From: Syntrophomonas sp. | Lineage (GTDB): Bacteria > Bacillota > Syntrophomonadia > Syntrophomonadales > Syntrophomonadaceae | Assembly: GCA_016841875.1 (NCBI GenBank) | Contig: JAENYG010000014.1 | Coordinates: 1-64,000, forward strand | DNA: 64,000 nt | Reading direction: 5' to 3' | In this document: positions 1 through 64,000 of the stretch, in pieces | How positions within the stretch are numbered: position 1 is the first letter of the stretch | Layout: every line of letters begins with the position of its first letter | Position numbers and translations under genes: made by a program | Notes under the pieces: model-generated | The model's database searches: none | Seen by the model: the letters and a program-made list of their open reading frames with translations, nothing else | Told to the model about the DNA's origin: nothing

Positions 1-2
1 GA

Positions 3-2318
3 TTTTTCAACGTTTTATTAACAATTCATCGTTATACTTTTCGGGAACTTAGGATGCAGGTCAACCTGGAGCATTCCCAGGATGTTTTCTACGCGGACAA
101 CAACTTCGCAGATCATTACTTTTATGTGGTAAAGGCACCTGAAGCAATCATAAAACAGGTCGAAAGTGTAGACGGAGTTAAGCTGGTCAGCGGACGAATT
201 CAAAAAGATATCCCCTTACTAAAAGACGATGGTGAGCGAGCCACTGTTCGCCTGACCTCCTATCCTCTGCCCATGGAACATGAAGTGAACCGCATCCAGA
301 TCATGGATGGACGTTATTTTGAAAAACACCCGGGCGGCGGGGCTTTTGAAGTCATGGTCGATCCAGGATTTTTCGCCGCTAACCAGGTGACATTTGGTGA
401 TACCCTGGATATCATAGCCGAGAATCATAAATACCCGGTAAAAATAGTAGGTACCGCAACTGGACCGGAATTCACTTATCCTATAAAAGATTCCTCCAGC
501 CTGATCACTGATTTTAATACCTTCGGCATAATGATGATGCCGCATAACCAGGCCCAGAAGGTCTTGAACCTGCCCGGGCAGATTAATCAAGTGATAGTTC
601 AGTTTGTGCCTGGTGCAGATGTCGACACGGCTGTAGAGAGTATCGGTACCATACTCGAACCCTACGGCAACCTGATCAATTTACCGCGGCAGGATCAATC
701 CAGTCATGCCATCCTGGAGGCCAAACTTGAGGGTATAAGTAAAATGGCGGGGTTTCTTCCAGGCTTGTTCCTGCTGGTTGCAGCAGCCATACAATTTGTG
801 CTGATAAGCAGGATGGTCAAAGCACAGCGTACTCAGATCGGCATATTAAAAGCAATAGGTTATAACAACTCCCAGATCATCATGCATTTCAGCAGTTATA
901 CCTTGATTGTGGGAATACTAGGGGCTGCCCTGGGAGTGATGCTGGGAATCGCCATGGCTTCATTTTTTTCCCATATGTTTGCCATCTATTTCAATCTTCC
1001 TGAAGCCCTGGGCACAGTTAACCTGCAGGTCATAATCTACAGCATTGTACTGGCCATCTTAGTTTCGCTGTTGGCGGGCATCACTGCATCCCGTGCAGTA
1101 TTAAAGATAAGCCCGGCAGAATCCATGAAACCTTCACCCCCCTTAAATTCCAGCCATTCTATCCTGGAAGCCTGGGCCTGGCTCTGGAGCAAATTTGATA
1201 CCTCCTGGAAAATGGTTTTTAGGACTATCAGCCGCAACCATCTGCGTCTCATGGTAACTATGTTGGGAGTCGCCATCGCTGTGGCGCTGCTGCTGGTATC
1301 AATGGTGGCCAGAGATTCAATCGCTTTTCTGATGACTCATCATTTTGCAGAAGAAATCTCGTATGATTATATGGTGATTTTTGAAAAACCGGTAAAAGAG
1401 AGTGAGCTTCTGAGTATTTCCTGTATTGATGGAGTTCAGCACCTGGAGGGCTTTTTCGCATTGCCGGTTGAAATGAGTTTTAATGGCAAAAGTGCAGATG
1501 ATCTATTACAGGGACAGACTACCAACAGCACCTTGAAACTTCCCGCCGCAGAAAATGGCAGTTCACTCCAGATTCCCGAGCAAGGCATGATAATAAGTCA
1601 GAAAACAGCATCCAAACTTGGTATAAAAGTAGGTGATACTGTAAGGGTAGAAACCGCACTGGGTATCGGTGAGTCACATTCCTCAGAGCTTCGCGTCACC
1701 GCCATCAATCACCAGCTTTTTGGAACCGAAGCATATGCTTCTATCGAACAGGTCAATCGGATCATGCAGGAATCATCACTTGTTTCCGGTGCCATGCTGC
1801 TGGTGGATGAAAGCAAAGCTGCAGATCTGGAAAAAGATCTTGCTGATATACCTGGAATCATGTCTATTCAAAGCCGCCAGGATGAAGAAGAAAACGTTAT
1901 CAGTCTGCTGGGCACATCTCTCAGCATGATAGGGATCATGATCTTCTTTGCCGCTTTGCTAGGTTTTGTTATTATATTTAATTCTGTCTTATTGAGTTTC
2001 AATGAGCGCAAGCGGGAACTGATTTCTCTCCTGGCAACTGGCTTTACCCGACGGGAGGTCTCCTGGCTGCTTTTCAAAGAAACTATCCCCCAGGCAATTA
2101 TAGGAATTTTGGTTGGTATGCCGGCCGGCAGATTGCTGGTGACTATTTATTTTAATTCACTAGATTTTGATATGTGGACCATACCAGTAATCATATACCC
2201 TTCCAGCTTCCTGCTGGTAGCAGCTGGAGGGATGGTATTTGTTTTTGCCGGGCAGTGGTTTGCTAACCGGAGCATCAAAGACCTGGATATTGTAGAGTTG
2301 TTAAAAAACACAGATTGA
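3..2318 (+). CDS. ABC transporter permease, FtsX/MacB-like (5' end outside window)
   Basis: This is the membrane subunit of an ABC exporter or lipoprotein/macrolide-type transporter, acting in the cytoplasmic membrane. The frame is open from base 3 with no stop before the first ATG at 54, so the true start and probably the first membrane helix lie outside the window. Numbering from the ATG at 54, an extracellular MacB-like core (about 1-220) is followed by three helices (about 231-255, 281-310, 324-348) with an FtsX-type sequence (KAQRTQIGILKAIG). A second FtsX half follows, with helices near 398-420, 623-647, 680-700 and 715-740 and a matching 'NERKRELISLLATGFTRRE' segment. The duplicated FtsX layout fits the long two-domain permeases. 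The ATPase partner is presumably upstream, outside the window. The substrate is unknown. Confidence 0.9.
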   Translation, partial: FFNVLLTIHRYTFRELRMQVNLEHSQDVFYADNNFADHYFYVVKAPEAIIKQVESVDGVKLVSGRIQKDIPLLKDDGERATVRLTSYPLPMEHEVNRIQIMDGRYFEKHPGGGAFEVMVDPGFFAANQVTFGDTLDIIAENHKYPVKIVGTATGPEFTYPIKDSSSLITDFNTFGIMMMPHNQAQKVLNLPGQINQVIVQFVPGADVDTAVESIGTILEPYGNLINLPRQDQSSHAILEAKLEGISKMAGFLPGLFLLVAAAIQFVLISRMVKAQRTQIGILKAIGYNNSQIIMHFSSYTLIVGILGAALGVMLGIAMASFFSHMFAIYFNLPEALGTVNLQVIIYSIVLAILVSLLAGITASRAVLKISPAESMKPSPPLNSSHSILEAWAWLWSKFDTSWKMVFRTISRNHLRLMVTMLGVAIAVALLLVSMVARDSIAFLMTHHFAEEISYDYMVIFEKPVKESELLSISCIDGVQHLEGFFALPVEMSFNGKSADDLLQGQTTNSTLKLPAAENGSSLQIPEQGMIISQKTASKLGIKVGDTVRVETALGIGESHSSELRVTAINHQLFGTEAYASIEQVNRIMQESSLVSGAMLLVDESKAADLEKDLADIPGIMSIQSRQDEEENVISLLGTSLSMIGIMIFFAALLGFVIIFNSVLLSFNERKRELISLLATGFTRREVSWLLFKETIPQAIIGILVGMPAGRLLVTIYFNSLDFDMWTIPVIIYPSSFLLVAAGGMVFVFAGQWFANRSIKDLDIVELLKNTD

Positions 2319-2519
2319 GATGGGCTAGAAGGAATTGTTATATACTGAAGGCAGTTTAAAGCTGTATATAGTATATTACTGTTGTATATGAAAATAATGT
2401 CGACTATAATATCCTTACCAATAATAAACTTATTTACAAGGCTTTTGGAGGATTTTTAGTCCGCTTATTTAATATAATATAATTATCCAGGTCTGAATAA
2501 ATTTACTGAGGTGAACGCT

Positions 2520-3044
2520 TTGAAGAGAGTAGAGACCCTGGTTGAAGACAAATATTACCTGGAATACATGAGGCGAAACAGCGAAGCAGAGATGGAACCC
2601 AAATTGTGCGAGCATGATTTCCAGCACCACCTGGCAGTAGCCCGGATAACCTATATACTAATACTGGAACATAATGATCTTAACTATTTTATTAAAGATA
2701 GTGGAATTAGTGGTAAACTGGCGGCCAAAGAGATTATTTACGCGGCCGGTTTAATCCATGACATAGGAAAATGGAAAGAATACCAATGCGGCATCGACCA
2801 TGCTTCCTATGGTGCTCGTCTGGCGAAAGAAATCCTGCCCCGGGCCTTATTTAACCGTGATGAAGCAGATATGATATGCCGGGCAGTCTATGAACATCGC
2901 AACATCAGTCGGGACATGAGCTTTTTAGGAGAGAGACTGCACCGGGCCGATAATTTGTCACGTAAATGTGGTCACTGTCAGCACCGCGCCCAGTGTCCCA
3001 AGATAAGAAAAAAAGAGATAAGCGTTAGCAATTTTGAATATTAA
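2520..3044 (+). CDS. HD-domain phosphohydrolase-like protein with C-terminal cysteine cluster
   Basis: This is a small protein of about 174 residues of the metal-dependent HD superfamily, whose members hydrolyse phosphate esters or (cyclic) nucleotides. The substrate is not identifiable here. Visible residues, numbered from the TTG at 2520, are H32, H36 and H37, the metal-binding HD pair H80-D81 in HDIGKW, and a C-terminal C-x2-C-x5-C-P cluster (C150, C153, C159) that may bind a metal. I prefer the TTG at 2520 because GAGGTG at 2508-2513 sits six bases before it; the GTG at 2511 lies inside that ribosome site. It ends 35 bases before folP and may be co-transcribed with the folate genes, though nothing shows a folate role. 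Confidence 0.8.
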   Translation: MKRVETLVEDKYYLEYMRRNSEAEMEPKLCEHDFQHHLAVARITYILILEHNDLNYFIKDSGISGKLAAKEIIYAAGLIHDIGKWKEYQCGIDHASYGARLAKEILPRALFNRDEADMICRAVYEHRNISRDMSFLGERLHRADNLSRKCGHCQHRAQCPKIRKKEISVSNFEY

Positions 3045-3079
3045 AAATTTTAATAGTATCAGTTAAATGGGGGATAGCA

Positions 3080-4264
3080 ATGCACGGGCATCATGTAGTA
3101 TATATAGCTAACCAGAGTGAAGCAAGATCAATCCTGGGAGAAATAGGCTCAGACCCGGGCAGTTATCCGTATATGATACCCAAGGCGATACATAGATGTA
3201 TTAAATTAAAAAATATTAGTGGTGCAGCAGCTAATATCATCAAGCAGGAAATGTTATCCCGGGGAGGAGAAGCTGCCATATCCAGGGAGGCAATCGTTGA
3301 TAGAAGTAAAACAGACGTTTTATTAATGGGGACCCTGAGACAATATGAATTATTAATTGATAAATTACATAAACAGCCCCTGGGACTTAACAAACTGGCC
3401 TTAGAAATCAAAAATCTTTTAGATAATCTAGAAATCCGATCAAAAATTGTAGAGTTGGCTAACGGCAGAGAACTGGAGATTGGGAAAAAAACTATAATAA
3501 TGGGAATTCTAAATATTACTCCTGATTCATTCTCAGATGGCGGAAAGTATCTTGAGCCTGACCGGGCGGTTGCCCGTGCTTGTGAGATGATAGAACAGGG
3601 AGCTGATATAATAGATATCGGAGGGGCATCTTCCCGCCCTGATTCAGTTATGATAGACGAGGAAGAGGAACTGAAAAGGGTACTGCCGGTGGTGAAGAAC
3701 CTGGCAGCCCAGGGTATTACCATATCAGTTGATACCTGCCGAGCCGCAGTGGCAAAAGCGGCACTGGATAATGGAGCTCATATCATCAACGATATTGGCA
3801 ATTTAAAATTAGATACTAATATGCAGCCGGTGGTGACTGAAAAACAAGCATCAGTAATACTTATGCATAACAGACTGCAGATTAATCAGGGACAGGCTTA
3901 TGAAGATATTATTTCGGATATAGTCCGTGAGATACAGGAGTCGGTAAAAATTTTAGAAAATTCTGGATTAGCCCGTAACAAGATCATTGTTGATCCAGGA
4001 ATTGGGTTTGGTAAAAGTCCCGGTGAAAATTTGTATATTATAAAACAATTATCAGCCTTTAAGAGTATGGGTTTTCCAGTTTTAGTAGGAATATCGCGGA
4101 AATCTTTTATTGGCAGAACACTTGATCTGGACGTGGATGAACGACTGGAAGGCAGCCTGGGGCTGATGGCGATAAGTATTATGAATGGAGCGGATATAAT
4201 CAGGGTCCATGATGTAAAAGAAAGTCAAAGGGTTGCGCAAATAGTTGATGCGGTGGTACGCTAA
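3080..4264 (+). CDS. folP: Dihydropteroate synthase
   Basis: The enzyme condenses 6-hydroxymethyl-dihydropterin pyrophosphate with p-aminobenzoate to dihydropteroate in folate synthesis, in the cytoplasm. The TIM-barrel signatures are clear: GILNITPDSFSDGG (about residues 141-154), DIGGASSRPD, VDTCRAAVA, DPGIGFGKSPGEN and GISRKSFIG. At 394 residues it is longer than the usual 270-290, with an extra N-terminal segment of about 120 residues before the barrel. Such extensions occur in several clostridial FolP proteins and have no assigned role that I can state. The ATG at 3080 follows a GGGGGA site. The folB start lies just beyond the folP stop, and folK follows, so this is a folate operon. Confidence 0.96.
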   Translation: MHGHHVVYIANQSEARSILGEIGSDPGSYPYMIPKAIHRCIKLKNISGAAANIIKQEMLSRGGEAAISREAIVDRSKTDVLLMGTLRQYELLIDKLHKQPLGLNKLALEIKNLLDNLEIRSKIVELANGRELEIGKKTIIMGILNITPDSFSDGGKYLEPDRAVARACEMIEQGADIIDIGGASSRPDSVMIDEEEELKRVLPVVKNLAAQGITISVDTCRAAVAKAALDNGAHIINDIGNLKLDTNMQPVVTEKQASVILMHNRLQINQGQAYEDIISDIVREIQESVKILENSGLARNKIIVDPGIGFGKSPGENLYIIKQLSAFKSMGFPVLVGISRKSFIGRTLDLDVDERLEGSLGLMAISIMNGADIIRVHDVKESQRVAQIVDAVVR

Positions 4265-4265
4265 A

Positions 4266-4625
4266 GTGGATCAAGTAATTGCGCGGGGCCTAGTTTTTTA
4301 TGGGAGACACGGAGTATTAGAAGCGGAAAAAAATACTTTCCAGAGATTTGAAATAGATCTCGTTTTATACAAAGACTTGAAAGAAGCGGCAGAAAAGGAT
4401 GAACTTAATTATACGATTAATTATGCAGATATTTTTTATGATGTAGGAGAAATTGTAGAAAATCAGTCGTTTAATTTGATAGAAACCCTGGCTGGGAAGA
4501 TTTGTGAAATGATACTGGCCAAGTATGCGGTAGAAGCAGCTGAGATTACGGTGTATAAGCCATGTGCACCCGTTGATGGAGAATTCAAATATTTTGCAGT
4601 TAAAATAGAACGCAGTCGAAAATAA
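4266..4625 (+). CDS. folB: Dihydroneopterin aldolase
   Basis: FolB converts 7,8-dihydroneopterin to 6-hydroxymethyl-dihydropterin and glycolaldehyde, the step before FolK. The protein has the family opening (ARGLVFYGRHGVLEAEK), the conserved NYTINYADIF segment and the late ITVYKP motif. A GTG at 4266, one base after the folP stop, gives the canonical N-terminus (M)DQVIARG and about 119 residues, the usual length. Upstream in-frame starts at 4245 (TTG) and 4248 (ATG) would overlap folP and add a non-conserved MMRWYAK leader. I prefer 4266 but cannot exclude translational coupling from the upstream starts. Confidence 0.93.
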   Translation: MDQVIARGLVFYGRHGVLEAEKNTFQRFEIDLVLYKDLKEAAEKDELNYTINYADIFYDVGEIVENQSFNLIETLAGKICEMILAKYAVEAAEITVYKPCAPVDGEFKYFAVKIERSRK

Positions 4626-4733
4626 AATCTTTACAAGTTTAATAGATGATATTAAGATACAAGCTATAACCATAAGTTTTTATGAAATTCCCATATAGAA
4701 TTTTATTGGTATAATAAGCTTAAGGATGGTAAT

Positions 4734-5234
4734 GTGAAACAAATAGAAGTGTATATTGGGCTTGGTTCTAATATGGGGGATCGGGCCTCAAATTTACAGG
4801 ACGCTATTAATATAATCAAAAATATCATTGGCATTCAGGTAAAAGCTGTATCATCGATATATTTGACTGAACCCTGGGGCAATAAGAATCAAGACGATTT
4901 TTACAACCAGGTAATTATGATAGAAACACATTTAAGTGCCAGGGCACTATTAAGAGAATTACAAAAAATAGAAATAAACATGGGCCGCCAGCGCACCGAG
5001 AATTGGGGCCCTCGGATTATAGATCTTGATATTTTATTGTATGGGGATGAAATTGTGGATTTTCCGGAATTGAAAATTCCACACCCCTATGCGCAGCAAA
5101 GGTTGTTTGTACTAATTCCACTGGAGGAAATAAATTCCGAGATTGTTTTTCCTGACAGTGGAATGGGAATCAGGGAGGTGTTGATTAGAGCTTTGGGGCG
5201 AGAAGATGAAAAAACAATAAATAAGGTTGACTAA
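4734..5234 (+). CDS. folK: 2-amino-4-hydroxy-6-hydroxymethyldihydropteridine diphosphokinase (HPPK)
   Basis: HPPK transfers pyrophosphate from ATP to 6-hydroxymethyl-dihydropterin, feeding FolP. Family signatures are YIGLGSNMGDR at the N-terminus, SSIYLTEPWG, the substrate/ATP motif around GRQRTENWGPRIIDLDILLYG, and HPYAQQRLFVLIPL. The length of 166 residues is normal. The start is a GTG at 4734 with AAGGATGG about five bases upstream. It is separated from folB by about 110 bases that contain a TATAAT-like hexamer near 4710, so it may have its own promoter; no convincing -35 box is seen. The folate order here (folP-folB-folK) is typical of Firmicutes. Confidence 0.95.
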   Translation: MKQIEVYIGLGSNMGDRASNLQDAINIIKNIIGIQVKAVSSIYLTEPWGNKNQDDFYNQVIMIETHLSARALLRELQKIEINMGRQRTENWGPRIIDLDILLYGDEIVDFPELKIPHPYAQQRLFVLIPLEEINSEIVFPDSGMGIREVLIRALGREDEKTINKVD

Positions 5235-5257
5235 AGGAGTCTCCCGCCGGTACTCCT
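5235..5257 (+). other. Small hairpin downstream of folK
   Basis: AGGAGT and ACTCCT pair over an 11-base loop directly after the folK stop, ahead of the Rossmann/DUF2520-panBCD genes. There is no U-tract, so it is not a classical terminator. The roughly 110-base leader 5235-5345 is the place where a pantothenate-linked RNA motif would be expected, but I could not recognise one. Confidence 0.3.
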
Positions 5258-5345
5258 GCATTAAATTCGCTTGTATCCAGAACGGGACAAGACGAGACGT
5301 TAGCAAAGCCCAGGTTTTTGCCTCAGCCCAAAGGAGGTTTGGATT

Positions 5346-6233
5346 GTGAGTAAAAAAGTAGGCATCATTGGGGCGGGAGTTGTAGGAACAGCTATTGGGG
5401 TGGTACTCCATGACAAGGGGTATGAGATTACGGGTGTACATGATAAAAAATCCGAATCTACAAAAACACTTGTGGACCGGATAGGATGTGCCACTTATGC
5501 ATCGCCTCAAGAGGTTTCTCGCTCAACGGACATATTATTTATAACAACTAGCGACAGCGCTATACAGAGCGTAGTAGATGAACTTGCAAACAGCAGGGCG
5601 TTTAGTAATGGACAGGTTGTTATTCATATGAGCGGTGCTCAATCATCGGAAATACTTGATAAAGCCAGGCAGTTCGGTGCCAGAGTTTTATCCTTGCACC
5701 CCCTTCAGTCGTTCGCCAACCTGGGGATGGCAATAGAGAATATACCAGGTTCCATATTCAGCATAGAGGGAGACCAGGATACCTATGCAGTAGGAATCGA
5801 TATGGTAGAAAAACTGAAGGGAGAATATTTCTTTATTGACCAGGACGCTAAACCCTTGTATCATGCAGGGGCTTGTGTGGTCTCCAATTATCTGGTAACG
5901 GTTATCAATCTGGGCATTAAGCTTCTGGAGATTACCGGGGTATCCCGGGAAATGGCCGTGAAAGCTTTACTGCCATTGATAAAAGGGACCATTAGAAACA
6001 TTGAGACTGCAGGAATCCCGGATGCTTTGACTGGTCCTATATCTCGAGGAGATATAAGTACCGTATTAAATCATCTAGCCTGCATGGAGGAAACCGGAGC
6101 AGATTTGATTGATCTATACAGCTGCTTGGGTTATTATACCTCGCAGGTTGCTCTGGAAAAGGGAACTATCGACATGGAACAGATGATACGATTCCAGGAT
6201 ACATTTGCTCAAGTGATGGCAAAATTGGATTAG
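5346..6233 (+). CDS. Rossmann-fold/DUF2520 protein; candidate ketopantoate reductase
   Basis: A 295-residue NAD(P)-binding protein with the dinucleotide motif GIIGAGVVGTAIG at residues 5-17, a ketopantoate/6-phosphogluconate-dehydrogenase-like arrangement (HMSGAQSS, SLHPLQSFA) and a helical C-terminal domain of the DUF2520 type (HAGACVVSNYLVTVINLG, LTGPISRGD). The GTG start at 5346 has GGAGG eight bases upstream. It lies directly upstream of panB-panC-panD, and no classical panE or ilvC is in the window. The inferred role is reduction of 2-dehydropantoate to pantoate, the otherwise missing step between PanB and PanC. A non-classical reductase called PanG is known in Francisella and other bacteria; whether this belongs to it needs alignment. 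The fold call is firm; the reaction is context-based. Confidence 0.75.
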   Translation: MSKKVGIIGAGVVGTAIGVVLHDKGYEITGVHDKKSESTKTLVDRIGCATYASPQEVSRSTDILFITTSDSAIQSVVDELANSRAFSNGQVVIHMSGAQSSEILDKARQFGARVLSLHPLQSFANLGMAIENIPGSIFSIEGDQDTYAVGIDMVEKLKGEYFFIDQDAKPLYHAGACVVSNYLVTVINLGIKLLEITGVSREMAVKALLPLIKGTIRNIETAGIPDALTGPISRGDISTVLNHLACMEETGADLIDLYSCLGYYTSQVALEKGTIDMEQMIRFQDTFAQVMAKLD

Positions 6234-6305
6234 GGAAGTTTAGTTTGTTTTCCACCGGCTCTAATTATGAGCTGAAAAGGTAGTTTGATAAAGGAGCGTG
6301 GTAAA

Positions 6306-7136
6306 GTGGCAAGAATTACAACTACTGTTTTAAAAGATAAAAAGCTAAAAAATGAAAAAATCTCTATGCTTACTGCATATGATTATTCCCTGGCCAGCAT
6401 GGTAGATGCTGCAGGTATCGATATGATTCTGGTTGGTGATTCACTGGGTAATGTAGTTTTAGGTTATGAAAATACTTTATCAGTTACTATGGACGATATG
6501 ATCCATCATACCAAGGCGGTAGTGAGAGGGACAAAAAATGCTATGGTTGTCGGAGATATGCCGTTTCTTTCCTATCACGTTTCCGTTAAGGAAGCAGTGC
6601 GCAATGCAGGCCGTTTCATTCAAGAAGCCGGCGCTCAAAGCGTCAAGCTGGAGGGGGGAGTAGAACGGGTAGATACCATTAAAGCTATCCTGGACGCTCA
6701 GATACCTGTTGTCGGGCATATCGGATTAACGCCACAGTCAGTCAACCAGTTTGGGGGTTTTAAAGTGCAGGGCAAAGACCTGGAATCTGCGCAAAGGATC
6801 ATCCAGGATGCGAAAGCCCTGGAAACTGCAGGAGTATTTTCTATAGTCCTGGAAGGTGTCCCTACCAAACTGGCCAAAAGGATCACCGAAGAGCTATCCG
6901 TCCCCACGATTGGAATAGGAGCCGGGCAATATTGTGATGGGCAGGTACTGGTGATCAATGATATGCTGGGGATGTTTACCGGACATATTCCCAAGTTTGT
7001 AAAGAAATTCGTCAATTTACAGCCTCTAATTATGGAGGCATTTAAGCAATATAAAGAAGAAGTTGAAGCGGGTACTTTCCCTGCTGAAGAACATGGATTT
7101 ACCATACAGGATGAGGTTTTAGACCGGTTGTATTAG
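6306..7136 (+). CDS. panB: 3-methyl-2-oxobutanoate hydroxymethyltransferase
   Basis: PanB adds a hydroxymethyl group from methylene-tetrahydrofolate to 2-oxoisovalerate, giving ketopantoate, which links this gene functionally to the folate genes upstream. Signatures are [60 protein letters not shown] and [12 protein letters not shown] (metal and substrate loops of the TIM barrel). I choose the GTG at 6306, nine bases after AAGGAG, giving 276 residues, the family norm; an upstream in-frame TTG at 6285 precedes the ribosome site. The gene is followed at 22 bases by panC. Confidence 0.96.
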
Positions 7137-7158
7137 GTAAAGGAAAAGGGAAGATGTT

Positions 7159-8007
7159 ATGAGGATATTTGAGGAGATAAAAACTATACAAAACTGGTGT
7201 AAAGAGCAAAAACTGCAGGGTAAGAAGATAGGACTCGTTCCTACCATGGGTTATTTGCATGAAGGGCACCTGTCACTGGTGCGCGAAGCCAGAAAGCATT
7301 GTGATATAGTAGTAGTCAGCATTTTTGTAAATCCGATCCAGTTCGGAGCAGGTGAAGATTTCGAAGTTTATCCCCGTGATTTTGCAAGGGATACCGGATT
7401 ACTGGAAGAGGAAAAAGTCGATGCGGTATTTGCTCCGTCCAACGAAGAAATGTACAGTCCAGACAGCAGTACCTTCGTAGAGGTCACCGGAGAAATCACC
7501 GGCAAACTTTGTGGTGCATCCCGTCCTGGTCATTTTCGGGGAGTTACTACTGTATGTGCCAAGCTGTTTAATATCTGTCTGGCGGACAAAGCTTTTTTCG
7601 GGCAGAAGGATGCCCAGCAGGTTATGGTACTGGAGAAAATGGTCAGGGAATTAAACTTTCCCCTGGACATCATCCGGGTACCTATAGTAAGAGAGGCAGA
7701 CGGACTGGCTATGAGTTCCAGAAATGTTTATCTGGATCCCGAAGCTAGACAACAGGCTCTGATATTGAATCAGGCCCTCAGCGAAGCAGAAGAAGCGATC
7801 AAAAATGGAGAGAGCGATGCGGCCAGGTTAAAAATCAAGTTAAGAGAAATAATTACATCCAGCCCTCTGGCCGAAATCGACTATGCAGAGATATATGATG
7901 CCTATGATCTGGCTGATGTTGAAAAAGCAGACAGAAAGATTATCATGGCATTAGCAGTCAGATTTGGGAAAACCAGATTAATCGATAACCGGTTGGTGGA
8001 GGTGTGA
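7159..8007 (+). CDS. panC: Pantothenate synthetase (pantoate--beta-alanine ligase)
   Basis: PanC joins pantoate and beta-alanine using ATP through a pantoyl-adenylate. The nucleotidyltransferase signatures are present: VPTMGYLHEGHLSLV (the HIGH-like motif), SIFVNPIQFG, CGASRPGHFRGV, FGQKDAQQ and the KMSKS-equivalent LAMSSRNVYL. The length of 282 residues is typical. The ATG start follows AAAAGGGAAG. It overlaps no neighbour but sits only three bases before panD, so one transcript is very likely. Beta-alanine for this enzyme would come from PanD. Confidence 0.97.
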   Translation: MRIFEEIKTIQNWCKEQKLQGKKIGLVPTMGYLHEGHLSLVREARKHCDIVVVSIFVNPIQFGAGEDFEVYPRDFARDTGLLEEEKVDAVFAPSNEEMYSPDSSTFVEVTGEITGKLCGASRPGHFRGVTTVCAKLFNICLADKAFFGQKDAQQVMVLEKMVRELNFPLDIIRVPIVREADGLAMSSRNVYLDPEARQQALILNQALSEAEEAIKNGESDAARLKIKLREIITSSPLAEIDYAEIYDAYDLADVEKADRKIIMALAVRFGKTRLIDNRLVEV

Positions 8008-8010
8008 GCT

Positions 8011-8370
8011 ATGTTGCGTTATATGTTAAAATCCAAAATTCACAGGGCTGCAGTTACGGAAGCAAATTTAAATTACGTCGGCAGCATTACCATAGATAAA
8101 GATTTAATGGATGCAGCCGACATTCTGGAAAATGAAAAAGTAACCATAGTTAATATCAATAATGGGCAGAGGTTCGATACCTATGTAATAGAAGGAGAAC
8201 CAGGTTCAGGCTTGATGTGTTTAAATGGGGCTGCAGCTCGGCTGGTAACAGTTGGAGACTTAATAATACTATTAACTTATACTCTATTAGAAACCAAAGA
8301 ATGTGAAAATTATAAACCCAGACTGGTTTTTGTAAACGAAAAGAACCAGATAGAACAGATAAGCGATTAA
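8011..8370 (+). CDS. panD: Aspartate 1-decarboxylase
   Basis: PanD decarboxylates L-aspartate to beta-alanine, using a pyruvoyl group formed by self-cleavage. The cleavage site Gly24-Ser25 lies within NYVGSITID, exactly where expected, and the N-terminus [13 protein letters not shown] matches the family. [13 protein letters not shown] and CLNGAAARL are further conserved segments. The length of 119 residues is normal. It closes the pantothenate set (DUF2520 protein, panB, panC, panD) and precedes nadA by 25 bases. Aspartate is also the substrate of NadB, so the two pathways share a precursor. Confidence 0.97.
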
Positions 8371-8395
8371 TAGTTTAAGCCAGGGGGATATTATT

Positions 8396-9307
8396 TTGCT
8401 CAAAGGAAAACCAGGTGAATATATTACAGCCCGGAAAAAGGAATTAAACGCTGTAATCATAGCACATTATTACCAGCCGCCCGAAATACAAGACATAGCC
8501 GATTTTGTGGGTGACTCTCTGCAGCTTGCCAGGCAGGCTGCAGAGAGCAGCGCTGAGGTGATTATTTGCTGTGGAGTGAGATTTATGGCAGAAAGTGCCA
8601 AGATATTAAGCCCGGACAAAACAGTAATTTTACCTTACCCCGATGCTGGCTGTCCGATGGCTGATATGGTTACTGCATCGGAATTAAGGAAAAAGAAGGA
8701 ACAGTATCCGAACGCGGTAGTAGTCAGTTATGTTAATACTTCGGCTGAAGTGAAAGCAGAAAGCGACATTTGCTGCACTTCATCTAATGCTATTAATGTA
8801 GTGGCTTCTATACCGGAAGGGAAAGAAATAATATTTGTGCCAGACAAAAATCTGGGTCGGTATATACAAAACCAAACCGGAAGAAAAATGATATTGTGGG
8901 ATGGATACTGTCCGGTTCATGACCGGCTAACTGTGGATGATATAAACCAACAAAGAAAGCTGCATCCACAGGCCTTAACCGCCGTTCATCCCGAATGCCA
9001 GCCTGAGATAACTGAAATGGCAGATGCAGTGAGGTCTACTGCTGGACTATTGGAGTACATCAAGGGAAGTCCGGCCCAAGAATTCATATTAGGCACCGAA
9101 GCAGGTTTTGTATATACTCTGAACAAACACTGCCCGGATAAGAAAGTATATCTTGCCTATAATGATTTTATCTGTCCGGATATGAAGTACATAACTCTGG
9201 AAAACCTGGCCTTATCGATGGAAAACCTGGAGAATCAAATCGAGGTAGATCCCCAGGTGAGTATCAAAGCTCGGGAAGCACTGGAGAGAATGCTTAATAT
9301 TTCCTGA
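8396..9307 (+). CDS. nadA: Quinolinate synthase A
   Basis: NadA condenses iminoaspartate with dihydroxyacetone phosphate to quinolinate and carries a [4Fe-4S] cluster. Visible family features are IIAHYYQPPEIQD, DFVGDSLQLAR, GVRFMAESAKIL, DAGCPMADM, the CCTSSNA motif, HPECQPE, GTEAG and a late cysteine in DFICPDMK; cysteines in these positions supply the cluster ligands in the family. The TTG start at 8396 has CAGGGGG upstream. At 303 residues it matches the short clostridial form. It forms the NAD de novo set with nadB and nadC. The cluster is oxygen-sensitive, which fits an anaerobe. Confidence 0.96.
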   Translation: MLKGKPGEYITARKKELNAVIIAHYYQPPEIQDIADFVGDSLQLARQAAESSAEVIICCGVRFMAESAKILSPDKTVILPYPDAGCPMADMVTASELRKKKEQYPNAVVVSYVNTSAEVKAESDICCTSSNAINVVASIPEGKEIIFVPDKNLGRYIQNQTGRKMILWDGYCPVHDRLTVDDINQQRKLHPQALTAVHPECQPEITEMADAVRSTAGLLEYIKGSPAQEFILGTEAGFVYTLNKHCPDKKVYLAYNDFICPDMKYITLENLALSMENLENQIEVDPQVSIKAREALERMLNIS

Positions 9308-9370
9308 GCATGGGCAGTTGTAGACAACAGGTCAATTAAGCAAAAAATAGAAAAGATAGAGAAGTGGGAC

Positions 9371-10972
9371 ATGATTATTTCTAGGTATATAGGCAATTTG
9401 TGCCGTAATACACCTGTGCGAGCCAGCGATTTTGTAATCATTGGCAGTGGAATTGCCGGGCTTTTTACGGCACTTAAAGCCTCAGAATTTGGCAAAGTAG
9501 TCATTTTGACCAAGAAAAGTATAGAAGACTCCAATACTGGCCTGGCCCAGGGGGGAATTGCTGCTGCTGTTCATGAAGAGGATTCCCCTTTTTTGCATTT
9601 GGAGGATACTCTGGAGGCCGGTGCCGGTTTGTGCGATATTGAAGCGGTTGATGTACTGGTAAGGGAAGGACCAGACCGAGTAAGGGAACTGATCACAGCC
9701 GGAGCCATATTTGATATGAAAGACGGTAACATTTCTCTGGCTCGGGAAGGTGCGCATAGTAAAGCCCGTATACTTCATGCTGCTGATACTACCGGAGCAA
9801 CTATTCGTGAGGCACTAGTTAAGAAATGTAAGGAGTGCCCGGATATAGAAATCATCGAAGGGCAGTTTTTGATTGATATACTTGGCAACGAGAGGTCGAA
9901 AGAATGTTATGGAGTCCTGGTTTACGATACCAAAAACCAGGGTAATATCATCTACCAGGCTCGAGCCACCATCATTGCAACCGGCGGAGCCGGGCAGCTA
10001 TACAAGCATACCACTAATCCGGATGTAGCTACTGCAGATGGTATGGCCGCCTGCTTCAGAGCTGGATGCCAGCTCAGTGATATGGAATTTATGCAATTTC
10101 ATCCTACCGTTTTATTCAACTCCGATACCCAGCGCTTCCTGATATCAGAAGCGGTGCGGGGAGAAGGCGGACTGCTTTATAATAGCAATGGAGTAAGATT
10201 TATGGCCGCATATCATCCCCTGGAGGAGCTGGCACCCCGGGATATTGTTGCCAGGGCTATCCTGAGCGAGTTAGGCAAGGATGACAGCCAGTGTGTTTAT
10301 TTAGATATGCGAAATATTCCCCGGGTTACCAAAAGATTTCCCAATATTTATCAGACTTGTTTACAGAAGTCCATAGATATAAGCAAGGATAGGGTGCCGG
10401 TATCCCCGGCCGCTCACTATACCATGGGGGGCATTCTTACCAACAGCTATGGAGAGACCGCATTATATGGCTTATATGCCTGTGGGGAGGCAGCCTGCAC
10501 CGGGGTTCATGGAGCTAACCGCCTGGCCAGCAACTCTCTGTTAGAAGGGATTGTATTTGGACAGCGGATAGTTGAAAAAGTGGAAGAAATATTGTACCGT
10601 CGGAGAATTAAAACGGAAGAAATTTTTGATAATTATGATCCAGCCTGGATATACCAACCTTTGATTGAGAAAATTGAGCCAGCCGATGCATGCCACAGGC
10701 TGAAGGATATTATGTGGGACCAGGTGGGAATAATTAGAAATGAAAAAAGTTTAAAACAGGCTAACCTAATGGTGGAGGAGATTTACAATCAGATGGCTCC
10801 GGGCAGCTCGGTGCTGGAATATTATGAAGCTGTGAACATGCTGACCGCAGCCAGGATAATCATTCAAGCAAGTCTCTGGCGTAAAGAGAGCCGAGGTGCT
10901 CATTGGCGTTCGGATTATCCGCAACGGGATGACCGGCGCTGGATTAAGCACCTGAATTTTGTTAATTGCTAG
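9371..10972 (+). CDS. nadB: L-aspartate oxidase
   Basis: NadB is a flavoprotein that oxidises L-aspartate to iminoaspartate for NadA, using fumarate as a likely acceptor in anaerobes. The FAD-binding motif IIGSGIAGLFTALKASE lies near residues 23-39. Succinate-dehydrogenase-family motifs follow: GLAQGGIAAAV, EGAHSKARILHAADTTG, FMQFHPTVL, SEAVRGEGG and HYTMGGI, then GEAACTGVHGANRLASNSLLE. The length of 533 residues is typical. The ATG at 9371 is preceded by GAGAAGTGGGA. It sits between nadA and nadC in one apparent operon. Confidence 0.96.
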   Translation: MIISRYIGNLCRNTPVRASDFVIIGSGIAGLFTALKASEFGKVVILTKKSIEDSNTGLAQGGIAAAVHEEDSPFLHLEDTLEAGAGLCDIEAVDVLVREGPDRVRELITAGAIFDMKDGNISLAREGAHSKARILHAADTTGATIREALVKKCKECPDIEIIEGQFLIDILGNERSKECYGVLVYDTKNQGNIIYQARATIIATGGAGQLYKHTTNPDVATADGMAACFRAGCQLSDMEFMQFHPTVLFNSDTQRFLISEAVRGEGGLLYNSNGVRFMAAYHPLEELAPRDIVARAILSELGKDDSQCVYLDMRNIPRVTKRFPNIYQTCLQKSIDISKDRVPVSPAAHYTMGGILTNSYGETALYGLYACGEAACTGVHGANRLASNSLLEGIVFGQRIVEKVEEILYRRRIKTEEIFDNYDPAWIYQPLIEKIEPADACHRLKDIMWDQVGIIRNEKSLKQANLMVEEIYNQMAPGSSVLEYYEAVNMLTAARIIIQASLWRKESRGAHWRSDYPQRDDRRWIKHLNFVNC

Positions 10973-11005
10973 GTAGCTGCTTGAGATTAGCAATAGGAGG
11001 ATAAG

Positions 11006-11851
11006 ATGTACGAGGTGGAAATTCAAGAACTCATCTTAAGGGCTTTAAAAGAAGATGTTGGGCATCAGGATATGACTACGGCTTATTTAATACCGGAGGA
11101 CCAGCAGTCTAAGGGACGATTCCTGGCCAAAACAGCAGGAATAGTGGCAGGTATCAAAATAAGTCAGAAGGTATTTGCCGCCCTTGATCCTGAGATAAGT
11201 TTTGAAATAGTAAAAAATGATGGAGAACGAGTTGAGGTTGGTGATACTATTGCCCTGGTAATGGGTAAGACCGGATCATTACTGACCGGAGAGAGACTGG
11301 CTTTAAATTTCTTGCAAAGGCTTTCTGGTATAGCTACCAAAACCAGCGGGTTGGTAGAAGCGATTAAATATTATAAAGCAGAAGTAGTTGATACCCGAAA
11401 AACTACCCCTGGACTGCGAGTGCTGGAAAAATATGCCGTGCGGGTCGGGGGAGGCAGAAATCACCGTTTTGGACTTTATGATGGCATAATGATCAAAGAT
11501 AACCATATAAAATCAGCCGGGGGAATCACCCAGGCAGTGATTACCCTGAGGCAAAAAGTACCGCATACCTTGAAGATAGAAGTTGAGGTAGAGAATCTGG
11601 TACAATTACAGGAAGCTTTGGACGCCGGGGTAGATATAATTATGCTGGATAACATGAGTATCGAAGATATGAAAACCGCGGTAGATATAACCGCCGGCAA
11701 GGCATTGCTAGAAGCTTCGGGAGGGATAAATGAGACCAATATCGTGGAAGTAGCCAGGTCCGGAGTCGACTTCATTTCTACCGGTGCCATCACCCATTCT
11801 GTATCCAGCCTGGATATTAGTTTCGATATTATTCAAATTGAGGGAGCATAA
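11006..11851 (+). CDS. nadC: Nicotinate-nucleotide pyrophosphorylase (carboxylating)
   Basis: NadC converts quinolinate and PRPP to nicotinate mononucleotide with release of carbon dioxide. Signatures are EDVGHQDMTT, GERLALNFLQRLSGIAT, the active-site stretch DTRKTTPGLRVLEKYAV, GGGRNHRFGLYDGIMIKDNH and the late LEASGGIN and ISTGAITHS loops. It has 281 residues, as usual. The ATG follows ATAGGAGGA. It ends six bases before bioY, so bioY is probably on the same transcript. Confidence 0.97.
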   Translation: MYEVEIQELILRALKEDVGHQDMTTAYLIPEDQQSKGRFLAKTAGIVAGIKISQKVFAALDPEISFEIVKNDGERVEVGDTIALVMGKTGSLLTGERLALNFLQRLSGIATKTSGLVEAIKYYKAEVVDTRKTTPGLRVLEKYAVRVGGGRNHRFGLYDGIMIKDNHIKSAGGITQAVITLRQKVPHTLKIEVEVENLVQLQEALDAGVDIIMLDNMSIEDMKTAVDITAGKALLEASGGINETNIVEVARSGVDFISTGAITHSVSSLDISFDIIQIEGA

Positions 11852-11857
11852 ATAGAA

Positions 11858-12418
11858 ATGTCTACTAAAGAACTTGTCAGAGCAGCCTTATTCACTGCCA
11901 TGATCTGTGTGGTTACCATATTGGTAAGGATGTTTCAGCCGGTGGTGGTTATTCCTTTCAGCCTGCAGCCTTTTATTATGCTGCTCGCCGGCTATCTATT
12001 GTCTCCCAGAGCCGCATTTTTAAGTATGTCGGCGTATATAATGCTGGGACTAATAGGAATTCCGGTTTTTTCAGTACCACCTTACGGAGGCCCGGCCTAT
12101 ATTCTAGTACCCAGTTTTGGCTTTCTAATGGGGATGCCGGTGGCTGCCTGGGCTGCCTCCCGGATGATAAGGGCCAGTGAATTATGGAATTTCATTGCGG
12201 CCGGCATAGCCGGTATAATTGTGCTCTATGCTATAGGACTGCCTTATATGTATATAATATTAAATTTCTACCTGGAAAAGGTGGTTGATGTAATACAGCT
12301 TATTAAAATTGCGGTACTGCCGTTTATTATATTTGACCTGATCAAGATATCTGTAGCAGCCCTACTGGCAGTGGACTTGAGCAGCCGACTCAATATTGAA
12401 AGAACCTACATAAATTAA
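11858..12418 (+). CDS. bioY: BioY-type biotin transporter (ECF S component)
   Basis: BioY is the biotin-binding membrane subunit that works with a shared ECF energising module (EcfA/EcfA'/EcfT), none of which is in this window. The 186-residue protein is very hydrophobic with about six helices and has the family landmarks [33 protein letters not shown] and a GGPAYI...GFLMGMP segment. It lies six bases downstream of nadC. No biotin synthesis gene is seen nearby, so the cell may depend on uptake, but this cannot be decided from one window. I see no clear BirA operator. Confidence 0.9.
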
Positions 12419-12470
12419 AAAAAACCGGGGACATTCTTTTTGTTTCCTGCATGGTATCGGAGGTAATGGC

Positions 12471-13238
12471 ATGATTTTGGTGTTTGACATCGGTAACACT
12501 AATATGGTAATCGGAGTCTATAAGGGCAAAGAAATGCTTACCCATTGGAGAATAAAAACGGATGAAGGCAGAACCAGTGACGAATACGGTATGCTGTTAA
12601 GAGATTTATTTACATTTAATGGACTGGAAATGAGACAGATTCAGGCGGTAGTGATTTCTTCGGTGGTGCCCAGTCTGATGATGGAACTGGAATGGATGAG
12701 TCACCAATATTTCTCCTGCAAGCCGCTGGTGGTTGGGCCGGGGGTTAAGACGGGATTGGCTATAAAATATGATAATCCCAGGGAAGTAGGTGCTGACCGG
12801 GTAGTCAATGCAGTAGCAGCCTATCACAAATATTCAGGGCCGTCGATCATCGTCGATTTTGGTACGGCTACCACCTTTTGTCTGGTGAATGAAAAGGGTG
12901 AATATCTGGGAGGGGCTATTGCCCCGGGAATAAAGATATCTACTGAGGCACTGGTGGCCAAAGCAGCTAAGCTGCCCCGGGTGGAGTTAATAAAACCTCG
13001 GAATATTATCGGGAAAAACACCATTAGCAGTATGCAATCGGGTATTATCTATGGTTTTGTTGGGCAGGTAGAAGGTATAATTAATCGCATTCAAAAAGAA
13101 ATTGGCGGAAATGCCAGGGTAATAGCTACCGGGGGGTTAGCTCCTACTATTGCCAAGGAAACCGAGGCTATCCATATCATTGATGATTTCCTGACTCTGG
13201 ATGGCTTAAGAATTATTTACGAACTAAATCGGAGTTAA
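12471..13238 (+). CDS. coaX: Type III pantothenate kinase
   Basis: CoaX phosphorylates pantothenate, the first committed step to coenzyme A, and so links to the panBCD genes upstream. Signatures of the ASKHA-fold family are [12 protein letters not shown] (phosphate-1 loop) at residues 5-16, [42 protein letters not shown] and [11 protein letters not shown]. The length of 255 residues is normal. The ATG at 12471 follows GGAGGTAATGGC. It ends one base before dusB starts, and coaX-dusB adjacency is widespread in Firmicutes. Confidence 0.96.
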
Positions 13239-13239
13239 A

Positions 13240-14205
13240 ATGATTAATATAGGTTCAGTAGCAATAAGCAATCGAGTTATAGCTGCTCCTATGGCCGGAA
13301 TAACAGATAAAGCTAATCGCATCATCGCCTGTTCTTTCGGCTGCGGCATGACCTGCAGTGAAATGATCAGCGATATGGGACTTATTTATGGCCAGAAGAA
13401 AACCCAGCAAATAGCAGATATTAGTGGAGAAAACAAGCCTATAGCAGTTCAGATTTTTGGATCGGATCCAGAGAAGATGGCAGAGGGAGCCCTTATCGTA
13501 GAAAAAATGGGTGCCGATATTATAGATATTAATATGGGATGCCCCACCCCTAAAATAGTAAAAAATGGCGAAGGCTGTGCTCTGATGTTGGATCTGCATC
13601 GCAGCCGGGATATAGTAAGATCCATAGTTAAAGCGGTAAAAGTACCGGTAACCGTAAAAATGCGCCGCGGTTGGGAAGATGGCACTACTACCTGTCTGGA
13701 GTTGGCCGGCATTGCCGAACAGGAAGGCGCTAAGGCAGTTACTCTGCATGCCAGAAGCCGTATGCAGTTTTATTCCGGTCAGGCTGATTGGGCACTGATT
13801 AAAGAACTCAAACAGCACACCGCTATCCCGGTAATTGGGAATGGAGATATTTGGACCGCAGACGATGCAGTTAGAATGCTGGAAGAGACAGGTTGTGACG
13901 CAGTAATGATAGGCAGAGCAGCCATGGGCAACCCATTCATCTTTCGGGAAGCAGTAGAACTCGTGGAAAATGGAAAAAGGATACCGCCCCCGAGTATGGA
14001 AGAACGCATCCAGATCGCGGTAAAACATCTGGATCTGGCCTGCAGCTTCAAGGGTGAAACGGTAGCGGTTAGAGAGATGCGCAAGCATTTTTCCTGGTAC
14101 ATTAAAGGCAGGTCGGGAGCAGCCAAAATCCGATTGCAAATAAATACCGCCCAGAGTCGAGAAGAACTCATCCAGGCTTTGGCAAGCTTTGGTGCCAGGC
14201 ACTAA
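13240..14205 (+). CDS. dusB: tRNA-dihydrouridine synthase
   Basis: A flavin-dependent enzyme that reduces specific uridines of tRNA. Motifs are APMAGITDKANR, the catalytic-cysteine loop MGCPTPKIVKNGEGCAL, VTVKMRRGW, HARSRMQFYSGQADW, IGNGDIW and MIGRAAMGNPFIF. It has 321 residues, as expected for DusB-like proteins. It starts one base after the coaX stop. The last four codons (GARH) and the stop lie inside a long palindromic repeat at 14191-14266, so the native C-terminus may have been changed by insertion of that element. Confidence 0.95.
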   Translation: MINIGSVAISNRVIAAPMAGITDKANRIIACSFGCGMTCSEMISDMGLIYGQKKTQQIADISGENKPIAVQIFGSDPEKMAEGALIVEKMGADIIDINMGCPTPKIVKNGEGCALMLDLHRSRDIVRSIVKAVKVPVTVKMRRGWEDGTTTCLELAGIAEQEGAKAVTLHARSRMQFYSGQADWALIKELKQHTAIPVIGNGDIWTADDAVRMLEETGCDAVMIGRAAMGNPFIFREAVELVENGKRIPPPSMEERIQIAVKHLDLACSFKGETVAVREMRKHFSWYIKGRSGAAKIRLQINTAQSREELIQALASFGARH

Positions 14206-14266
14206 CTTACTAACTTATGCTTTATTATGGATTTTGGCGTAAGTTAGTAAGTTAGTGCCTGGCACC
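14191..14266 (+). repeat. REP-like palindrome, copy A (dusB / RAYT junction)
   Basis: A long imperfect palindrome that begins GGTGCCAGGCACTAACTTAC and ends with the inverse, GTAAGTTAGTGCCTGGCACC, around a loop containing ATTATGGATTTTGGCG. It holds the dusB stop (14203-14205, +) and the transposase stop (14252-14254, -). Copy B at 15152-15223 has the same loop in the same orientation; copy C is at 35031-35114. The hairpin could also act as a bidirectional terminator. Confidence 0.85.
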
Positions 14267-15094
14267 AGAGTTAAGATACTTGCAAATGGCTGCATCTGAT
14301 AAACCAATGTAGGCTCCGATTTCTTTTTGAGTATATCCCTGCTTGCTTGCTGTTTGAGCATACACTTGCTTGTAGGCCATAAGGCGTTTCTTTCTTGAAC
14401 CGCTTAATATTAAACCACAGTCCTCCGCTTTAGCCCCGGTATTTTTTAATATTTCCTCTAAAGTGAACCGAGTATGTTCGGTTTTGCGTGGGCAAACATC
14501 TTCCTTAAACTGTATACTCCCTATTTCTTCTATATTTTCAAAATTAGCTCCATCTTCTTCCTGTCCCATGAAATGTTTGTATTCACTTAGAGCATGAGGC
14601 AAATTGTTAGAGAAAATACTCATCATTAAATCCCAATTAACAAAACTAGACTGTAAACTTCGATATATCCGATCACTGCTCCACATGTATTCTTCTGGAA
14701 GGGACCGTATTCCGGCCCTTACAGGATTTAAATGGATATAGCGGATAACCCGTAGCAAATAGTGTTCATTTTCAACCGGAATGGCCTGATAGCGTCCTTC
14801 AAATACATGCCCGGATCTGCTATACAATCGATTAAATCGTCTGGCATATCTGGAATTTACCCAATGCATTATTTTGCTAATAGGCTTAGTTCCAGTTCTT
14901 AGAGCTAGGTGATAGTGATTATCCAGTATGACGAAGGCAAATAGTTCGACTTCGTCTTTAATTACAGCAGTTTCAAATTGGTTCAGTAAATATTCTTTAT
15001 CGCTTGACTGGGAGAAAACATTATTTCTATTATTTCCGCGTTGGATTACATGGTAAATGGCGCCTGGGTATTCTATACGTGGCTTTCGGGGCAT
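14252..15094 (-). CDS. REP-associated tyrosine transposase (RAYT, Y1/IS200-like)
   Basis: A 280-residue single-domain HUH/Y1 transposase relative. The N-terminus MPRKPRIEYPGAIYHVIQRG is typical of the family. The HUH-like pair is seen in LDNHYHLALRT, and the family segment VRYIHLNPVRAG follows. After the catalytic domain there is a C-terminal helix-turn-helix-like stretch (YTQKEIGAYIGLSDAAICKY) found in many RAYTs. I choose the ATG at 15092-15094, preceded on this strand by GGGAGG (15102-15107); an upstream in-frame start would add 23 residues overlapping the repeat. Such proteins process single-stranded REP hairpins, and here one lies at each end of the gene. No catalytic defect is obvious, though activity cannot be judged. 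Confidence 0.9.
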   Translation of the reverse strand: MPRKPRIEYPGAIYHVIQRGNNRNNVFSQSSDKEYLLNQFETAVIKDEVELFAFVILDNHYHLALRTGTKPISKIMHWVNSRYARRFNRLYSRSGHVFEGRYQAIPVENEHYLLRVIRYIHLNPVRAGIRSLPEEYMWSSDRIYRSLQSSFVNWDLMMSIFSNNLPHALSEYKHFMGQEEDGANFENIEEIGSIQFKEDVCPRKTEHTRFTLEEILKNTGAKAEDCGLILSGSRKKRLMAYKQVYAQTASKQGYTQKEIGAYIGLSDAAICKYLNSGARH

Positions 15095-15151
15095 AATAAA
15101 ACCTCCCGTCAATATAATAACAGGAAATAATTTACATATCAACAAAATAAA

Positions 15152-15223
15152 GGTGTTAGGCACTTGCTAACTTATGCTATATTATGGATTTTGGCGTAAG
15201 TTAGTAAGTTAGTGCCTGGCACC
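15152..15223 (+). repeat. REP-like palindrome, copy B
   Basis: The second copy of the RAYT-flanking palindrome runs from GGTGTTAGGCACTTGCTAAC to GTAAGTTAGTGCCTGGCACC with the same loop orientation as copy A. Its left arm is slightly eroded (an ACTTACTA block is shortened). A and B are therefore direct copies bracketing the transposase gene. Confidence 0.85.
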
Positions 15224-15269
15224 TATTGCTTTTAAGTTAGTAAGTTAGTGCCTGGCACCTATTGCTTTG
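15198..15269 (+). repeat. 36-bp tandem duplication of a REP half-site
   Basis: Two tandem 36-base units each contain AAGTTAGTAAGTTAGTGCCT followed by GGCACCTATTGCTTT, starting at 15198 and 15234. The first unit is the right arm of copy B; the second is an extra half-palindrome. It reads as an unequal duplication or a partial re-insertion event. Confidence 0.8.
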
Positions 15270-15330
15270 GCAGGGAGATGGTGCTAGAATAACATTGGTT
15301 GTGTACAAATTTGTGCTCAAGAGGTATAAT

Positions 15331-15861
15331 ATGGATTTTTATCGCATTCAAGACAAAATTATTAGTTGGGAAAAAGTTGAAAAAAACCTGCAGAAAGCAC
15401 TTCAGCTGAGGTCACGGGGATTTTCCCAGCAGGAAGTTGCCGATCGCTTGAAGATGGATAGAACTTTTATTTCCCGCCTGGAAAGCATCGGTGAACTGCG
15501 CAAGGGACAATCCATTGCCTGTATTGGTTTCCCGGTTTTAAATAAAGAAGAAATAACCGAAATACTAGAAAAACAAGGGGTAGACTTTATTTTATTGATG
15601 ACTGAAATTGAACGCCGGGAGTATGCTAACAGCCGCAATGGGACCCAGATGTTAAACGAATTGATGGCTTTAATCGGTCAGATCCGTAATTACGAAGTGG
15701 TTATTCTGATAGGTTCAGATAAAAGATTAAGGCTCTTGGAAGGGATGATCGACAGTCAGGTTATATCCATAGTAATTGGAACTTCACCTATAACTGAAGA
15801 TAAATGGGTAAACCCGGAGGAAATGCAAAAAATATTACGTATGATTAAAGATGCTCGATAA
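15331..15861 (+). CDS. HTH-type regulator with C-terminal sensing-like domain
   Basis: A predicted DNA-binding protein of about 176 residues. A helix-turn-helix (RSRGFSQQEVADRLKMDRTFISRLES, given here in outline) lies near residues 25-50, followed by an alpha/beta domain with hydrophobic strands (SIACIGFPVLN, VDFILLMTEIE, YEVVILIGSDKR, VISIVIGTSPI). I choose the ATG at 15331, which has GAGG six bases upstream; a start at 15262 would run into the repeat array. The same GAGGTATAATATGG stretch contains a TATAAT hexamer directly before the ATG. It probably regulates the two genes that follow; the ligand is unknown. Confidence 0.7.
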   Translation: MDFYRIQDKIISWEKVEKNLQKALQLRSRGFSQQEVADRLKMDRTFISRLESIGELRKGQSIACIGFPVLNKEEITEILEKQGVDFILLMTEIERREYANSRNGTQMLNELMALIGQIRNYEVVILIGSDKRLRLLEGMIDSQVISIVIGTSPITEDKWVNPEEMQKILRMIKDAR

Positions 15862-15946
15862 GGTTAAACATGGAGATTAAAGAGGAAAAGCTTATCCGGT
15901 TGGTTATTAATACCACAACCAGGAAATAATGTAGGGAGGGTTTTTT

Positions 15947-16858
15947 TTGAGACGTATTGTTAGTGTCAGTCTGGGGTCTTCCAAACGTAATCATGCGTTC
16001 GAAACTGACTTCATGGGTGAAAAATTTAGCATAGAAAGAATAGGCACCGATGGGGATTGGGATAAGGCTATAGATCTTATCAAAGAGTTGGATGGTAAAG
16101 TAGATGCTTTTGGCATGGGCGGAATAGATTTATACATTTATGTGGCTGGCAAAAAGTATGTCATTAATGACGCCAAAAAACTGCTGGTGGCTAAAAAGTC
16201 TCCTATGGTTGATGGCAGTGGATTAAAAAATACCCTGGAGAGAAAATGTATTTTGGATGTGCAAAAAGATGGGATAATGGATCTGCGGGGCAAGAAGGTA
16301 TTGATGGTGTGTGCGGTAGATCGCTTTGGCATGGCGGAAGCTTTTGAAGAGGTGGGAGCCAGGCTCACTCTCGGTGACTTGATTTATACCCTGGATATAC
16401 CCATCCCCCTGCATTCTTTAAAAGCCTTGAAGATAGTGGGCAGAACAGTAGCTCCTTTTGCGGTCCGGATGCCTTTTGACAAATTATATCCTACCGGGGA
16501 TAAACAGGAAGTCATAATTCCCAAACATTCAAAATATTATTATGATGCAGAGGTTATTGCCGGAGATTTTCTATATATAAAACGCTATCTTCCCGAAAAG
16601 CTGAATGGACAGGTAATAATAACAAATACTACCACCGCCGAAGATATGAAAATTCTTAAAGAACGAGGTATCAGCAAGGTTATCACTACCACCCCCAACA
16701 TGGGCGGACGTTCTTTTGGTACCAACGTTATTGAAGCTTTAATGGTAACGTTGATAGGTAAACCTCTGGAGGAAATTTCCCCGGAAGATTATTACCAGAT
16801 GTTGAGTGCACTAAATATGAAGCCCGGCGTGGTTGACTTGGAGACTTATGATGCTTGA
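15947..16858 (+). CDS. Quinate 5-dehydrogenase-like protein (function unproven)
   Basis: A 303-residue protein of a family that genome pipelines label quinate 5-dehydrogenase. Visible features are an N-terminal SVSLGSSKRNH, a glycine-rich FGMGGIDLYIYVAGKKYVI segment, LRGKKVLMVCAVDRFGMAEAF (a Rossmann-like strand-turn-helix near residue 105), and TTTPNMGGRSFGTNVIEAL near the C-terminus. I do not see the classic shikimate/quinate dehydrogenase signature, so the activity is doubtful. The TTG start at 15947 has GGGAGGG about seven bases upstream, and the gene overlaps the next one by eight bases, suggesting coupling. A regulator lies just upstream. Confidence 0.6.
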   Translation: MRRIVSVSLGSSKRNHAFETDFMGEKFSIERIGTDGDWDKAIDLIKELDGKVDAFGMGGIDLYIYVAGKKYVINDAKKLLVAKKSPMVDGSGLKNTLERKCILDVQKDGIMDLRGKKVLMVCAVDRFGMAEAFEEVGARLTLGDLIYTLDIPIPLHSLKALKIVGRTVAPFAVRMPFDKLYPTGDKQEVIIPKHSKYYYDAEVIAGDFLYIKRYLPEKLNGQVIITNTTTAEDMKILKERGISKVITTTPNMGGRSFGTNVIEALMVTLIGKPLEEISPEDYYQMLSALNMKPGVVDLETYDA

Positions 16859-17759
16859 CCTGGATTTTGCTTTTTTCAACTTAATAAATAAGGATAAACA
16901 GGGGTTATTCTACCAAAAGGGGTTTTTGGACAGACTAACCCCGATTTTTTTTTCTCCCCGGGTAAAAAATTTAATTGAACTACCCGATATTAATTGTCAG
17001 GGGTGTAACATAGTCTTACCTCTGGGCCAGGGAAATATCCAGGTATTGGAACAAGCTAAACAGAAAATGATGTTTCAACGCTCCTATTCGGTGGCGCGCA
17101 ATTTTCAGCTTCAAGCTATGGCTGTAGACCGACGATTAAAAGAATTTTTTCTTGAACCGGAGGAAGGATTTTCCCTGGTTTTTGGAGATAATTTTATAAA
17201 GGCTTTAGCTTATGCCATAATAAAACAGTCTTTGTCCAGCCGAGATATTAATAAACTGATCCTGGTGGGAGATATTCCAGGACTATCAGAATTTGTTGAA
17301 GCAGTCAGCAACTTAAATGTACCGGTCTCAATTCAAAACCCCTACCCCTCCAGATACGAGATTATGACCTACCGGCTGATGTATGAGAAGGGGAATGCCA
17401 TAAGCAACAGCCAGATAAATCCTTATAAATGGGAAAAGGGTAATCTGGTGATAATATTTGATAGTCAGTACAACAACTTGTCCATCGGGATCCCTGATGT
17501 AATGCTTTTAAAACTGACCAACGAAAGCCAGGGATTGGCATCGGCTCTAGAGTTGGGGCTCAGAAGCAATGAAGTCACTCCGTTATTATGTAATCTGGCA
17601 CCCATTATGGAAACATGTTTGCTGGCCCAGGAAGGATTTTCAGTAAGAGGTAGAGAACAGAATATGCTTATAAAGGAAGATATTTTAAGCTTTCAACAAC
17701 TTGAGGAATTAGGAAATAAAGCAGGCATATGGCATCTCTTCCTTGACAAGGTGGCATGA
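16851..17759 (+). CDS. Conserved-looking hypothetical protein downstream of the quinate-dehydrogenase-like gene
   Basis: I do not recognise this protein of about 302 residues. It is soluble, with no signal peptide or membrane helix. Segments worth noting are LPLGQGNIQVLEQA, SYSVARNFQLQAMAVDRRL, a glycine-proline loop in LILVGDIPGLSEFV, and DSQYNNLSIGIPDVMLLKL. The paired strands and the GDIPG loop suggest an alpha/beta fold. The start overlaps the upstream gene: ATG at 16851 (or 16848) follows TTGGAG. This coupling suggests the two proteins act together. Downstream, greA is about 107 bases away with its own leader. Confidence 0.6.
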   Translation: MLDLDFAFFNLINKDKQGLFYQKGFLDRLTPIFFSPRVKNLIELPDINCQGCNIVLPLGQGNIQVLEQAKQKMMFQRSYSVARNFQLQAMAVDRRLKEFFLEPEEGFSLVFGDNFIKALAYAIIKQSLSSRDINKLILVGDIPGLSEFVEAVSNLNVPVSIQNPYPSRYEIMTYRLMYEKGNAISNSQINPYKWEKGNLVIIFDSQYNNLSIGIPDVMLLKLTNESQGLASALELGLRSNEVTPLLCNLAPIMETCLLAQEGFSVRGREQNMLIKEDILSFQQLEELGNKAGIWHLFLDKVA

Positions 17760-17818
17760 GTTTTTTAAAATACCTTAATGGGTTAAATTAAAGGTTATTC
17801 TTAAAAAAACAGATTTCC

Positions 17819-17838
17819 AAGCGAGGGGGAACTCGCTT
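17819..17838 (+). other. Hairpin in the greA leader
   Basis: AAGCGAG (17819-17825) pairs with CTCGCTT (17832-17838) over a GGGGAA loop. It lies about 30 bases upstream of the greA start, without a U-tract. It could stabilise the mRNA or separate greA from the upstream operon; no known regulatory RNA was recognised. Confidence 0.4.
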
Positions 17839-17866
17839 ATTAACTTTATAGGTTAGGAGCGATTGG

Positions 17867-18346
17867 ATGGCGGAAGGAAAAGATATTTTATTGACCAAAG
17901 AGGGACTGCAAAAGCTGGAATCAGAATTAGAACATCTGAAATCGGTGAGAAGGGAACAGGTAGCAGAACGTATCAAGCAGGCTATCGCTTTTGGTGATAT
18001 ATCGGAAAATGCTGAATACGAAGATGCCAAAACAGAGCAGGCTTTTATCGAAGGTAAAATAATCAGCCTGGAGAATACTCTTAGATATGCCCGGCTGATG
18101 GAAGAAAGGGATATTAGAACCGATATTGTTACGCTGGGCTCTAAAGTTACTCTGCAGGAAATGAAATCAGGCCGAGAGGTCATTGTAACGCTGGTATCAT
18201 CTGTAGAATCAAAATTAAAAGATGGTAAGATATCCGATGAGTCCCCGGTGGGTGCAGCTATTCTGGGCAAAGCAGTTGATTCCCAGGTTAGTGTAGAAGC
18301 GCCTGCTGGTACTATAAATTATAAGGTAATGAAGGTAGATAGATAG
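17867..18346 (+). CDS. greA: Transcription elongation factor GreA
   Basis: GreA binds the RNA polymerase secondary channel and stimulates cleavage of backtracked transcripts. The N-terminal coiled coil with the acidic tip motif GDISENAEYEDAK (about residues 43-55) and the C-terminal globular FKBP-like domain (SPVGAAILGK, near 126-135) are intact. The length of 159 residues is standard. The ATG follows TTAGGAGCG. It precedes lysS, an arrangement common in Firmicutes. Confidence 0.97.
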   Translation: MAEGKDILLTKEGLQKLESELEHLKSVRREQVAERIKQAIAFGDISENAEYEDAKTEQAFIEGKIISLENTLRYARLMEERDIRTDIVTLGSKVTLQEMKSGREVIVTLVSSVESKLKDGKISDESPVGAAILGKAVDSQVSVEAPAGTINYKVMKVDR

Positions 18347-18474
18347 TAAAGCAGCCTTCACAGTTGGAGTAGGTCTAATGATGCAGCATACTTTATGGGC
18401 TGCAGGGTTGAACCGACCAGGCTTGATGAAGGTTGTGGATAGTAGTTTGAACATAATATTAAGGAAGTGTTGGC

Positions 18475-19947
18475 ATGTCCGGGCAGGAAGAAAATATCAA
18501 TGAACTAAAAAGAGTTAGGTTGGAGAAACTTAAAGAGCTCCGGGAGATGGGAATAGATCCATTTGGAAGAAAATATGAACGTAATGCTATGGCTCAAGAA
18601 ATCATAGATAATTTCGCTGCTATGGAAGGTAAAACAGTAAGAATAGCCGGGCGAATCATGTCCAAGCGCCGTCATGGCAAGGCTGGTTTTGGCAATGTAC
18701 AGGATTTATCCGGACAGGTTCAGCTCTATTTCAGGAAAGACGATATAGGAGAAGAAAAGTATGAGCTGTTTAAAAAGCTGGATATGGGCGATATTCTTGG
18801 CATAGAAGGAGAAGTATTCCGGACTCAAAAAGGTGAGATCAGTGTACATGTTAGAGACCTGACCTATCTTGCCAAAGCCCTTAACCCGCTGCCCGAAAAA
18901 TGGCACGGCTTAAAAGATGTGGAATTAAGATATCGACAGCGTTATGTCGATTTGATCGTTAATCCGGAAGTAAAAGAAGTTTTTGTTAAACGCAGCCGGA
19001 TTATTAAGGAAATCCGAAATTACCTGGATAATCGGGAATTCTTAGAGGTAGAGACTCCTATGATGCAGCCTATAGCAGGAGGCGCGGCCGCTCGTCCTTT
19101 TGTAACTCACCATAATGCCCTGGATATGGACTTGTACCTGCGTATTGCACCCGAGCTTTATTTAAAAAGGCTGATTGTTGGTGGGCTGGAAAAAGTCTAT
19201 GAGATCAACCGTAATTTTAGAAATGAGGGCATATCTACCAAACATAATCCGGAATTTACTATGTTGGAGATATATCAAGCCTATGCCGATTATGACGTAA
19301 TGATGCAGCTTACCGAAGATTTGATATCCTCGGTAATGCTTAAAGTAAATAGCAGTATGGCAGTTAATTACGAAGGGCATACTATCAATTTTATGCCACC
19401 CTGGAAGCGTATGACCATGCTGGAGGCGATACAAGAGTATACCGGCCTGGACTTTAATGAAATAAAAACTGATACGGCGGCTGTTGCCGCTGCCCGGCAG
19501 CTGGGCTTGGAGATTGATGGTACAAGCTCCCGGGGAGAGATCATCAACGAGGTTTTTGAAGAGTATGTAGAGGACAAACTGATTCAACCAACTTTTATTT
19601 ACGGGCATCCGGTAGAAATATCCCCGCTGGCCAAGAGAAATACTGACCATCCAGAGTTGACCGACCGCTTTGAGGTTTTTATTATGCAGCGGGAAATCGC
19701 CAATGCCTTCTCAGAATTAAACGATCCCATCGACCAGAAGGGCCGCTTTCTAAAACAAGTTGAAAAGAGGGCAGGAGGGGATGCCGAAGCCCATATGATG
19801 GATGAAGATTATATAAATGCTCTGGAATATGGCATGCCTCCGGCCGGAGGATTAGGAATAGGCATCGACCGCCTGGTTATGATCATGACCGGCATGCCAT
19901 CCATCCGGGATGTTATTATGTTCCCCACGCTTCGTCCCCGGGAATAA
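18475..19947 (+). CDS. lysS: Lysyl-tRNA synthetase, class II
   Basis: LysS charges tRNA-Lys. The N-terminal OB-fold anticodon-binding domain (about residues 55-160, with [18 protein letters not shown]) is followed by the class II core. Motif 1 is around [13 protein letters not shown], motif 2 is [19 protein letters not shown], and motif 3 is [14 protein letters not shown] near the C-terminus. It has 490 residues, a normal length. The ATG follows AAGGAAGTGTTGGC. An unusual palindrome lies about 13 bases after the stop. Confidence 0.97.
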
Positions 19948-19960
19948 AAATGAAGAAAAT

Positions 19961-20034
19961 AAGGGTCAGGCCTGACAATTGACATTACCCGATTTATGCA
20001 GAAGTAATGTCAAATGTCAGGCCTGACCCCTTTT
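19961..20034 (+). repeat. Nested palindrome downstream of lysS (possible second REP family and terminator)
   Basis: The arms AAGGGTCAGGCCTGACA and TGTCAGGCCTGACCCCTT enclose inner arms TTGACATTAC and GTAATGTCAA, around CCGATTTATGCAGA. Each outer arm contains its own small palindrome (GTCAGGCCTGAC). The 3' arm runs into CCCCTTTT, so it may also terminate lysS transcription. It does not share sequence with the RAYT-flanking repeats, so it is a different family. Confidence 0.75.
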
Positions 20035-20137
20035 ATGATGCAGACTGGTATCGGGGGACAGGATTTGCTATAGTATATTAGAGCAGAGCACCTGATATTA
20101 AGTCTCACCCAGAAAAACCAGCAGGGAGGAAATACGC

Positions 20138-20551
20138 TTGTTTAAACATAGTCTAATTTATAGATTGCTCAGTAGCAGCTTTATGCTGGGGTGGCTGGTT
20201 TCAGCGCCGGAAGAAGAGCAGACAGATAATATATCCCACTCGTATAGTTATCGCTGGAGCAGCAGATTGATGGAAGCTCTTACGGATATCTTATATAAAA
20301 TTGGAGATACCCTGGGCAAGTTGGGAGAGGGCAGCATAGCTGGCCAGGATCTTCTTGGATTCCTGGGTATTTTAGTTTTCTTCTACTTCACCTTGGATTT
20401 AGCACTGAACGACTACAGCCTGCGCCGTACGGTTATGGAATCAGTACTGGCTCTGGGTGGATTTAGCATGCCTCTACTCAGGAAAGTTCCCGGTCTTGGA
20501 CAGGGGAGCCTGATATTATCCTTCTTCCGCTGGTGGGGGAGAACCGATTGA
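20138..20551 (+). CDS. Small predicted membrane protein, unknown function
   Basis: A 137-residue protein I do not recognise. It has a weak hydrophobic N-terminus, a central membrane-spanning stretch (LLGFLGILVFFYFTLDLAL, about residues 68-86) and a second hydrophobic stretch (VLALGGFSMPLL). The TTG start at 20138 is supported by AGGGAGGA at 20123-20130. It lies alone between lysS and a glycosyltransferase gene; a TATAGT hexamer occurs near 20069, consistent with its own promoter. The next gene is a glycosyltransferase, so a surface-glycan link is possible but unproven. Confidence 0.6.
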   Translation: MFKHSLIYRLLSSSFMLGWLVSAPEEEQTDNISHSYSYRWSSRLMEALTDILYKIGDTLGKLGEGSIAGQDLLGFLGILVFFYFTLDLALNDYSLRRTVMESVLALGGFSMPLLRKVPGLGQGSLILSFFRWWGRTD

Positions 20552-20661
20552 AATGTGCCATGAATTGGGGTAAATGGACGGAGATGGAATAGGAGTTCAT
20601 CTTGCTGCGCTATAGTTTTTCATAGAATAGGTAGAAGTACTCGGAAAGGAAAAGAGCTCAT

Positions 20662-21792
20662 ATGAAGCAAGTTGGGGATAAGAAGCGAATACTTCACTTT
20701 ATAGGTGGGGGAGAAGTGGGAGGAGCTGAAGAATTACTTTTAACCCTTATGAAACTTCTGGATAAAGACCAATACGAAGCCCACCTAATATGCTTGTGTC
20801 AGGGACCTTTCGCAGAGCTGGCTGCTCAGTATGGGTTCAAGGCAGTTGTAATCCCCATGCGGCACAAATTCGATCTATCTACCATTAAACCGATACGGCA
20901 GTACCTGCGGGAAAACAAAATCGACCTGGTTCATACCCACGGCGTAAGGGCCAACCTGGTAGCACGTACAGCAGCTAAAAGAGAAGGCCTGCCTGTGGTT
21001 ACCACCTTTCACAGTGTGCTTCGTTATGATTATGATTCTATTTTCAAAGCCCTGTTGGCCAAATATCTTACCACCGCCACTAATAGACACACCGATAGAT
21101 TTATTGCTATATCCAGGGCTATCAAAAAAGAAATTTTAGAAATGGGAGTCCCGGATGATAGGATCACAGTCATCCACAATGGACTGGATATCAGCAAATA
21201 TGCTGAGCCCCGTGATCCACAGGAGACCAAAAGAGAACTGGGTCTGGACCCGGATAAGTATACCGTGGCGATGATCGCCAGACTACATCCGGTCAAGGGA
21301 CACCAGTATTTTTTACAGGCCGCTCGGGAAGTTTTAAATAAAGGAATTAATGCTCAGTTTTTAATTATTGGCGAGGGGATTTATAGAGAAAATATATCGC
21401 ATTGGGTCAAGGAACTGGGCCTGGATAAAGAAGTGATAATGCCGGGTTATTACAGCCCCATTGAAAACATCTACCGGGTGTGCGATGTTCTCTGTGTTCC
21501 TTCCTTGATGGAGGGGCTGGGTATGGTGGTATTGGAAGCCATGTACTTTGAAGTCCCGGTAGTGGCCAGCAATGTTGGCGGGATACAAGAAATAATCGAG
21601 AATCGGATAAATGGCCTGCTGGTTGAACCCCGAGACTTTATGGGTCTGGCTGATGCTGTGATAAACGTATTGGCAGATAAAGATCTGGCTGACTACTTTA
21701 AAGTACAAGGCCAGGAAACCCTTAAAGAATTTTCCCTGGAGAAAATGGCCCGCCAGATAGAGGAAACCTATCTCTCATTACTGCCAGGATAA
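20662..21792 (+). CDS. Glycosyltransferase, GT4 family
   Basis: A 376-residue GT-B glycosyltransferase, probably retaining, that transfers a sugar from a nucleotide donor. N-terminal features are HFIGGGEVGGAEELLLTLMK and VHTHGVRANLVARTAA (acceptor side). The donor domain has VAMIARLHPVKGHQYFLQAA, LIIGEG and the conserved EGLGMVVLEAMYFEVPVVAS with the E-x7-E pattern, then GGIQEII. The ATG at 20662 follows GGAAAGGAAAAG. It faces the minus-strand surface-glycan operon convergently, which suggests a role in envelope polysaccharide; donor and acceptor are unknown. Confidence 0.9.
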   Translation: MKQVGDKKRILHFIGGGEVGGAEELLLTLMKLLDKDQYEAHLICLCQGPFAELAAQYGFKAVVIPMRHKFDLSTIKPIRQYLRENKIDLVHTHGVRANLVARTAAKREGLPVVTTFHSVLRYDYDSIFKALLAKYLTTATNRHTDRFIAISRAIKKEILEMGVPDDRITVIHNGLDISKYAEPRDPQETKRELGLDPDKYTVAMIARLHPVKGHQYFLQAAREVLNKGINAQFLIIGEGIYRENISHWVKELGLDKEVIMPGYYSPIENIYRVCDVLCVPSLMEGLGMVVLEAMYFEVPVVASNVGGIQEIIENRINGLLVEPRDFMGLADAVINVLADKDLADYFKVQGQETLKEFSLEKMARQIEETYLSLLPG

Positions 21793-22205
21793 ACGACACA
21801 AGGGGACGTTTTTGTTGTGTCATTACCCTCTATCCCCAAAATCCGTAATAGCTCAGGTTAGGTAAAATATAAAAATGATTCCACTGTAATATTCGTGATT
21901 GTGAATACATAAATACGGTCGTAAGTCTCCGCATGGGAAACCCCAGCTGCTTGCCTCAAAGCAACTGGAGTACGATCAGATTCACATCCGTGTTCAACGG
22001 CACTCTTCGCACCATTCGTGGGGCTCACCCCCATTTCAACCATGCTCCACTAATGCCTCCTGAATATTTATACAATCAAAAAAGTTATCTTTAGGTTTTT
22101 GCCGTGGAATCAAAAACAATAGACCTGAGTATCAGAGAATCGTTCCCGTGATCCGGATGAGTGAAGCCTGATGTAATGAATTGGCAATGAATAGCAGCGG
22201 GTCTT
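21793..22205. other. Gene-free stretch with strong hairpins between convergent genes
   Basis: About 410 bases without a credible gene. At its left end GACACAA (21795-21801) pairs with TTGTGTC (21815-21821) around GGGGACGTTTTTG, a terminator-like or REP-like hairpin. A stronger 10-bp hairpin is CCAGCTGCTT (21943-21952) with AAGCAACTGG (21959-21968). GGGGCTCACCCC near 22019-22032 is a third. A minus-strand frame 22043-21858 of 61 residues exists but has no ribosome site I trust and resembles a read-through tail of a mobile element more than a protein. Nothing else is recognised up to the csaB stop. Confidence 0.5.
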
Positions 22206-23276
22206 CTAGGGAATTAATGACAAGGCCAGATGAGCATTCTCTTCTGCTCGGCAGCGCATTTCCCGAGCTCGGGCAGCGATATTTTCTTTGAGCTGATGAT
22301 TTTGCAGCAGGTTTTCAATCTGTACGGTTATGGCATTAAAACCTTCTGGTAATGGCTGCAGATCAAAAGACTTTAGAAAAGCATCGATTTTAGGATCGTA
22401 GGAAATCCCGGCAAAGGGAATGCCGCGATTGGCTGCGAATATTAAGGAATGCAGCCTCATGCCAATCAGCAAATCAAAATTGGAAATTAAAGCGATATAT
22501 TCCATACTGCTGAGGCTTTTATCAATGATAAGGCAGTCTTTCTCCATTAAATCAGCTACTCGCTGGGATTCAGCCAGATCATGGGGATAATCCATAGGTA
22601 TAAATACTATCTGGTAGTTCTTTTCAGCCAGGAAATCCAGAACCCGGGCTAAATCACCCTGATGTCCTTCTAATGCTTTCCAGTATCTAACTGAAACCCC
22701 TACCATTTTGTCCTTTTTAATACCATGTTCTTGCAGCAGTGTTTCAGCCTGTTCAAAATCAAGTGAAGACGGCTCCAGTGCAAAAACCGGATCAGCCGTA
22801 ACCTTTATCGGAGGACGATTTACTCCCAGCTGTTCGAGCAAGACCATGGAGTCTTCATCTCGCAGGGTAATAAAATCAACCTTATTAGCTATGGCATGCA
22901 TCAGCAACCTGCTGAATTTACGGTTAATGGGCCCAATACCCTGAGCATAAAATATTACCCGTTTATTCAGTACTTTGGCCAGAGCTACGATGCTGATGTA
23001 ATAAGGCAGCGAACGGGGGCCGGTAACATCCTGTAAGAGGCTGCCGCCACCGCTTATCAACAGGTCGGAGGTCAGCAGCTCGCGGGTAATGACCCAGGGA
23101 TTCATCCGGTTAACTGCACGCAGGTGGTGGAGCTGGGCGGTCTTTTGAGGAGAGCCGGAGAAAACCACAAAATCAGCCCGGGGTTCAATGTTTCTTATGG
23201 TACGGCATATAGCCGCCAGCAATGCTTCATCTCCAGCATTGTCGAACCCATAATAACCTGAAAGTGCGATTTTCAT
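22206..23276 (-). CDS. csaB: CsaB-type polysaccharide pyruvyltransferase
   Basis: CsaB adds a pyruvate ketal to a secondary cell-wall polysaccharide, which in S-layer bacteria is the anchor for SLH-domain proteins. The family N-terminus IALSGYYGFDNAGDEALL is clear, followed by the SGGGSLLQD loop, YAQGIGPI, DFITLRDEDS, VTADPVFAL and the late IGMRLHSLIFAA. It has 356 residues from the ATG at 23274-23276, chosen because AAGGAGC lies seven bases upstream; a TTG two codons earlier overlaps that site. It is the last gene of the minus-strand operon, with a 350-base gap after murJ. No SLH protein gene is in this window. Confidence 0.88.
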   Translation of the reverse strand: MKIALSGYYGFDNAGDEALLAAICRTIRNIEPRADFVVFSGSPQKTAQLHHLRAVNRMNPWVITRELLTSDLLISGGGSLLQDVTGPRSLPYYISIVALAKVLNKRVIFYAQGIGPINRKFSRLLMHAIANKVDFITLRDEDSMVLLEQLGVNRPPIKVTADPVFALEPSSLDFEQAETLLQEHGIKKDKMVGVSVRYWKALEGHQGDLARVLDFLAEKNYQIVFIPMDYPHDLAESQRVADLMEKDCLIIDKSLSSMEYIALISNFDLLIGMRLHSLIFAANRGIPFAGISYDPKIDAFLKSFDLQPLPEGFNAITVQIENLLQNHQLKENIAARAREMRCRAEENAHLALSLIP

Positions 23277-23628
23277 AAACAAGCTCCTTTTTTTATCTGT
23301 GTTAATTTGACTTGTTAGTTGACCCGATAGCAGCCGACTTGTTTGCTCAAATCAAGACCAACCGCGGTAAGTTACTTTCTATATTAACACCTCATGTATC
23401 GAGGTCACAACCAGCTATGAAAACTGGCTGAAGGTGGGGCTGAAGGCTTAAGAACGCTTGGGGCCGGTCTCAACTCTATTAAGTAAGGTAGCTGAGCAAT
23501 GCTTTAGACGGATTGATTAGAAAGCGTCATTTTCTCGCTGCTCGAATTGCCTTTACCCCCTGCGCTAACCTTAAGCCTTCATCCCATGAAGTTATTTTCT
23601 TATTAAGCCCAATTCATAGATAACTAAT
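23277..23628. other. Structured intergenic segment between murJ-like gene and csaB
   Basis: About 350 bases without a gene. An inverted repeat is visible: GGGCTGAAGGCTTAAG at 23437-23452 matches CTTAAGCCTTCATCCC at 23570-23585 in inverse orientation at 15 of 16 positions, enclosing about 117 bases. A smaller CCAG/CTGG hairpin lies near 23411-23428. On the transcribed (minus) strand it would form a long stem in the leader of csaB. It could be a structured RNA or a small non-autonomous element; no known family was recognised. Confidence 0.45.
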
Positions 23629-25197
23629 CTAGCCAGCTTTAGACCTGCGGTACTTTATAATCCTATTCTTTATATAATCAACTTCTTCAATACGCATTTG
23701 TAACACCACCGCGCTGTAAGTAAAAATACCCAGCAGGATGCAGATACCGGCGTGGAGGAGCTGATTTTTAGTATAAGCAGGATCCAGAATTCCTCCCAGG
23801 TATATATTAGCCAGATAAACTACTGCACCCATCACCAGTGAAGACAGTAATATCTTGCCCAGGGTGGCAAAGAGCTGCTTTTCCGGCAAATTACTGAGCC
23901 TTCGGCGCAGGAAGTAATAAACAATTACCATGTTGCAGGTGGCAGCAATGGATGTGGCCAGGGCCAGCCCACCATGAGCCAGGGGTTTTATTAAAATAAG
24001 ACAAAAGACTAAATTAAGAAAAACGGTAAAAAGGCTTATTTTTACCGGAGTTTTCGTATCCTGCAGAGCAAAGAAAGTACGGTTCATGATATTGTAAGCC
24101 CCCTGTGAATAGAGACCTAGCAAATAAAAATTAAGGGCAAAAACTGTCATTTGAGTCGATCGGCTGTCAAAGGCTCCATGCTCAAAGAGAAGCCTTACTA
24201 GAGGGTCGGCCAGTACAAAGAGCCCTACCGCAGCAGGTAAGGTGAAAAAAGCAATCAGATTCAGGCCAAATACGGTAGTCCGACCCATGGCAGCATAATC
24301 TTTTTCGGCCGCTTGATCAGAGAGAGTGGGAAAAACTGCAGTATTGATCGCTGTTACAAAAAGGTTATAGGGTAAGAACATCAGGCGATTAGCAAAATTT
24401 AGGGCTGAGATACTGCCCTCTACCAGACCTGAGGCCAGTATTCGATCTATAGTAATATACAGCTGGTTTATAGATATCCCAATCATGGCCGGAGCCATTA
24501 ATTCCCCGACCTTCCGAACACCCGGGTGAGAAAAATCGATTTCCAGGTGGTAGCGGACCCCCAGCTTTTTTAAAGCCGGGATCTGAATTAAAACTTGAGC
24601 CAGACAGCCAACCAGCGTACCTGCGGCCAGACCATAGATGCCCCAGAAAGGTACCAGGAGGTAAACAGCTGCTATGATGACCGCTGAGAATGCTACCGAG
24701 GTAAAGGCTGGCACAGCAAAATTTTTCAGGGAATTTAAAATACCACCCAGCAGCAAAGATAAAGCCATAAAAAGAATACAGGGAAACATAATTCTGCTAA
24801 GTTCGATAGTAAGCAGTCTGGTTTCCCCGGAAAACCCCGGAGCAATTCCAGCTACCAGGAAGGGAGCGGTCCAGATACCCAGCGCACAAAGCAGCAGCAA
24901 TCCCAGAACGCTGACATTAATGATAGTGCTGGCCATGCGGGCAGCTGCTTGTTTTCCCGATTTTACTGCCAGTTCAGTAAAAACAGGAATAAGAGCTGTA
25001 GCCAGAGCTCCACCAATTATCACATATATTAAATTGGGCAGGGTAAAGGCCATGAGATAAGAATCAGTAAGCATGCTGGTTCCAAAACGAGCAGCGATAA
25101 CCTGTTCTCGAACAAATCCGAGCAGCCTGCCAATGATACTAATGGACAGAATAATCCCTGCCGCCCTGGCAACAGTTTTGTTGGAAATCACACTCAC
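23629..25197 (-). CDS. murJ: MurJ/MviN-family lipid II (or glycolipid) flippase
   Basis: A 522-residue polytopic membrane protein of the MOP superfamily with about 14 helices. Family landmarks are SIIGRLLGFVREQVIAARFG near the N-terminus, ATALIPVFTE, ITIDRILASGL, ALNFANRLMFLPYNLF and AVFPTLSDQAAEKD. MurJ flips lipid II for peptidoglycan; within a surface-glycan operon this copy may instead move another undecaprenyl-linked glycan. The GTG start at 25197 is preceded by TTAGGG; a second GTG two codons later is possible. On the minus strand it lies between a nucleotide-sugar dehydrogenase gene and csaB. Confidence 0.88.
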   Translation of the reverse strand: MSVISNKTVARAAGIILSISIIGRLLGFVREQVIAARFGTSMLTDSYLMAFTLPNLIYVIIGGALATALIPVFTELAVKSGKQAAARMASTIINVSVLGLLLLCALGIWTAPFLVAGIAPGFSGETRLLTIELSRIMFPCILFMALSLLLGGILNSLKNFAVPAFTSVAFSAVIIAAVYLLVPFWGIYGLAAGTLVGCLAQVLIQIPALKKLGVRYHLEIDFSHPGVRKVGELMAPAMIGISINQLYITIDRILASGLVEGSISALNFANRLMFLPYNLFVTAINTAVFPTLSDQAAEKDYAAMGRTTVFGLNLIAFFTLPAAVGLFVLADPLVRLLFEHGAFDSRSTQMTVFALNFYLLGLYSQGAYNIMNRTFFALQDTKTPVKISLFTVFLNLVFCLILIKPLAHGGLALATSIAATCNMVIVYYFLRRRLSNLPEKQLFATLGKILLSSLVMGAVVYLANIYLGGILDPAYTKNQLLHAGICILLGIFTYSAVVLQMRIEEVDYIKNRIIKYRRSKAG

Positions 25198-25208
25198 CCT
25201 AACTAAGA

Positions 25209-25224
25209 TGCTCCTGCCGGAGCA
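25209..25224. other. Perfect hairpin upstream of murJ-like gene
   Basis: TGCTCC pairs with GGAGCA over a TGCC loop, in the gap between the dehydrogenase and murJ-like genes. On the plus strand it is followed by a T-rich GTTTTATTTTT, so it would work best as a terminator for antisense transcription; on the minus strand it is simply a leader hairpin just before the ribosome site. Confidence 0.35.
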
Positions 25225-25284
25225 GTTTTATTTTTGGCCGGTCAAACTTCAGCCTCATAAAAGCTGAGGAGGCATTGGCTATCG

Positions 25285-26580
25285 TTATAACCTTTCCAGC
25301 CGGAACCCTTTTTCCCACACCAGCTGAGGATCATAGAAATTTTTGGTATCCACTATGAAAGGCTGACCATCCCGGGACATGAGTTCCATCAGGAAGTCTA
25401 GATTCATAAAATCAATTCCATTCTGAAGAGTCAGAAGAATCACTCCATGAGCGCCTTTTACGGCTTCTTCCAGACTATCTACTTTAAAATCATATCGAGA
25501 AGGAACCGCTGGGTCAAAAGCCTTTACCCTGCAGCCTGACCTCTGCAGAGCCTCGACAACGGATAATGCTGGGCTCATCCGGTCGTCATTGGAATAATCC
25601 TTCATAGCCAGACCTAATACCGCTATTTGAGCCTGGCTGGGCGCAACATTCAAGTTGCGTAAAACCAGGTCTGCTACATAGCGGGGCATTTCTTCGTTAA
25701 CCTGACGAGCAGTACTCAATAAATTCAGACTAACCCCAATTTCATCAGCTTTAGGAAGCAGATAAAAAAGAGCATTGGGAAGGCAGTAACCACCTACCCC
25801 CGGCCCAGGGTTCAAAAGATTGACTCTCTGATGGGTGTTGGCCACTGCTACCACCTCAAATATGTCAATGCCCATAGCCTTACAAAAACGGGCAAACTCA
25901 TTAACCATAGCAATATCCACATCCCGGGAAATATTTTCTATCACTTTGGAAGCTTCAACTACTTCCATACAGCTGGCCTGGGCGATAGGGGCTCTGGTTA
26001 CGATGGACATCAGATCAAATGCTTTTTGGGTACTGGCAGGACTAATACCGGCCAGAGCTGCGGGCATATGTTCGAACTCATGAAAGGCACGACCTTCTGC
26101 AATTCGTTCCGAGGAATAAGCCAGGTCAAAATCTATGCCGGCCTGGAGCCCGCTTTCCTTTTCCAGGATCGGCAGAATTAGATCTCGAGTAGTACCTGGA
26201 ATAACAGTACTTCTAATCAGGACCAGATCACCTGCTTTAAGACCTGCACCTACCGTACTGCACACTTCCATCAACGGCCTCATATCGTGTTTATGACTTT
26301 CTACCGGAATGCCGATGGTTATTATTATATGGTCACAATCCTTCATAGCCTCCAGGCCATCTGTAACAGCTCGGAAACGGTCCTGGTCGATCTGATTGCG
26401 GAGTATCTCCTGGATACTTTTCCCCTCATAAGCTTCCAGATGATGGGTCAATCCCTGGTTCAGGTCAGCTACCAGCTTTTCATCAATATCAACCCCGGTG
26501 ACCTGGCATCCCCGCATGGCAAAACTCAAAGCCAGCGGTAAACCAACGAAGCCCAATCCGAACATACATACCTTTTTCAT
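25285..26580 (-). CDS. UDP-glucose/UDP-ManNAc 6-dehydrogenase family protein
   Basis: A 431-residue NAD-dependent nucleotide-sugar 6-dehydrogenase that oxidises the C6 alcohol to a uronate. The N-terminal Rossmann motif is MFGLGFVGLPLALSFA (residues 5-20). The central domain carries EASKVIENISRDVDIAMVNE, and the catalytic cysteine is in GPGVGGYCLPNALF. The C-terminal domain starts near VLGLAMKDYSNDDRMSPAL. It resembles the WecC/TviB branch more than the Ugd branch. The ATG follows TTGGAGGAAG. Two more proteins of this superfamily occur at 46530-47747 and 59181-60347. The exact sugar cannot be read from the sequence. Confidence 0.88.
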   Translation of the reverse strand: MKKVCMFGLGFVGLPLALSFAMRGCQVTGVDIDEKLVADLNQGLTHHLEAYEGKSIQEILRNQIDQDRFRAVTDGLEAMKDCDHIIITIGIPVESHKHDMRPLMEVCSTVGAGLKAGDLVLIRSTVIPGTTRDLILPILEKESGLQAGIDFDLAYSSERIAEGRAFHEFEHMPAALAGISPASTQKAFDLMSIVTRAPIAQASCMEVVEASKVIENISRDVDIAMVNEFARFCKAMGIDIFEVVAVANTHQRVNLLNPGPGVGGYCLPNALFYLLPKADEIGVSLNLLSTARQVNEEMPRYVADLVLRNLNVAPSQAQIAVLGLAMKDYSNDDRMSPALSVVEALQRSGCRVKAFDPAVPSRYDFKVDSLEEAVKGAHGVILLTLQNGIDFMNLDFLMELMSRDGQPFIVDTKNFYDPQLVWEKGFRLERL

Positions 26581-26607
26581 TATCTAACTTCCTCCAATAA
26601 TAATAAA

Positions 26608-27762
26608 CTAGCAATTATACTTTTGGGCATAGTGTTTTTCTATCTGCTCCATCATAAACTCAGCCCGGCTCTCCCAGGAATTCTCCAGGGCTTTGTTCAG
26701 GCGGGCCTCTTTCTTCTGGGAAGTATCTTTAAGAGCCCGGCTAACAGCTGCAGTAAAACCTTCTGGGCCGCCTCCGAACTCTACCAGCTCACTAAAGTCC
26801 ATGATTTCCGGCATGGGGACTGAGGCAATCGGGCGTCCTGAGGCCAGGTACTCGTAAAATTTTAAAGGACTTACCGTGGAAGTGAGTTCATTTTCACGAA
26901 AAGGATTCAAACACACGTCAAAGCCCTTGAGATATTGGGGCAGCACCTGCCGATCCCGGTGTCCCAGGAAATAGACATTGTTTTGGTTTTGTAAACTGGA
27001 TATATCTATATTGGCACCCACCGGTCCTACCATAACCACCGAACCATGTGGAAAGTTATGAGCAATCTTAGCTATCAGATCCAGGTCTATCCATTCCTTG
27101 ATAGCGCCAACAAACCCCAGTATGGGATGGGGAAGGTCCTTAAGTTCTTCGGCCAGAGGAGTTTCAGCACTGTCAGCATGCCGGAAGTGATCGATGTCAG
27201 CAGCGTTAGGCGAAAGAAATATTTGTTTACAATAAGCTTGCTTGCTTTCATACAAGCCCCGGGCAGTACAAAAAACCAGATCACAGCGCTGCAGGAGTTT
27301 TCTCTCCATATCCTTGACTAGCTGGGTGTTAAAGCCATCATAGGCCGAATGCTCATCAACACAGTCATAGATAAGGAAAGTCTCGTCCAAGCTGCCCATC
27401 AGATGGCAGCTGGTATGCAGGTAAGTCCATAATATGCTGCGGCTAAAACCCAGTTCGCGCATAGCCGCTTTAATAGACTGGGCAATTTTTCGCTGATTAA
27501 TAATGTTAACTCCCGGTAAACGGCTGCCGAAAGGGAGCACCACGGGAGGTGTTAAAAGCCATATATTTTCATTTAAACGCCGCAGCCCTGTTTGGGCTAA
27601 GTCCCTTTTGAAAGCCACCCCAGGGTCCTTATAGGGAGACAAAAAAGAGATGGGCGGTTCTACATACAGTATCCTATTTGATTGGGGCAGACGGGACATA
27701 ATCTGCTGCTTCCGTGTCCACAACGGTTCCCAGTCCACCGAAGAAATACATACAATATCCAA
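26608..27762 (-). CDS. Glycosyltransferase, GT-B fold
   Basis: A 384-residue protein with the layout of GT4-like glycosyltransferases. The N-terminus VCISSVDWEPLWTRKQQIM is typical of a subgroup found in surface-glycan clusters. IYDCVDEHSAYDGF, FLSPNAADIDHF, ILGFVGAIKEWIDLDLI and FLGHRDRQVLPQYLKGFDVCLNPF follow, then SPLKFYEYLASGRPIASVPMPE near the C-terminus. The start is a TTG with GGAGGG six bases upstream. Donor and acceptor are unknown. It lies between the ligase-like gene and the dehydrogenase gene in the minus-strand operon. Confidence 0.87.
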   Translation of the reverse strand: MDIVCISSVDWEPLWTRKQQIMSRLPQSNRILYVEPPISFLSPYKDPGVAFKRDLAQTGLRRLNENIWLLTPPVVLPFGSRLPGVNIINQRKIAQSIKAAMRELGFSRSILWTYLHTSCHLMGSLDETFLIYDCVDEHSAYDGFNTQLVKDMERKLLQRCDLVFCTARGLYESKQAYCKQIFLSPNAADIDHFRHADSAETPLAEELKDLPHPILGFVGAIKEWIDLDLIAKIAHNFPHGSVVMVGPVGANIDISSLQNQNNVYFLGHRDRQVLPQYLKGFDVCLNPFRENELTSTVSPLKFYEYLASGRPIASVPMPEIMDFSELVEFGGGPEGFTAAVSRALKDTSQKKEARLNKALENSWESRAEFMMEQIEKHYAQKYNC

Positions 27763-27883
27763 GAGTGTCCCTCCGGCCTTCTATTAATTATCGTTTAGAA
27801 ATTGCCTACGCTTATTTCAATATAAAATGATCCGCCAGAATCCGATGGGCGACACCATCTGCTGGTCTTCGGGCGAAAAGGGT

Positions 27884-29158
27884 TCAATCAACATCCGTGC
27901 TCAGATGCCCGCTAGCCTCATCTATCAAGCTTTCGGGTGTGCGGGACAAATGCGGCAGAGCCAGTACCACACCCAGGAAAAACCAGAAATAGGCAGCCAT
28001 CATGGGAACTTCAAAAACATTCTCTACACAGTTATGGGCCAGAACCCCTATCAAGCCGACAAAAATACCTAATCCCATGCAGCGCATGAAATCATCCTTG
28101 GTGATATCCAGAGAACGGCGTGCTTTCCTCAAAGCATTTATAAATAGGAGCAGAGTAGCCATCAGACCGATCCAACCGGTTTCAGTTCCCACCTTTAAAT
28201 ACCAGTTATCAGCATAAAAACTGTCCTGGGGATAATAACGGGCGGCAACTGCTCCCCCGAATTCACCCAAACCTACTCCCACGGCTGGTGATGTCTGCCA
28301 GTAATCCAGAGCTTTATCCCAGCGGCCTAATCGACCCCCTCTTTCTGATGAAACTAGATATTCAGGACTGGCCATATAACTTATTCGGTCATAAACCGTA
28401 GGCATAAGAGCCGGGGTTAAGATGGCCAGGATGATCATGGCGAAGATGATACGGCGGTCTATCCACAAACCCAGCAGAACAGCTTCCAATATGAATGCCA
28501 ACCAGGCTCCCCGGGAGAAGGTAAAGACCAGACAGGCGGCCAGAGTTAATCCCAGGCCGGCATAAACCAGTTTCTTGAAAGCACTGCTGCTGTTGAAATA
28601 CATAGTAAAAGCCAGGGGCAAAGCCAGAACCATAAGGCTCCCCAGTATATTGGGACTGCCAATAATCGAGAAAACTCTGGTGGTGATCGAAGTTTCCTTA
28701 CTATCAACCCATCCGAGGGGTATTTCTACTCCGGTCAGATATTGATAAATGCCATATAAAGCTACCAGGGTACAGACCAGCAAAAAAACATCTGCTAATC
28801 CTTTGGCCTGAACTCTGGTGAATAACAAATTATAGCCCAGGAAAAACCAAAAAATGTACTGCAGCATTACCCGGGCACCCTCCAGCGCTATTACGTTATT
28901 GGGAGAATTGATAAAGAAGAGGAATATCATTACCGCCGCATATATAATTATAGGCAACAGCATACCGCTGCCCCTGGGGCGCAAACGATCTACAGCTATC
29001 CGGTACAACCAAATGCTTACTATTATAATAAAGAGTAACTCATCCCATATGCCCTGTAAGGAGGTAAAGGCTACCTGTCGGAAAACCCAGTCCAGAATAA
29101 CATATAGCACTACCAGGTAAAGTTCCAGTCCCCAACCTATGCCCTTCACTTCATCCAA
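27884..29158 (-). CDS. O-antigen ligase/polymerase-like membrane protein
   Basis: A polytopic membrane protein of about 424 residues with ten or more helices and the Wzy_C/WaaL signature region: AACLVFTFSRGAWLAF and, further on, SPAVGVGLGEFGGAVAARYY before NWYLKVGTETGWIGLMATLLL. Such proteins polymerise or ligate undecaprenyl-linked glycans at the outer face of the membrane. The frame extends to a TTG at 29174-29176 that overlaps the upstream stop, but GGGAGG at about 29169-29174 better fits the TTG at 29156-29158, giving (M)DEVKGIGWG. It is immediately downstream of the DUF4330 gene, so the two are coupled. Confidence 0.85.
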   Translation of the reverse strand: MDEVKGIGWGLELYLVVLYVILDWVFRQVAFTSLQGIWDELLFIIIVSIWLYRIAVDRLRPRGSGMLLPIIIYAAVMIFLFFINSPNNVIALEGARVMLQYIFWFFLGYNLLFTRVQAKGLADVFLLVCTLVALYGIYQYLTGVEIPLGWVDSKETSITTRVFSIIGSPNILGSLMVLALPLAFTMYFNSSSAFKKLVYAGLGLTLAACLVFTFSRGAWLAFILEAVLLGLWIDRRIIFAMIILAILTPALMPTVYDRISYMASPEYLVSSERGGRLGRWDKALDYWQTSPAVGVGLGEFGGAVAARYYPQDSFYADNWYLKVGTETGWIGLMATLLLFINALRKARRSLDITKDDFMRCMGLGIFVGLIGVLAHNCVENVFEVPMMAAYFWFFLGVVLALPHLSRTPESLIDEASGHLSTDVD

Positions 29159-29176
29159 ATCATATTCGCCTCCCAA

Positions 29177-29659
29177 CTAGGGCTCAACCACAACTGAAAT
29201 AACCGTCGATTCCAGTGTAACCTTCTGAGTATTGACAAAGAAATCTTCTTTCCCCGCCCGGACTTTCTGACCGGCAAAAGTTATCTCCGCGGGTGAGACC
29301 TGTGAGATGGTGGTTTCCAGAGTAAGAAAAATATCTTTGCGAAATGGATTTTTTGATAAGACCATTTCCCCGGCATCATCAGGAGCTACCCAGTTGGCCT
29401 GCTCTACATTCATCTCTGTAATTTTGACCGCTGTAAGAGCGCCGCTGGCCACCAGTGTATCTCCTACCTGCAGGTTATCTTCTACCCCCGGGTATACATT
29501 AGGGCAAACTACTTTAACCTCGATGGTCTTGGCCTCAGAGCTGACATCGGCAGCCCGGTCGCGGTATAAGTAAGCGAAAACCAGAGCCACTATTACCAAC
29601 AGAATTGCTAGATCAACTATACTTACTTTACCCAAAATACGGCCTTTATCATCTATCAT
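29177..29659 (-). CDS. DUF4330-family membrane-anchored protein
   Basis: A 160-residue protein starting MIDDKGRILGKVSIVDL, with one N-terminal membrane helix (LAILLVIVALVFAYLY, about residues 18-33) and an extracytoplasmic domain rich in beta strands. This matches the DUF4330 family, whose function is unknown to me. It is the first gene of the minus-strand surface-glycan operon, and its stop abuts the ligase-like gene, suggesting that the product assists polymerisation or ligation. The ATG has GGGGGAA about nine bases upstream. Confidence 0.8.
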   Translation of the reverse strand: MIDDKGRILGKVSIVDLAILLVIVALVFAYLYRDRAADVSSEAKTIEVKVVCPNVYPGVEDNLQVGDTLVASGALTAVKITEMNVEQANWVAPDDAGEMVLSKNPFRKDIFLTLETTISQVSPAEITFAGQKVRAGKEDFFVNTQKVTLESTVISVVVEP

Positions 29660-29936
29660 TCGGCCAATTCCCCCTTTTCAATTTTCATACCTCCCACAGT
29701 ATAGCAAAGATAAACTGCAAATACCACGCGCTTGATTAAGATTCAATACATTTTTATCCTAGAGATAATGTGAAAGTTTTTGTATATAATTAGTATAAAA
29801 TATACCAAGAGAAATAAACGCCCATAAGCATTATATATATATTTCTACAAGATCAACCTAAACTTGGTATATAGACAAGCTTTGTCGGCGGTGTTAGAAT
29901 GTTTCTAACGTAGGACCCGGGGGAGGATGTTTCTTT
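29660..29936. promoter_or_regulatory. Divergent promoter region between the two surface-glycan operons
   Basis: About 280 bases separate the divergent DUF4330 and TagO-like genes. TATAAT occurs at 29785-29790 and AT-rich stretches run to about 29860. A perfect small dyad, GTTAGAA (29893-29899) and TTCTAAC (29903-29909), lies 28 bases before the TagO-like start and could be an operator or an mRNA hairpin. No -35 box is convincing. Confidence 0.4.
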
Positions 29937-31010
29937 ATGTTGGAACTTCCAGCATTTTTAATAATATTGTCATCATTTGTCGTAGCTTTTTTGTCTATGC
30001 CACTGGTGATTAAAATTGCATATAAATTAGGAGCGGTAGATCAGCCGGACCATAGAAAAGTACATCAGCATACCATGCCCAGGCTGGGTGGTATGGCAAT
30101 ATATCTATCTTTTCTAGTTTGTATGCTGTTCTATATTGGTGCTAAAGGTCCATTTATAGGGTTAATTATAGGTGCCAGCATAATATTTATGGTAGGGATG
30201 CTGGATGATATATATCAAATTTCCCCGTGGGTAAAACTGCTGGGACAGTGTGCAGCTGCTGCGGCAGCAATATATTTCGGAGTAATGGTGGAATTTCTTA
30301 CTAACCCGTTCGATGGTTTATTGAATCTGGGTTATTTTAGTATTCCATTAACCTTTATATGGATAGTAGGAGTCAGCAATGCTATAAACTTGATTGATGG
30401 GTTAGATGGCCTGGCCGGTGGAGTATCAGCTATAGCGGCTATAACTATGGGAATTGTAGCCCTATTCCAGGGACAAGTCCCGGTAGCGGTGGCGGCCTTT
30501 ATACTAGCAGCAGGTATAGCTGGATTTCTGCCCTATAATTTTTACCCGGCCAAAACCTTCATGGGGGATGGTGGTTCCAATTTCCTGGGTTTCGTTCTGG
30601 CCTGTATTGCTATCCTGGGGACAGCCAAGAGTGCAGCTTTGATATCGCTCTTTATTCCTATCGTAATTCTGGGAATACCAATATTGGATACCTTTTTTGC
30701 TATATTAAGGAGGATTCATAAACAGGCTCCGATATTTAAACCAGACAAAGACCATCTGCATCACCGCTTAATGGCTCTGGGTATGAGCCATCGGCGGAGT
30801 GTTTTTACCATATATCTTATAAGTGCATTTTTTAGTACGGTAGCCATAACGCTCACTTTTATAACCGATCCCAAGGCCATGCTGGCATTGGGCTTGCTGT
30901 TGCTGATAATTGTTTTAGGAGCGGATAAAGTGGGTTTATTAACCGGAGAGAGAGAAGAAAAGGAAGCCGTGGTTTTAGGTAAAGGAAAACCTCGGAAGGT
31001 AGAGTTGTAG
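29937..31010 (+). CDS. tagO: Undecaprenyl-phosphate GlcNAc-1-phosphate transferase (TagO/WecA-like)
   Basis: An integral membrane enzyme that starts glycan assembly by moving a HexNAc-1-phosphate from UDP to undecaprenyl phosphate. Hallmarks of the MraY/WecA superfamily are HKVHQ..MPRLGG near residue 40, the magnesium motif GMLDDIYQISPW, NAINLIDGLDGLAGG, FMGDGGSNFLG and the cytoplasmic HIS loop KDHLHHRLMALG. It has 357 residues and about ten helices. The ATG follows GGGGGAGG. It precedes an LCP ligase, a pairing typical of teichoic-acid or secondary wall polymer synthesis in Firmicutes. Confidence 0.94.
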   Translation: MLELPAFLIILSSFVVAFLSMPLVIKIAYKLGAVDQPDHRKVHQHTMPRLGGMAIYLSFLVCMLFYIGAKGPFIGLIIGASIIFMVGMLDDIYQISPWVKLLGQCAAAAAAIYFGVMVEFLTNPFDGLLNLGYFSIPLTFIWIVGVSNAINLIDGLDGLAGGVSAIAAITMGIVALFQGQVPVAVAAFILAAGIAGFLPYNFYPAKTFMGDGGSNFLGFVLACIAILGTAKSAALISLFIPIVILGIPILDTFFAILRRIHKQAPIFKPDKDHLHHRLMALGMSHRRSVFTIYLISAFFSTVAITLTFITDPKAMLALGLLLLIIVLGADKVGLLTGEREEKEAVVLGKGKPRKVEL

Positions 31011-31048
31011 ATTGCTGACGAAGCTTTTAAAGCCGGGGGTGGTTATTA

Positions 31049-32161
31049 ATGAGAAAAACCTTGTTCTATGCCAAATATACTGCTGGAGCGGTACTGATCT
31101 TTTTACTATTTTTCACCATGGGGTCTGCCATCAGTACTTATGTATTAACAAATAATACTGAAGATGAAAATACTGATGAAGATACTGTGCTGGTTGAACA
31201 AGATGGGGAAAGAACCAATATTCTGGTTTTGGGTGTCGATGCACGGCCAGGAGATGAGAACTCTCGGTCGGATACCATGTTGCTGGTTTCAATTGATCCC
31301 CAGCTGGACAAAGCAGCGGTAATATCCATCCCACGGGATACCAGAGTTGACGTGCCGGGCAGTCCGCTGGATAAAATATGTACTGCCAATTACGCTGGAG
31401 GCCCGGAATATGCGGTAAAAATAGTAGAAGATTTTATGAACATCAATATTGACTATTACGTGGAAGCAGACTTCAATGGTTTTAAAAGTGTTATTGATAC
31501 TATTGGCGGTGTTACTATCAACGTACCCCAGCGGATGTATAAGCCCAGTGAAGGCATAGATCTATATCCCGGAACCCAGAAGCTTGATGGGTACCAGGCA
31601 TTAGCTTTTGTTCGTTATCGAGGCTACGAATTTGGGGATATCGAACGCACCAGTTATCAGCAGGAATTTTTAATAGCTGTGGCCGATGAGCTGCTGCAGC
31701 CTAAAACTATAACCAAGATCCCAGCTTTGCTCAAAGAGGTAAGGAGTTACGTGAAAACAGACATCGGCTTAAGTGATATGCTGAGGATAGCCAGCTGGAC
31801 TCCGGGTTTTACTTCTTCCTCGATCATTACTCAAACCCTGCCGGGATACTTCTATGATGTCTATAATGATGAAGGAGTTATGGAACAGAGTTACTGGGTC
31901 GCTGACCAGGAAGAGGCCGCTCACGTACTGGATAATCTGTTTGAGGGTAAAACCCTGGCGGTTATACAGACCTCTCCATATCCGGTTTATGTACCACCTC
32001 AAAACGATGAGGCAGAAGCAGATATCAATACAGAAAGATCTAAATTGCCAAGTCCCGGGCACTTGGTTGAAACCGGTATAGGGTCAGATTCTGCAGGAAT
32101 AGATTCAGCCGATCAAAGCAGTGATATTGCAGAAATTGCTGGCTCGGACGGATATATATAA
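31049..32161 (+). CDS. LytR-CpsA-Psr (LCP) family glycopolymer ligase
   Basis: LCP enzymes transfer undecaprenyl-linked polymers to peptidoglycan at the outer membrane face. One N-terminal helix (about residues 9-32, AGAVLIFLLFFTMGSAI) anchors the protein. The LCP domain begins NILVLGVDARPGDENSRSDTM (conserved D and R residues for the pyrophosphate lipid), then VISIPRDTRV, FIDVPQ-type VTINVPQRMY, KLDGYQALAFVRYRG and GDIERTSYQQEFL. The acidic, low-complexity tail (after about residue 320) is outside the domain. The length is 370 residues. A rho-independent terminator follows at 32191-32221. Confidence 0.93.
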   Translation: MRKTLFYAKYTAGAVLIFLLFFTMGSAISTYVLTNNTEDENTDEDTVLVEQDGERTNILVLGVDARPGDENSRSDTMLLVSIDPQLDKAAVISIPRDTRVDVPGSPLDKICTANYAGGPEYAVKIVEDFMNINIDYYVEADFNGFKSVIDTIGGVTINVPQRMYKPSEGIDLYPGTQKLDGYQALAFVRYRGYEFGDIERTSYQQEFLIAVADELLQPKTITKIPALLKEVRSYVKTDIGLSDMLRIASWTPGFTSSSIITQTLPGYFYDVYNDEGVMEQSYWVADQEEAAHVLDNLFEGKTLAVIQTSPYPVYVPPQNDEAEADINTERSKLPSPGHLVETGIGSDSAGIDSADQSSDIAEIAGSDGYI

Positions 32162-32190
32162 GTTAAATAATGAAAAAAATAATTTGGAGA

Positions 32191-32221
32191 AAAGGCAGTG
32201 ACCATGGACTGTCTTTTTTTT
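32191..32221 (+). terminator. Rho-independent terminator after the LCP gene
   Basis: GGCAGT pairs with ACTGTC (one G-U pair) over GACCATGG, followed by a run of eight T residues. It lies about 30 bases after the LCP stop and closes the tagO-LCP operon. Confidence 0.8.
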
Positions 32222-32400
32222 ATGGATTTTAGAAAAATTTTACTATTAAGTGCAAGATTTAAGTTAAGATAATAGTATTAATACTAGATAATTGTAAAAA
32301 AACAAATTGTATTCTTTTTCCAGGCCGAAAGGGCAGGATAGACCGGACAAGTTGTCGAATTAGCAGTTTGGGGAAAGAAAGATAAAAACTTGTAATGCAG

Positions 32401-32624
32401 TATTATATAGGTGGTAATCTGCGACAATCTATTTTTACGGCATGAAAACAGCTAAAATGCTGAAAACCCGGCTTAAAAGGCAATTGAATACCTGTCGATT
32501 ACAATAATAGAGGGTCTATCGACCTACCCTTCAATAGTATCGGATACTAGTATTCAGGTATCCAGACCGATAAAAGTGAAACCGGGTTGATTATGGTCAG
32601 ACCCAGTAAAGGATCTAAAGGAGA
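32401..32624 (+). promoter_or_regulatory. Long structured 5' leader of the amidase gene (possible regulatory RNA)
   Basis: The gap between the terminator at 32221 and the amidase start is about 410 bases. Within it, AACCCGG (32465-32471) can pair with CCGGGTT (32582-32588), closing a domain. Inside are ATACCTG (32488-32494) with CAGGTAT (32555-32561), AGGGT (32511-32515) with ACCCT (32526-32530), and TAGTAT (32535-32540) with ATACTA (32544-32549). This gives a branched fold ending about 35 bases before the AAAGGAG ribosome site. Wall hydrolase genes in Firmicutes are often under c-di-AMP riboswitch control, but I do not see that consensus here. Confidence 0.4.
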
Positions 32625-32630
32625 ATGAGA

Positions 32631-35024
32631 ATGATAGATAAACCAGGCGCCTATTACATAAAAAACCGGGTAGTGCTGCTGATCATAGCAGTATTTCTCA
32701 TGATTTTTCTACCATCCTGCGCCTATGCATCGAGCGGAACAATAACCGGCAGCGTAGTTAATGTCCGGTCAGGACCAGGCAGCAGTTATACTATTGATGG
32801 AAACCTATTACAGGATACCGAAGTTCAGATAATTGACAGTAAGGATGACTGGTATAAGATCAGCAAAGGCAGCCTGACCGGATGGGTCAGCAGTTCTTTA
32901 ATCAAGATAACCCGGGAAGAACAGCTAAAGGTTATCGGGGACCCGGTCAACCTGAGGTCAGGGCCGGATACCATCTATGATAAAGTAGGTCAGGCAAACA
33001 AAGGTGATATATTGACTTTGCTGGGTTCATCAGGTGAATGGTACCAGGTAAAAAATGCGGATGGTTTAAGCTGCTATGTAGCCGCATTTCTGGTTGAGAA
33101 ATTTGAACAGAGTCCCAGCGGAAGTTCAAGCAGTCAGGTGGTTGAGACCCCTGAACCACCAGCAGCGTCCAGCAGTCAGACGCCGGTAGTCTATTTGGAC
33201 AATAAAAAATTAAGTTTTGATGTGGAGCCGATTATAGAAAATAGCAGAACTCTGGTGCCCTTGCGGGCAATATTTGAGGCTATGGGAGCATCAGTGCAGT
33301 GGAACGATGCAACCCGTACCGTAACTGCAGTAAAGGGCAGCACCACGGTAGTCCTTCCTATTGGATCTACCCAGCCTACAGTTAATAGCAAAGAATGGCC
33401 GCTGGATGTTCCAGCTAAAATATCCCAGAGCAGGACCCTGGCCCCGCTCCGATTCGTAGGGGAAGCCTTTGGTGGTACGGTGGAATGGAATGGAACTACC
33501 CGGACTATCAATATTACCAGCAGCAGTACTTCCAATAGCACTGCCGCTCAGCAGGTGAATACCGCAGTGGTAAGTGAGGAAAAGATAAATCTGCGCAGCG
33601 GGCCATCCACCCAATACAGTGCCGTAGCCAGTGCTTTGCAGGGAGAAAAACTGGGGGTACTGGCAGAACAGGATGGCTGGTATCAAGTCAGCCGGGGGGG
33701 GACGACAGCGTGGGTAGCCGGCTGGGTAGTAAATGTGGCCTGGGAAGCTGGGCAATCAGAACAGCCTGAGGCTGATTCAGGAACATCCACCACTGATTCT
33801 GCATCGGTAATGCCTATTTTCATACCATCAGATAAAATCTGGATATCTTCATCTAGGGACCAGGATGGTATCAGGATAGTTATGGAATCCGGCTCAGTGA
33901 TAAAAGCAGACATCAAAGAATCTAACAATCAAATAAACTATGAAATAAACAGCAAGACCGTTATCAATGATGATGGATTGACTGAAGACATCGGAGCCGG
34001 AAAACTTACCCTTACCGCAGAGAACGAAATCAATAAATCCACGGTAAAAATTACTCTGCCCGCTGGTACCAAATACAGTACTGCCAGTGAAAACGGGGGA
34101 AAAAAGGAAGTGCTGCTTATTCCCAACCAGATTATCAAGATCAGCCGGGAAGTAGCCGGGACTACCGGGGATAATGTCATTGTATACACCCTGGCACCAT
34201 GTGAGTTCAGCAGCAGCGTAAATGGAGATACCCTGGAAGTCCAGTTAGAATCTACTGCCATGGGCCTGGAACGTACTGAATATAAGTATAGCATCAGCCC
34301 GGTTCTGGATAAAATGACCATCAGTCAGAGCGGAACCAATAATCCCCTTACTACCTTAAAGATAGATACCAAGGGCATCGGTGATTATAAAGTGTTCCAG
34401 ACCCCGGATGATAATGCAATCAATATTGTTCTGACTGCCGGGAAGAAAAGCTCGGCTCAAAGATCGAATATAGTGGTACTAGATCCCGGGCATGGAGGAA
34501 AAGACTCCGGTGCTATTGGTTTTGGGAACCAGGAAAAAGACATTAATTTAGCCATTGCCCTGCGGGTAGGACAGATCCTGGAAAACCGGGGAGTTAATGT
34601 TGAATATACCCGCACTGATGATACCTATTTAACTCTTACCGAGCTAGCAGAAATTGCCAATGACCTGAATGCAGCCATATTTGTCAGCATTCATTGTAAT
34701 TCCGCTACTAATTCCGATGCCAATGGGACCGAAACCTATTACTATGCACCTATTGATAATTACGATTTGTTCTGGCAGAAAGCTGAACGTTCCAGGCTGG
34801 CTAACTGCATTCAGGACCAACTGGTAGATACCCTGGGCAGGAAGGACCGGGGAGTTAAACAGGATAATTTTACCGTGCTGGTTAAAACTCAAATGCCATC
34901 GGCGCTAACAGAAATATCTTTTATGAGCAACGCTGAAGAGAACGCCTTACTGGTCTCCAGCAGCTACCAGGCCCGCGCAGCCAAGGCGATTGCTGAAGGA
35001 ATTCTTGAATATTTAGGGAAATAA
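32631..35024 (+). CDS. Multidomain N-acetylmuramoyl-L-alanine amidase (SH3 x3, stalk domain, Amidase_3)
   Basis: A secreted wall hydrolase of about 797 residues that cleaves the amide bond between muramic acid and the stem peptide. The signal peptide (VVLLIIAVFLMIFLPSCAYA) is near residues 12-32. Two bacterial SH3 domains lie at about 34-90 and 100-160 (each with VNVRSGPG- or VNLRSGPD-type openings), a copper-amine-oxidase-like stalk domain at about 185-300, and a third SH3 at about 310-370. A beta-rich AMIN-like region follows to about 600, then Amidase_3 with VVLDPGHGGKDSGA (His621), the glutamate of NQEKDINLA, FVSIHCN, and the catalytic glutamate in ALTEISFMSN. I choose the ATG at 32631, seven bases after AAAGGAG; the ATG at 32625 is too close. 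Confidence 0.93.
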   Translation: MIDKPGAYYIKNRVVLLIIAVFLMIFLPSCAYASSGTITGSVVNVRSGPGSSYTIDGNLLQDTEVQIIDSKDDWYKISKGSLTGWVSSSLIKITREEQLKVIGDPVNLRSGPDTIYDKVGQANKGDILTLLGSSGEWYQVKNADGLSCYVAAFLVEKFEQSPSGSSSSQVVETPEPPAASSSQTPVVYLDNKKLSFDVEPIIENSRTLVPLRAIFEAMGASVQWNDATRTVTAVKGSTTVVLPIGSTQPTVNSKEWPLDVPAKISQSRTLAPLRFVGEAFGGTVEWNGTTRTINITSSSTSNSTAAQQVNTAVVSEEKINLRSGPSTQYSAVASALQGEKLGVLAEQDGWYQVSRGGTTAWVAGWVVNVAWEAGQSEQPEADSGTSTTDSASVMPIFIPSDKIWISSSRDQDGIRIVMESGSVIKADIKESNNQINYEINSKTVINDDGLTEDIGAGKLTLTAENEINKSTVKITLPAGTKYSTASENGGKKEVLLIPNQIIKISREVAGTTGDNVIVYTLAPCEFSSSVNGDTLEVQLESTAMGLERTEYKYSISPVLDKMTISQSGTNNPLTTLKIDTKGIGDYKVFQTPDDNAINIVLTAGKKSSAQRSNIVVLDPGHGGKDSGAIGFGNQEKDINLAIALRVGQILENRGVNVEYTRTDDTYLTLTELAEIANDLNAAIFVSIHCNSATNSDANGTETYYYAPIDNYDLFWQKAERSRLANCIQDQLVDTLGRKDRGVKQDNFTVLVKTQMPSALTEISFMSNAEENALLVSSSYQARAAKAIAEGILEYLGK

Positions 35025-35636
35025 AACTATGGTGTCAGGCACTAACTTACTAACTTATTACCTTTGAAGTACCTGGACAATAAGTTAGTAATTAGTAAGT
35101 TAGTGCCTGACACCGGGCAAACTGCATCAGTAAGTTAAGAGGCTGTCCTGGTCATTGAGAGATGATTTTGGTACAGCCTCGATCTGTCATGCGATACTCT
35201 TCAGGAGTTTTCTGCCTTACCGTTTAGTTCTGCGTTTAATCCAGATTGCATTCTAACCGAAAAATATTATTGAAGCCCACGCATGCGGTAACTCGAAAGC
35301 TTAAAGTCCAGATACGATGTGGTCAAATCCAGGCTGCATTGCAAACCTTTGATATTTTTTATCAAAATATTTTTATTCTGAATTTGATAAATTTGAACTA
35401 AATATGGAATGCCGTATCAATTTCAGGAAAGCTTGAAAGGGACAAAAAATAAAAAGTATACATCATATTTTTAGACAAGATTGGACCGAATGTAAAAAGA
35501 AACCAAGTTTTGCAGGGAAAAAGACAATTAATGTTGAAATCTATAAAGTGCATAATGTCTAGCAAATATATAGTACAAAAGTACCAATATAATTCTTAAA
35601 CAAGAAAATAAATAGCATAGTAGAATAGGAGAGACC
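35025..35636. other. Long intergenic region with REP copy C and a hairpin
   Basis: About 610 bases without a gene. It begins with REP copy C (35031-35114). Next, GAGGCTGT (35139-35146) pairs with ACAGCCTC (35173-35180). The stretch 35180-35350 is moderately GC-rich with no reading frame or known motif, and 35350-35630 is strongly AT-rich and probably holds the promoter of the downstream polysaccharide genes, though I cannot define -35/-10 boxes. The transition may mark an old insertion boundary. Confidence 0.5.
35031..35114 (+). repeat. REP-like palindrome, copy C
   Basis: Starts GGTGTCAGGCACTAACTTAC and ends GTAAGTTAGTGCCTGACACC, the same family as copies A and B near the RAYT gene. Here GTGTC/GACAC replaces GTGCC/GGCAC in both arms, so the change is compensated and the stem is kept. 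The loop differs (CCTTTGAAGTACCTGGACAA). It starts seven bases after the amidase stop and may serve as a terminator. Confidence 0.85.
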
Positions 35637-36908
35637 ATGAACAAAGAAAATAACGGTTACGGATGTGAATATATTGATGAAATTGATCTGCGGGATATAT
35701 TGCTAACCTTTTGGAAATGGAAATATACAATTATAAGCGTGACTATTATATGTATGTTTATCAGTGGAATAATAAGTCTTTATTTTATAAAACCAGTGTA
35801 TGAAGCAAATACAATAGTAGCTGTGGCCCAAATTAATAAAAGCCAAATGGAAGTAGCGGAAAGTAATATGGAAGATATGGTCGAACAGCTTACAGAACTG
35901 CCATATATGAGTGTGGAAAGCTGTGTGCAGCAGGTAAAAGCGGCCTCTATTCTACAGAAAGTCATTGACAAGATGGAACTCCCATATACTCGCAGGCAAC
36001 TATCAGGCATGATAGTAGCGCAACAATTAGGAGATACCAGCCTTATGAAAATAACTGTGAGCAACAGTGATCCGAAATTAGCTGCAGAGATAGCAAATAA
36101 CCTGAGAAATGAATTTGTCCTTTATATATCCCAAATAAATACCGATAAAATGAAGAATTCTCTGGAAACTATGGAAAACAAACTGCTGAAAAGTGAAGAG
36201 GATGAACTGGAGGCTGCAAACGAAAAGTTAAAAGAATATAAACTAAGTGCCAGATCGCAGAATTTCCTAACCACTCAACTTATGCAGAAGAATACAGATC
36301 TGGCTACTCTCCAGTCTAATCTTGTGCTCTTAGAAATACAGGCCTCCGGCCTGGCAGAAGGAGTTGAACAACTGCAGGAAAATCTGGTCGATACATCAAT
36401 TACTATAGTAACCCATGAAACTGCAGATGGTATATTGCCGGTTGATATGAATGGCCTGGAAATAAAAGATGGAAGCATAGTCAGAGAAAATATAAACGAA
36501 TCCTATATAAACCTGTGTGATTTACTTAATGATAAATCAGCTCGCCTGGCTGCAACAGAAGCTGGTATAAATACAACCAAAACTAACATTGCCAGATTAG
36601 AAAAAGAAATACCTACCCTGGAAGCACGATTAACCGAAAATCAAATTGAAGAAACGAAACTGCAAAATGAAGTAATCCGGAGAGAACATAATGTGGATCT
36701 CTTGACTGCAAAAATTGCCGAGTTAAAGATAGCTGGTAATATTAACCTGGCGAAAAACAGCATTACTACTACCTCTACAGCATTAGTGCCACAAAAGCCA
36801 GTAAAACCCAATAAAACGCTAAATATTACTATAGCCGGCGTTATTGGCCTGATGATGTCAACATTGGCAGTGTTTTTGATTGAATATATGCAGAAGACCA
36901 ACAGCTAG
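35637..36908 (+). CDS. Wzz/CpsC-type polysaccharide chain-length protein
   Basis: A 423-residue polysaccharide co-polymerase anchored by two helices, about residues 26-50 (YTIISVTIICMFISGIISL) and 395-415 (NITIAGVIGLMMSTLAVFL). The proline-rich QKPVKPNKTL segment before the second helix is the family signature. Between them is a long coiled-coil region (about 170-360). No tyrosine-kinase domain is fused, and no separate kinase is visible in the window. It controls chain length or export of the polymer made by the genes downstream. The ATG follows TAGGAGAGACC. Confidence 0.9.
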   Translation: MNKENNGYGCEYIDEIDLRDILLTFWKWKYTIISVTIICMFISGIISLYFIKPVYEANTIVAVAQINKSQMEVAESNMEDMVEQLTELPYMSVESCVQQVKAASILQKVIDKMELPYTRRQLSGMIVAQQLGDTSLMKITVSNSDPKLAAEIANNLRNEFVLYISQINTDKMKNSLETMENKLLKSEEDELEAANEKLKEYKLSARSQNFLTTQLMQKNTDLATLQSNLVLLEIQASGLAEGVEQLQENLVDTSITIVTHETADGILPVDMNGLEIKDGSIVRENINESYINLCDLLNDKSARLAATEAGINTTKTNIARLEKEIPTLEARLTENQIEETKLQNEVIRREHNVDLLTAKIAELKIAGNINLAKNSITTTSTALVPQKPVKPNKTLNITIAGVIGLMMSTLAVFLIEYMQKTNS

Positions 36909-36962
36909 TAGTGAAGGCTAAGAACTTACAGATCCATTTTTATATAATCAGGAGTAAAAATA

Positions 36963-39830
36963 ATGTCTAAGAAACATAGTAAGAATAAACAGACTAAGCT
37001 AAAACAGGCAAGACCAAAACATACCTGGCTGCCAATAGCCATATTAATAGCTGCTGGCATATTGCTCTTCTATCCCCCCTATTTCCGGGGACTTTTCTTC
37101 TCAAAGGAGATGTTCATAACCCATATTATAACAGCTCTGGTCTTTATGGGTGTATGGAGCCAGAAGATAATCAATCGGAACTATACATTCTTGACAACCC
37201 CACTCGATCTGGCCGTCCTGGCTTATACTGGTGCCTACCTCTTATCGTTACTGGGAGCGGTAGACAATGGAGAAGCATTATATGGTTTCTTAAAAGCCCT
37301 TAATTATTTCATGATTTACTGGATAATCAGCCAAATAGTAAAGACTCATAAAGATTATGAAAATATATTAAAAATACTACTGGCCAGCGCAACAGGTGTT
37401 GCACTTCTGGGGATCTTGGCTGCCTGGGGATATTTCAATTATTCTGATGCTTTTAATGGGAGAGTAATCGCTTCCACCCTGCAGTATTCCAATGCTGCCG
37501 GATTATATTTGGGTGTCATGGCATTAATATCAATCACCCAATGGATAAGCAGTCAGGAATTAAAATGGAGACTGCTTTATGCTGGGATTACCTACCTTTT
37601 ATTACTGGTAACTCTGGCCACCTTTTCCAAGGGAGCCTGGCTGATAATAATGATCGGGGCCATACTATTGCTGTTAGTCATGCCGGCGCAATACCGGTTT
37701 AAAGCAGCATATAGCCTGGGATTAAGTGCGCTAGCAGTACTAGTTGCCGCATCTGGTTTTATTCCTGCCATTTTAGGCGGAAATACCGGAACAGCGGTAG
37801 TATTTTTCTTGATTGGTCTGGCGTTCAGCCTTCTGACACCAATCTTATGGGAAGTAATGGCTAAGTTAAGTAGCGATAAGAAAAAACGATTACCTATTGC
37901 AATAGGAACAATAATTCTTGTAGTTGTAATAGGCAGTACCAGCCTTTTTATAAACAATCATAGTGAGATTTCTAATCAAATCTTCAACGAAATATCGGGA
38001 GTAAGTGCTACAGACAGCACTAGTTTCACAAGCCGCCTTAATTTTGCCAGTTGGGGAATGGAAATAATTAAAGATCATCCGGTGATTGGTACTGGAGCAG
38101 GAGGATGGGATGCCCTTTATCATCAGTATGCAGACCAAATTGCCTGGTCGGCCGAACTGCACAATGGATTCCTGCAGATATGGGTAGAAGCTGGTACTTT
38201 AGGGATAATTGCCTTTATGAGTATATGGGTATTGTTTCTTCTTAGCCTGTACAGGATATACCGGATTAATAAGGATAGTAAAGCTAAACAGCAGGGCGAA
38301 ATGGTTAAAATATGGGGAACGGCTGTTGCAGCTATATGTATAGGCTTGCATTCCCTTATCGACTTTGACCTGTCACTACCGGCTATAAGTATTCTATTGT
38401 GGACATTTTTCGCCCTTATCAATTCAGCCAGTCAAATAGAAAACATTAACCAAAAGGGGTTGGTACCCCAAATACCCATGATAAATATTTGTGCTGCTTC
38501 TTTAATAGCTGTATTGTTATTAGCCTGCGGAACTAGTTTTGCTCTCGCTGATAATTATGCCAGGAAAGGTCAGGCTGCTATAGAGAGGATGAAGGAAGCT
38601 GAGACACTTAATAGGCAGAGAGAGGAGCTAAGTGCGACGGAGAAATATTATAAGCAGGCAGTAATATGGGATTCATATAACTGTATGTACCATGCTAACC
38701 TGGCGCAAATATATGCCATCATTTATAGACAGGTGCAGGAAAACAATATCGATGTAGCCCAGGAGTATTTAAACAAGGCTTACGAGGAAATGGCAAAGGT
38801 GGACCAAACAGCACCCTTTAACATTAAAGCCCGCGGCCTCTTATACAGCATCAGTGCACAGATGGGAGATGTAGATCAGGGGATAAAACAGGCGAAGGCT
38901 GCTGTTACAGCAAATCCCTGGGACATCAATTCATGTAATGCTGCTATCAATGCTCTGCAGGTAGGGATAGAGGCTTATTATGATAAAGATAAAGCGAAAA
39001 CACAGCAATATGCCCAGGAAATCCTGTCATTAGAGAAGCAGGCAGGTAAACAACGGGAAAGACTTGAAAACAAAGAAAAGGATCAGTTGAATTTATCCTA
39101 TGACTCGCAAGTGACTGCAGGCAAAGCCCACTATGTTTTAGGTGATTACCAGGAAGCAGCTTATACTCTGGAAACAATGTCAGGAAACATGTTGGCTTTA
39201 GAATTTACCGATCCATATTTTGAAAACACCGAGTTCGAAAATGAAAATTGGAAGTTAACAGTGGTAGAGGATGAAGAAGCAATTAATGGAAAGTGCCTGG
39301 AAATAACCGCCAAGCAGGATATATATGACTGGACAGCGATATTATCACTGGGAAGCAGTATACCGGTGACAGCAGGGGAAGAGTATATTACTGAAGTTCA
39401 TTACAAAATAATAGCATGCTGCAACAGTCCGGAAGGAGAGACGGGACCTAGACTAAGAATATGGAGTAAAGTGTATGGAGATGAGGAATCCCAAAGCAAG
39501 AGTTTTACTTTTTATAAGGGAGAAAAGGATATAGATAATGAGTCAATCTGGCAGGTATCACAGCAGAAGGTGATTCATGATGAGGGTCTTGCTAACCGGA
39601 AATTTAGATTAGAAACCGGCAGTGTTGCTAAAGGAACCACATTCAGAATTGATTATGTAAAGTTTTATCCCAGAGATCTGAACAATTTGCCGGATAATAT
39701 GAAAAAAGCCAGCACATGGCATGCGGCCTCTCTTTACCAAGTAGGAGAAAAAGAAGCTGTCAATGAAATTATAGATCAATTTACCAACAACGTAGCATTA
39801 ATGGAACTGTATGATAAATTAACACATTAG
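36963..39830 (+). CDS. O-antigen polymerase/ligase-like protein with C-terminal TPR region
   Basis: A large 955-residue protein. About 12 helices span residues 18-540; the Wzy_C/WaaL signature is near VIGTGAGGWDALYHQYADQ and ELHNGFLQIWVEAGTLGIIAF. After the last helix (ICAASLIAVLLLACGTSFAL) an extracytoplasmic region starts with helical tetratricopeptide-like repeats (about 560-730: YKQAVIWDSYNCMYHANLAQ, AAVTANPWDINSCNAAINAL), followed by a beta-rich domain (about 740-900) that resembles a carbohydrate-binding module. It probably polymerises or transfers the surface glycan. The ATG follows AGGAGTAAAATA. Confidence 0.85.
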   Translation: MSKKHSKNKQTKLKQARPKHTWLPIAILIAAGILLFYPPYFRGLFFSKEMFITHIITALVFMGVWSQKIINRNYTFLTTPLDLAVLAYTGAYLLSLLGAVDNGEALYGFLKALNYFMIYWIISQIVKTHKDYENILKILLASATGVALLGILAAWGYFNYSDAFNGRVIASTLQYSNAAGLYLGVMALISITQWISSQELKWRLLYAGITYLLLLVTLATFSKGAWLIIMIGAILLLLVMPAQYRFKAAYSLGLSALAVLVAASGFIPAILGGNTGTAVVFFLIGLAFSLLTPILWEVMAKLSSDKKKRLPIAIGTIILVVVIGSTSLFINNHSEISNQIFNEISGVSATDSTSFTSRLNFASWGMEIIKDHPVIGTGAGGWDALYHQYADQIAWSAELHNGFLQIWVEAGTLGIIAFMSIWVLFLLSLYRIYRINKDSKAKQQGEMVKIWGTAVAAICIGLHSLIDFDLSLPAISILLWTFFALINSASQIENINQKGLVPQIPMINICAASLIAVLLLACGTSFALADNYARKGQAAIERMKEAETLNRQREELSATEKYYKQAVIWDSYNCMYHANLAQIYAIIYRQVQENNIDVAQEYLNKAYEEMAKVDQTAPFNIKARGLLYSISAQMGDVDQGIKQAKAAVTANPWDINSCNAAINALQVGIEAYYDKDKAKTQQYAQEILSLEKQAGKQRERLENKEKDQLNLSYDSQVTAGKAHYVLGDYQEAAYTLETMSGNMLALEFTDPYFENTEFENENWKLTVVEDEEAINGKCLEITAKQDIYDWTAILSLGSSIPVTAGEEYITEVHYKIIACCNSPEGETGPRLRIWSKVYGDEESQSKSFTFYKGEKDIDNESIWQVSQQKVIHDEGLANRKFRLETGSVAKGTTFRIDYVKFYPRDLNNLPDNMKKASTWHAASLYQVGEKEAVNEIIDQFTNNVALMELYDKLTH

Positions 39831-39835
39831 AAATG

Positions 39836-39916
39836 AGCATTTTCAGTGGCTGCGAATTCATTCGCAGCTAGAGATAAGGCAATCATTTGCAACTGAATGA
39901 TCTTATCAAAAATGCT
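39836..39916 (+). other. Three-way-junction inverted-repeat element
   Basis: Directly after the ligase-like gene stop, AGCATTTT (39836-39843) pairs with AAAATGCT (39909-39916). Inside are a hairpin GCTGCGAAT/ATTCGCAGC (39849-39868) and a second stem GATAAG...ATCATT / AATGATCTTATC (39873-39907). The three stems make a compact cruciform. It has no typical terminator U-tract and is AT-rich. It may terminate or protect the mRNA, or be a mobile-element footprint. Confidence 0.6.
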
Positions 39917-39996
39917 AACTGCAATAACAAAAAAAGTGAAACAAAACATAAACAATCAATAATTACTCATTACTAATTATAATATCGGGGGTTTCA

Positions 39997-41841
39997 ATGT
40001 TTTACTGGTTTCGATTGTTAGGCTTAATAATAATAGATTCTGTTTTAGTCAACGTGGCACTCTATACCTCGTTGCTCCTGCGATTTGATGGATATATCAA
40101 TATCCCGGAGCAATTTATGAATGCCGCCTTATACCTCGCCCTCTGGTGGACTTTCATAGCACTGGCCAGCATGTGCTTCTTCAAGCTGTATAACCGGATG
40201 TGGCAGTATGCGAGTCTGGGTGAACTAAGTGGTGTAATAAAAGCGATCACCTCCAGTATGGCAGCCCTGGTAATTTTAATTTATCTGATCCCATTACCGT
40301 ATCTGCCTCGGAGTGTCTACATACTTACCTGGCTGTTCGCGGTAATATTGATCATTGGTTCCCGCCTTCTCTGGAGAATTACAAGAAACATTATTCTCAA
40401 AGGAGAAAGACAGGCAGCTAAAAGAACTTTGGTTGTAGGAGCTGGTGATGCAGGAGCCATGGTGGCTCGGGAACTAGAGCAGAATCATACTCTGGGCCTA
40501 CAGGCAGTAGGCTTTATAGATGATAATACATTAAAACAAAAGATGAGTATTTACGGCATTCCTGTTCTGGGGAGCCGACAGGACATACCCATGCTGGTTG
40601 ATAGTCACGACATTGAAGAAATTATCATTGCTATGCCATCAGCGGATGGAACAGTAATTCGAGATATATATAATATATGCCACCAAACTCGAATCAAAAC
40701 GAGAATCTTTTACGGTACTGATGAACTGCTTAATGGCAGACCTAAAATTAGAGAAATTGAACTGGAAGACCTGTTGCGTCGTAAAGCAGTTAATCTAAAT
40801 ATTGATGAAATAGCCGGGTACATAAATAATCGCAATATTATGATCAGTGGAGCAGGGGGATCTATTGGATCTGAATTGTGCAGACAAATCTGCCGATATG
40901 ATCCGGCTAAAATAATTCTGGTGGAAAACAGTGAAAATAACCTTTTTGAGATTAATAATGAATTAGGAGAAATGTTTCCAAGCTTAGATATTGAAGCAGA
41001 ACTATGTGATGTAAAAGACCGTAATAGATTACAGGAAGTATTTAAAATTGGCCGCCCACAAGTAGTGTTCCACGCCGCAGCCTACAAACATGTACCATTA
41101 ATGGAAAAACATCCGGGAGCAGCCATAAAGAATAATATCCTGGGGACTAAAAATATGGTAGAAATAGCAGACAAGGTGGGTGTGGACACTTTTATACTTA
41201 TTTCAACTGATAAGGCCGTTAATCCTACTAGTGTAATGGGAGCCAGCAAACGTATCGCGGAAATGGTAGTTCAGGATATTAATAGAAAGAGTAAGACTAA
41301 ATTCGCAGCAGTAAGATTTGGTAATGTTCTGGGGAGCAGAGGAAGTGTAGTTCCAACCTTTAAACAGCAAATAGCAAAAGGTGGTCCAGTTACCGTAACC
41401 CATGCAGACATGACCCGCTATTTTATGACTATACCGGAAGCGGTTCAATTGGTGATACAAGCGGGAGCTATTACCTCTGGAGGGGAAATTTTTATATTGG
41501 ATATGGGCAAACCGGTGAAAATAATTGATCTGGCCAGAGACATGATTCAGCTCTATGGCTATGAACCGGAGAAAGATATCGAAATAAAAATTACCGGGAT
41601 AAGGCCGGGAGAAAAGCTCTATGAAGAACTGTTTACCGCCTGTGAGCAAATGACAGCCACCCGGCATGAGAGAATATATGTAAGTGAAACAAGTGAACAT
41701 TTAACGGATAATATTATTGATAAAATAGAGAATGTGTATAATCGAAATGTTTTTGTAAATAGAGGAGACGCAGTAGAATTAATAGGTATCATTTTACCGG
41801 AATATAAACATAATCGAAACCTGGATGTTATTAACAAATAG
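39997..41841 (+). CDS. Membrane-bound nucleotide-sugar 4,6-dehydratase (WbpM/PglF/CapD-like)
   Basis: A 614-residue protein of the long WbpM/PglF type, which converts UDP-GlcNAc to UDP-4-keto-6-deoxy sugars for bacillosamine- or QuiNAc-like residues. Four N-terminal helices (within residues 1-130) are followed by a CoA-binding-like Rossmann domain (TLVVGAGDAGAMVARELEQ, about 145-165) and the SDR domain with ISGAGGSIGSELCRQI (about 283-298) and the active-site region STDKAVNPTSVMGASKR, in which methionine replaces the usual tyrosine, as in this family. The ATG at 39997 follows CGGGGG. It is the last gene with host-like composition before the AT-rich island. Confidence 0.92.
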   Translation: MFYWFRLLGLIIIDSVLVNVALYTSLLLRFDGYINIPEQFMNAALYLALWWTFIALASMCFFKLYNRMWQYASLGELSGVIKAITSSMAALVILIYLIPLPYLPRSVYILTWLFAVILIIGSRLLWRITRNIILKGERQAAKRTLVVGAGDAGAMVARELEQNHTLGLQAVGFIDDNTLKQKMSIYGIPVLGSRQDIPMLVDSHDIEEIIIAMPSADGTVIRDIYNICHQTRIKTRIFYGTDELLNGRPKIREIELEDLLRRKAVNLNIDEIAGYINNRNIMISGAGGSIGSELCRQICRYDPAKIILVENSENNLFEINNELGEMFPSLDIEAELCDVKDRNRLQEVFKIGRPQVVFHAAAYKHVPLMEKHPGAAIKNNILGTKNMVEIADKVGVDTFILISTDKAVNPTSVMGASKRIAEMVVQDINRKSKTKFAAVRFGNVLGSRGSVVPTFKQQIAKGGPVTVTHADMTRYFMTIPEAVQLVIQAGAITSGGEIFILDMGKPVKIIDLARDMIQLYGYEPEKDIEIKITGIRPGEKLYEELFTACEQMTATRHERIYVSETSEHLTDNIIDKIENVYNRNVFVNRGDAVELIGIILPEYKHNRNLDVINK

Positions 41842-41853
41842 AAAGTTTATTAT

Positions 41854-42498
41854 TTGAGGGTGATTAAGATTTACTTAATTATTAAGAGAATGATTGATTT
41901 TATTCTTGCTTTGTTGGGTATGATAATTTTTTCCCCTGTGTTTCTGATTTTAATAATTGCAATTAAACTTGATTCTAAGGGACCTGTGTTTTTTAAACAA
42001 AAGCGAGTTGGAATTCACAAGACACACTTTAATATACTTAAATTTAGGACAATGAGCATTGATGCGCCGAAAGATACTCCGACTCATCTTCTTGGAAATC
42101 CAGAACAGTATATTACAAGAATTGGCAAATTACTACGAAAGACCAGCCTTGATGAGCTGCCGCAGGTTATCAATATACTCTGCGGAACCATGTCAATAAT
42201 CGGTCCCCGCCCTGCTTTATGGAATCAATACGACTTGATAAAAGAAAGAGACAAGTATGGTGCCAATAATGTGCCGGTAGGACTTACAGGATGGGCACAG
42301 ATCAATGGTAGAGATGAACTCCCTATTGAAGCGAAAGCAAAGCTGGATGGGGAATATGTTAAGAAGATGGGGTTTATGATGGATGCGAAGTGTTGCTTTG
42401 GGACTATATTTAGTGTCTTGAAAAGTGACGGGGTTATTGAAGGCGGGACTGGTGCATTGGAGCATAAAGAGACTGCTGATGAAAATAAGGAAGTCTGA
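41854..42498 (+). CDS. Initiating sugar transferase (short, WcaJ/PglC-like)
   Basis: A monotopic phosphoglycosyl transferase of about 200-214 residues that moves a sugar phosphate to undecaprenyl phosphate to start the repeat unit. It has one membrane hairpin (IDFILALLGMIIFSPVFLILII) and the signatures GPVFFKQKRVG, FNILKFRTM, TRIGKLLRKTSLDELPQ and SIIGPRPAL. The start is unclear: TTG at 41854 has no ribosome site, while GAGGGTG at 41856-41862 is ideally placed for an in-frame ATT at 41869, which would give the usual (M)YLIIKRMIDF opening; ATG at 41890 is the next choice. It is the second initiating transferase in the window besides TagO. Confidence 0.9.
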   Translation: MRVIKIYLIIKRMIDFILALLGMIIFSPVFLILIIAIKLDSKGPVFFKQKRVGIHKTHFNILKFRTMSIDAPKDTPTHLLGNPEQYITRIGKLLRKTSLDELPQVINILCGTMSIIGPRPALWNQYDLIKERDKYGANNVPVGLTGWAQINGRDELPIEAKAKLDGEYVKKMGFMMDAKCCFGTIFSVLKSDGVIEGGTGALEHKETADENKEV

Positions 42499-42519
42499 GT
42501 AAAGAGAGTAGTATATAAG

Positions 42520-43362
42520 GTGAAAAAAATTATTATAACAGGAGCAAATAGTTATATAGGAATGTCTTTTGAAAAATGGATATCCAAACATTCAGATAGG
42601 TACTATGTTGATAATGTGGATATGACAGAAGGAACATGGAAACAACATTCCTTCACCGGTTACGATGTGGTCTTTCATGTGGCTGGGATAGCTCACATTA
42701 AAGAGATAAAGGAAAACCAGAATTTCTACTATAAAGTGAACAGAGATCTGGCTTATGAAACTGCACAGAAGGCTAAAGCAGATGGCGTTAAGCAGTTTGT
42801 TTTTTTGAGTTCGATGAGTGTATATGGCATTGAGAATGGGATCATTGATATGAACACACCACTGAAGCCCAACAATGCTTATGGCAAGTCAAAGCTTGAG
42901 GCAGAAGAGTTAATCAATAAGTTACAAGATGATTCATTTGTTGTAGCAACGTTAAGGCCACCCATGGTATATGGGAAGGGCTGCAGAGGGAACTATCCAA
43001 GATTAGCAGATCTAGCACTCAAGACGCCAATCTTTCCAAACATTGATAATAAACGCAGCATGATCTACATAGATAACTTATCTGAGTTTGTTAAGCTGTT
43101 AATTGACAACTGCATGAGCGGATTATTCTTCCCACAGAATGCTGAGTATGTTAATACAAGTGAGATGGTGAGGATGATTGCTGTAACTCATGGGAAGAAG
43201 TTGAGAATGACTAAGTTATTTAATCCCCTATCGAGATTACTGAATATAAGTACGGTGAATAAGGTATTTGGTGACCTGGTTTATGAGAAGAGTATGTCTA
43301 AGTATCAGAGTGATTATAGAGTTTGTGGTTTTAAAGAATCTATTCGACAAACAGAAATTTAA
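42520..43362 (+). CDS. NAD-dependent sugar epimerase/dehydratase (extended SDR)
   Basis: A 280-residue extended short-chain dehydrogenase acting on a nucleotide sugar. The dinucleotide motif ITGANSYIGMSFEKW is at residues 5-19, VVFHVAGIAHI follows, and the catalytic triad is Ser in FLSSMSVYG and Tyr-x3-Lys in AYGKSKLEAE. Specificity cannot be assigned; relatives in O-antigen clusters are 4-epimerases or 4-keto-reductases, and here it could complete the product of the WbpM-like dehydratase. The start is a GTG at 42520. Composition is AT-rich like the rest of the island. Confidence 0.88.
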   Translation: MKKIIITGANSYIGMSFEKWISKHSDRYYVDNVDMTEGTWKQHSFTGYDVVFHVAGIAHIKEIKENQNFYYKVNRDLAYETAQKAKADGVKQFVFLSSMSVYGIENGIIDMNTPLKPNNAYGKSKLEAEELINKLQDDSFVVATLRPPMVYGKGCRGNYPRLADLALKTPIFPNIDNKRSMIYIDNLSEFVKLLIDNCMSGLFFPQNAEYVNTSEMVRMIAVTHGKKLRMTKLFNPLSRLLNISTVNKVFGDLVYEKSMSKYQSDYRVCGFKESIRQTEI

Positions 43363-43382
43363 AGTGTAGCAAGGTAGATAGC

Positions 43383-44654
43383 ATGTGTAAAGAATTAAAC
43401 AAGAAGAATATTTGGATATTTCATCATTATGCAACACCTCCTACAATGAACGGGTTTACTCGTCCGTTCAACTTCGGAGTACATTTAGATAAAATTGGAT
43501 ATAATCTGAAGGTTTTTGTAGCCTCCTATTTGCATTTTTCTGACATTAACTTGATCGAGAATAACGAGTTGTATATTAATAATAACGAAACAGAGATTCC
43601 ATTTGTGTTTATTAAAACGCCATCCTTTTCAGGCAAAGGAAGAGTTTTAAATATGGTAGCTTATTATAGGAACTTGTTTAAAGTGACAAAAAAATTAGTT
43701 CAACAAGGTGAGAAACCAGATTTGATTATTGCGTCTTCACCACATCCTCTAGCAATGATTGCAGGGATAAAAATAGCAAATAAACTCAACATCCCATGTG
43801 TGTGTGAGGTGAGAGATTTTTGGCCAGAAGTATTTTTCATGGGAGGCAGATTAAAAGAAAACAGCATTATTGGGAGATTACTTCTGAAAGGTGAACACTG
43901 GATATATAAAAAAGCTGATGCTCTTATCTTCTTAAAAGAAGGAGATTACACGTATATAACAGATAAAAAATGGGATATTGCACAAGGTGGAGATATTGAC
44001 TTAGATAAATGCCACTATATAAATAATGGTGTTGACTTAAAATCTTTTAATGAGCAAATTGAAAATGATCAGTTGTTTGATGAAGATATAGAGAATACGG
44101 CATTCAATGTTGTATATGCAGGAGCTATCAGACCTGTTAATAGTGTCGGGAATATTTTAGATGCGGCAAAACTATTAATCGATAATAAAGAGTTTCAATT
44201 TTTAATTTTTGGAGATGGAAATCAACTTGAGATGCTAAAAAAGCGTGTTAAGGATGAAAATATCACAAATGTAAAGATGAAAGGTTATATAGACAAAAAG
44301 TTCATACCTTATGTCCTTAGCAAATCTTCAGTAAACATCTTGAATTATTCTCAAAGTAAATACAACTGGTCAAGAGGAAACAGTTCTAATAAGTTATTTG
44401 AATATATGGCTTCAGGAAAACCAATTATCTCAACTGTTAAAATGGGATATTCACCAATAGAGAAATATGCCTGTGGAGTCTCTCTTGAAGAGGATACTCC
44501 ACAGGCATTAGCAGAAGCTGTTTCGAAAATATTCAACATGTCTGATGATAGGTACAATGAAATTAGCGAGAATGCTAAACATGGTGCGAAAGACTTTGAT
44601 TATAAAGAACTTACTAAAAAGTTAATTTCAGTTATAGAGAGTCAACTATCATGA
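43383..44654 (+). CDS. Glycosyltransferase, GT4 family (WbuB-like)
   Basis: A 423-residue GT-B glycosyltransferase. The N-terminus WIFHHYATPPTMNGFTRPF resembles the WbuB group, which transfers N-acetyl-L-fucosamine. IIASSPHPLAMIAGI, CEVRDFWPEVFF, NNGVDLKSFNE, VVYAGAIRPVNSVGNILDAA and NSSNKLFEYMASGKPIIST are further GT4 landmarks. It ends four bases inside the start of the heparinase-like gene, which indicates tight coupling. WbuB-type transferases often use an amino sugar derived from a WbpM-like 4,6-dehydratase, as found at 39997, but the donor remains an inference. Confidence 0.88.
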   Translation: MCKELNKKNIWIFHHYATPPTMNGFTRPFNFGVHLDKIGYNLKVFVASYLHFSDINLIENNELYINNNETEIPFVFIKTPSFSGKGRVLNMVAYYRNLFKVTKKLVQQGEKPDLIIASSPHPLAMIAGIKIANKLNIPCVCEVRDFWPEVFFMGGRLKENSIIGRLLLKGEHWIYKKADALIFLKEGDYTYITDKKWDIAQGGDIDLDKCHYINNGVDLKSFNEQIENDQLFDEDIENTAFNVVYAGAIRPVNSVGNILDAAKLLIDNKEFQFLIFGDGNQLEMLKKRVKDENITNVKMKGYIDKKFIPYVLSKSSVNILNYSQSKYNWSRGNSSNKLFEYMASGKPIISTVKMGYSPIEKYACGVSLEEDTPQALAEAVSKIFNMSDDRYNEISENAKHGAKDFDYKELTKKLISVIESQLS

Positions 44655-46501
44655 TTAAAACACTTAAATCAGCACTAATAGAATATGGGTTAGATTGGAT
44701 TGTTAATAGAGGTCTTTACTCTGCAAAATTAAAAATGATGTCTTTAATCCCTGCCAGCGAAAAATTATTTGAGCGAAAAGTTAATATTAAACGTATTAAT
44801 ATTTTTGATTTTAATATAGAAGCGGTTAGTGATTTCCTATCTAGTCTGGATATTGAAAAGAAAAGAGAAATTATAAATATTGCAGACAAGGCTATTGATG
44901 GTGTTATTTTGGGTTTTTCATCTATAGATTTAGATTATGGGAATCCAATCAATTGGCATTTGAATCCACTCACTGGATTTGAGATTAAGAAAGAATTGAA
45001 GTGGTATATAATTCCAGACTTTGATGATAAAGTTGGGGACATAAAAGTAATCTGGGAAGCTTCAAGATTAACTCACTTTTTATACTTTTCGAGAGCCTAT
45101 CTTATGACTAAAGATAAAAGGTATTATCTAGCTTTTTCAGAACAGCTTAAAGACTGGATTGAAAATAATTTATATTCATATGGACCCAATTATAAATGTG
45201 GTCAAGAAGCGACCCTAAGAATGTTGAATGTTTTAATTTCATACGCGGTTTTCAATAATTTTAAATTAATTACAGAACATGATGAAAAGAATGTTGAGAA
45301 ACTGGTTCAAGGAAGTTATAAGAAAGTATTGTCCAATTTTTTTTATGCACACAAGTGCATAAAGAATAATCATACTTTTACAGAAATTCTTGGACTTATT
45401 GTTGGAGCTTGGTGCAGCGAAAATGAGAAGGCACTTCAGAAGTCATACAAATTAATGGATAGAGAAATAAGAAATCAATTTTTACCTGATGGCGGGTTTA
45501 CTCAATACTCGTTTAATTATCATAGATTTACGCTTCAAATCCTTGAGTGTTTATATAAAGTGAGCGAAAAAACTGGTTTTCATATAACAGAATCTGAAAG
45601 GGTAAAAAATAGCGTTCTATTACTTTATCAAGTACAAGCAGAAAATGGAGACGTCCCAAATTATGGCTCAAATGATGGAGCATTAATATTTCCTCTTTCT
45701 ACCTGTGGATATAGAGATTTTAGACCTGTATTGAATACTATGTATGCATTAATAACAGGGGAAAGACTCTATAACTATGGAGCTTATGATGAGGAATTAT
45801 TATGGTTCGGAGAATCAATAGATATCCCATTAGAGGATGTAACCCTAAAAAGCGTAGCTTTTAATGAATCAGGTTTTTATGTTTTACGCCATCAAGATGG
45901 GTTTCTAATGATATGTTTACAAAATTATGAATCTAGACCAGCACATATGGATCAGCTTCATATAGATCTTTGGCATAAAGGTATTAATATTTTGTGTGAT
46001 AGTGGTACTTACTCATATGCAAGTGAGTTAGGAAAAGAATTATCCTCAACTATAGGACATAATATTGTCAAATTACCGGAAGTAGAGCAGATGAATAAGA
46101 GAGGAGCTTTTCTTATTACTGACTGGACAAAAAGAGAATTTGCTGTTCATTCTGATAATGAGTTCAAAGGAAAAGTAAAATCTCAAAATGGTTACAGTCA
46201 TGAAAGAAAGATTAGTAGATTAAAAAGTGGCTATTTGATTGATGATATGGTGCAAGGTGAATCAGGAACTTGTATTTTTATTTTTCACACTCCTTGTGAG
46301 GTTAAAATTAAAGATGAAGGATTCATTTTATTATCGAACAATAAGGAAATAGCCTATGTAAAGATTAAAGGCGATATTAATATCGTAGAATCCTATAGAA
46401 GTCTTTATTATTTAAGAAAAGAGATAATCAACAGGGTCCAAGTTACTCAAGTATTTAATGATGGTATATGTAATGCTAAATATGAAATTATTTTACACTA
46501 A
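44651..46501 (+). CDS. Heparinase II/III-like (alginate-lyase-fold) protein
   Basis: A 616-residue protein of the heparinase II/III polysaccharide-lyase-like superfamily. The helical toroid (about residues 60-380) has INWHLNPLTGFEIKKELKW, NNHTFTEILGLIVGAW and DGGFTQYSFNYHRF; the C-terminal beta-sandwich (about 390-610) has YESRPAHMDQLHIDLWHKG and LCDSGTYSY. His/Tyr/Asn groups of the lyase centre appear present (NNH, NYHRF, HMDQLHID). There is no signal peptide, so it would act in the cytoplasm unless exported otherwise. Such genes are common in surface-polysaccharide clusters, and their role there is not settled. Confidence 0.85.
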   Translation: MIKTLKSALIEYGLDWIVNRGLYSAKLKMMSLIPASEKLFERKVNIKRINIFDFNIEAVSDFLSSLDIEKKREIINIADKAIDGVILGFSSIDLDYGNPINWHLNPLTGFEIKKELKWYIIPDFDDKVGDIKVIWEASRLTHFLYFSRAYLMTKDKRYYLAFSEQLKDWIENNLYSYGPNYKCGQEATLRMLNVLISYAVFNNFKLITEHDEKNVEKLVQGSYKKVLSNFFYAHKCIKNNHTFTEILGLIVGAWCSENEKALQKSYKLMDREIRNQFLPDGGFTQYSFNYHRFTLQILECLYKVSEKTGFHITESERVKNSVLLLYQVQAENGDVPNYGSNDGALIFPLSTCGYRDFRPVLNTMYALITGERLYNYGAYDEELLWFGESIDIPLEDVTLKSVAFNESGFYVLRHQDGFLMICLQNYESRPAHMDQLHIDLWHKGINILCDSGTYSYASELGKELSSTIGHNIVKLPEVEQMNKRGAFLITDWTKREFAVHSDNEFKGKVKSQNGYSHERKISRLKSGYLIDDMVQGESGTCIFIFHTPCEVKIKDEGFILLSNNKEIAYVKIKGDINIVESYRSLYYLRKEIINRVQVTQVFNDGICNAKYEIILH

Positions 46502-46529
46502 CCTATTTTTATGAAGGAAGGATAAGAAA

Positions 46530-47747
46530 ATGATCAATGTTATAGGATTGGGGTATATTGGACTCCCAACCGCATTAATGTTTGCAAAAAGCGGTATTGA
46601 AATTGTAGGTACTGATCATAGCGAAAAACTCGTCGATACATTGACTAAAGGGATGATTACTTTTGAAGAAGAGGGATTAGAAGACCTTTTTAATGACGCG
46701 ATAGAAAACGGAATAAAATTTTCAACAGAATACCAGAAGACTGACACATATATTATCGCAGTTCCGACACCGTATATTAATTCGAGTAAAAAACTAGATC
46801 CTAAATATGTAATATCTGCGGTTAATTCTATTTTAGATGTATGCGAAAGAGGATCGACATTGATTATTGAATCAACTATTTCACCCGGGTCGATTGATAA
46901 ATATATTAGACCAGAAATTGAAAAGCGCGGAATGACTAAAGAAGATGTTCATCTAGTGCATGCTCCGGAAAGAATAATTCCAGGAAATATGATATATGAG
47001 CTGGAACATAACTCAAGAACTGTTGGTGCAGATGATCCTGTTATTGGTGAAAAAGTTAAAGAGCTATACTCAAGTTTTTGCAAATCAGAAATCGTCGTTA
47101 CTGATATTAGATCAGCAGAAATGTCTAAAGTCGTAGAAAACACGTATAGAGATGTTAATATTGCATTTGCAAATGAATTAGCGAAAATTTGTCGGGCCGA
47201 TAATGTGGATGTATATGAAATCATACGCATTGCCAATAAACATCCTAGAGTAAATATTCTTCAACCTGGTCCGGGAGTAGGTGGTCACTGTATCTCAGTC
47301 GATCCATGGTTTCTTGTGGGGGATTATCCAGATTTGACAAATTTGATACTTACTGCTAGAAAAATCAATGATTCTATGCCTACTCATGTTTTAGGCAGAA
47401 TTAGAGATATTATGCGAGAACATAATATCATTGATATCTCAAAGATAGGAATTTATGGGCTTGCTTACAAAGAAAATGTAGATGATACAAGAGAAAGTCC
47501 AACACTTCAACTACTGGAAAAAATGGACGAGCATTTGGCTTTTGGAGTTAAAGTATATGATCCTTTTATTAAAGAAAGAATAGTGGATCATCAATACCTG
47601 AGCTTTGAGGATTTCTTGAACGAAATCGAAATACTAGTAATTATTACAGCTCATGATCACATTAAGAAAAATGTGGAAATGATAAAAGACAAAATTATTT
47701 TAGATACCAAAAATATCTGTAATTTTGATGGTGTTTATAAATTATAA
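46530..47747 (+). CDS. wecC: UDP-N-acetyl-D-mannosamine dehydrogenase-like protein
   Basis: A 405-residue nucleotide-sugar 6-dehydrogenase of the WecC branch. It has the N-terminal VIGLGYIGLPTALMFAK, ESTISPGSID, VHAPERIIPGNM, EMSKVVENTYRDVNIAFANE and the catalytic cysteine in GPGVGGHCISVDPWF. The last motif (HCISVDPWF) is characteristic of UDP-ManNAc dehydrogenases. The ATG follows GAAGGAAGG. Its natural partner, the UDP-GlcNAc 2-epimerase WecB, is present directly downstream only as a broken remnant, so substrate supply must come from another copy in the genome, or the enzyme now uses another sugar. Confidence 0.9.
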   Translation: MINVIGLGYIGLPTALMFAKSGIEIVGTDHSEKLVDTLTKGMITFEEEGLEDLFNDAIENGIKFSTEYQKTDTYIIAVPTPYINSSKKLDPKYVISAVNSILDVCERGSTLIIESTISPGSIDKYIRPEIEKRGMTKEDVHLVHAPERIIPGNMIYELEHNSRTVGADDPVIGEKVKELYSSFCKSEIVVTDIRSAEMSKVVENTYRDVNIAFANELAKICRADNVDVYEIIRIANKHPRVNILQPGPGVGGHCISVDPWFLVGDYPDLTNLILTARKINDSMPTHVLGRIRDIMREHNIIDISKIGIYGLAYKENVDDTRESPTLQLLEKMDEHLAFGVKVYDPFIKERIVDHQYLSFEDFLNEIEILVIITAHDHIKKNVEMIKDKIILDTKNICNFDGVYKL

Positions 47748-47769
47748 TTGGACTTGTTATAGAAAGCGG

Positions 47770-47926
47770 ATAAAAATGTCCCCGTGGTGAAAGGAGTTAA
47801 AAACAGAGAAAAACTCGAAACAATAGTTTGTTTGCATAAAAGGTCAACAGAGAGATGAATTGGATCAAGATGCAACTGCATTTGATGTGGAGCCAGATGT
47901 AGTATTAGTACACGGGTGACTCTTCC
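47770..47926 (+). pseudogene. wecB: wecB (UDP-GlcNAc 2-epimerase) remnant
   Basis: Three short collinear pieces of a WecB N-terminal half lie in different frames directly after wecC. They are IKMSP at 47770-47784, VVKGVKNREKLETIVC from 47784 (frame shifted by one), a QQRDELDQ-like piece near 47844-47868, and FDVEPDVVLVHG ending at 47916, followed after one extra base by DSS. They match the family segments IKMAPVV, REKFETIVC, QHREMLDQ and PDVVLVHGDT. About 60 residues between the third and fourth piece are deleted, and the catalytic C-terminal half is gone. The gene is dead. Confidence 0.85.
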
Positions 47927-48033
47927 ATAGTATTCGTTAACCACATTATCATGTTTTTATCTTCAAACTCCGATTGAAACAATCAGGAGGAGAATGTTTG
48001 CGCGTATGATATTTATACATTTGGAGGGTATTT

Positions 48034-49233
48034 ATGAATAAAGCATTCTTGGCATATCAGTATGGAATGGCTAATGCAGGAGATTTTGCCATAAATATCG
48101 GCAGTTTAGACCTGTTAGATGAATTTTATGATGCTATAACTATAGTCTCAAAACTTACAGCTAATGATAAAGAATATATTAGAAATATGGAGTATTTGAG
48201 AAAATATTATCCGGATTTCGATATAATACAGGGTCCCTTTAACTTAAACAGAGGGAATATTTTCACTACTTTGAAAAGTTATCTGATTGGTTCGCTTAAA
48301 TATCCTGTACTGCTAAACAATGGGAAGTACAATAATGCTGTTAAGAATTCAAATATGTTATTTTTAAATGGAGGTAATATTTTAAGATGTGAGAGCTTAA
48401 CTGATTACATTAGGTTATATGCATTGTTATTTCCATTACGATTAGCAAGGAAACACAATTTGGATTATATCTTACTTCCACAATCGACTACATCTATTAA
48501 TAGAAAAGGTATCAAATTGTTAGAGCCGTTTTTAAATAAAGCGAAAATCGTTTTTGCCAGAGAAGATATTAGTTACAAGAAACTAAAAACAAATTTTCCA
48601 AATTCAAATATTGTTAATTCTTTAGATAGCGCTTTTTTTATTAAAGATAGAAAAATGCCTGGAAGTGATTATGAAATAAAATATCATTTTTTAGCTGTTA
48701 AGAAAAGAAATGTGTGCATTGCTTTAAGAAAAGAGGATTTAGGTGATATTGGAGAATTAAGTGATGAAAAAAAACAAAAAATTGAAACAGCAATAAATAA
48801 TCTTGCCAATGAATTGCTGAATAACGACTTCTCGCTAACATTTGTGGTGCAAACAAAAAAAGATAAGGATTTTACGCAAAAAATATATAAGCAATTCGAA
48901 ATTAATTCTGAGGTAATGATAATAGAAGAATATGATCCTTTGGTATTGAGAGAAATCTACAGAAATTCTCTTTGTCTATTTGGTATGCGGTTACATTCTA
49001 TGATTTTAGCAATGTCTGTCGGGACACCTGTAGTGGGATATTTTGATCAAAATTGGGGTAATAAGAATTCTGGTACTCTTGGTCAATTTGGTATGCCATA
49101 TGTATATATTGACCAAGATGTGGATCTCTATCCACTTTTTGAAGAGGCTCAGATTAATAAAGAGAGAATGGTTATTGGAATAGAGAACTCGAAGAAAAAT
49201 TTTTTAAATATCCTTAATCAACATATTACATAA
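48034..49233 (+). CDS. Polysaccharide pyruvyltransferase-family protein
   Basis: A 399-residue protein of the PS_pyruv_trans family. It begins FLAYQYGMANAGDFAINIGSLDLL, matching the N-AGD motif of the family, followed by FLNGGNILRCES, YILLPQSTTSINRKG, VFAREDISYKKL and FGMRLHSMILAMSVGTPVVGY. The family either pyruvylates sugars with phosphoenolpyruvate or has diverged to other transfers. It has an excellent GGAGGG ribosome site before the ATG. It lies between the wecB remnant and the Wzy-like gene. The acceptor is unknown. Confidence 0.85.
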   Translation: MNKAFLAYQYGMANAGDFAINIGSLDLLDEFYDAITIVSKLTANDKEYIRNMEYLRKYYPDFDIIQGPFNLNRGNIFTTLKSYLIGSLKYPVLLNNGKYNNAVKNSNMLFLNGGNILRCESLTDYIRLYALLFPLRLARKHNLDYILLPQSTTSINRKGIKLLEPFLNKAKIVFAREDISYKKLKTNFPNSNIVNSLDSAFFIKDRKMPGSDYEIKYHFLAVKKRNVCIALRKEDLGDIGELSDEKKQKIETAINNLANELLNNDFSLTFVVQTKKDKDFTQKIYKQFEINSEVMIIEEYDPLVLREIYRNSLCLFGMRLHSMILAMSVGTPVVGYFDQNWGNKNSGTLGQFGMPYVYIDQDVDLYPLFEEAQINKERMVIGIENSKKNFLNILNQHIT

Positions 49234-49268
49234 TTCCCTTAATTAGGTTGATCGAAGGAAGTGTAATT

Positions 49269-50543
49269 ATGCAATTAATTTTTGTTATTATTAGTATTCT
49301 AGGATTAACGTATTTTCTGTTTAAAAAAAGAACTTTTGATTTTTTTTCAATTGCATATTTCTCTTCGATAGCATATTTTTTGCCTGGATTTTTTGGATTC
49401 ATTAGAAATTTTCCTTTAAGATATCCAACGATGATTGTTGATAAAACTTATTTAGTTATGATACTAGTGCTTACTTCTATACTTGTTAGTAGTCTTATTT
49501 ATGATATTAATTCTCGTAAGTCTAAAAAGAATAAGAAATTGAATTTTAGTATAAAACGAACTGATCGAATTTTAGAAATTGCAGCAATAATAGCGATTGT
49601 ATCAGCATTATTAGTATTAGCAACTGCAGGAAGTTCAATTCATTCTTTAGACAAGACAGAAGCAGTTTCTTCACTTAATAGATTTAGTATTCTAATGAAA
49701 TTTTCTGCATCGTATGGATTAGTATTAGCATATTTAAACAAAAATAAAAAATACATAATGGTATTTTTTTTAGTCTTGTTATTTGATGTTTACATCGGTT
49801 ACCGTAGTGACTTTGCAATAGCCATAATAACCATTATAACGATTTCCTTGTATGGAAAAGGACCTCAAAGACTCCTGGTTAGTAATTTTAAGAAAGCAGC
49901 CTTAGGAGGGGGCTTAGCCTTCTTTTTCTTTATAAGCAAGCCAATATTTCAGGCCATTAAGAGGCTTGATTTCACATATTTGAAAACTAATTTGACTAGT
50001 ATTGATTGGTATTTTATGAAGATAACAACTTCTGAACCTTTCACAACCCAATCAATATTGAATGAAGTTTTAATTAAAGATTTCCGTGTCGGAATGGAAC
50101 ACTTGGGAACTCTTATTTATTTAGTGATAATCGGAGGGTCAAGCTTAGGTGCTAACCCTGTTACCTTTTATGATTTGTTTCATGAAGCTTTGTTCCATTC
50201 AACAGGAATGGCAAGTAATATTTGGGCGGAGATGTATAGCAGTGGTGGCTGGATATTACTATTATTTTTCGTGATATTATTTAACCTGGTAATATACATT
50301 GGAAATAGATTATTGAATGTAAAGGACCATAATATAAAATCCTTTGTAGCACTTAATCTTACCTTTTGGGCCTTTTATATTCATAGAAATGATTTTTTTA
50401 GTCAATTAGTTAGACACAGAAGAATATTGTTTATATTTATTGTTCTAACTGGATTATCAATACTGTTGTCAAAAAAGGCCAGACAGAAGGAAGATTATAA
50501 TGGAGAGAAAAAGAATTATATTGATGACAAGAACATTGGGTAA
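49269..50543 (+). CDS. O-antigen polymerase-like membrane protein (Wzy candidate)
   Basis: A protein of about 424 residues with ten or more predicted helices and low sequence conservation, as usual for Wzy proteins. Points of interest are an arginine-bearing periplasmic-type loop (YLKTNLTSIDWYFMKITTSEPF) and FHSTGMASNIWAEMYSSGGW, which resembles the loop of oligosaccharide repeat-unit polymerases. I choose the ATG at 49269 with AAGGAAG upstream; a TTG at 49248 has no clear site. It overlaps the next glycosyltransferase gene by 44 bases, so the two are translationally coupled. The Wzy call rests on topology and the neighbouring Wzx gene. Confidence 0.7.
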   Translation: MQLIFVIISILGLTYFLFKKRTFDFFSIAYFSSIAYFLPGFFGFIRNFPLRYPTMIVDKTYLVMILVLTSILVSSLIYDINSRKSKKNKKLNFSIKRTDRILEIAAIIAIVSALLVLATAGSSIHSLDKTEAVSSLNRFSILMKFSASYGLVLAYLNKNKKYIMVFFLVLLFDVYIGYRSDFAIAIITIITISLYGKGPQRLLVSNFKKAALGGGLAFFFFISKPIFQAIKRLDFTYLKTNLTSIDWYFMKITTSEPFTTQSILNEVLIKDFRVGMEHLGTLIYLVIIGGSSLGANPVTFYDLFHEALFHSTGMASNIWAEMYSSGGWILLLFFVILFNLVIYIGNRLLNVKDHNIKSFVALNLTFWAFYIHRNDFFSQLVRHRRILFIFIVLTGLSILLSKKARQKEDYNGEKKNYIDDKNIG

Positions 50544-51687
50544 TGGCGGTGCTGAAAGAGTTGTTTCTGTACTAGGAAATGAATTTAATCAAAAATACAA
50601 ATTGTTTCTTGTCTTATTTGATGCAAGTAAAAATGATTATACTAGCTCTGGTGACTTGATTGATCTGAAGTCAAATAATAAAAAAAAGAATTTTGTAACT
50701 AGGTTTTATACTGTTTTTGATAGAGTTAAAAAGGTAAAACTGATTAAACGTGAACAAAATATTGAAACTAGTATTAGTTTTTTGGAAGGACCTAATATTG
50801 TTAATTTAATGACCCCTAAAAATAATAAAATTATTTTATCGATAAGGAATTATAAAAGTGAACAGAATAAAGGGTTATTAGGACTTTTATCTACGCTTAG
50901 TATAAAAATATTTTATAACAGGGCGAATATTATAGTAGTACCTTCTAAATTAATGTATCTTGATCTAATTGAAAATTTCCATATCAAAAAGAATAAAGTC
51001 AAAGTAATCTATAACCCTTATGAGATTAAAAAGATTAGCGTTAAGAGTTTAGAAAATTTGGATTCTAAAATACTTGAAATAATACAAGATAATAAAGTGT
51101 TAATAAATGTTGGGAGTCTATCTACCCAAAAAGGTCAGGAGTATTTGGTAAGAATATTTAAAAAAGTTAAGGCTGAAATCAACAATATTAAACTCTTAAT
51201 TATTGGAAAAGGACATTTAGAGGGTAAGCTTAAATATTTAGTAAAAGAAGAAGGATTAGAAGAAGATGTGATTTTTTTTGGCTTCCAGGACAATCCTTTC
51301 AAGTTTATTTCGCATGCAGACTTATTTGTATTTCCATCATTATTTGAGGGTTTTCCGAATGCATTGGTAGAAGCGATGGCGTGCAAAAAAGCTGTCATAG
51401 CTGCTGATTGCAAATCTGGGCCACGCGAGATATTATCTCCAGATTCTGATATTAAGAAGATTACTGATAAAATAATATATGCTGAATATGGTGTATTAGC
51501 ACCAGTGTTCCGACCAGGGGTAGATTCTAATTTAGAAATAAACAATAAAATTTTAGAATGGACAGAAGGAATAGTAGAATTGTTAAATAATGACAAGAAA
51601 AGAAAGGAATATGAAGAATTATCATTTGTTAGAGCGCTTGACTTCGATGTTAAAAAAATAATAAAAAATTGGGAAGAAATTATTTAG
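50500..51687 (+). CDS. Glycosyltransferase, GT4 family
   Basis: A 395-residue glycosyltransferase with the N-terminal TRTLGNGGAERVVSVLGNE (the glycine-rich acceptor loop), LINVGSLSTQKGQEYLVRIF, LLIIGKG.LEG, ISHADLFVFPSLFEGFPNALVEAMACKKAVIAADCKSGPREIL in outline, with the donor E-x7-E motif. The ATG at 50500 has AGGAAG upstream and lies inside the 3' end of the polymerase gene. It is similar to WbnK/WbaZ-like enzymes of O-antigen clusters. It probably adds one sugar of the repeat unit. Confidence 0.9.
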   Translation: MERKRIILMTRTLGNGGAERVVSVLGNEFNQKYKLFLVLFDASKNDYTSSGDLIDLKSNNKKKNFVTRFYTVFDRVKKVKLIKREQNIETSISFLEGPNIVNLMTPKNNKIILSIRNYKSEQNKGLLGLLSTLSIKIFYNRANIIVVPSKLMYLDLIENFHIKKNKVKVIYNPYEIKKISVKSLENLDSKILEIIQDNKVLINVGSLSTQKGQEYLVRIFKKVKAEINNIKLLIIGKGHLEGKLKYLVKEEGLEEDVIFFGFQDNPFKFISHADLFVFPSLFEGFPNALVEAMACKKAVIAADCKSGPREILSPDSDIKKITDKIIYAEYGVLAPVFRPGVDSNLEINNKILEWTEGIVELLNNDKKRKEYEELSFVRALDFDVKKIIKNWEEII

Positions 51688-51702
51688 AAACGATGGTGAA
51701 AC

Positions 51703-52980
51703 ATGAAAAACAACTCTAATAGTAAATACAAAAGAATAATAAAAAATCCATATATTTCCACAATGATTACAAAATTATTCTTTGTACTATTGGGGTTAGT
51801 TAACGCGGTATTAATTAATAGGTATTTAGGACCTACACTAAAGGGTCAATATTCGGTTATTTTAAATAGCGTAAATTTAGTTGTACTTGTACTAAATTTA
51901 GGAATATATCAATCATACCCATATATAAAAAAAAAATATGGTAATGATAACCTAAAAGATCAATATATTAATATAGTTTTTTTTCAAGCTGTTGTGTATT
52001 TGATGGCCTCCCTGATTATTTCAATAATAGTTAGAAAATATGAATGGACTATTATCTTAACATTAGCTCCTATAATGATTTTAACCAGACAATTAAGTTT
52101 TATTACATTAATTGAGAAAATCCATTTACGTAATTTGATTAACTCATTCAATTCTTTTATATATACTCTTATTTTATTGATTTTTGTATTGTTTACAGAA
52201 TCGAATTATATGTTTATTATTTCATCTCTTTATATAAAAGATATCATATTTATAGTAATGATAATTTTGGCCTTTAAGTTAAAACCAAAGATTTTTAAGG
52301 TAGAAAAGCAAGTACTAATGTCGTCTATTCGCTATGGATTCTTGCCAATGATCACATTACTCTTGATTGATTTGAATTATAAAGTAGATGTAATAATAAT
52401 GAACTTTTATGTATCTGATTATGTAATTGGGATTTATAGTATAGGTGTACTACTGGCAGAAAAAGTCTGGATTGCGAGTGATGTATTTAAGGAGGTTTTA
52501 TTTTCCAAAAGCGCAAGAGAAAATGTAACAAAAGAATTCACAATAGCAATTAAATTTAACATATATTTCAGCATCTTAATGTTAGCATTCATACTTATTG
52601 CTGGAAAATTTATAATAAAACTTTTATTTGGTATTGCTTTTATTGAGGCATATCAAGTTACGACCATAATTTTTGCAGGAATTTCTGGTATGGCGATATA
52701 CAAAGTGATTTATCCGTATTATATTTCAAATGGTTATCAAATGAAAGCTTTAATGTATTTGACAATAACCAGTTTCTCTAATATATTATTGAATTTTATA
52801 CTGATTCCTACATTGGGGATCAATGGAGCTGCTATAGCTTCGGTATTTTCGTATAATTTGTGTGGTATATTATTTTTGATTAATTTTAAGAAACTTGAGA
52901 CATTGAGATTTTCAGAATTTTTTTGCTTTAATAAGCAAGATATGGATATGGTGAAAGGAATAATAAGGAGAATTTTATAA
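51703..52980 (+). CDS. Oligosaccharide flippase (Wzx-like, MOP superfamily)
   Basis: A 425-residue polytopic membrane protein with 12 or so helices, starting with a hydrophilic N-terminus followed by STMITKLFFVLLGLVNAVLINRYLGP and LVNLGIYQSYPYI-like motifs of the polysaccharide-transport family. It flips the undecaprenyl-linked repeat unit to the outer face, where Wzy polymerises it. The stop overlaps the start of the next gene by one base (TAATGG). It completes a Wzx/Wzy/Wzz set with the polymerase candidate at 49269 and the Wzz-like gene at 35637. Confidence 0.88.
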   Translation: MKNNSNSKYKRIIKNPYISTMITKLFFVLLGLVNAVLINRYLGPTLKGQYSVILNSVNLVVLVLNLGIYQSYPYIKKKYGNDNLKDQYINIVFFQAVVYLMASLIISIIVRKYEWTIILTLAPIMILTRQLSFITLIEKIHLRNLINSFNSFIYTLILLIFVLFTESNYMFIISSLYIKDIIFIVMIILAFKLKPKIFKVEKQVLMSSIRYGFLPMITLLLIDLNYKVDVIIMNFYVSDYVIGIYSIGVLLAEKVWIASDVFKEVLFSKSARENVTKEFTIAIKFNIYFSILMLAFILIAGKFIIKLLFGIAFIEAYQVTTIIFAGISGMAIYKVIYPYYISNGYQMKALMYLTITSFSNILLNFILIPTLGINGAAIASVFSYNLCGILFLINFKKLETLRFSEFFCFNKQDMDMVKGIIRRIL

Positions 52981-54185
52981 TGGAGATTCAAGAAAGAAAT
53001 ATTTCAATGCAATTTTTATTTGATAAACATAAATCCGGAAGACAAAATTATTCAATAGGCAAAGAAGTGCCTAAAGTAAGATGGGAATTTAGTACTAGAG
53101 GATATCCTTATCGTGGGCCTGAGTCAACAGCTGTTTTTGATGGATATGGTAATATTTATTTTGGTAGCCATGATGGGTGCATATACTCGATAACAAAAGA
53201 CGGGAAGCTAAGATGGATGTTTAAAACTGATAAAAAAATTTACTCAAGCCCAACGTTATATAAAGATTACGTTGTATTTGCTGGTGGTGATGGATATTTA
53301 TATTGCTTTAATTTAGAAGGAGATGTTAACTGGGTTTATGATATTTCAAAGGGATATCGAGGTTTAAATTTAAAGAATATAATAAATCGGTTAATTACAA
53401 TACATAAAACATACGATTATAATCGAAAGAAAGTGTGGGATATTAAGTGTTGGGCATCTCCTTATGTTGATAACGATACGGTATATATAGTAGGCTATGG
53501 AATTGGATTGAACGCTGTAGATATTCAGACCGGAAGTAGAAAGTGGACATACGATTTAGGTTCACCAAGATTTCATTTAACAGGAATTGTTGAGGATAAT
53601 AATGATAGGTTGTATGTCTGCTCCCAAAGAAGAAACTTACATTGTATAAGTAAAGATGGCCACTTACTTTGGAAAAAAGCTCTTAAAAAGGATTATGATA
53701 TATGGGGTAATCCAACTTTTGATTTGGAAAAAGAATTGATATATTTGAGCCAAAGTAATAAAGAAAGAGATAGTATTATTTATGCAATAGATACTAATGG
53801 AAATATATCCTGGAGTAAGAAATTAAAAACGGCAGTAAGAGGTTCAATTTCAATATCATCTGAGAATTACGTAGTGGTCTTAGGTTTTGATGGAGTTGTG
53901 TATTTCCTAAATAAGGATACTGGAGAAATTCAGTACAAAGAAAGGTTTTCATCTGCATCAAGAGCCTTGTGGACAACAGCAAGTATTGATTCCAATGGAA
54001 ATATATTATTTACAACAAAGGAATCGAATACGGAAGGGGCATTAATTGCTTTAGATAAAAATGGAGGTTTATTATGGAAATATAAGCAATTAGGTAAGGC
54101 CCTGTCTACACCTGTAGTTGATGATAAGGGTAATATATATGTAGGATCTTGGAAAGGAAAGTATTTATGTCTAAGAACAAAGTAG
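52980..54185 (+). CDS. PQQ-type beta-propeller repeat protein (no signal peptide)
   Basis: A 401-residue protein made almost wholly of repeated blades of the PQQ/outer-membrane BamB type. Repeats such as GNIYFGSHDGCIYSITKDG, DGYLYCFNLEGDVNWVYD, LHCISKDGHLLWKK and GNIYVGSWKGKYLCL recur every 40-50 residues, each with the tryptophan and the G-x-L/I-x-A/S spacing of the fold; six to eight blades are plausible. There is no signal peptide or membrane helix, so it appears cytoplasmic, unlike most such proteins. It is coupled to wzx upstream (one-base overlap) and to the next gene. A scaffold or regulatory role is possible; no function can be assigned. Confidence 0.8.
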   Translation: MEIQERNISMQFLFDKHKSGRQNYSIGKEVPKVRWEFSTRGYPYRGPESTAVFDGYGNIYFGSHDGCIYSITKDGKLRWMFKTDKKIYSSPTLYKDYVVFAGGDGYLYCFNLEGDVNWVYDISKGYRGLNLKNIINRLITIHKTYDYNRKKVWDIKCWASPYVDNDTVYIVGYGIGLNAVDIQTGSRKWTYDLGSPRFHLTGIVEDNNDRLYVCSQRRNLHCISKDGHLLWKKALKKDYDIWGNPTFDLEKELIYLSQSNKERDSIIYAIDTNGNISWSKKLKTAVRGSISISSENYVVVLGFDGVVYFLNKDTGEIQYKERFSSASRALWTTASIDSNGNILFTTKESNTEGALIALDKNGGLLWKYKQLGKALSTPVVDDKGNIYVGSWKGKYLCLRTK

Positions 54186-55354
54186 TAAAAAAGGATTCAA
54201 AAAAAGTAGGGATATTGTCATTTCATAGAACAATTAATTATGGATCATTTTTACAAAATTATTGTTTGCAAAAAGCCCTTCAGGACAAAATAGATGCCAG
54301 AATAGAAACGATAGACTATAACCTGGTTGGAATGGAGAGAAGAAGAAAAACAGACATAATAAACAGAAATCTAAGTATAATTCCCAAACAGCTAAAAAAA
54401 TATTTTGTATTTAATAGATTTTTAGTTAACTATTTGGATTTATCCAAGGACAAGCTAATTACAGATTCCTATAAACTGGCGACTGAATTTATCAATAGAA
54501 ATAATTATGATGTGGTAATCGTGGGAAGTGATGAAGTATGGAAGGTAACTGAACAAAGAGGATTTCCGAATATTTATTGGTTAAATAAAAACATTAACGC
54601 AATAAAGATGAGCTATGCTGCCAGTGCAAATAAATCTTCCAGGCTCATTGATGAATTATCAAAAGACGAAAAAAATTTTATATTAGAGACCCTGGAATCA
54701 TACACATATATTGGAGTTAGAGACCATTACACTTACAATCAGTTAAAAAAATTAAATACAAAATGGAATTTAAATTTTAATCCAGATCCAACATTTATGC
54801 ATGAAAGCAAGTTGGATGTCAGAGATAAATTGGTTTCACGTTTAAAGAAAAAATATAATATTAATTTCAATAAAAAAATCATTGGATTGATGACTTCTGA
54901 TAAGTTCGTAGGGAAGTTTATCAGTGAAAAATATGGTGATGAGTATGAAATTATTTCATTTCACGTTAAAAATAAATATGCTCATACTTTTGTTTATGAT
55001 TTAAATCCGTTTGAATTCGCAGAAATATTTTCTATATTATCATTGGCATTAACATCTTTTTTTCACGGGTCATTGTTTTCTATCGTAAATAATATCCCAT
55101 TTATATCGATTGAAAGTAATGAATTGTATAAAAAATATCAGAGTAAAATTGAGGATTTATTATTAAACTTTGATTTGGATGAAAATTATTTTTATTTAGA
55201 CGATAAATTCGATTATGAAAGATTTTACAGCAGAGTAGAAGCACACTTAAATTATGAAACCAATAGTAATTACGAAACAATTATAAAATATAGTCAAAAT
55301 GAGTTTAATAAATTTGCTGATAATTTGAGGAGAATTCTTTATGAAACCGAGTGA
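54167..55354 (+). CDS. Polysaccharide pyruvyltransferase-family protein
   Basis: A 395-residue protein of the PS_pyruv_trans family, second in the island and third in the window. The N-terminus GILSFHRTINYGSFLQNYCL is the family motif, followed by DVVIVGSDEVWKVT, SYAASANKSS, IGVRDHYTYNQL and ALTSFFHGSLFSIVNNIPFI. I choose the ATG at 54167 with AAAGGAAAG upstream; the TTG at 54149 precedes it. It overlaps the propeller gene by 19 bases and the next glycosyltransferase by 14 bases. The substrate is unknown; this branch may act on a sugar of the repeat unit. Confidence 0.85.
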   Translation: MSKNKVVKKDSKKVGILSFHRTINYGSFLQNYCLQKALQDKIDARIETIDYNLVGMERRRKTDIINRNLSIIPKQLKKYFVFNRFLVNYLDLSKDKLITDSYKLATEFINRNNYDVVIVGSDEVWKVTEQRGFPNIYWLNKNINAIKMSYAASANKSSRLIDELSKDEKNFILETLESYTYIGVRDHYTYNQLKKLNTKWNLNFNPDPTFMHESKLDVRDKLVSRLKKKYNINFNKKIIGLMTSDKFVGKFISEKYGDEYEIISFHVKNKYAHTFVYDLNPFEFAEIFSILSLALTSFFHGSLFSIVNNIPFISIESNELYKKYQSKIEDLLLNFDLDENYFYLDDKFDYERFYSRVEAHLNYETNSNYETIIKYSQNEFNKFADNLRRILYETE

Positions 55355-56402
55355 AAAGACTAAACCAGTATTGTTTATTGGTCCAGTGTCCCCTCCAATT
55401 TCTGGACCAGGAATTAAAAATAGAAATATGATAGATGAAATGAAAAAAATGGGAATTAATATCTATGTTATTAACACTATAAATTGGAAAAAAAGAATAT
55501 TCGTGTTTTTATTCAAAATAGTTTTTAATAAATATGACAGAGTAATTCTTTCGGTATCAGCTAATGGAAGATGGTTAACAACACCAATTCTATGGGTGAA
55601 AAGTTTACTATTTCAAGATTTTAAATATGTTGTTATTCCAGCAGGAGGAGGACTTTACAAAGATTTAACTGACAGCAATATATTAAAACAAAACTTAGAG
55701 CTGTTATTTCTTAGTAAGGCAGATGTTATCTTTGCTCAAACAAAAGAGCTTACACATAATCTGAAAAAGATTAAACGACTTAATAAAATAATGTATTTCC
55801 CAAATTTCAAGAAAAAAGTTGTAATTGAAAAAAAAGATGTTAATAATAAAAGTTTTAGAATTGTTTTCGCTTCAAGAGTGAAAAAAACAAAAGGCGTTGA
55901 ACTAGCAATTGAAGCCATTAATGATCTTATTATTGAAGAGAATATTAAGATAACATTTGATATCTATGGCCCTATTCAAAAAGGTTATGAAGAAAATTTT
56001 TTAGAATTCATAAACCGATATAAATTTGTTGATTATAAAGGCATTCTAGAACCAGAGACTATAAGTGATGTAATATCTGCATATAATCTCTTCTTATTTC
56101 CAACATATTGGGAAAACGAAGGCTTCCCAGGTGTTCTGCTTGACGCCTATATTGCTGAACTGCCAGTAGTTGCATCGGATTGGTGTTATAATAGCGAAAT
56201 TGTAAAAAATAAGGAAAATGGATATATATTCAAACCAAGAGATAAAAATGACTTAAAGAAAAAAATTCTTTATTGTTATAATAATCCTGAAATTCTTAAA
56301 CAAATGAGTTACCGTAATAAAGAAGAAGCAAAGGCTTTTTTTTCGGATATTGTTGTAGGCAATTTAGTTGATGAATTAAATTATATGGATTGGAATATTT
56401 GA
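55341..56402 (+). CDS. Glycosyltransferase, GT4 family
   Basis: A 353-residue glycosyltransferase beginning with an acceptor-side SPPISGPGIKNRNMIDEM motif, then YVVIPAGGGLYKDL, ADVIFAQTKELTHN, IVFASRVKKTKGVELAIEAI, FDIYGPI, and the donor region FLFPTYWENEGFPGVLLDAYIAELPVVASDW with the E-x7-D/E pattern. The ATG at 55341 is preceded by GAGGAGAATTC. It overlaps the genes on both sides (TATGA-type junctions), so the island is read as one tightly packed transcript from 48034 to 59091. Confidence 0.88.
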   Translation: MKPSEKTKPVLFIGPVSPPISGPGIKNRNMIDEMKKMGINIYVINTINWKKRIFVFLFKIVFNKYDRVILSVSANGRWLTTPILWVKSLLFQDFKYVVIPAGGGLYKDLTDSNILKQNLELLFLSKADVIFAQTKELTHNLKKIKRLNKIMYFPNFKKKVVIEKKDVNNKSFRIVFASRVKKTKGVELAIEAINDLIIEENIKITFDIYGPIQKGYEENFLEFINRYKFVDYKGILEPETISDVISAYNLFLFPTYWENEGFPGVLLDAYIAELPVVASDWCYNSEIVKNKENGYIFKPRDKNDLKKKILYCYNNPEILKQMSYRNKEEAKAFFSDIVVGNLVDELNYMDWNI

Positions 56403-56404
56403 TA

Positions 56405-58081
56405 ATGAATATGTGTGATTCTATGAAGGATGAGTTAAAAATCTCAAAATTAGTAGCATACTTTCTTTTCTTATTTGGGATATTCTTCATATTGTATCAG
56501 GTTTTTGATTTTAATAATTTTCAACTTGAAGGCATTATTAATGTTAAAAACTATGGGGTTAAAGGAGATGGAATTACCGATGATTGGGATGCATTGCAGG
56601 ATATAATTAATAAAGCACCAGAAGGAAGTATTATATATTTCCCCAATAGTGATGGAAATTATCTTATATCAAAGCCTCTGTGTCTAAAATCAGATATTAC
56701 TATTCAAGCAGAAAAAAATGTATTTATTGAAAGTATATCAACCATTAAAGAAATGAAATATATTTTTTTAGGGGATGAAATTGAAAATATTACAATAAAA
56801 GATATTGGATTAACAAAAATGAATAATGATAGTTCAACAATTAAATTTCGTAATAGTTCTCATATTATGATTGATGATATCGTAATAAAAAATGAAGATC
56901 CTAAAGATAGCGAACCTCTTTATTCGCAAGGGATTTCGTTATTAGAAACAAATAACGTCAAAATATTAAATTCTCATTTTATTAATACACGGGGTCATTG
57001 TATTGTAGTCGGAACATTTACACAAAATCCATCAGGAGAATGCGAGAACATTCAAATTTTAAATAATACTTTTGAGGATTATGGAAGAGATGAAGGGAGT
57101 GGCATGGCAATTGATATATCAGGAGGATATGAAGCTGATGATATTTTTTATGTAAAGGATGTTGTAATATCAAATAATATCTTTAAAAATGGTCAAGGTA
57201 ATGGAGTTAAATTACAATTATGTGAAAATGTGATATTTTCCAATAATATTATTGATCGAAACAATGGAACCTCATTGATTATAAATGCACAGAACAAACC
57301 TATTAACAATATTTCTTGTTACGATAATATAATAACTAATAGTGAAATTGGAATAGGAATATTATACTTTTCTTTAAATGAAGATGCACAATCTATTATT
57401 ATCAAAGATAATATTATTAAGAACAATGTTTATGCCAACATTTTTATAAAAAATGCAGGTGGCAAAGTAATAATTGATAATAATTGTTTGGATAATCATA
57501 AAAACAACTATTCTATTGTCTTTGAGGAGACATATAGTGATAAAGGTGAATACCATATTACGGCTAATGATATAGTCGCAGAGAAAATAGGAGTATTGGG
57601 AATACCATATAAATTGAAATTATCTGATAATGAAATTAATGCAAATTCCCGAGGTGTAAAAGGTGATATAGAGGAGCACAAAGGAATACACACCAATCAG
57701 ATCATTGTTAGTGATAACATATTTAAAGGTAGTTCATCAATACCATTTTATATTAGAAAAGAAAATATTGATGAAATTTATTTAACCGACAATTTCTTTG
57801 AACAAAGCATATCAGCACCAAGTTGTATATTTATTAGAAAACCATATGACGATCAAGATGTTAACACGATTATGAAAATCGGAATTATTGAGAACAATAT
57901 ACTTTTACCTAATAATATGACATATGGAATACAATTAGAGTTAGATAATTTATCTTTATCATATGCAAGCATTAAGAATAATAAAATAATGGCATGTTCT
58001 AAAGATATTATTGAAGAAAATGATTGTTTTGATATAGATGGAAATATAACTTTACACACTAAAGAGGAGATACAACAATGA
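56405..58081 (+). CDS. Right-handed beta-helix protein, pectate-lyase superfamily
   Basis: A protein of about 558 residues with one N-terminal helix ([19 protein letters not shown], about residues 16-34) that acts as a signal anchor. The mature part starts with [20 protein letters not shown], the standard opening of the pectate-lyase/glycosyl-hydrolase-28-like family, and continues as parallel beta-helix turns with many NN- and II-type ladder residues ([25 protein letters not shown]). Such proteins in exopolysaccharide clusters are lyases or C5-epimerases; the active-site residues cannot be fixed here. The ATG at 56405 is my choice; a TTG at 56390 overlaps the preceding gene. Confidence 0.85.
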
Positions 58082-59091
58082 AAATTCTAGTTACTGGTGC
58101 AGCAGGCTTCATAGGTTTCCATCTGTCAAACTTATTGCTAGACAGAGATTATCAAATAATAGGGATTGATAATTTAAACAACTATTATGATCCAAAGCTA
58201 AAAGAGAATCGTCTGACAATACTTTATCAAAAAAACAACTTTATATTTCACAAGGTTGATCTTAAGGACAAGCCATCTGTAGACAATATCTTCAAAACAT
58301 ACAAACCCGACTATGTTATCAACCTGGCGGCTCAAGCTGGAGTACGTTACTCCATTGAGAACCCAAATGCTTATGTGGACTCTAACCTCATAGGTTTCAT
58401 GAACATTCTTGAAGCATGTCGATGCTATTCAGTAAAACATCTGCTCTATGCATCTTCAAGTTCTGTCTATGGCGGTAACAAGGTAACGCCATTTTCTGCG
58501 AATCACAATGTAGATCATCCAGTTTCACTATATGCTGCGACTAAGAAATCCAATGAACTGATGGCTCACACTTATAGCCATCTCTACGGCATACCCACCA
58601 CCGGTCTCAGATTCTTTACGGTTTATGGCCCCTGGGGACGACCTGACATGGCGTACTTCTCATTTGCAAAAGACATTCTGTCTGGTAAGCCTATCAAAGT
58701 CTTTAATCATGGCATGATGGAACGTGATTTTACTTATATTGATGATATTGTTGAGGGTGTCTGTAAACTTATTGATAGAATACCTTCTGCTAATAAAGAT
58801 TGGGATGAGAGTAAAGATGATTTGAGTACAAGCTTTGCTCCTTATAAGATTTATAATATTGGAAACAATAGGCCAGTTCAACTTATGAAATTTATCAATG
58901 CCTTGGAATCAGCTCTTGGGAAAGAAGCTGAAAAAAACTACATGGATATGCAACCAGGTGATGTTTTGAGAACTTATGCAGATGTGTCTGATCTTGAGAA
59001 AGATATCAACTTCAAGCCATCTACTAGCATTGAAGAAGGGCTTCAGAAGTTTGTGGATTGGTTCAAAGAATATTATAAAGTTGGAGAGTAA
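58078..59091 (+). CDS. UDP-glucuronate 4-epimerase-like protein
   Basis: A 337-residue extended SDR. It begins [20 protein letters not shown], then [39 protein letters not shown] and [15 protein letters not shown] with the catalytic Ser, and Tyr-x3-Lys in [16 protein letters not shown]. This pattern, especially NNYYDPKLK and GVRYSIENP, is the one seen in UDP-glucuronate 4-epimerases and Gae/LpsL-type proteins. It would convert UDP-GlcA (from the UDP-glucose dehydrogenase downstream) to UDP-GalA. The ATG overlaps the previous stop (ATGA). Confidence for the SDR family is high and for the sugar moderate. Confidence 0.85.
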
Positions 59092-59180
59092 GAGTTACTA
59101 ACTTGGCCAGAGATTACTTGGCCTGATCTAGTTCACAAGTATATATATCGTCTTAGAACAAGGGGGAGGGAACACACTTT

Positions 59181-60347
59181 ATGAAAATAACAATCGCCGG
59201 AACGGGCTATGTAGGGCTGTCTAACGCTATATTACTGGCCCAATATAATGAAGTAACTACTCTTGATATTATACAAGATAAAGTAGATATGATTAATAAC
59301 AAAAAATCTCCAATCGTAGACGTAGAGATTGAAGAATATTTAGTTACAAAAGATCTAAAGTTAACAGCAACAACTGATAACTTTAAAGCATATAAGGATG
59401 CAGAGTATGTCATCATCTCTACTCCGACAAACTACGATCCTGAGAAGAACTATTTCAATACAAGAACCGTAGAAGCGGTCATTGCAAATGTTTTGTCAAT
59501 TAATCCAGATGCAATTATGGTTGTCAAGTCAACAGTTCCGGTTGGATACACAGAGAAAGTAAAAGCGATGTTTGAAACAGATAATATTATCTTTTCCCCA
59601 GAATTCTTAAGAGAAGGTAACGCACTCTATGATAACCTCTATCCTTCAAGAATTGTAGTTGGAGAGCAGTCGGAAAGAGCCAAGGTGTTTGCTGACCTTC
59701 TTGTTCAAGGAGCACTAAAAGAAGATATCCCTGTTCTTTTTACTAATTCAACAGAGGCAGAAGCAATTAAGTTATTTGCTAACACATACCTTGCTATGAG
59801 GGTCGCATTTTTTAATGAGCTTGATACCTATGCAGAAGTAAGAGGATTAGATACAAAACAGATTATTGAAGGTGTAGGCCTTGATCCTAGAATAGGTACT
59901 CATTACAATAATCCCTCATTTGGATATGGAGGTTACTGCTTGCCAAAAGATACGAAACAACTATTAGCTAATTATGTTGATGTTCCAAATAATATTATGG
60001 CAGCTATTGTAGATGCTAACAGAACGAGAAAAGATCATGTTGCGGACATGATCTTAGCTAGAAAACCCAAAATTGTTGGTATATACAGATTAACAATGAA
60101 AACTGATTCAGATAACTTTAGACAATCGTCAATTCAAGGAGTTATGAAACGTATTAAGGCAAAAGGGGTAGAAGTTGTAGTCTATGAACCTGCATTAAAA
60201 GAAGATACTTTTTATAATTCAAGAGTAGTTAGAGACTTAAATGAATTTAAGACTATTTCTGATGTAATTGTAGCTAATAGAATGTCAGAGGATATCAAGG
60301 ATGTAGAAGATATAGTATATACCAGGGATTTGTATTGTAGGGATTAG
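59181..60347 (+). CDS. ugd: UDP-glucose 6-dehydrogenase
   Basis: A 388-residue Ugd-type dehydrogenase converting UDP-glucose to UDP-glucuronate. Motifs are [19 protein letters not shown] (residues 2-20), [64 protein letters not shown] and the catalytic cysteine in [16 protein letters not shown]. The shortened C-terminal domain, ending near RDLYCRD, is typical of the Gram-positive/enterobacterial short form. The ATG follows GGGGGAGGG. It ends the island; the epimerase upstream would use its product. Confidence 0.94.
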
Positions 60348-60418
60348 GTAAGGCTGTATGGAGGAAAGTTGGTTAAAAGGTTAATGGTTTCGATAGAGTT
60401 ATACCCGTAGTAGGGTTA

Positions 60419-60637
60419 ATGTTTTTGTCATATGATGAGTCAAACAAAAAAAGAAATATTGTTTTTCCTATTATTGCTATCCTAGCCCTTTTTTGTACTT
60501 GTGTTTTCATCAACTTGGGCACTTGGCTGGTGGCTGATGATCAGCCGGAGAAAAGTGATGTTATCGTGATTTTAATGGGCAGCGGGCCGGATAGGATGCT
60601 GGGGGCGGTTGATTTTTATAAACAGGGGATGGCTTAG
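60419..60637 (+). pseudogene. Truncated YdcF/DUF218-family protein
   Basis: A 72-residue frame with an N-terminal membrane helix (IVFPIIAILALFCTCVFI, about residues 14-31) followed by the start of a DUF218 domain: EKSDVIVILMGSGPDRMLGAVDFYKQG, in outline. The domain normally runs for about 150 more residues; here it stops at TAG just after GMA, and I find no continuation in the other frames. It is therefore an N-terminal fragment left by a deletion at the right edge of the island. It may be translated but is unlikely to work. Confidence 0.75.
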
Positions 60638-60969
60638 AGCAGTTTAACTTGTAAAATTAGGTTTGAATATCAATACTTTATGCAAAAATGCTTATGAAAT
60701 CGGTCTGCAGTGGAGAAGTGATTTTCCGTTGCAGACCTATTTGGTAAATACTGTTTATTTTAATATTTGTTAACATAAAAATATGGGAGGACACTGTAAG
60801 AAATTGGCGAATATGTAGTATATATAAACGAAGAGGATCATATTTTATTAGTTGTGTGAGTAATAAATAGAGTATAGTTGCTTAATAGACATTATATGGC
60901 AAATAATGGTATGCTATAAATTATAGTAGTAATAAGTATTTTTTAGATATATCAGGGAGTTTCTAACGC
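60638..60969. promoter_or_regulatory. AT-rich gap upstream of the subtilisin-like protease
   Basis: About 330 bases without a gene. It is AT-rich from about 60760 and contains TATGCTATAAATTATAG near 60910-60928, an extended -10-like sequence that could serve the protease gene, without a clear -35. GGGAG at 60956-60960 is the protease ribosome site. No repeat or RNA family was recognised. Confidence 0.35.
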
Positions 60970-63900
60970 ATGAAAATTAATATTAGTAGATTGCAGCAGT
61001 TAGCTGCATTATTATTGTTTCTAATACTTGCATATGTTATCTGGTTTTATTCCCCCATAATAATCCAGGATAAAGCAAAATTTTTGAATGATCGAGCAGC
61101 AGAAATAGTGAATGCCCAGCCATTATCAGCCCTGGATTGGTTAATTCCAGGCGGGTTGACTGGTGAGGAGCAGATAATAGGAATTGCTGATAGTGGTCTG
61201 GATAAAGGCAGCACTAGTGATATTCACCCGGATCTGCAGAGCGAATCCGGCAAAATGCCCCGGGTGGCTATGCTTAAATCATATAGCGGCCGTGAACTGC
61301 CCGACGATCCATCCGGGCATGGCACTCATATGGCGGCCACTATTGCCGGCAGTGGTGCAGCTTCCGAAGGACAATATCAGGGACTTGCTCCCGGGGCCAG
61401 TATTTATTTCCAGGCTCTTCTGGATAGTAATGATAAATTAAAAATACCCGATAGTATAGAGACTTTGTTCCTGCCTGCCTATCAGGCCGGGGTTAGAACC
61501 CATGTTAACGGCTGGGGTAGGTCTGGTAATTACTATGCTCTTATAAGCTCTCAGATAGATAAATTTGTATATACTCACCCGGATTTTCTGCCCCTATTCG
61601 GAGCGGGAAACAGCGGACCAGCCTTATCTTCCCTGACCAGTGAAGCTAACAGTAAAAATGCCTTGACCATCGGTTCAAGTCAGGTACCTCGTCCTGCCTT
61701 AAGTCCTGATGCCAGCTTTGCTGATCAGCCAGCATCATCCTCCAGCCTGGGACCCACTGGTGACGGACGTATCAAACCCGAGCTTTTAGCTCCCGGTTCG
61801 GCAGTAGTCTCTGCCTGCTCCAGTCTGATCGAAAGTAATTATGATGCCAATGACATGTACACCCTCATGGGAGGAAGCAGTATGGCAACGGCAGTGACGG
61901 GAGGATCGATAGCCCTTCTAAGGGAATACCTGGATAAGGACCTGCATATGGAAGACCCTTCTGCTGCTCTGGTCAAAGCCTTATTGGTGAACGGGGCCAG
62001 ACTGCTTGATGATGGGCCTTCAGTTTCCAAAGGTTTCGGCATCCTGGATTTAGCAGGTACGATTCTGGCCCTGGAAGAAAAAACCTTTGACCTGCAGGAA
62101 AACATAAGCATCAAGGAAAGTGAAGTGCAGCGGTACAGTGTAGTAATCAGCAGCCCTTCAGAACCATTTAAAGCCACGCTGGCCTGGACCGATCCCCCGG
62201 CAAAATCAGGCTCTACGGCAACTCTGGCAAACAATCTGGATCTGATAGTAGAAGGACCAGATGGCGAATTGTATTATGGCAACGATTTTCAATCCCGGGG
62301 GCAGGCTGATTCTAAAAATAATATAGAACAGGTATTTATCCCGTCTCCGCTGCCGGGTAAATATACTATAAATGTACGTGGGACAAACTATTCGCAGGAT
62401 TATACCAAACAAAAGTATGCTCTGGTATATGGTCAGGCCTTAGAGCAGGGTACAGTAAGCAGTATCGATAATAAACAAATAGTACTGACTGATGAACAGA
62501 ATATTCTATTACAGGAAATAAAGATTAAGAGTGTTATTCTGGATGGACAGGAAGCTTCGATAGATGATGTCAAGCCGGGCAGTCAGCTTTATCTGGCCGC
62601 CAATAATGCGGCCTACATATTCAGTTCCAGCTGGGAGGCGGATGGGGTACAGATGGTCTCCACCGCAGATGGCGACCTGCTCATGGAAACCAACAGCGAA
62701 ATTCGGGAGGGCGGCTACTACATCGATTCAAGTGATAATCCCGTAAATGAAAACACCATCATGGTCAACGGAGAAATACTGCAGGATAATGATGATTTTC
62801 CCGCTGGAGCAGAATTGAAGGCCAATGTAAATCCCATTTACCAGACCTTATGGCAGATTAGTGCTGGCTATGAGGAAGTAAGTGGGTATATATCCAGTTA
62901 TAATTCAACTGCTGGTACCATGACCTTAATCCATAAACAAAATACTTATATTCTTTCCAGTTGGGCCGTTGGAAATATTGCCAACCAGCTGATAAATTGC
63001 TCTTCTCAGGATGCTCCCTATGGCTATGGTGAAAAAGCAGATCTGAAAAAATTATTGCCCGGCATGAAAGTGACCCTGATTCTGTCCCCAGGAACCAATC
63101 TGGTCAATTACGTAAAAATAGAACGAGAACTGGTAATTGGTTCAGCAGCATATATAGATGTCGAATCGGAGAATATAACTCTGAGTACGGGATCAGTTTA
63201 TCATTTGTTTCCGGGAACTCTTGTAAGCAGAGATGGAGAGAACGTAAGCCTGGATATGCTGCAAGAAGGGGATCATATAGCCGGGCTCTTACTGCCAGGC
63301 AGCAATAATTTTTTGCAGATCGAGGCCAGTACTAATGTCAGATACGGTAAAGTAATCTACTGTAATAACCAGGAAAAAACCTTGTATTTTATGGACAGTA
63401 ACAACAAAGTCAACCAGTACATAATGACCGAAGAGACCGGGATATTTCACCGGGGGGGACCAGCCGATCGAACCTCACTGGTCCCGGGCAGTTGGATCAG
63501 GATGGTTTGTGGTGCCGATAACGACACCATACAGCGGATAGATATTGCCGATGTTGAGAAAGAAGAAGAGATAAACTTTGCTGCCTACTACCCGGCCAGC
63601 AGTGTTCTGGAAATGGCGGATGGATCCCAATATTATTGTACGGAAGCGACACTGTTGAGTAAAAACGGCTACTGTCTGATGCCGGAAGATCTATTGCCTG
63701 GTGAGAAAGTCAAGATAACCACCCTTTCATCAGCTGATTCCAACCTGGGCACCCCGGCCGCAGTTGAAGTAGTACGCAGAGAAAATATAAGTTCTCCGCA
63801 ACTGCAGATAAGCATGCGATCATTAAATGGGGTATTGATTGTACAGGGAGATAGCAGCGCTGATCGCATTGTTTTATACCGGGAGGATAATAGTCGGGAG

Positions 63901-64000
63901 ACCATCGAGCCTGATACCGGGGGCCATTTTAGTGCAGTATTTAAGCTGCTGGAAAATGAAAGCAAAGTACAGGTTCTGGCCATAAATACCAAAACCGGCG
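60970..64000 (+). CDS. Subtilisin-like (S8) serine protease, large, 3' end outside window
   Basis: An uninterrupted frame from the ATG at 60970 to the end of the window, at least 1010 codons. A signal peptide or anchor spans residues 8-30 (LQQLAALLLFLILAYVIWFY). The S8 triad is complete: Asp74 in GIADSGLD, His117 in SGHGTHMA and Ser304 in GGSSMATA, with the oxyanion Asn214 in GAGNSGP. After the protease domain (about 55-370) comes a beta-sandwich typical of subtilisin C-terminal P/jelly-roll domains (KATLAWTDPP, about 400-490), then several hundred residues of beta-rich repeats with no family that I recognise. GGGAG lies nine bases before the start. It stands apart from the glycan island and has host-like composition. 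Confidence 0.92.
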   Translation, partial: MKINISRLQQLAALLLFLILAYVIWFYSPIIIQDKAKFLNDRAAEIVNAQPLSALDWLIPGGLTGEEQIIGIADSGLDKGSTSDIHPDLQSESGKMPRVAMLKSYSGRELPDDPSGHGTHMAATIAGSGAASEGQYQGLAPGASIYFQALLDSNDKLKIPDSIETLFLPAYQAGVRTHVNGWGRSGNYYALISSQIDKFVYTHPDFLPLFGAGNSGPALSSLTSEANSKNALTIGSSQVPRPALSPDASFADQPASSSSLGPTGDGRIKPELLAPGSAVVSACSSLIESNYDANDMYTLMGGSSMATAVTGGSIALLREYLDKDLHMEDPSAALVKALLVNGARLLDDGPSVSKGFGILDLAGTILALEEKTFDLQENISIKESEVQRYSVVISSPSEPFKATLAWTDPPAKSGSTATLANNLDLIVEGPDGELYYGNDFQSRGQADSKNNIEQVFIPSPLPGKYTINVRGTNYSQDYTKQKYALVYGQALEQGTVSSIDNKQIVLTDEQNILLQEIKIKSVILDGQEASIDDVKPGSQLYLAANNAAYIFSSSWEADGVQMVSTADGDLLMETNSEIREGGYYIDSSDNPVNENTIMVNGEILQDNDDFPAGAELKANVNPIYQTLWQISAGYEEVSGYISSYNSTAGTMTLIHKQNTYILSSWAVGNIANQLINCSSQDAPYGYGEKADLKKLLPGMKVTLILSPGTNLVNYVKIERELVIGSAAYIDVESENITLSTGSVYHLFPGTLVSRDGENVSLDMLQEGDHIAGLLLPGSNNFLQIEASTNVRYGKVIYCNNQEKTLYFMDSNNKVNQYIMTEETGIFHRGGPADRTSLVPGSWIRMVCGADNDTIQRIDIADVEKEEEINFAAYYPASSVLEMADGSQYYCTEATLLSKNGYCLMPEDLLPGEKVKITTLSSADSNLGTPAAVEVVRRENISSPQLQISMRSLNGVLIVQGDSSADRIVLYREDNSRETIEPDTGGHFSAVFKLLENESKVQVLAINTKTG

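Follow-up and report, generated by a model that had tools for sequence, protein, structure and literature searches.

Known transposase-associated repeats

Tyrosine transposases with long TIRs carrying a GGGGWSAS motif constitute the TIRtrons, as described in the survey by Di Nocera et al. (2013, PMC3733652). REPs are located at gene ends, and GTAG REP termini provide flanking ORFs with TAG stops, according to Nunvar (2010, PMC2817692) and the same survey (PMC3733652). In E. coli, REPs situated within 15 nt of stop codons are reported in PMC12306157 to stall ribosomes.

The locus considered here lies in a window of 64,000 nucleotides, the whole stretch of DNA that was analysed, from a Syntrophomonas genome (G000). 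With a probability of roughly 0.8, it represents a TIRtron/REPtron-like element whose copies at gene ends replace native tails by repeat-encoded four-residue tails. It would consist of a domesticated-type Y1 transposase related to IS200/IS605 (RAYT/TIRYT) and of its terminal repeat, which is also dispersed through the genome as short non-coding copies (REPIN/MITE-like), located at gene 3' ends. As occupied and pre-insertion sites show, a gene hit in its last codons reads into the tip of the repeat and stops at the first TAA, and its native tail gives way to GARH, GVRH, or GTRH in the home genus and to VPGT in the sister genus. The dusB gene is an example, which most simply predates the separation of three congeners, and the transposase gene ends alike. 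Copies that inserted in another frame or orientation have probably been lost to selection, or the insertion mechanism disfavours them, and the spread itself presumably proceeds by the transposase via single-stranded DNA, as suggested by knowledge of the family.

The dusB–transposase locus

Apart from its end, dusB (tRNA dihydrouridine synthase B; 13240-14205, plus strand) is intact, with a TIGR00737 score of 391.5 bits (cut-off 293). Its end falls into palindrome copy A (14191-14266), which contains two perfect 27-nt arms and a 22-nt loop: the left arm, GGTGCCAGGCACTAACTTACTAACTTA (14191-14217), recurs as an exact inverse at 14240-14266, and the near-perfect hairpin has a predicted fold of -34.6 kcal/mol (z -13.5). 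As the palindrome is a long hairpin, an Rfam search with it returned miRNA precursors only, all scoring far under the gathering threshold. The left arm opens GGT GCC AGG CAC TAA in the dusB frame, and the protein therefore ends in ...SFGARH, its last four residues and the TAA stop (14203-14205, plus strand) being encoded by copy A.

The neighbouring gene (14252-15094, minus strand; 280 aa from ATG, with a possible upstream GTG start at 15163) encodes a RAYT/TIRYT-type Y1 (HUH) transposase (PF01797, 2.4e-14). It ends in ...LNSGARH, read on the minus strand from the right arm of copy A, and its TAA stop occupies 14252-14254 (minus strand). The claims of the earlier note that copy A provides GARH and the stop to both genes, and that the transposase ends within its own repeat, thus hold: both TAA codons lie in the arms of A.

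In an alignment, the Y1 residues HYH (60-62) and Tyr112 are invariant in three homologues, and the NCBIfam REP transposase model NF047646 scores 75.5 bits, just under its cut-off of 80. As in RAYT/TIRYT elements, the gene is flanked by its repeat (copies A and B), which occurs genome-wide in about 44 blocks. A PDB sequence search found no match at E 0.01, and a search of the genome contigs yielded two distant relatives only. Alignment with two homologues places the end of the conserved core near KYLNS, beyond which the tails are unrelated: GARH in the window, ISSVPGTKLNNK in a 51% paralogue, and KQDSK in the sister genus. The tail of the paralogue is likewise encoded by that paralogue's own palindrome.

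In copy B (15157-15223), which matches A at 97% over 62 nt, the left arm is damaged (GGTGTTAGGCAC and a 4-nt deletion); the two copies do flank the transposase in direct orientation, as had been proposed. An extra tandem right arm follows B (15233-15259; 36-nt direct repeat of 15197-15232), a feature absent from the earlier note. In the window the tip GTGCCWGGCAC is found four times, against 0.01 expected. A further palindrome of the same family, with a GGTGTC tip, occupies 35027-35114; its match starts (35027) 2 nt after the stop of a gene encoding 799 aa.

Four other RAYT-like genes of the genome (L059-L062 at C42:141450, C22:148610, C22:166183, and C2:92413) adjoin GGGGACGGTTCT- or AGAACCGTCCCC-like repeats, often near their stop codon. 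The repeat beside them contains CGTC, although CGTC repeats were not associated with transposases in the 2013 survey (PMC3733652).

Distribution of the repeat

The repeat consists of a tip (GGTGCCAGGCAC or GGGGTCAGGCAC) followed by 8-nt subrepeats that contain TAA. The approximately 44 blocks in G000 (3.97 Mb) were counted from sequence stretches of this genome, and in 20 of them a gene stop falls into the block or lies at most about 15 nt away, compared with about 3% of random windows. Counted by arm, with genes called by a home-made codon-usage ORF scorer (many of them confirmed by family models), the stop lies inside the arm in 5/64 cases (2.2% of random windows, p 0.014); in another 15/64 it precedes the arm by up to 15 nt (1.1%, p 4e-16). 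The corresponding numbers are 5/50 and 14/50 in the congener G002, and 8/36 and 11/36 (G059) and 8/28 and 9/28 (G057) in the sister genus, against about 2% and 1% of random windows, respectively. Across these four genomes the excess of stops inside the arm has p values from 0.014 to 6e-8, and that of stops within 15 nt upstream reaches 2e-16. All five G000 gene ends supplied by the repeat use the same frame, giving GxRH and a stop, while the eight in G059 end in VPGT, as do seven of the eight in G057, the remaining one ending in GARHLSC. The genomic copies, collected as the earlier note had suggested, are thus concentrated at gene 3' ends and supply stops repeatedly.

One observation speaks against the reading as a transposase-borne element: G001 and G002 contain many copies of the palindrome, yet no transposase of this subfamily was found in these near-complete genomes at E<=1e-50. 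The copies there constitute an apparently orphaned repeat population.

Palindrome copies at the ends of four G000 contigs (C22, C84, C39, and C63) are continued by a second repeat, CAACTTTCGCAGGAG, and several contigs of this genome break there. At L048 (C45:9471) a palindrome arm directly follows ...DPWRLN in both G000 and G002; at the same position of its G001 orthologue, L156, there is an unrelated repeat (GGGAAACGGGGACAGG...). A search of the available literature with the repeat motif matched only papers on unrelated animal subjects.

Replacement of native C-termini in the sister genus

In G057 and G059, a transposase with 50% identity is flanked by a perfect 31-33-nt TIR, GGTGCCAGGCACTTAAGTTGTTAAGTTATTGTT, whose tip is related to that of the home-genus repeat. 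Single arms are dispersed in these genomes, most of them without an inverse partner. In this sister-genus repeat the earliest stop lies in another frame: the first stop is one base further in, and therefore the tail of the host genes differs to match, ending in VPGT.

Arms also cluster strongly around the transposase gene, with about 15 of the 38 G059 matches and half of the G057 matches falling into such regions (G059:C1:114396-240304, RAYT at 192896; G057:C1:196613-243080, RAYT at 222905). This clustering suggests local spread from the source.

Several sites can be compared with and without the repeat. The radical-SAM gene of G058, a third genome of the sister genus, has an empty site and ends in ...SRREFLEEPSYVKKYQI; in G059 the repeat lies inside the gene, the protein ends in ...SRLKFIDNMVPGT, and the old coding end (...AAATACCAAATATAA) is still visible downstream of the repeat. 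RNase III ends in ...VLQDSSLLGELGF without the repeat and in ...VLQDNLVPGT with it, and the AmmeMemoSam gene in ...IAYIIC and ...IAYIIMVPGT, respectively. In the NuoF-like gene of G058 the repeat stands just behind the native stop, whereas in G057 and G059 this stop is missing and that of the repeat serves instead. The family domains are complete in most of these proteins. The direction of change appears from the state in G058 and, for the radical-SAM gene, also from the left-over coding end. The comparisons show that the predicted native C-terminus is replaced by a repeat-encoded tail at insertion sites.

Reading frame, orientation, and choice of site

The most serious alternative is that the repeat is found at gene ends solely because, anywhere else, it would kill the cell or damage promoters, the stops arising incidentally from an AT-rich arm in a small, dense genome. 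We consider this explanation to have close to an even chance. Stops in five of the six frames of an arm are not rare in shuffled sequences (P 0.06-0.19), and other REP families, too, lie within 20 bp of 3' ends (PMC3733652). However, the earliest-stop frame is used at 17/19 distinct stop-supplying sites, though other frames, too, reach a stop after a few codons (p 6e-7 against an expectation of one third; the p value is approximate, as the sites were counted by hand in both genera, some are orthologous or in the same gene, and those common to several genomes are not fully independent). The strict orientation in the sister genus also disagrees with it: single arms beside gene ends stand tip-first in 18/18 cases (G059), and the reverse orientation, which would stop all three frames, is found at no gene end.

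The same numbers bear on the suggestion that a stop-supplying repeat makes insertions harmless and is tolerated for this reason. They lend it no support: stops in five of the six frames are not unusual, and the reverse arms that stop three frames are absent from gene ends of the sister genus. Since these reverse arms stop three frames as well, stop supply alone cannot explain the orientation bias; the 18/18 tip-first orientation and the extreme conservation of the arms are not explained by it, a point against the element reading as well. Six-frame stopping as a designed property was also considered and rejected: full palindromes have it, but shuffled arms already reach five of six frames.

Position and orientation could instead be set by the transposase, if it targeted short, A/T-rich DNA similar to TAA or TAG. 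The sequence upstream of the G000 tips is indeed A/T-rich, position -1 being T in 59% of tips and a pyrimidine in 84%, and among the sites remote from gene ends 14/23 have a stop trinucleotide within the last 7 nt (9.5 expected, P 0.02). The effect is nevertheless weak, sites within genes show none (5/11 against 4.3 expected), and no fixed motif emerged. A stop-codon-like target motif was set aside for its weakness; such targeting is unlikely to account for the distribution.

Signs of concerted evolution in the arms

Between G057 and G059, the arms of 19 orthologous sites differ at 2 of 589 positions (0.3%), compared with 6.5% upstream and 8.4% downstream in the flanks of the same arms; the low divergence is partly due to ascertainment, as 12 of the 31 arm positions served as the exact search seed. 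The remaining 19 positions per arm contain at most two differences in 361. Many home-genus sites common to G000 and G002 have GGTGCC or GGTGTC tips in the former and GGGGTC in the latter, with the differences falling on both arms at once. These tip changes look like templated replacement rather than independent mutation. At common intergenic sites of the two genomes (such as L022, L026, L035, L040, and L041), the loops differ or are inverted.

Strong conservation of the arms, compared with the flanks, might also be expected if gene-end repeats were kept for a role in mRNA, as a terminator, a 3' stabiliser, or an element that stalls ribosomes at most 15 nt from the stop. Many copies do lie within 15 nt of a stop, and the E. 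coli REPs cited in PMC12306157 offer a precedent. We regard such a role as improbable as an explanation of the placement: in the sister genus the majority of copies consist of one arm without an inverse partner, so that no long hairpin forms, and the home-genus tips change in concert, which argues for homogenisation and not for selection site by site.

A variant combining several of these elements, in which the transposase recognises stop-like DNA and so directs the element to gene ends, the tip carries its stop 12-13 nt inside in a protective frame, and repeat and target preference are co-adapted to harmless insertion, appears more doubtful still.

History of the dusB end

DusB of the congeners is 93% (G002), 86% (G001), 77% (G004), and 76% (G003) identical to the protein in the window. 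In G001 and G002 the palindrome stands alone at this position of dusB, without a transposase there. In G001 the protein ends in ...LIQAIGARHKY, the first TAA being lost and the next one used. In G002 it ends in ...LIQALGSGTNLLTYAQIYKA (also given as ...GTNLLTYAQIYKA): the palindrome is read in another frame with the stop in the second arm, and its loop is inverted relative to G000. The repeat-free congeners end otherwise, in ...LIQAIS (G004) and ...LIQAIRGCAENW... (G003), neither of them in GARH; the palindrome therefore rewrote the dusB end before the locus took its present form. Most simply, it predates the split of G000, G001, and G002. Of the proposal that dusB was rewritten by the insertion, the part concerning the repeat stands, as the end is repeat-encoded and relatives without the repeat end differently; the part ascribing the change to arrival of the transposase gene does not, as the palindrome occupies the site in three species, two of them without a transposase. 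That GARH is the native end, around which a palindrome merely grew, can be practically dismissed despite the IGARHKY of G001, as this genome has the palindrome too, the repeat-free congeners end differently, and G002 uses a different frame of this palindrome.

Comparison with known systems

Within the reading as a TIRtron/REPtron-like element, the before/after sites indicate that a short mobile repeat rewrites the C-termini of household proteins (RNase III, DusB, and a NuoF-like subunit). Recurring GARH/GVRH and VPGT tails in annotations of these genomes are repeat-derived. For REP-like repeats at gene ends, target choice, a frame filter, and an mRNA role predict different fresh insertions.

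The locus resembles TIRtrons (TIRYT), as these are described in PMC3733652, in the RAYT-like Y1 gene, the long and partly self-complementary flanking inverted repeats, the dispersed families, and the possible overlap of a repeat with the transposase 3' end. The GGGGWSAS motif is present in GGGGTCAG tips (17 in G000 and 40 in G002), without a GTAG tag; however, the commoner G000 tip, GGTGCCAG, does not fit the motif, and the tip is mostly GGTGCCAGG in G000. The locus also differs in that its transposase lies between two complete palindromes and a tandem half-arm. With GTAG REPtrons it shares palindromes that are scattered over gene 3' ends and also lie near the RAYT stop, but arm GGTGCCAGGCACTAACTTACTAACTTA has no GTAG, and the stop is a TAA 12-13 nt inside the tip that adds a four-residue tail. 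The distance from the stop falls into the same class as that of the stalling E. coli REPs (PMC12306157), here as judged from sequence alone. Stop supply by a TIR in one fixed frame is not among the features described in the accessible part of the TIRtron survey (PMC3733652). To these systems the present locus adds a further lineage, pre-insertion sites showing C-terminal replacement, a fixed frame matching the stop carried by the repeat, a strict orientation, and signs of concerted evolution.

Follow-up and report, generated by a model that had tools for sequence, protein, structure and literature searches.

In S. aureus, we take cap5O and cap5P to adjoin each other in the capsule locus, with Cap5O presumably acting as a UDP-ManNAc dehydrogenase. 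Cap5P, the 2-epimerase of that locus, and the housekeeping MnaA overlap in function (PMC4856313). The locus described here lies in a stretch of 64,000 nt from Syntrophomonas sp. (contig JAENYG010000014.1, positions 1 to 64,000, forward strand; hereafter the window), where wecC is followed by the remains of a wecB.

A wecB remnant behind wecC

The features of the locus are:

42520–46501, + strand: NAD-epimerase, GT4 and heparinase-like genes, which likewise precede wecC–wecB in a related locus (L030)
46530–47747, + strand: wecC, an intact NDP-sugar dehydrogenase gene (405 aa) whose closest solved relative is Cap5O
47763–47886, + strand: wecB remnant, WecB codons 9–48 (L024 numbering), with several small indels; contains IKMSP, REKLETIVC and QQRDELDQ
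47886–47887, + strand: point at which about 33 codons (99 nt) have been deleted internally, WecB codons 49–81, the exact ends being ambiguous
47887–47975, + strand: wecB remnant, WecB codons 82–110, in three frames (VEPDVVLVH / GDSSIVFV / TTLSCFYLQTPI)
47978–48019, + strand: weak last block, perhaps WecB codons 111–124, after which about 235 codons are missing
48034–49233, + strand: the gene that follows in the operon, a member of the polysaccharide pyruvyl transferase family

The decayed wecB occupies about 47763–48019, within a gap of 286 nt between wecC and the next gene. This is the only long gap of the operon (39997–58081), whose other intergenic distances run from -44 to +28 nt, and it holds no + strand ORF of at least 50 aa among the listed ORFs. 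With blastn, wecBs standing directly 3′ of wecC in other genomes match it in two blocks, 47770–47898 (72.5% identity to L030, E 7e-18) and 47860–48016 (67% identity to L032, E 1e-13).

A purpose-written, frameshift-tolerant protein-to-DNA alignment was also used, with 500 dinucleotide shuffles per WecB as its null. The L024 WecB scores 197.9, which none of the 500 shuffles reach (mean 39.4, sd 5.9, max 62.8), and four intact WecBs score from 175.9 to 197.9 against shuffle maxima of 58.0 to 69.1. The alignment has 83 columns, 48 of them identical, and covers codons 9–48, a 33-codon gap, codons 82–110 (ending in the third block, TTLSCFYLQTPI, at 47940–47975) and weakly 111–124, a fourth block which ends within 15 nt of the next gene. 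At most about a quarter of WecB's 359 codons are kept. Collinear similarity beyond chance to WecB, the non-hydrolysing UDP-GlcNAc 2-epimerase (PF02350), is present in the form of a pseudogene; the open frame of about 360 codons that a working member of the family needs is absent, and nothing aligns past codon 124.

On 69 firmly aligned codons, we compared the remnant with seven intact genes, and those genes among themselves. Its pN is 0.21–0.27 per site against 0.013–0.103 between intact wecBs, a sign of relaxed constraint, and because the best-matching frames were chosen, the remnant's value is an underestimate. Synonymous sites are near saturation, so the decay is undatable.

The original prediction had placed a dead wecB at 47770–47926. 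The remnant does lie there, but that interval is too short, missing about 90 nt on the 3′ side. All five peptides it named (the three in the first block, PDVVLVHG and DSS) are present and collinear, with shifted frames, and the alignment with WecB that it proposed gives similarity beyond chance. Its claim that the gene is dead is borne out by the indels, the 33-codon deletion, the loss of about two thirds of the protein and the strongly raised nonsynonymous change. Judged by these lesions, the stretch is a non-functional wecB pseudogene.

Origin of the locus

When 48 WecB-family proteins were scored against the remnant, the best were those of L029 (198.9), L024 (197.9) and L031 (195.9), all linked to close relatives of the window's WecC; the genome's own housekeeping WecB scored 120.1, and its other two paralogues 44.7 and 32.8. 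Much the same set, L030, L024, L029 and L031, makes up the nearest neighbours of the window's WecC in its tree. The gene order in L030 is glycosyl-phosphotransferase, NAD-epimerase, GT4, heparinase-like gene, wecC and intact wecB, so the order before the pair is that of the window. Because the remnant is closest to wecBs behind near relatives of the window's wecC, and given the L030 gene order, an original wecC–wecB pair is likely to have been the ancestral state.

G+C content is 30.5% across 42520–56402 and 43.9% across 1–30000 of the window. WecC of the window's type occurs in one of the 63 genomes surveyed from the class, and in 7 of 398 sampled from the phylum (E 1e-150, the window's own genome counted). 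By composition and distribution, the polysaccharide cassette is foreign and would have been horizontally acquired.

The operon looks biosynthetic, and a heparinase/alginate-lyase-like protein is encoded directly before wecC (44651–46501), as it is at L007 3882–5741 and in many related loci. It also contains a BamB/PQQ-like beta-propeller protein (PF13360; 52980–54185), ahead of a pyruvyl-transferase family gene.

State and probable substrate of WecC

The wecC gene has no stop, and against ten relatives its pN is 0.066–0.123 at a pS of 0.67–0.84. Its product carries PF03721, PF00984 and PF03720, the three Pfam domains of the UDP-glucose/GDP-mannose dehydrogenase family. It also has the motif GPGVGGHC, which we take to surround the catalytic Cys and which occurs in all 37 WecC rows of our alignment, the window's included. 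Of the 199 positions at which at least 95% of 36 relatives agree, it departs at 2, and no column of the 37-row alignment splits WecCs with a decayed wecB from those with an intact one at the thresholds used.

Cap5O (3ojl) is the best PDB match. The best equivalog match is NCBI's NF008286 (UDP-ManNAc dehydrogenase), at 360.9 bits; this is below the cut-off of 459, so the substrate is not certified by that model. The protein is 84–89% identical to several WecCs that keep a linked wecB, and UDP-ManNAc provided in trans is most likely still its substrate.

Other wecB copies in the genome

The draft genome (90 contigs) has four PF02350 genes. A search for another wecB, as the original prediction had advised, found two other intact WecB-type genes, one on contig C29 and one at C90:82885–84012, on the window's own contig. 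The latter is found in 5 of 5 genus genomes, with relatives 82–93% identical, and therefore behaves as a housekeeping gene. The C29 copy sits right behind a wecC 84% identical to the window's, and this pair also resembles the window in having GT4 and heparinase-like genes upstream; it differs in that wecC and wecB are both open, and the WecC tree sets the C29 WecC apart. A DNA search of the same genome with the remnant turned up no second copy: apart from the remnant's own site, matches reached up to 31.9 bits. Downstream of the intact C29 wecC–wecB, the polysaccharide island carries a transposase pair (L007 10790–13068), which we take to be IS21-type.

The original prediction had left a choice between a wecB elsewhere and a changed substrate. 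With two other intact WecB-type genes, and a WecC that departs at so few conserved positions, the first is favoured and the second disfavoured: the dead gene is very probably compensated for by the spare wecB copies that the genome has at other sites. Its further suggestion, that the island is remodelled rather than freshly acquired, may or may not hold: the island is foreign and the decay looks old, but that decay may have occurred in a donor before transfer.

Recurrence in other wecC loci

A WecC search of the genome contigs gave 74 loci. L097 was left out (30% identity, another family) and the window added, and of the resulting 74 the 68 with at least 300 nt behind wecC form the survey base. 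An intact wecB stands directly behind wecC in 38 of the 68. Among the other 30, six have a decayed wecB there, one (L082) has an intact gene that runs off the end of its contig, three (L048, L079, L084) have an intact wecB 1.2–3.3 kb further on, two (L052, L078) have an intact wecB upstream, and 18 have none of these. As a control, the upstream stretches and reverse strands of the survey loci yielded the two intact upstream genes only and no fragment.

Besides the window, a dead wecB follows an intact wecC in Cytobacillus gottheilii (L041), Planomicrobium spp. (L049, L051), a Paenibacillus sp. (L025) and a Bacillota MAG (L026). The lesions of L041, L051 and L026 differ from the window's: the L051 copy has three stops but no indel, that of L041 several small frame lesions, and that of L026 five stops plus a deletion at codons 42–72, where the window's is at 49–81. 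For L025 and L049, the N-terminal block alone is trusted, longer alignments beyond it being noise. The window's copy is among the more eroded of the decayed copies compared. A possible remnant behind the wecC of L045 (score 116.5, shuffle max 89.4) had an unconvincing alignment and was not counted.

On the tree of 37 WecCs, the decayed state needs six changes for its six rows (bootstrap range 6–6), of which well-supported branches force three, and random labels are as low in 500 of 500 shuffles; this shows that the decayed rows do not cluster, rather than proving six events. A literature search, with supplements outside its scope, found no report of a decayed wecB beside wecC.

Two side observations come from these genomes. 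In L026 (8150–9355), L025 (7469–8785) and L027 (7790–9160), the decayed wecB, or the place where wecB is missing, is closely followed by a second gene for a nucleotide-sugar dehydrogenase. Further PF02350 fragments occur in the genomes of L032 (G030:C47:110836–111096) and L025 (G005:C22:180950–181159), which suggests that such islands commonly undergo decay of epimerase genes.

Redundancy was counted by hand, with any PF02350 gene that scored 380 bits or more at another place in the genome taken as a full-length wecB. Where wecC lacks an adjacent intact wecB, 22 of 23 genomes (the window's excluded) have a wecB elsewhere, the exception being a 1.6-Mb record (G012), and where the adjacent wecB is intact, 13 of 35 have a further one, a count that took in G032 (371.7 bits) and G498 (357.1 bits, gene cut by the contig end). 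Fisher's test gives p 5e-6 for groups that differ in phylogeny; within the close WecC group alone, the counts are 18/19 and 9/13 and the difference is not significant (p 0.13). Loci with an intact linked wecB nearby (L048, L052, L078, L079, L084) were searched but left out of the group without an adjacent wecB, L063, whose locus ends in a partial WecB frame, was kept, and L059, L060, L064 and L082 were outside the search. These counts fit, without proving it, the view that WecC depends on a wecB at another site when none is linked to it.

An indirect comparison in 30 genomes gave no support to the idea that wecB decays more than wecC. Broken genes made up 5 of 67 for PF02350 and 5 of 102 for sugar dehydrogenases (p 0.52), where 102 is a hand tally among the matches listed (recount 101) and contig-edge epimerase pieces were dropped. 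The shares are alike and do not show wecB to be any more fragile than the genes around it.

Proposed explanation and alternatives

Going by sequence, we consider it quite probable that a redundant linked wecB decayed in an acquired cassette and that WecC draws on UDP-ManNAc made elsewhere. The wecB would once have been the partner of wecC in a polysaccharide cassette that arrived by horizontal transfer. With a housekeeping WecB already providing the cell with UDP-ManNAc, the linked copy would have been redundant; frameshifts and deletions would then have built up in it and its distal two thirds would have disappeared, while the intact WecC would keep oxidising UDP-ManNAc from another WecB. We infer both the redundancy as the cause of decay and the substrate of WecC. 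Loss of the linked wecB might even be repeatedly favoured, not merely tolerated, after such a cassette enters hosts with a housekeeping WecB (e.g., by avoiding over-drawing of UDP-GlcNAc), and the six decayed copies with their differing lesions would be its trace, but we regard this as distinctly unlikely.

A remnant of this kind would also be left if WecC had switched to another substrate (e.g., UDP-GlcNAc or UDP-GalNAc), so that the epimerase was no longer needed and decayed. The sub-threshold NF008286 score points the same way, with the qualification that relatives with an intact pair lay outside the scoring on that model. Such a switch is nevertheless unlikely, since so few conserved positions depart, no alignment column separates WecCs by the state of their wecB, and close identity is shared with WecCs that keep a linked wecB. 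A sequencing or assembly error in a living wecB, for which the draft state of the genome is the one point in favour, is practically negligible, because the gene carries several distinct indels and a deletion of 99 nt, is heavily substituted and has lost about two thirds of its length.

Two further alternatives concern the remnant itself. It has persisted through heavy substitution in the operon's sole long gap, as it might if retained after recruitment to another function, for instance as a leader or regulatory spacer ahead of the downstream genes; we think this very unlikely, as there is no excess of promoters (2 promoter-like sites against 2.8 expected), there are 0 terminators, and no Rfam family scores above its gathering cut-off in 47600–48100, where the best match, a weak one to a CRISPR repeat (23.8 bits against 37), was taken as chance. 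Since the genome has other wecB copies, the fragment could instead have been inserted by recombination from one of them, but its position and orientation are those of the intact wecB in relatives, whose wecBs it resembles most, making insertion highly improbable. Decay of a redundant linked wecB remains our preferred explanation.

Comparison with known systems

Since spare copies very probably cover for the lost gene and similar losses are seen in other bacteria, this case is ordinary gene decay, part of the birth-and-death of sugar-nucleotide genes, to which its recurrence in other loci is a modest addition. What it settles is a point of annotation: the epimerase missing from the island is accounted for by a dead duplicate, so there is no need to rule out ManNAcA synthesis when predicting the polymer. 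As six wecC loci show, islands of the capsule type can lose a gene for a precursor that the host is able to provide. The arrangement is like that of S. aureus, where cap5O–cap5P and the chromosomal mnaA also combine adjoining UDP-ManNAc dehydrogenase and 2-epimerase genes with a second, housekeeping 2-epimerase; however, cap5P is a working gene, whereas the linked epimerase gene of the window is dead.
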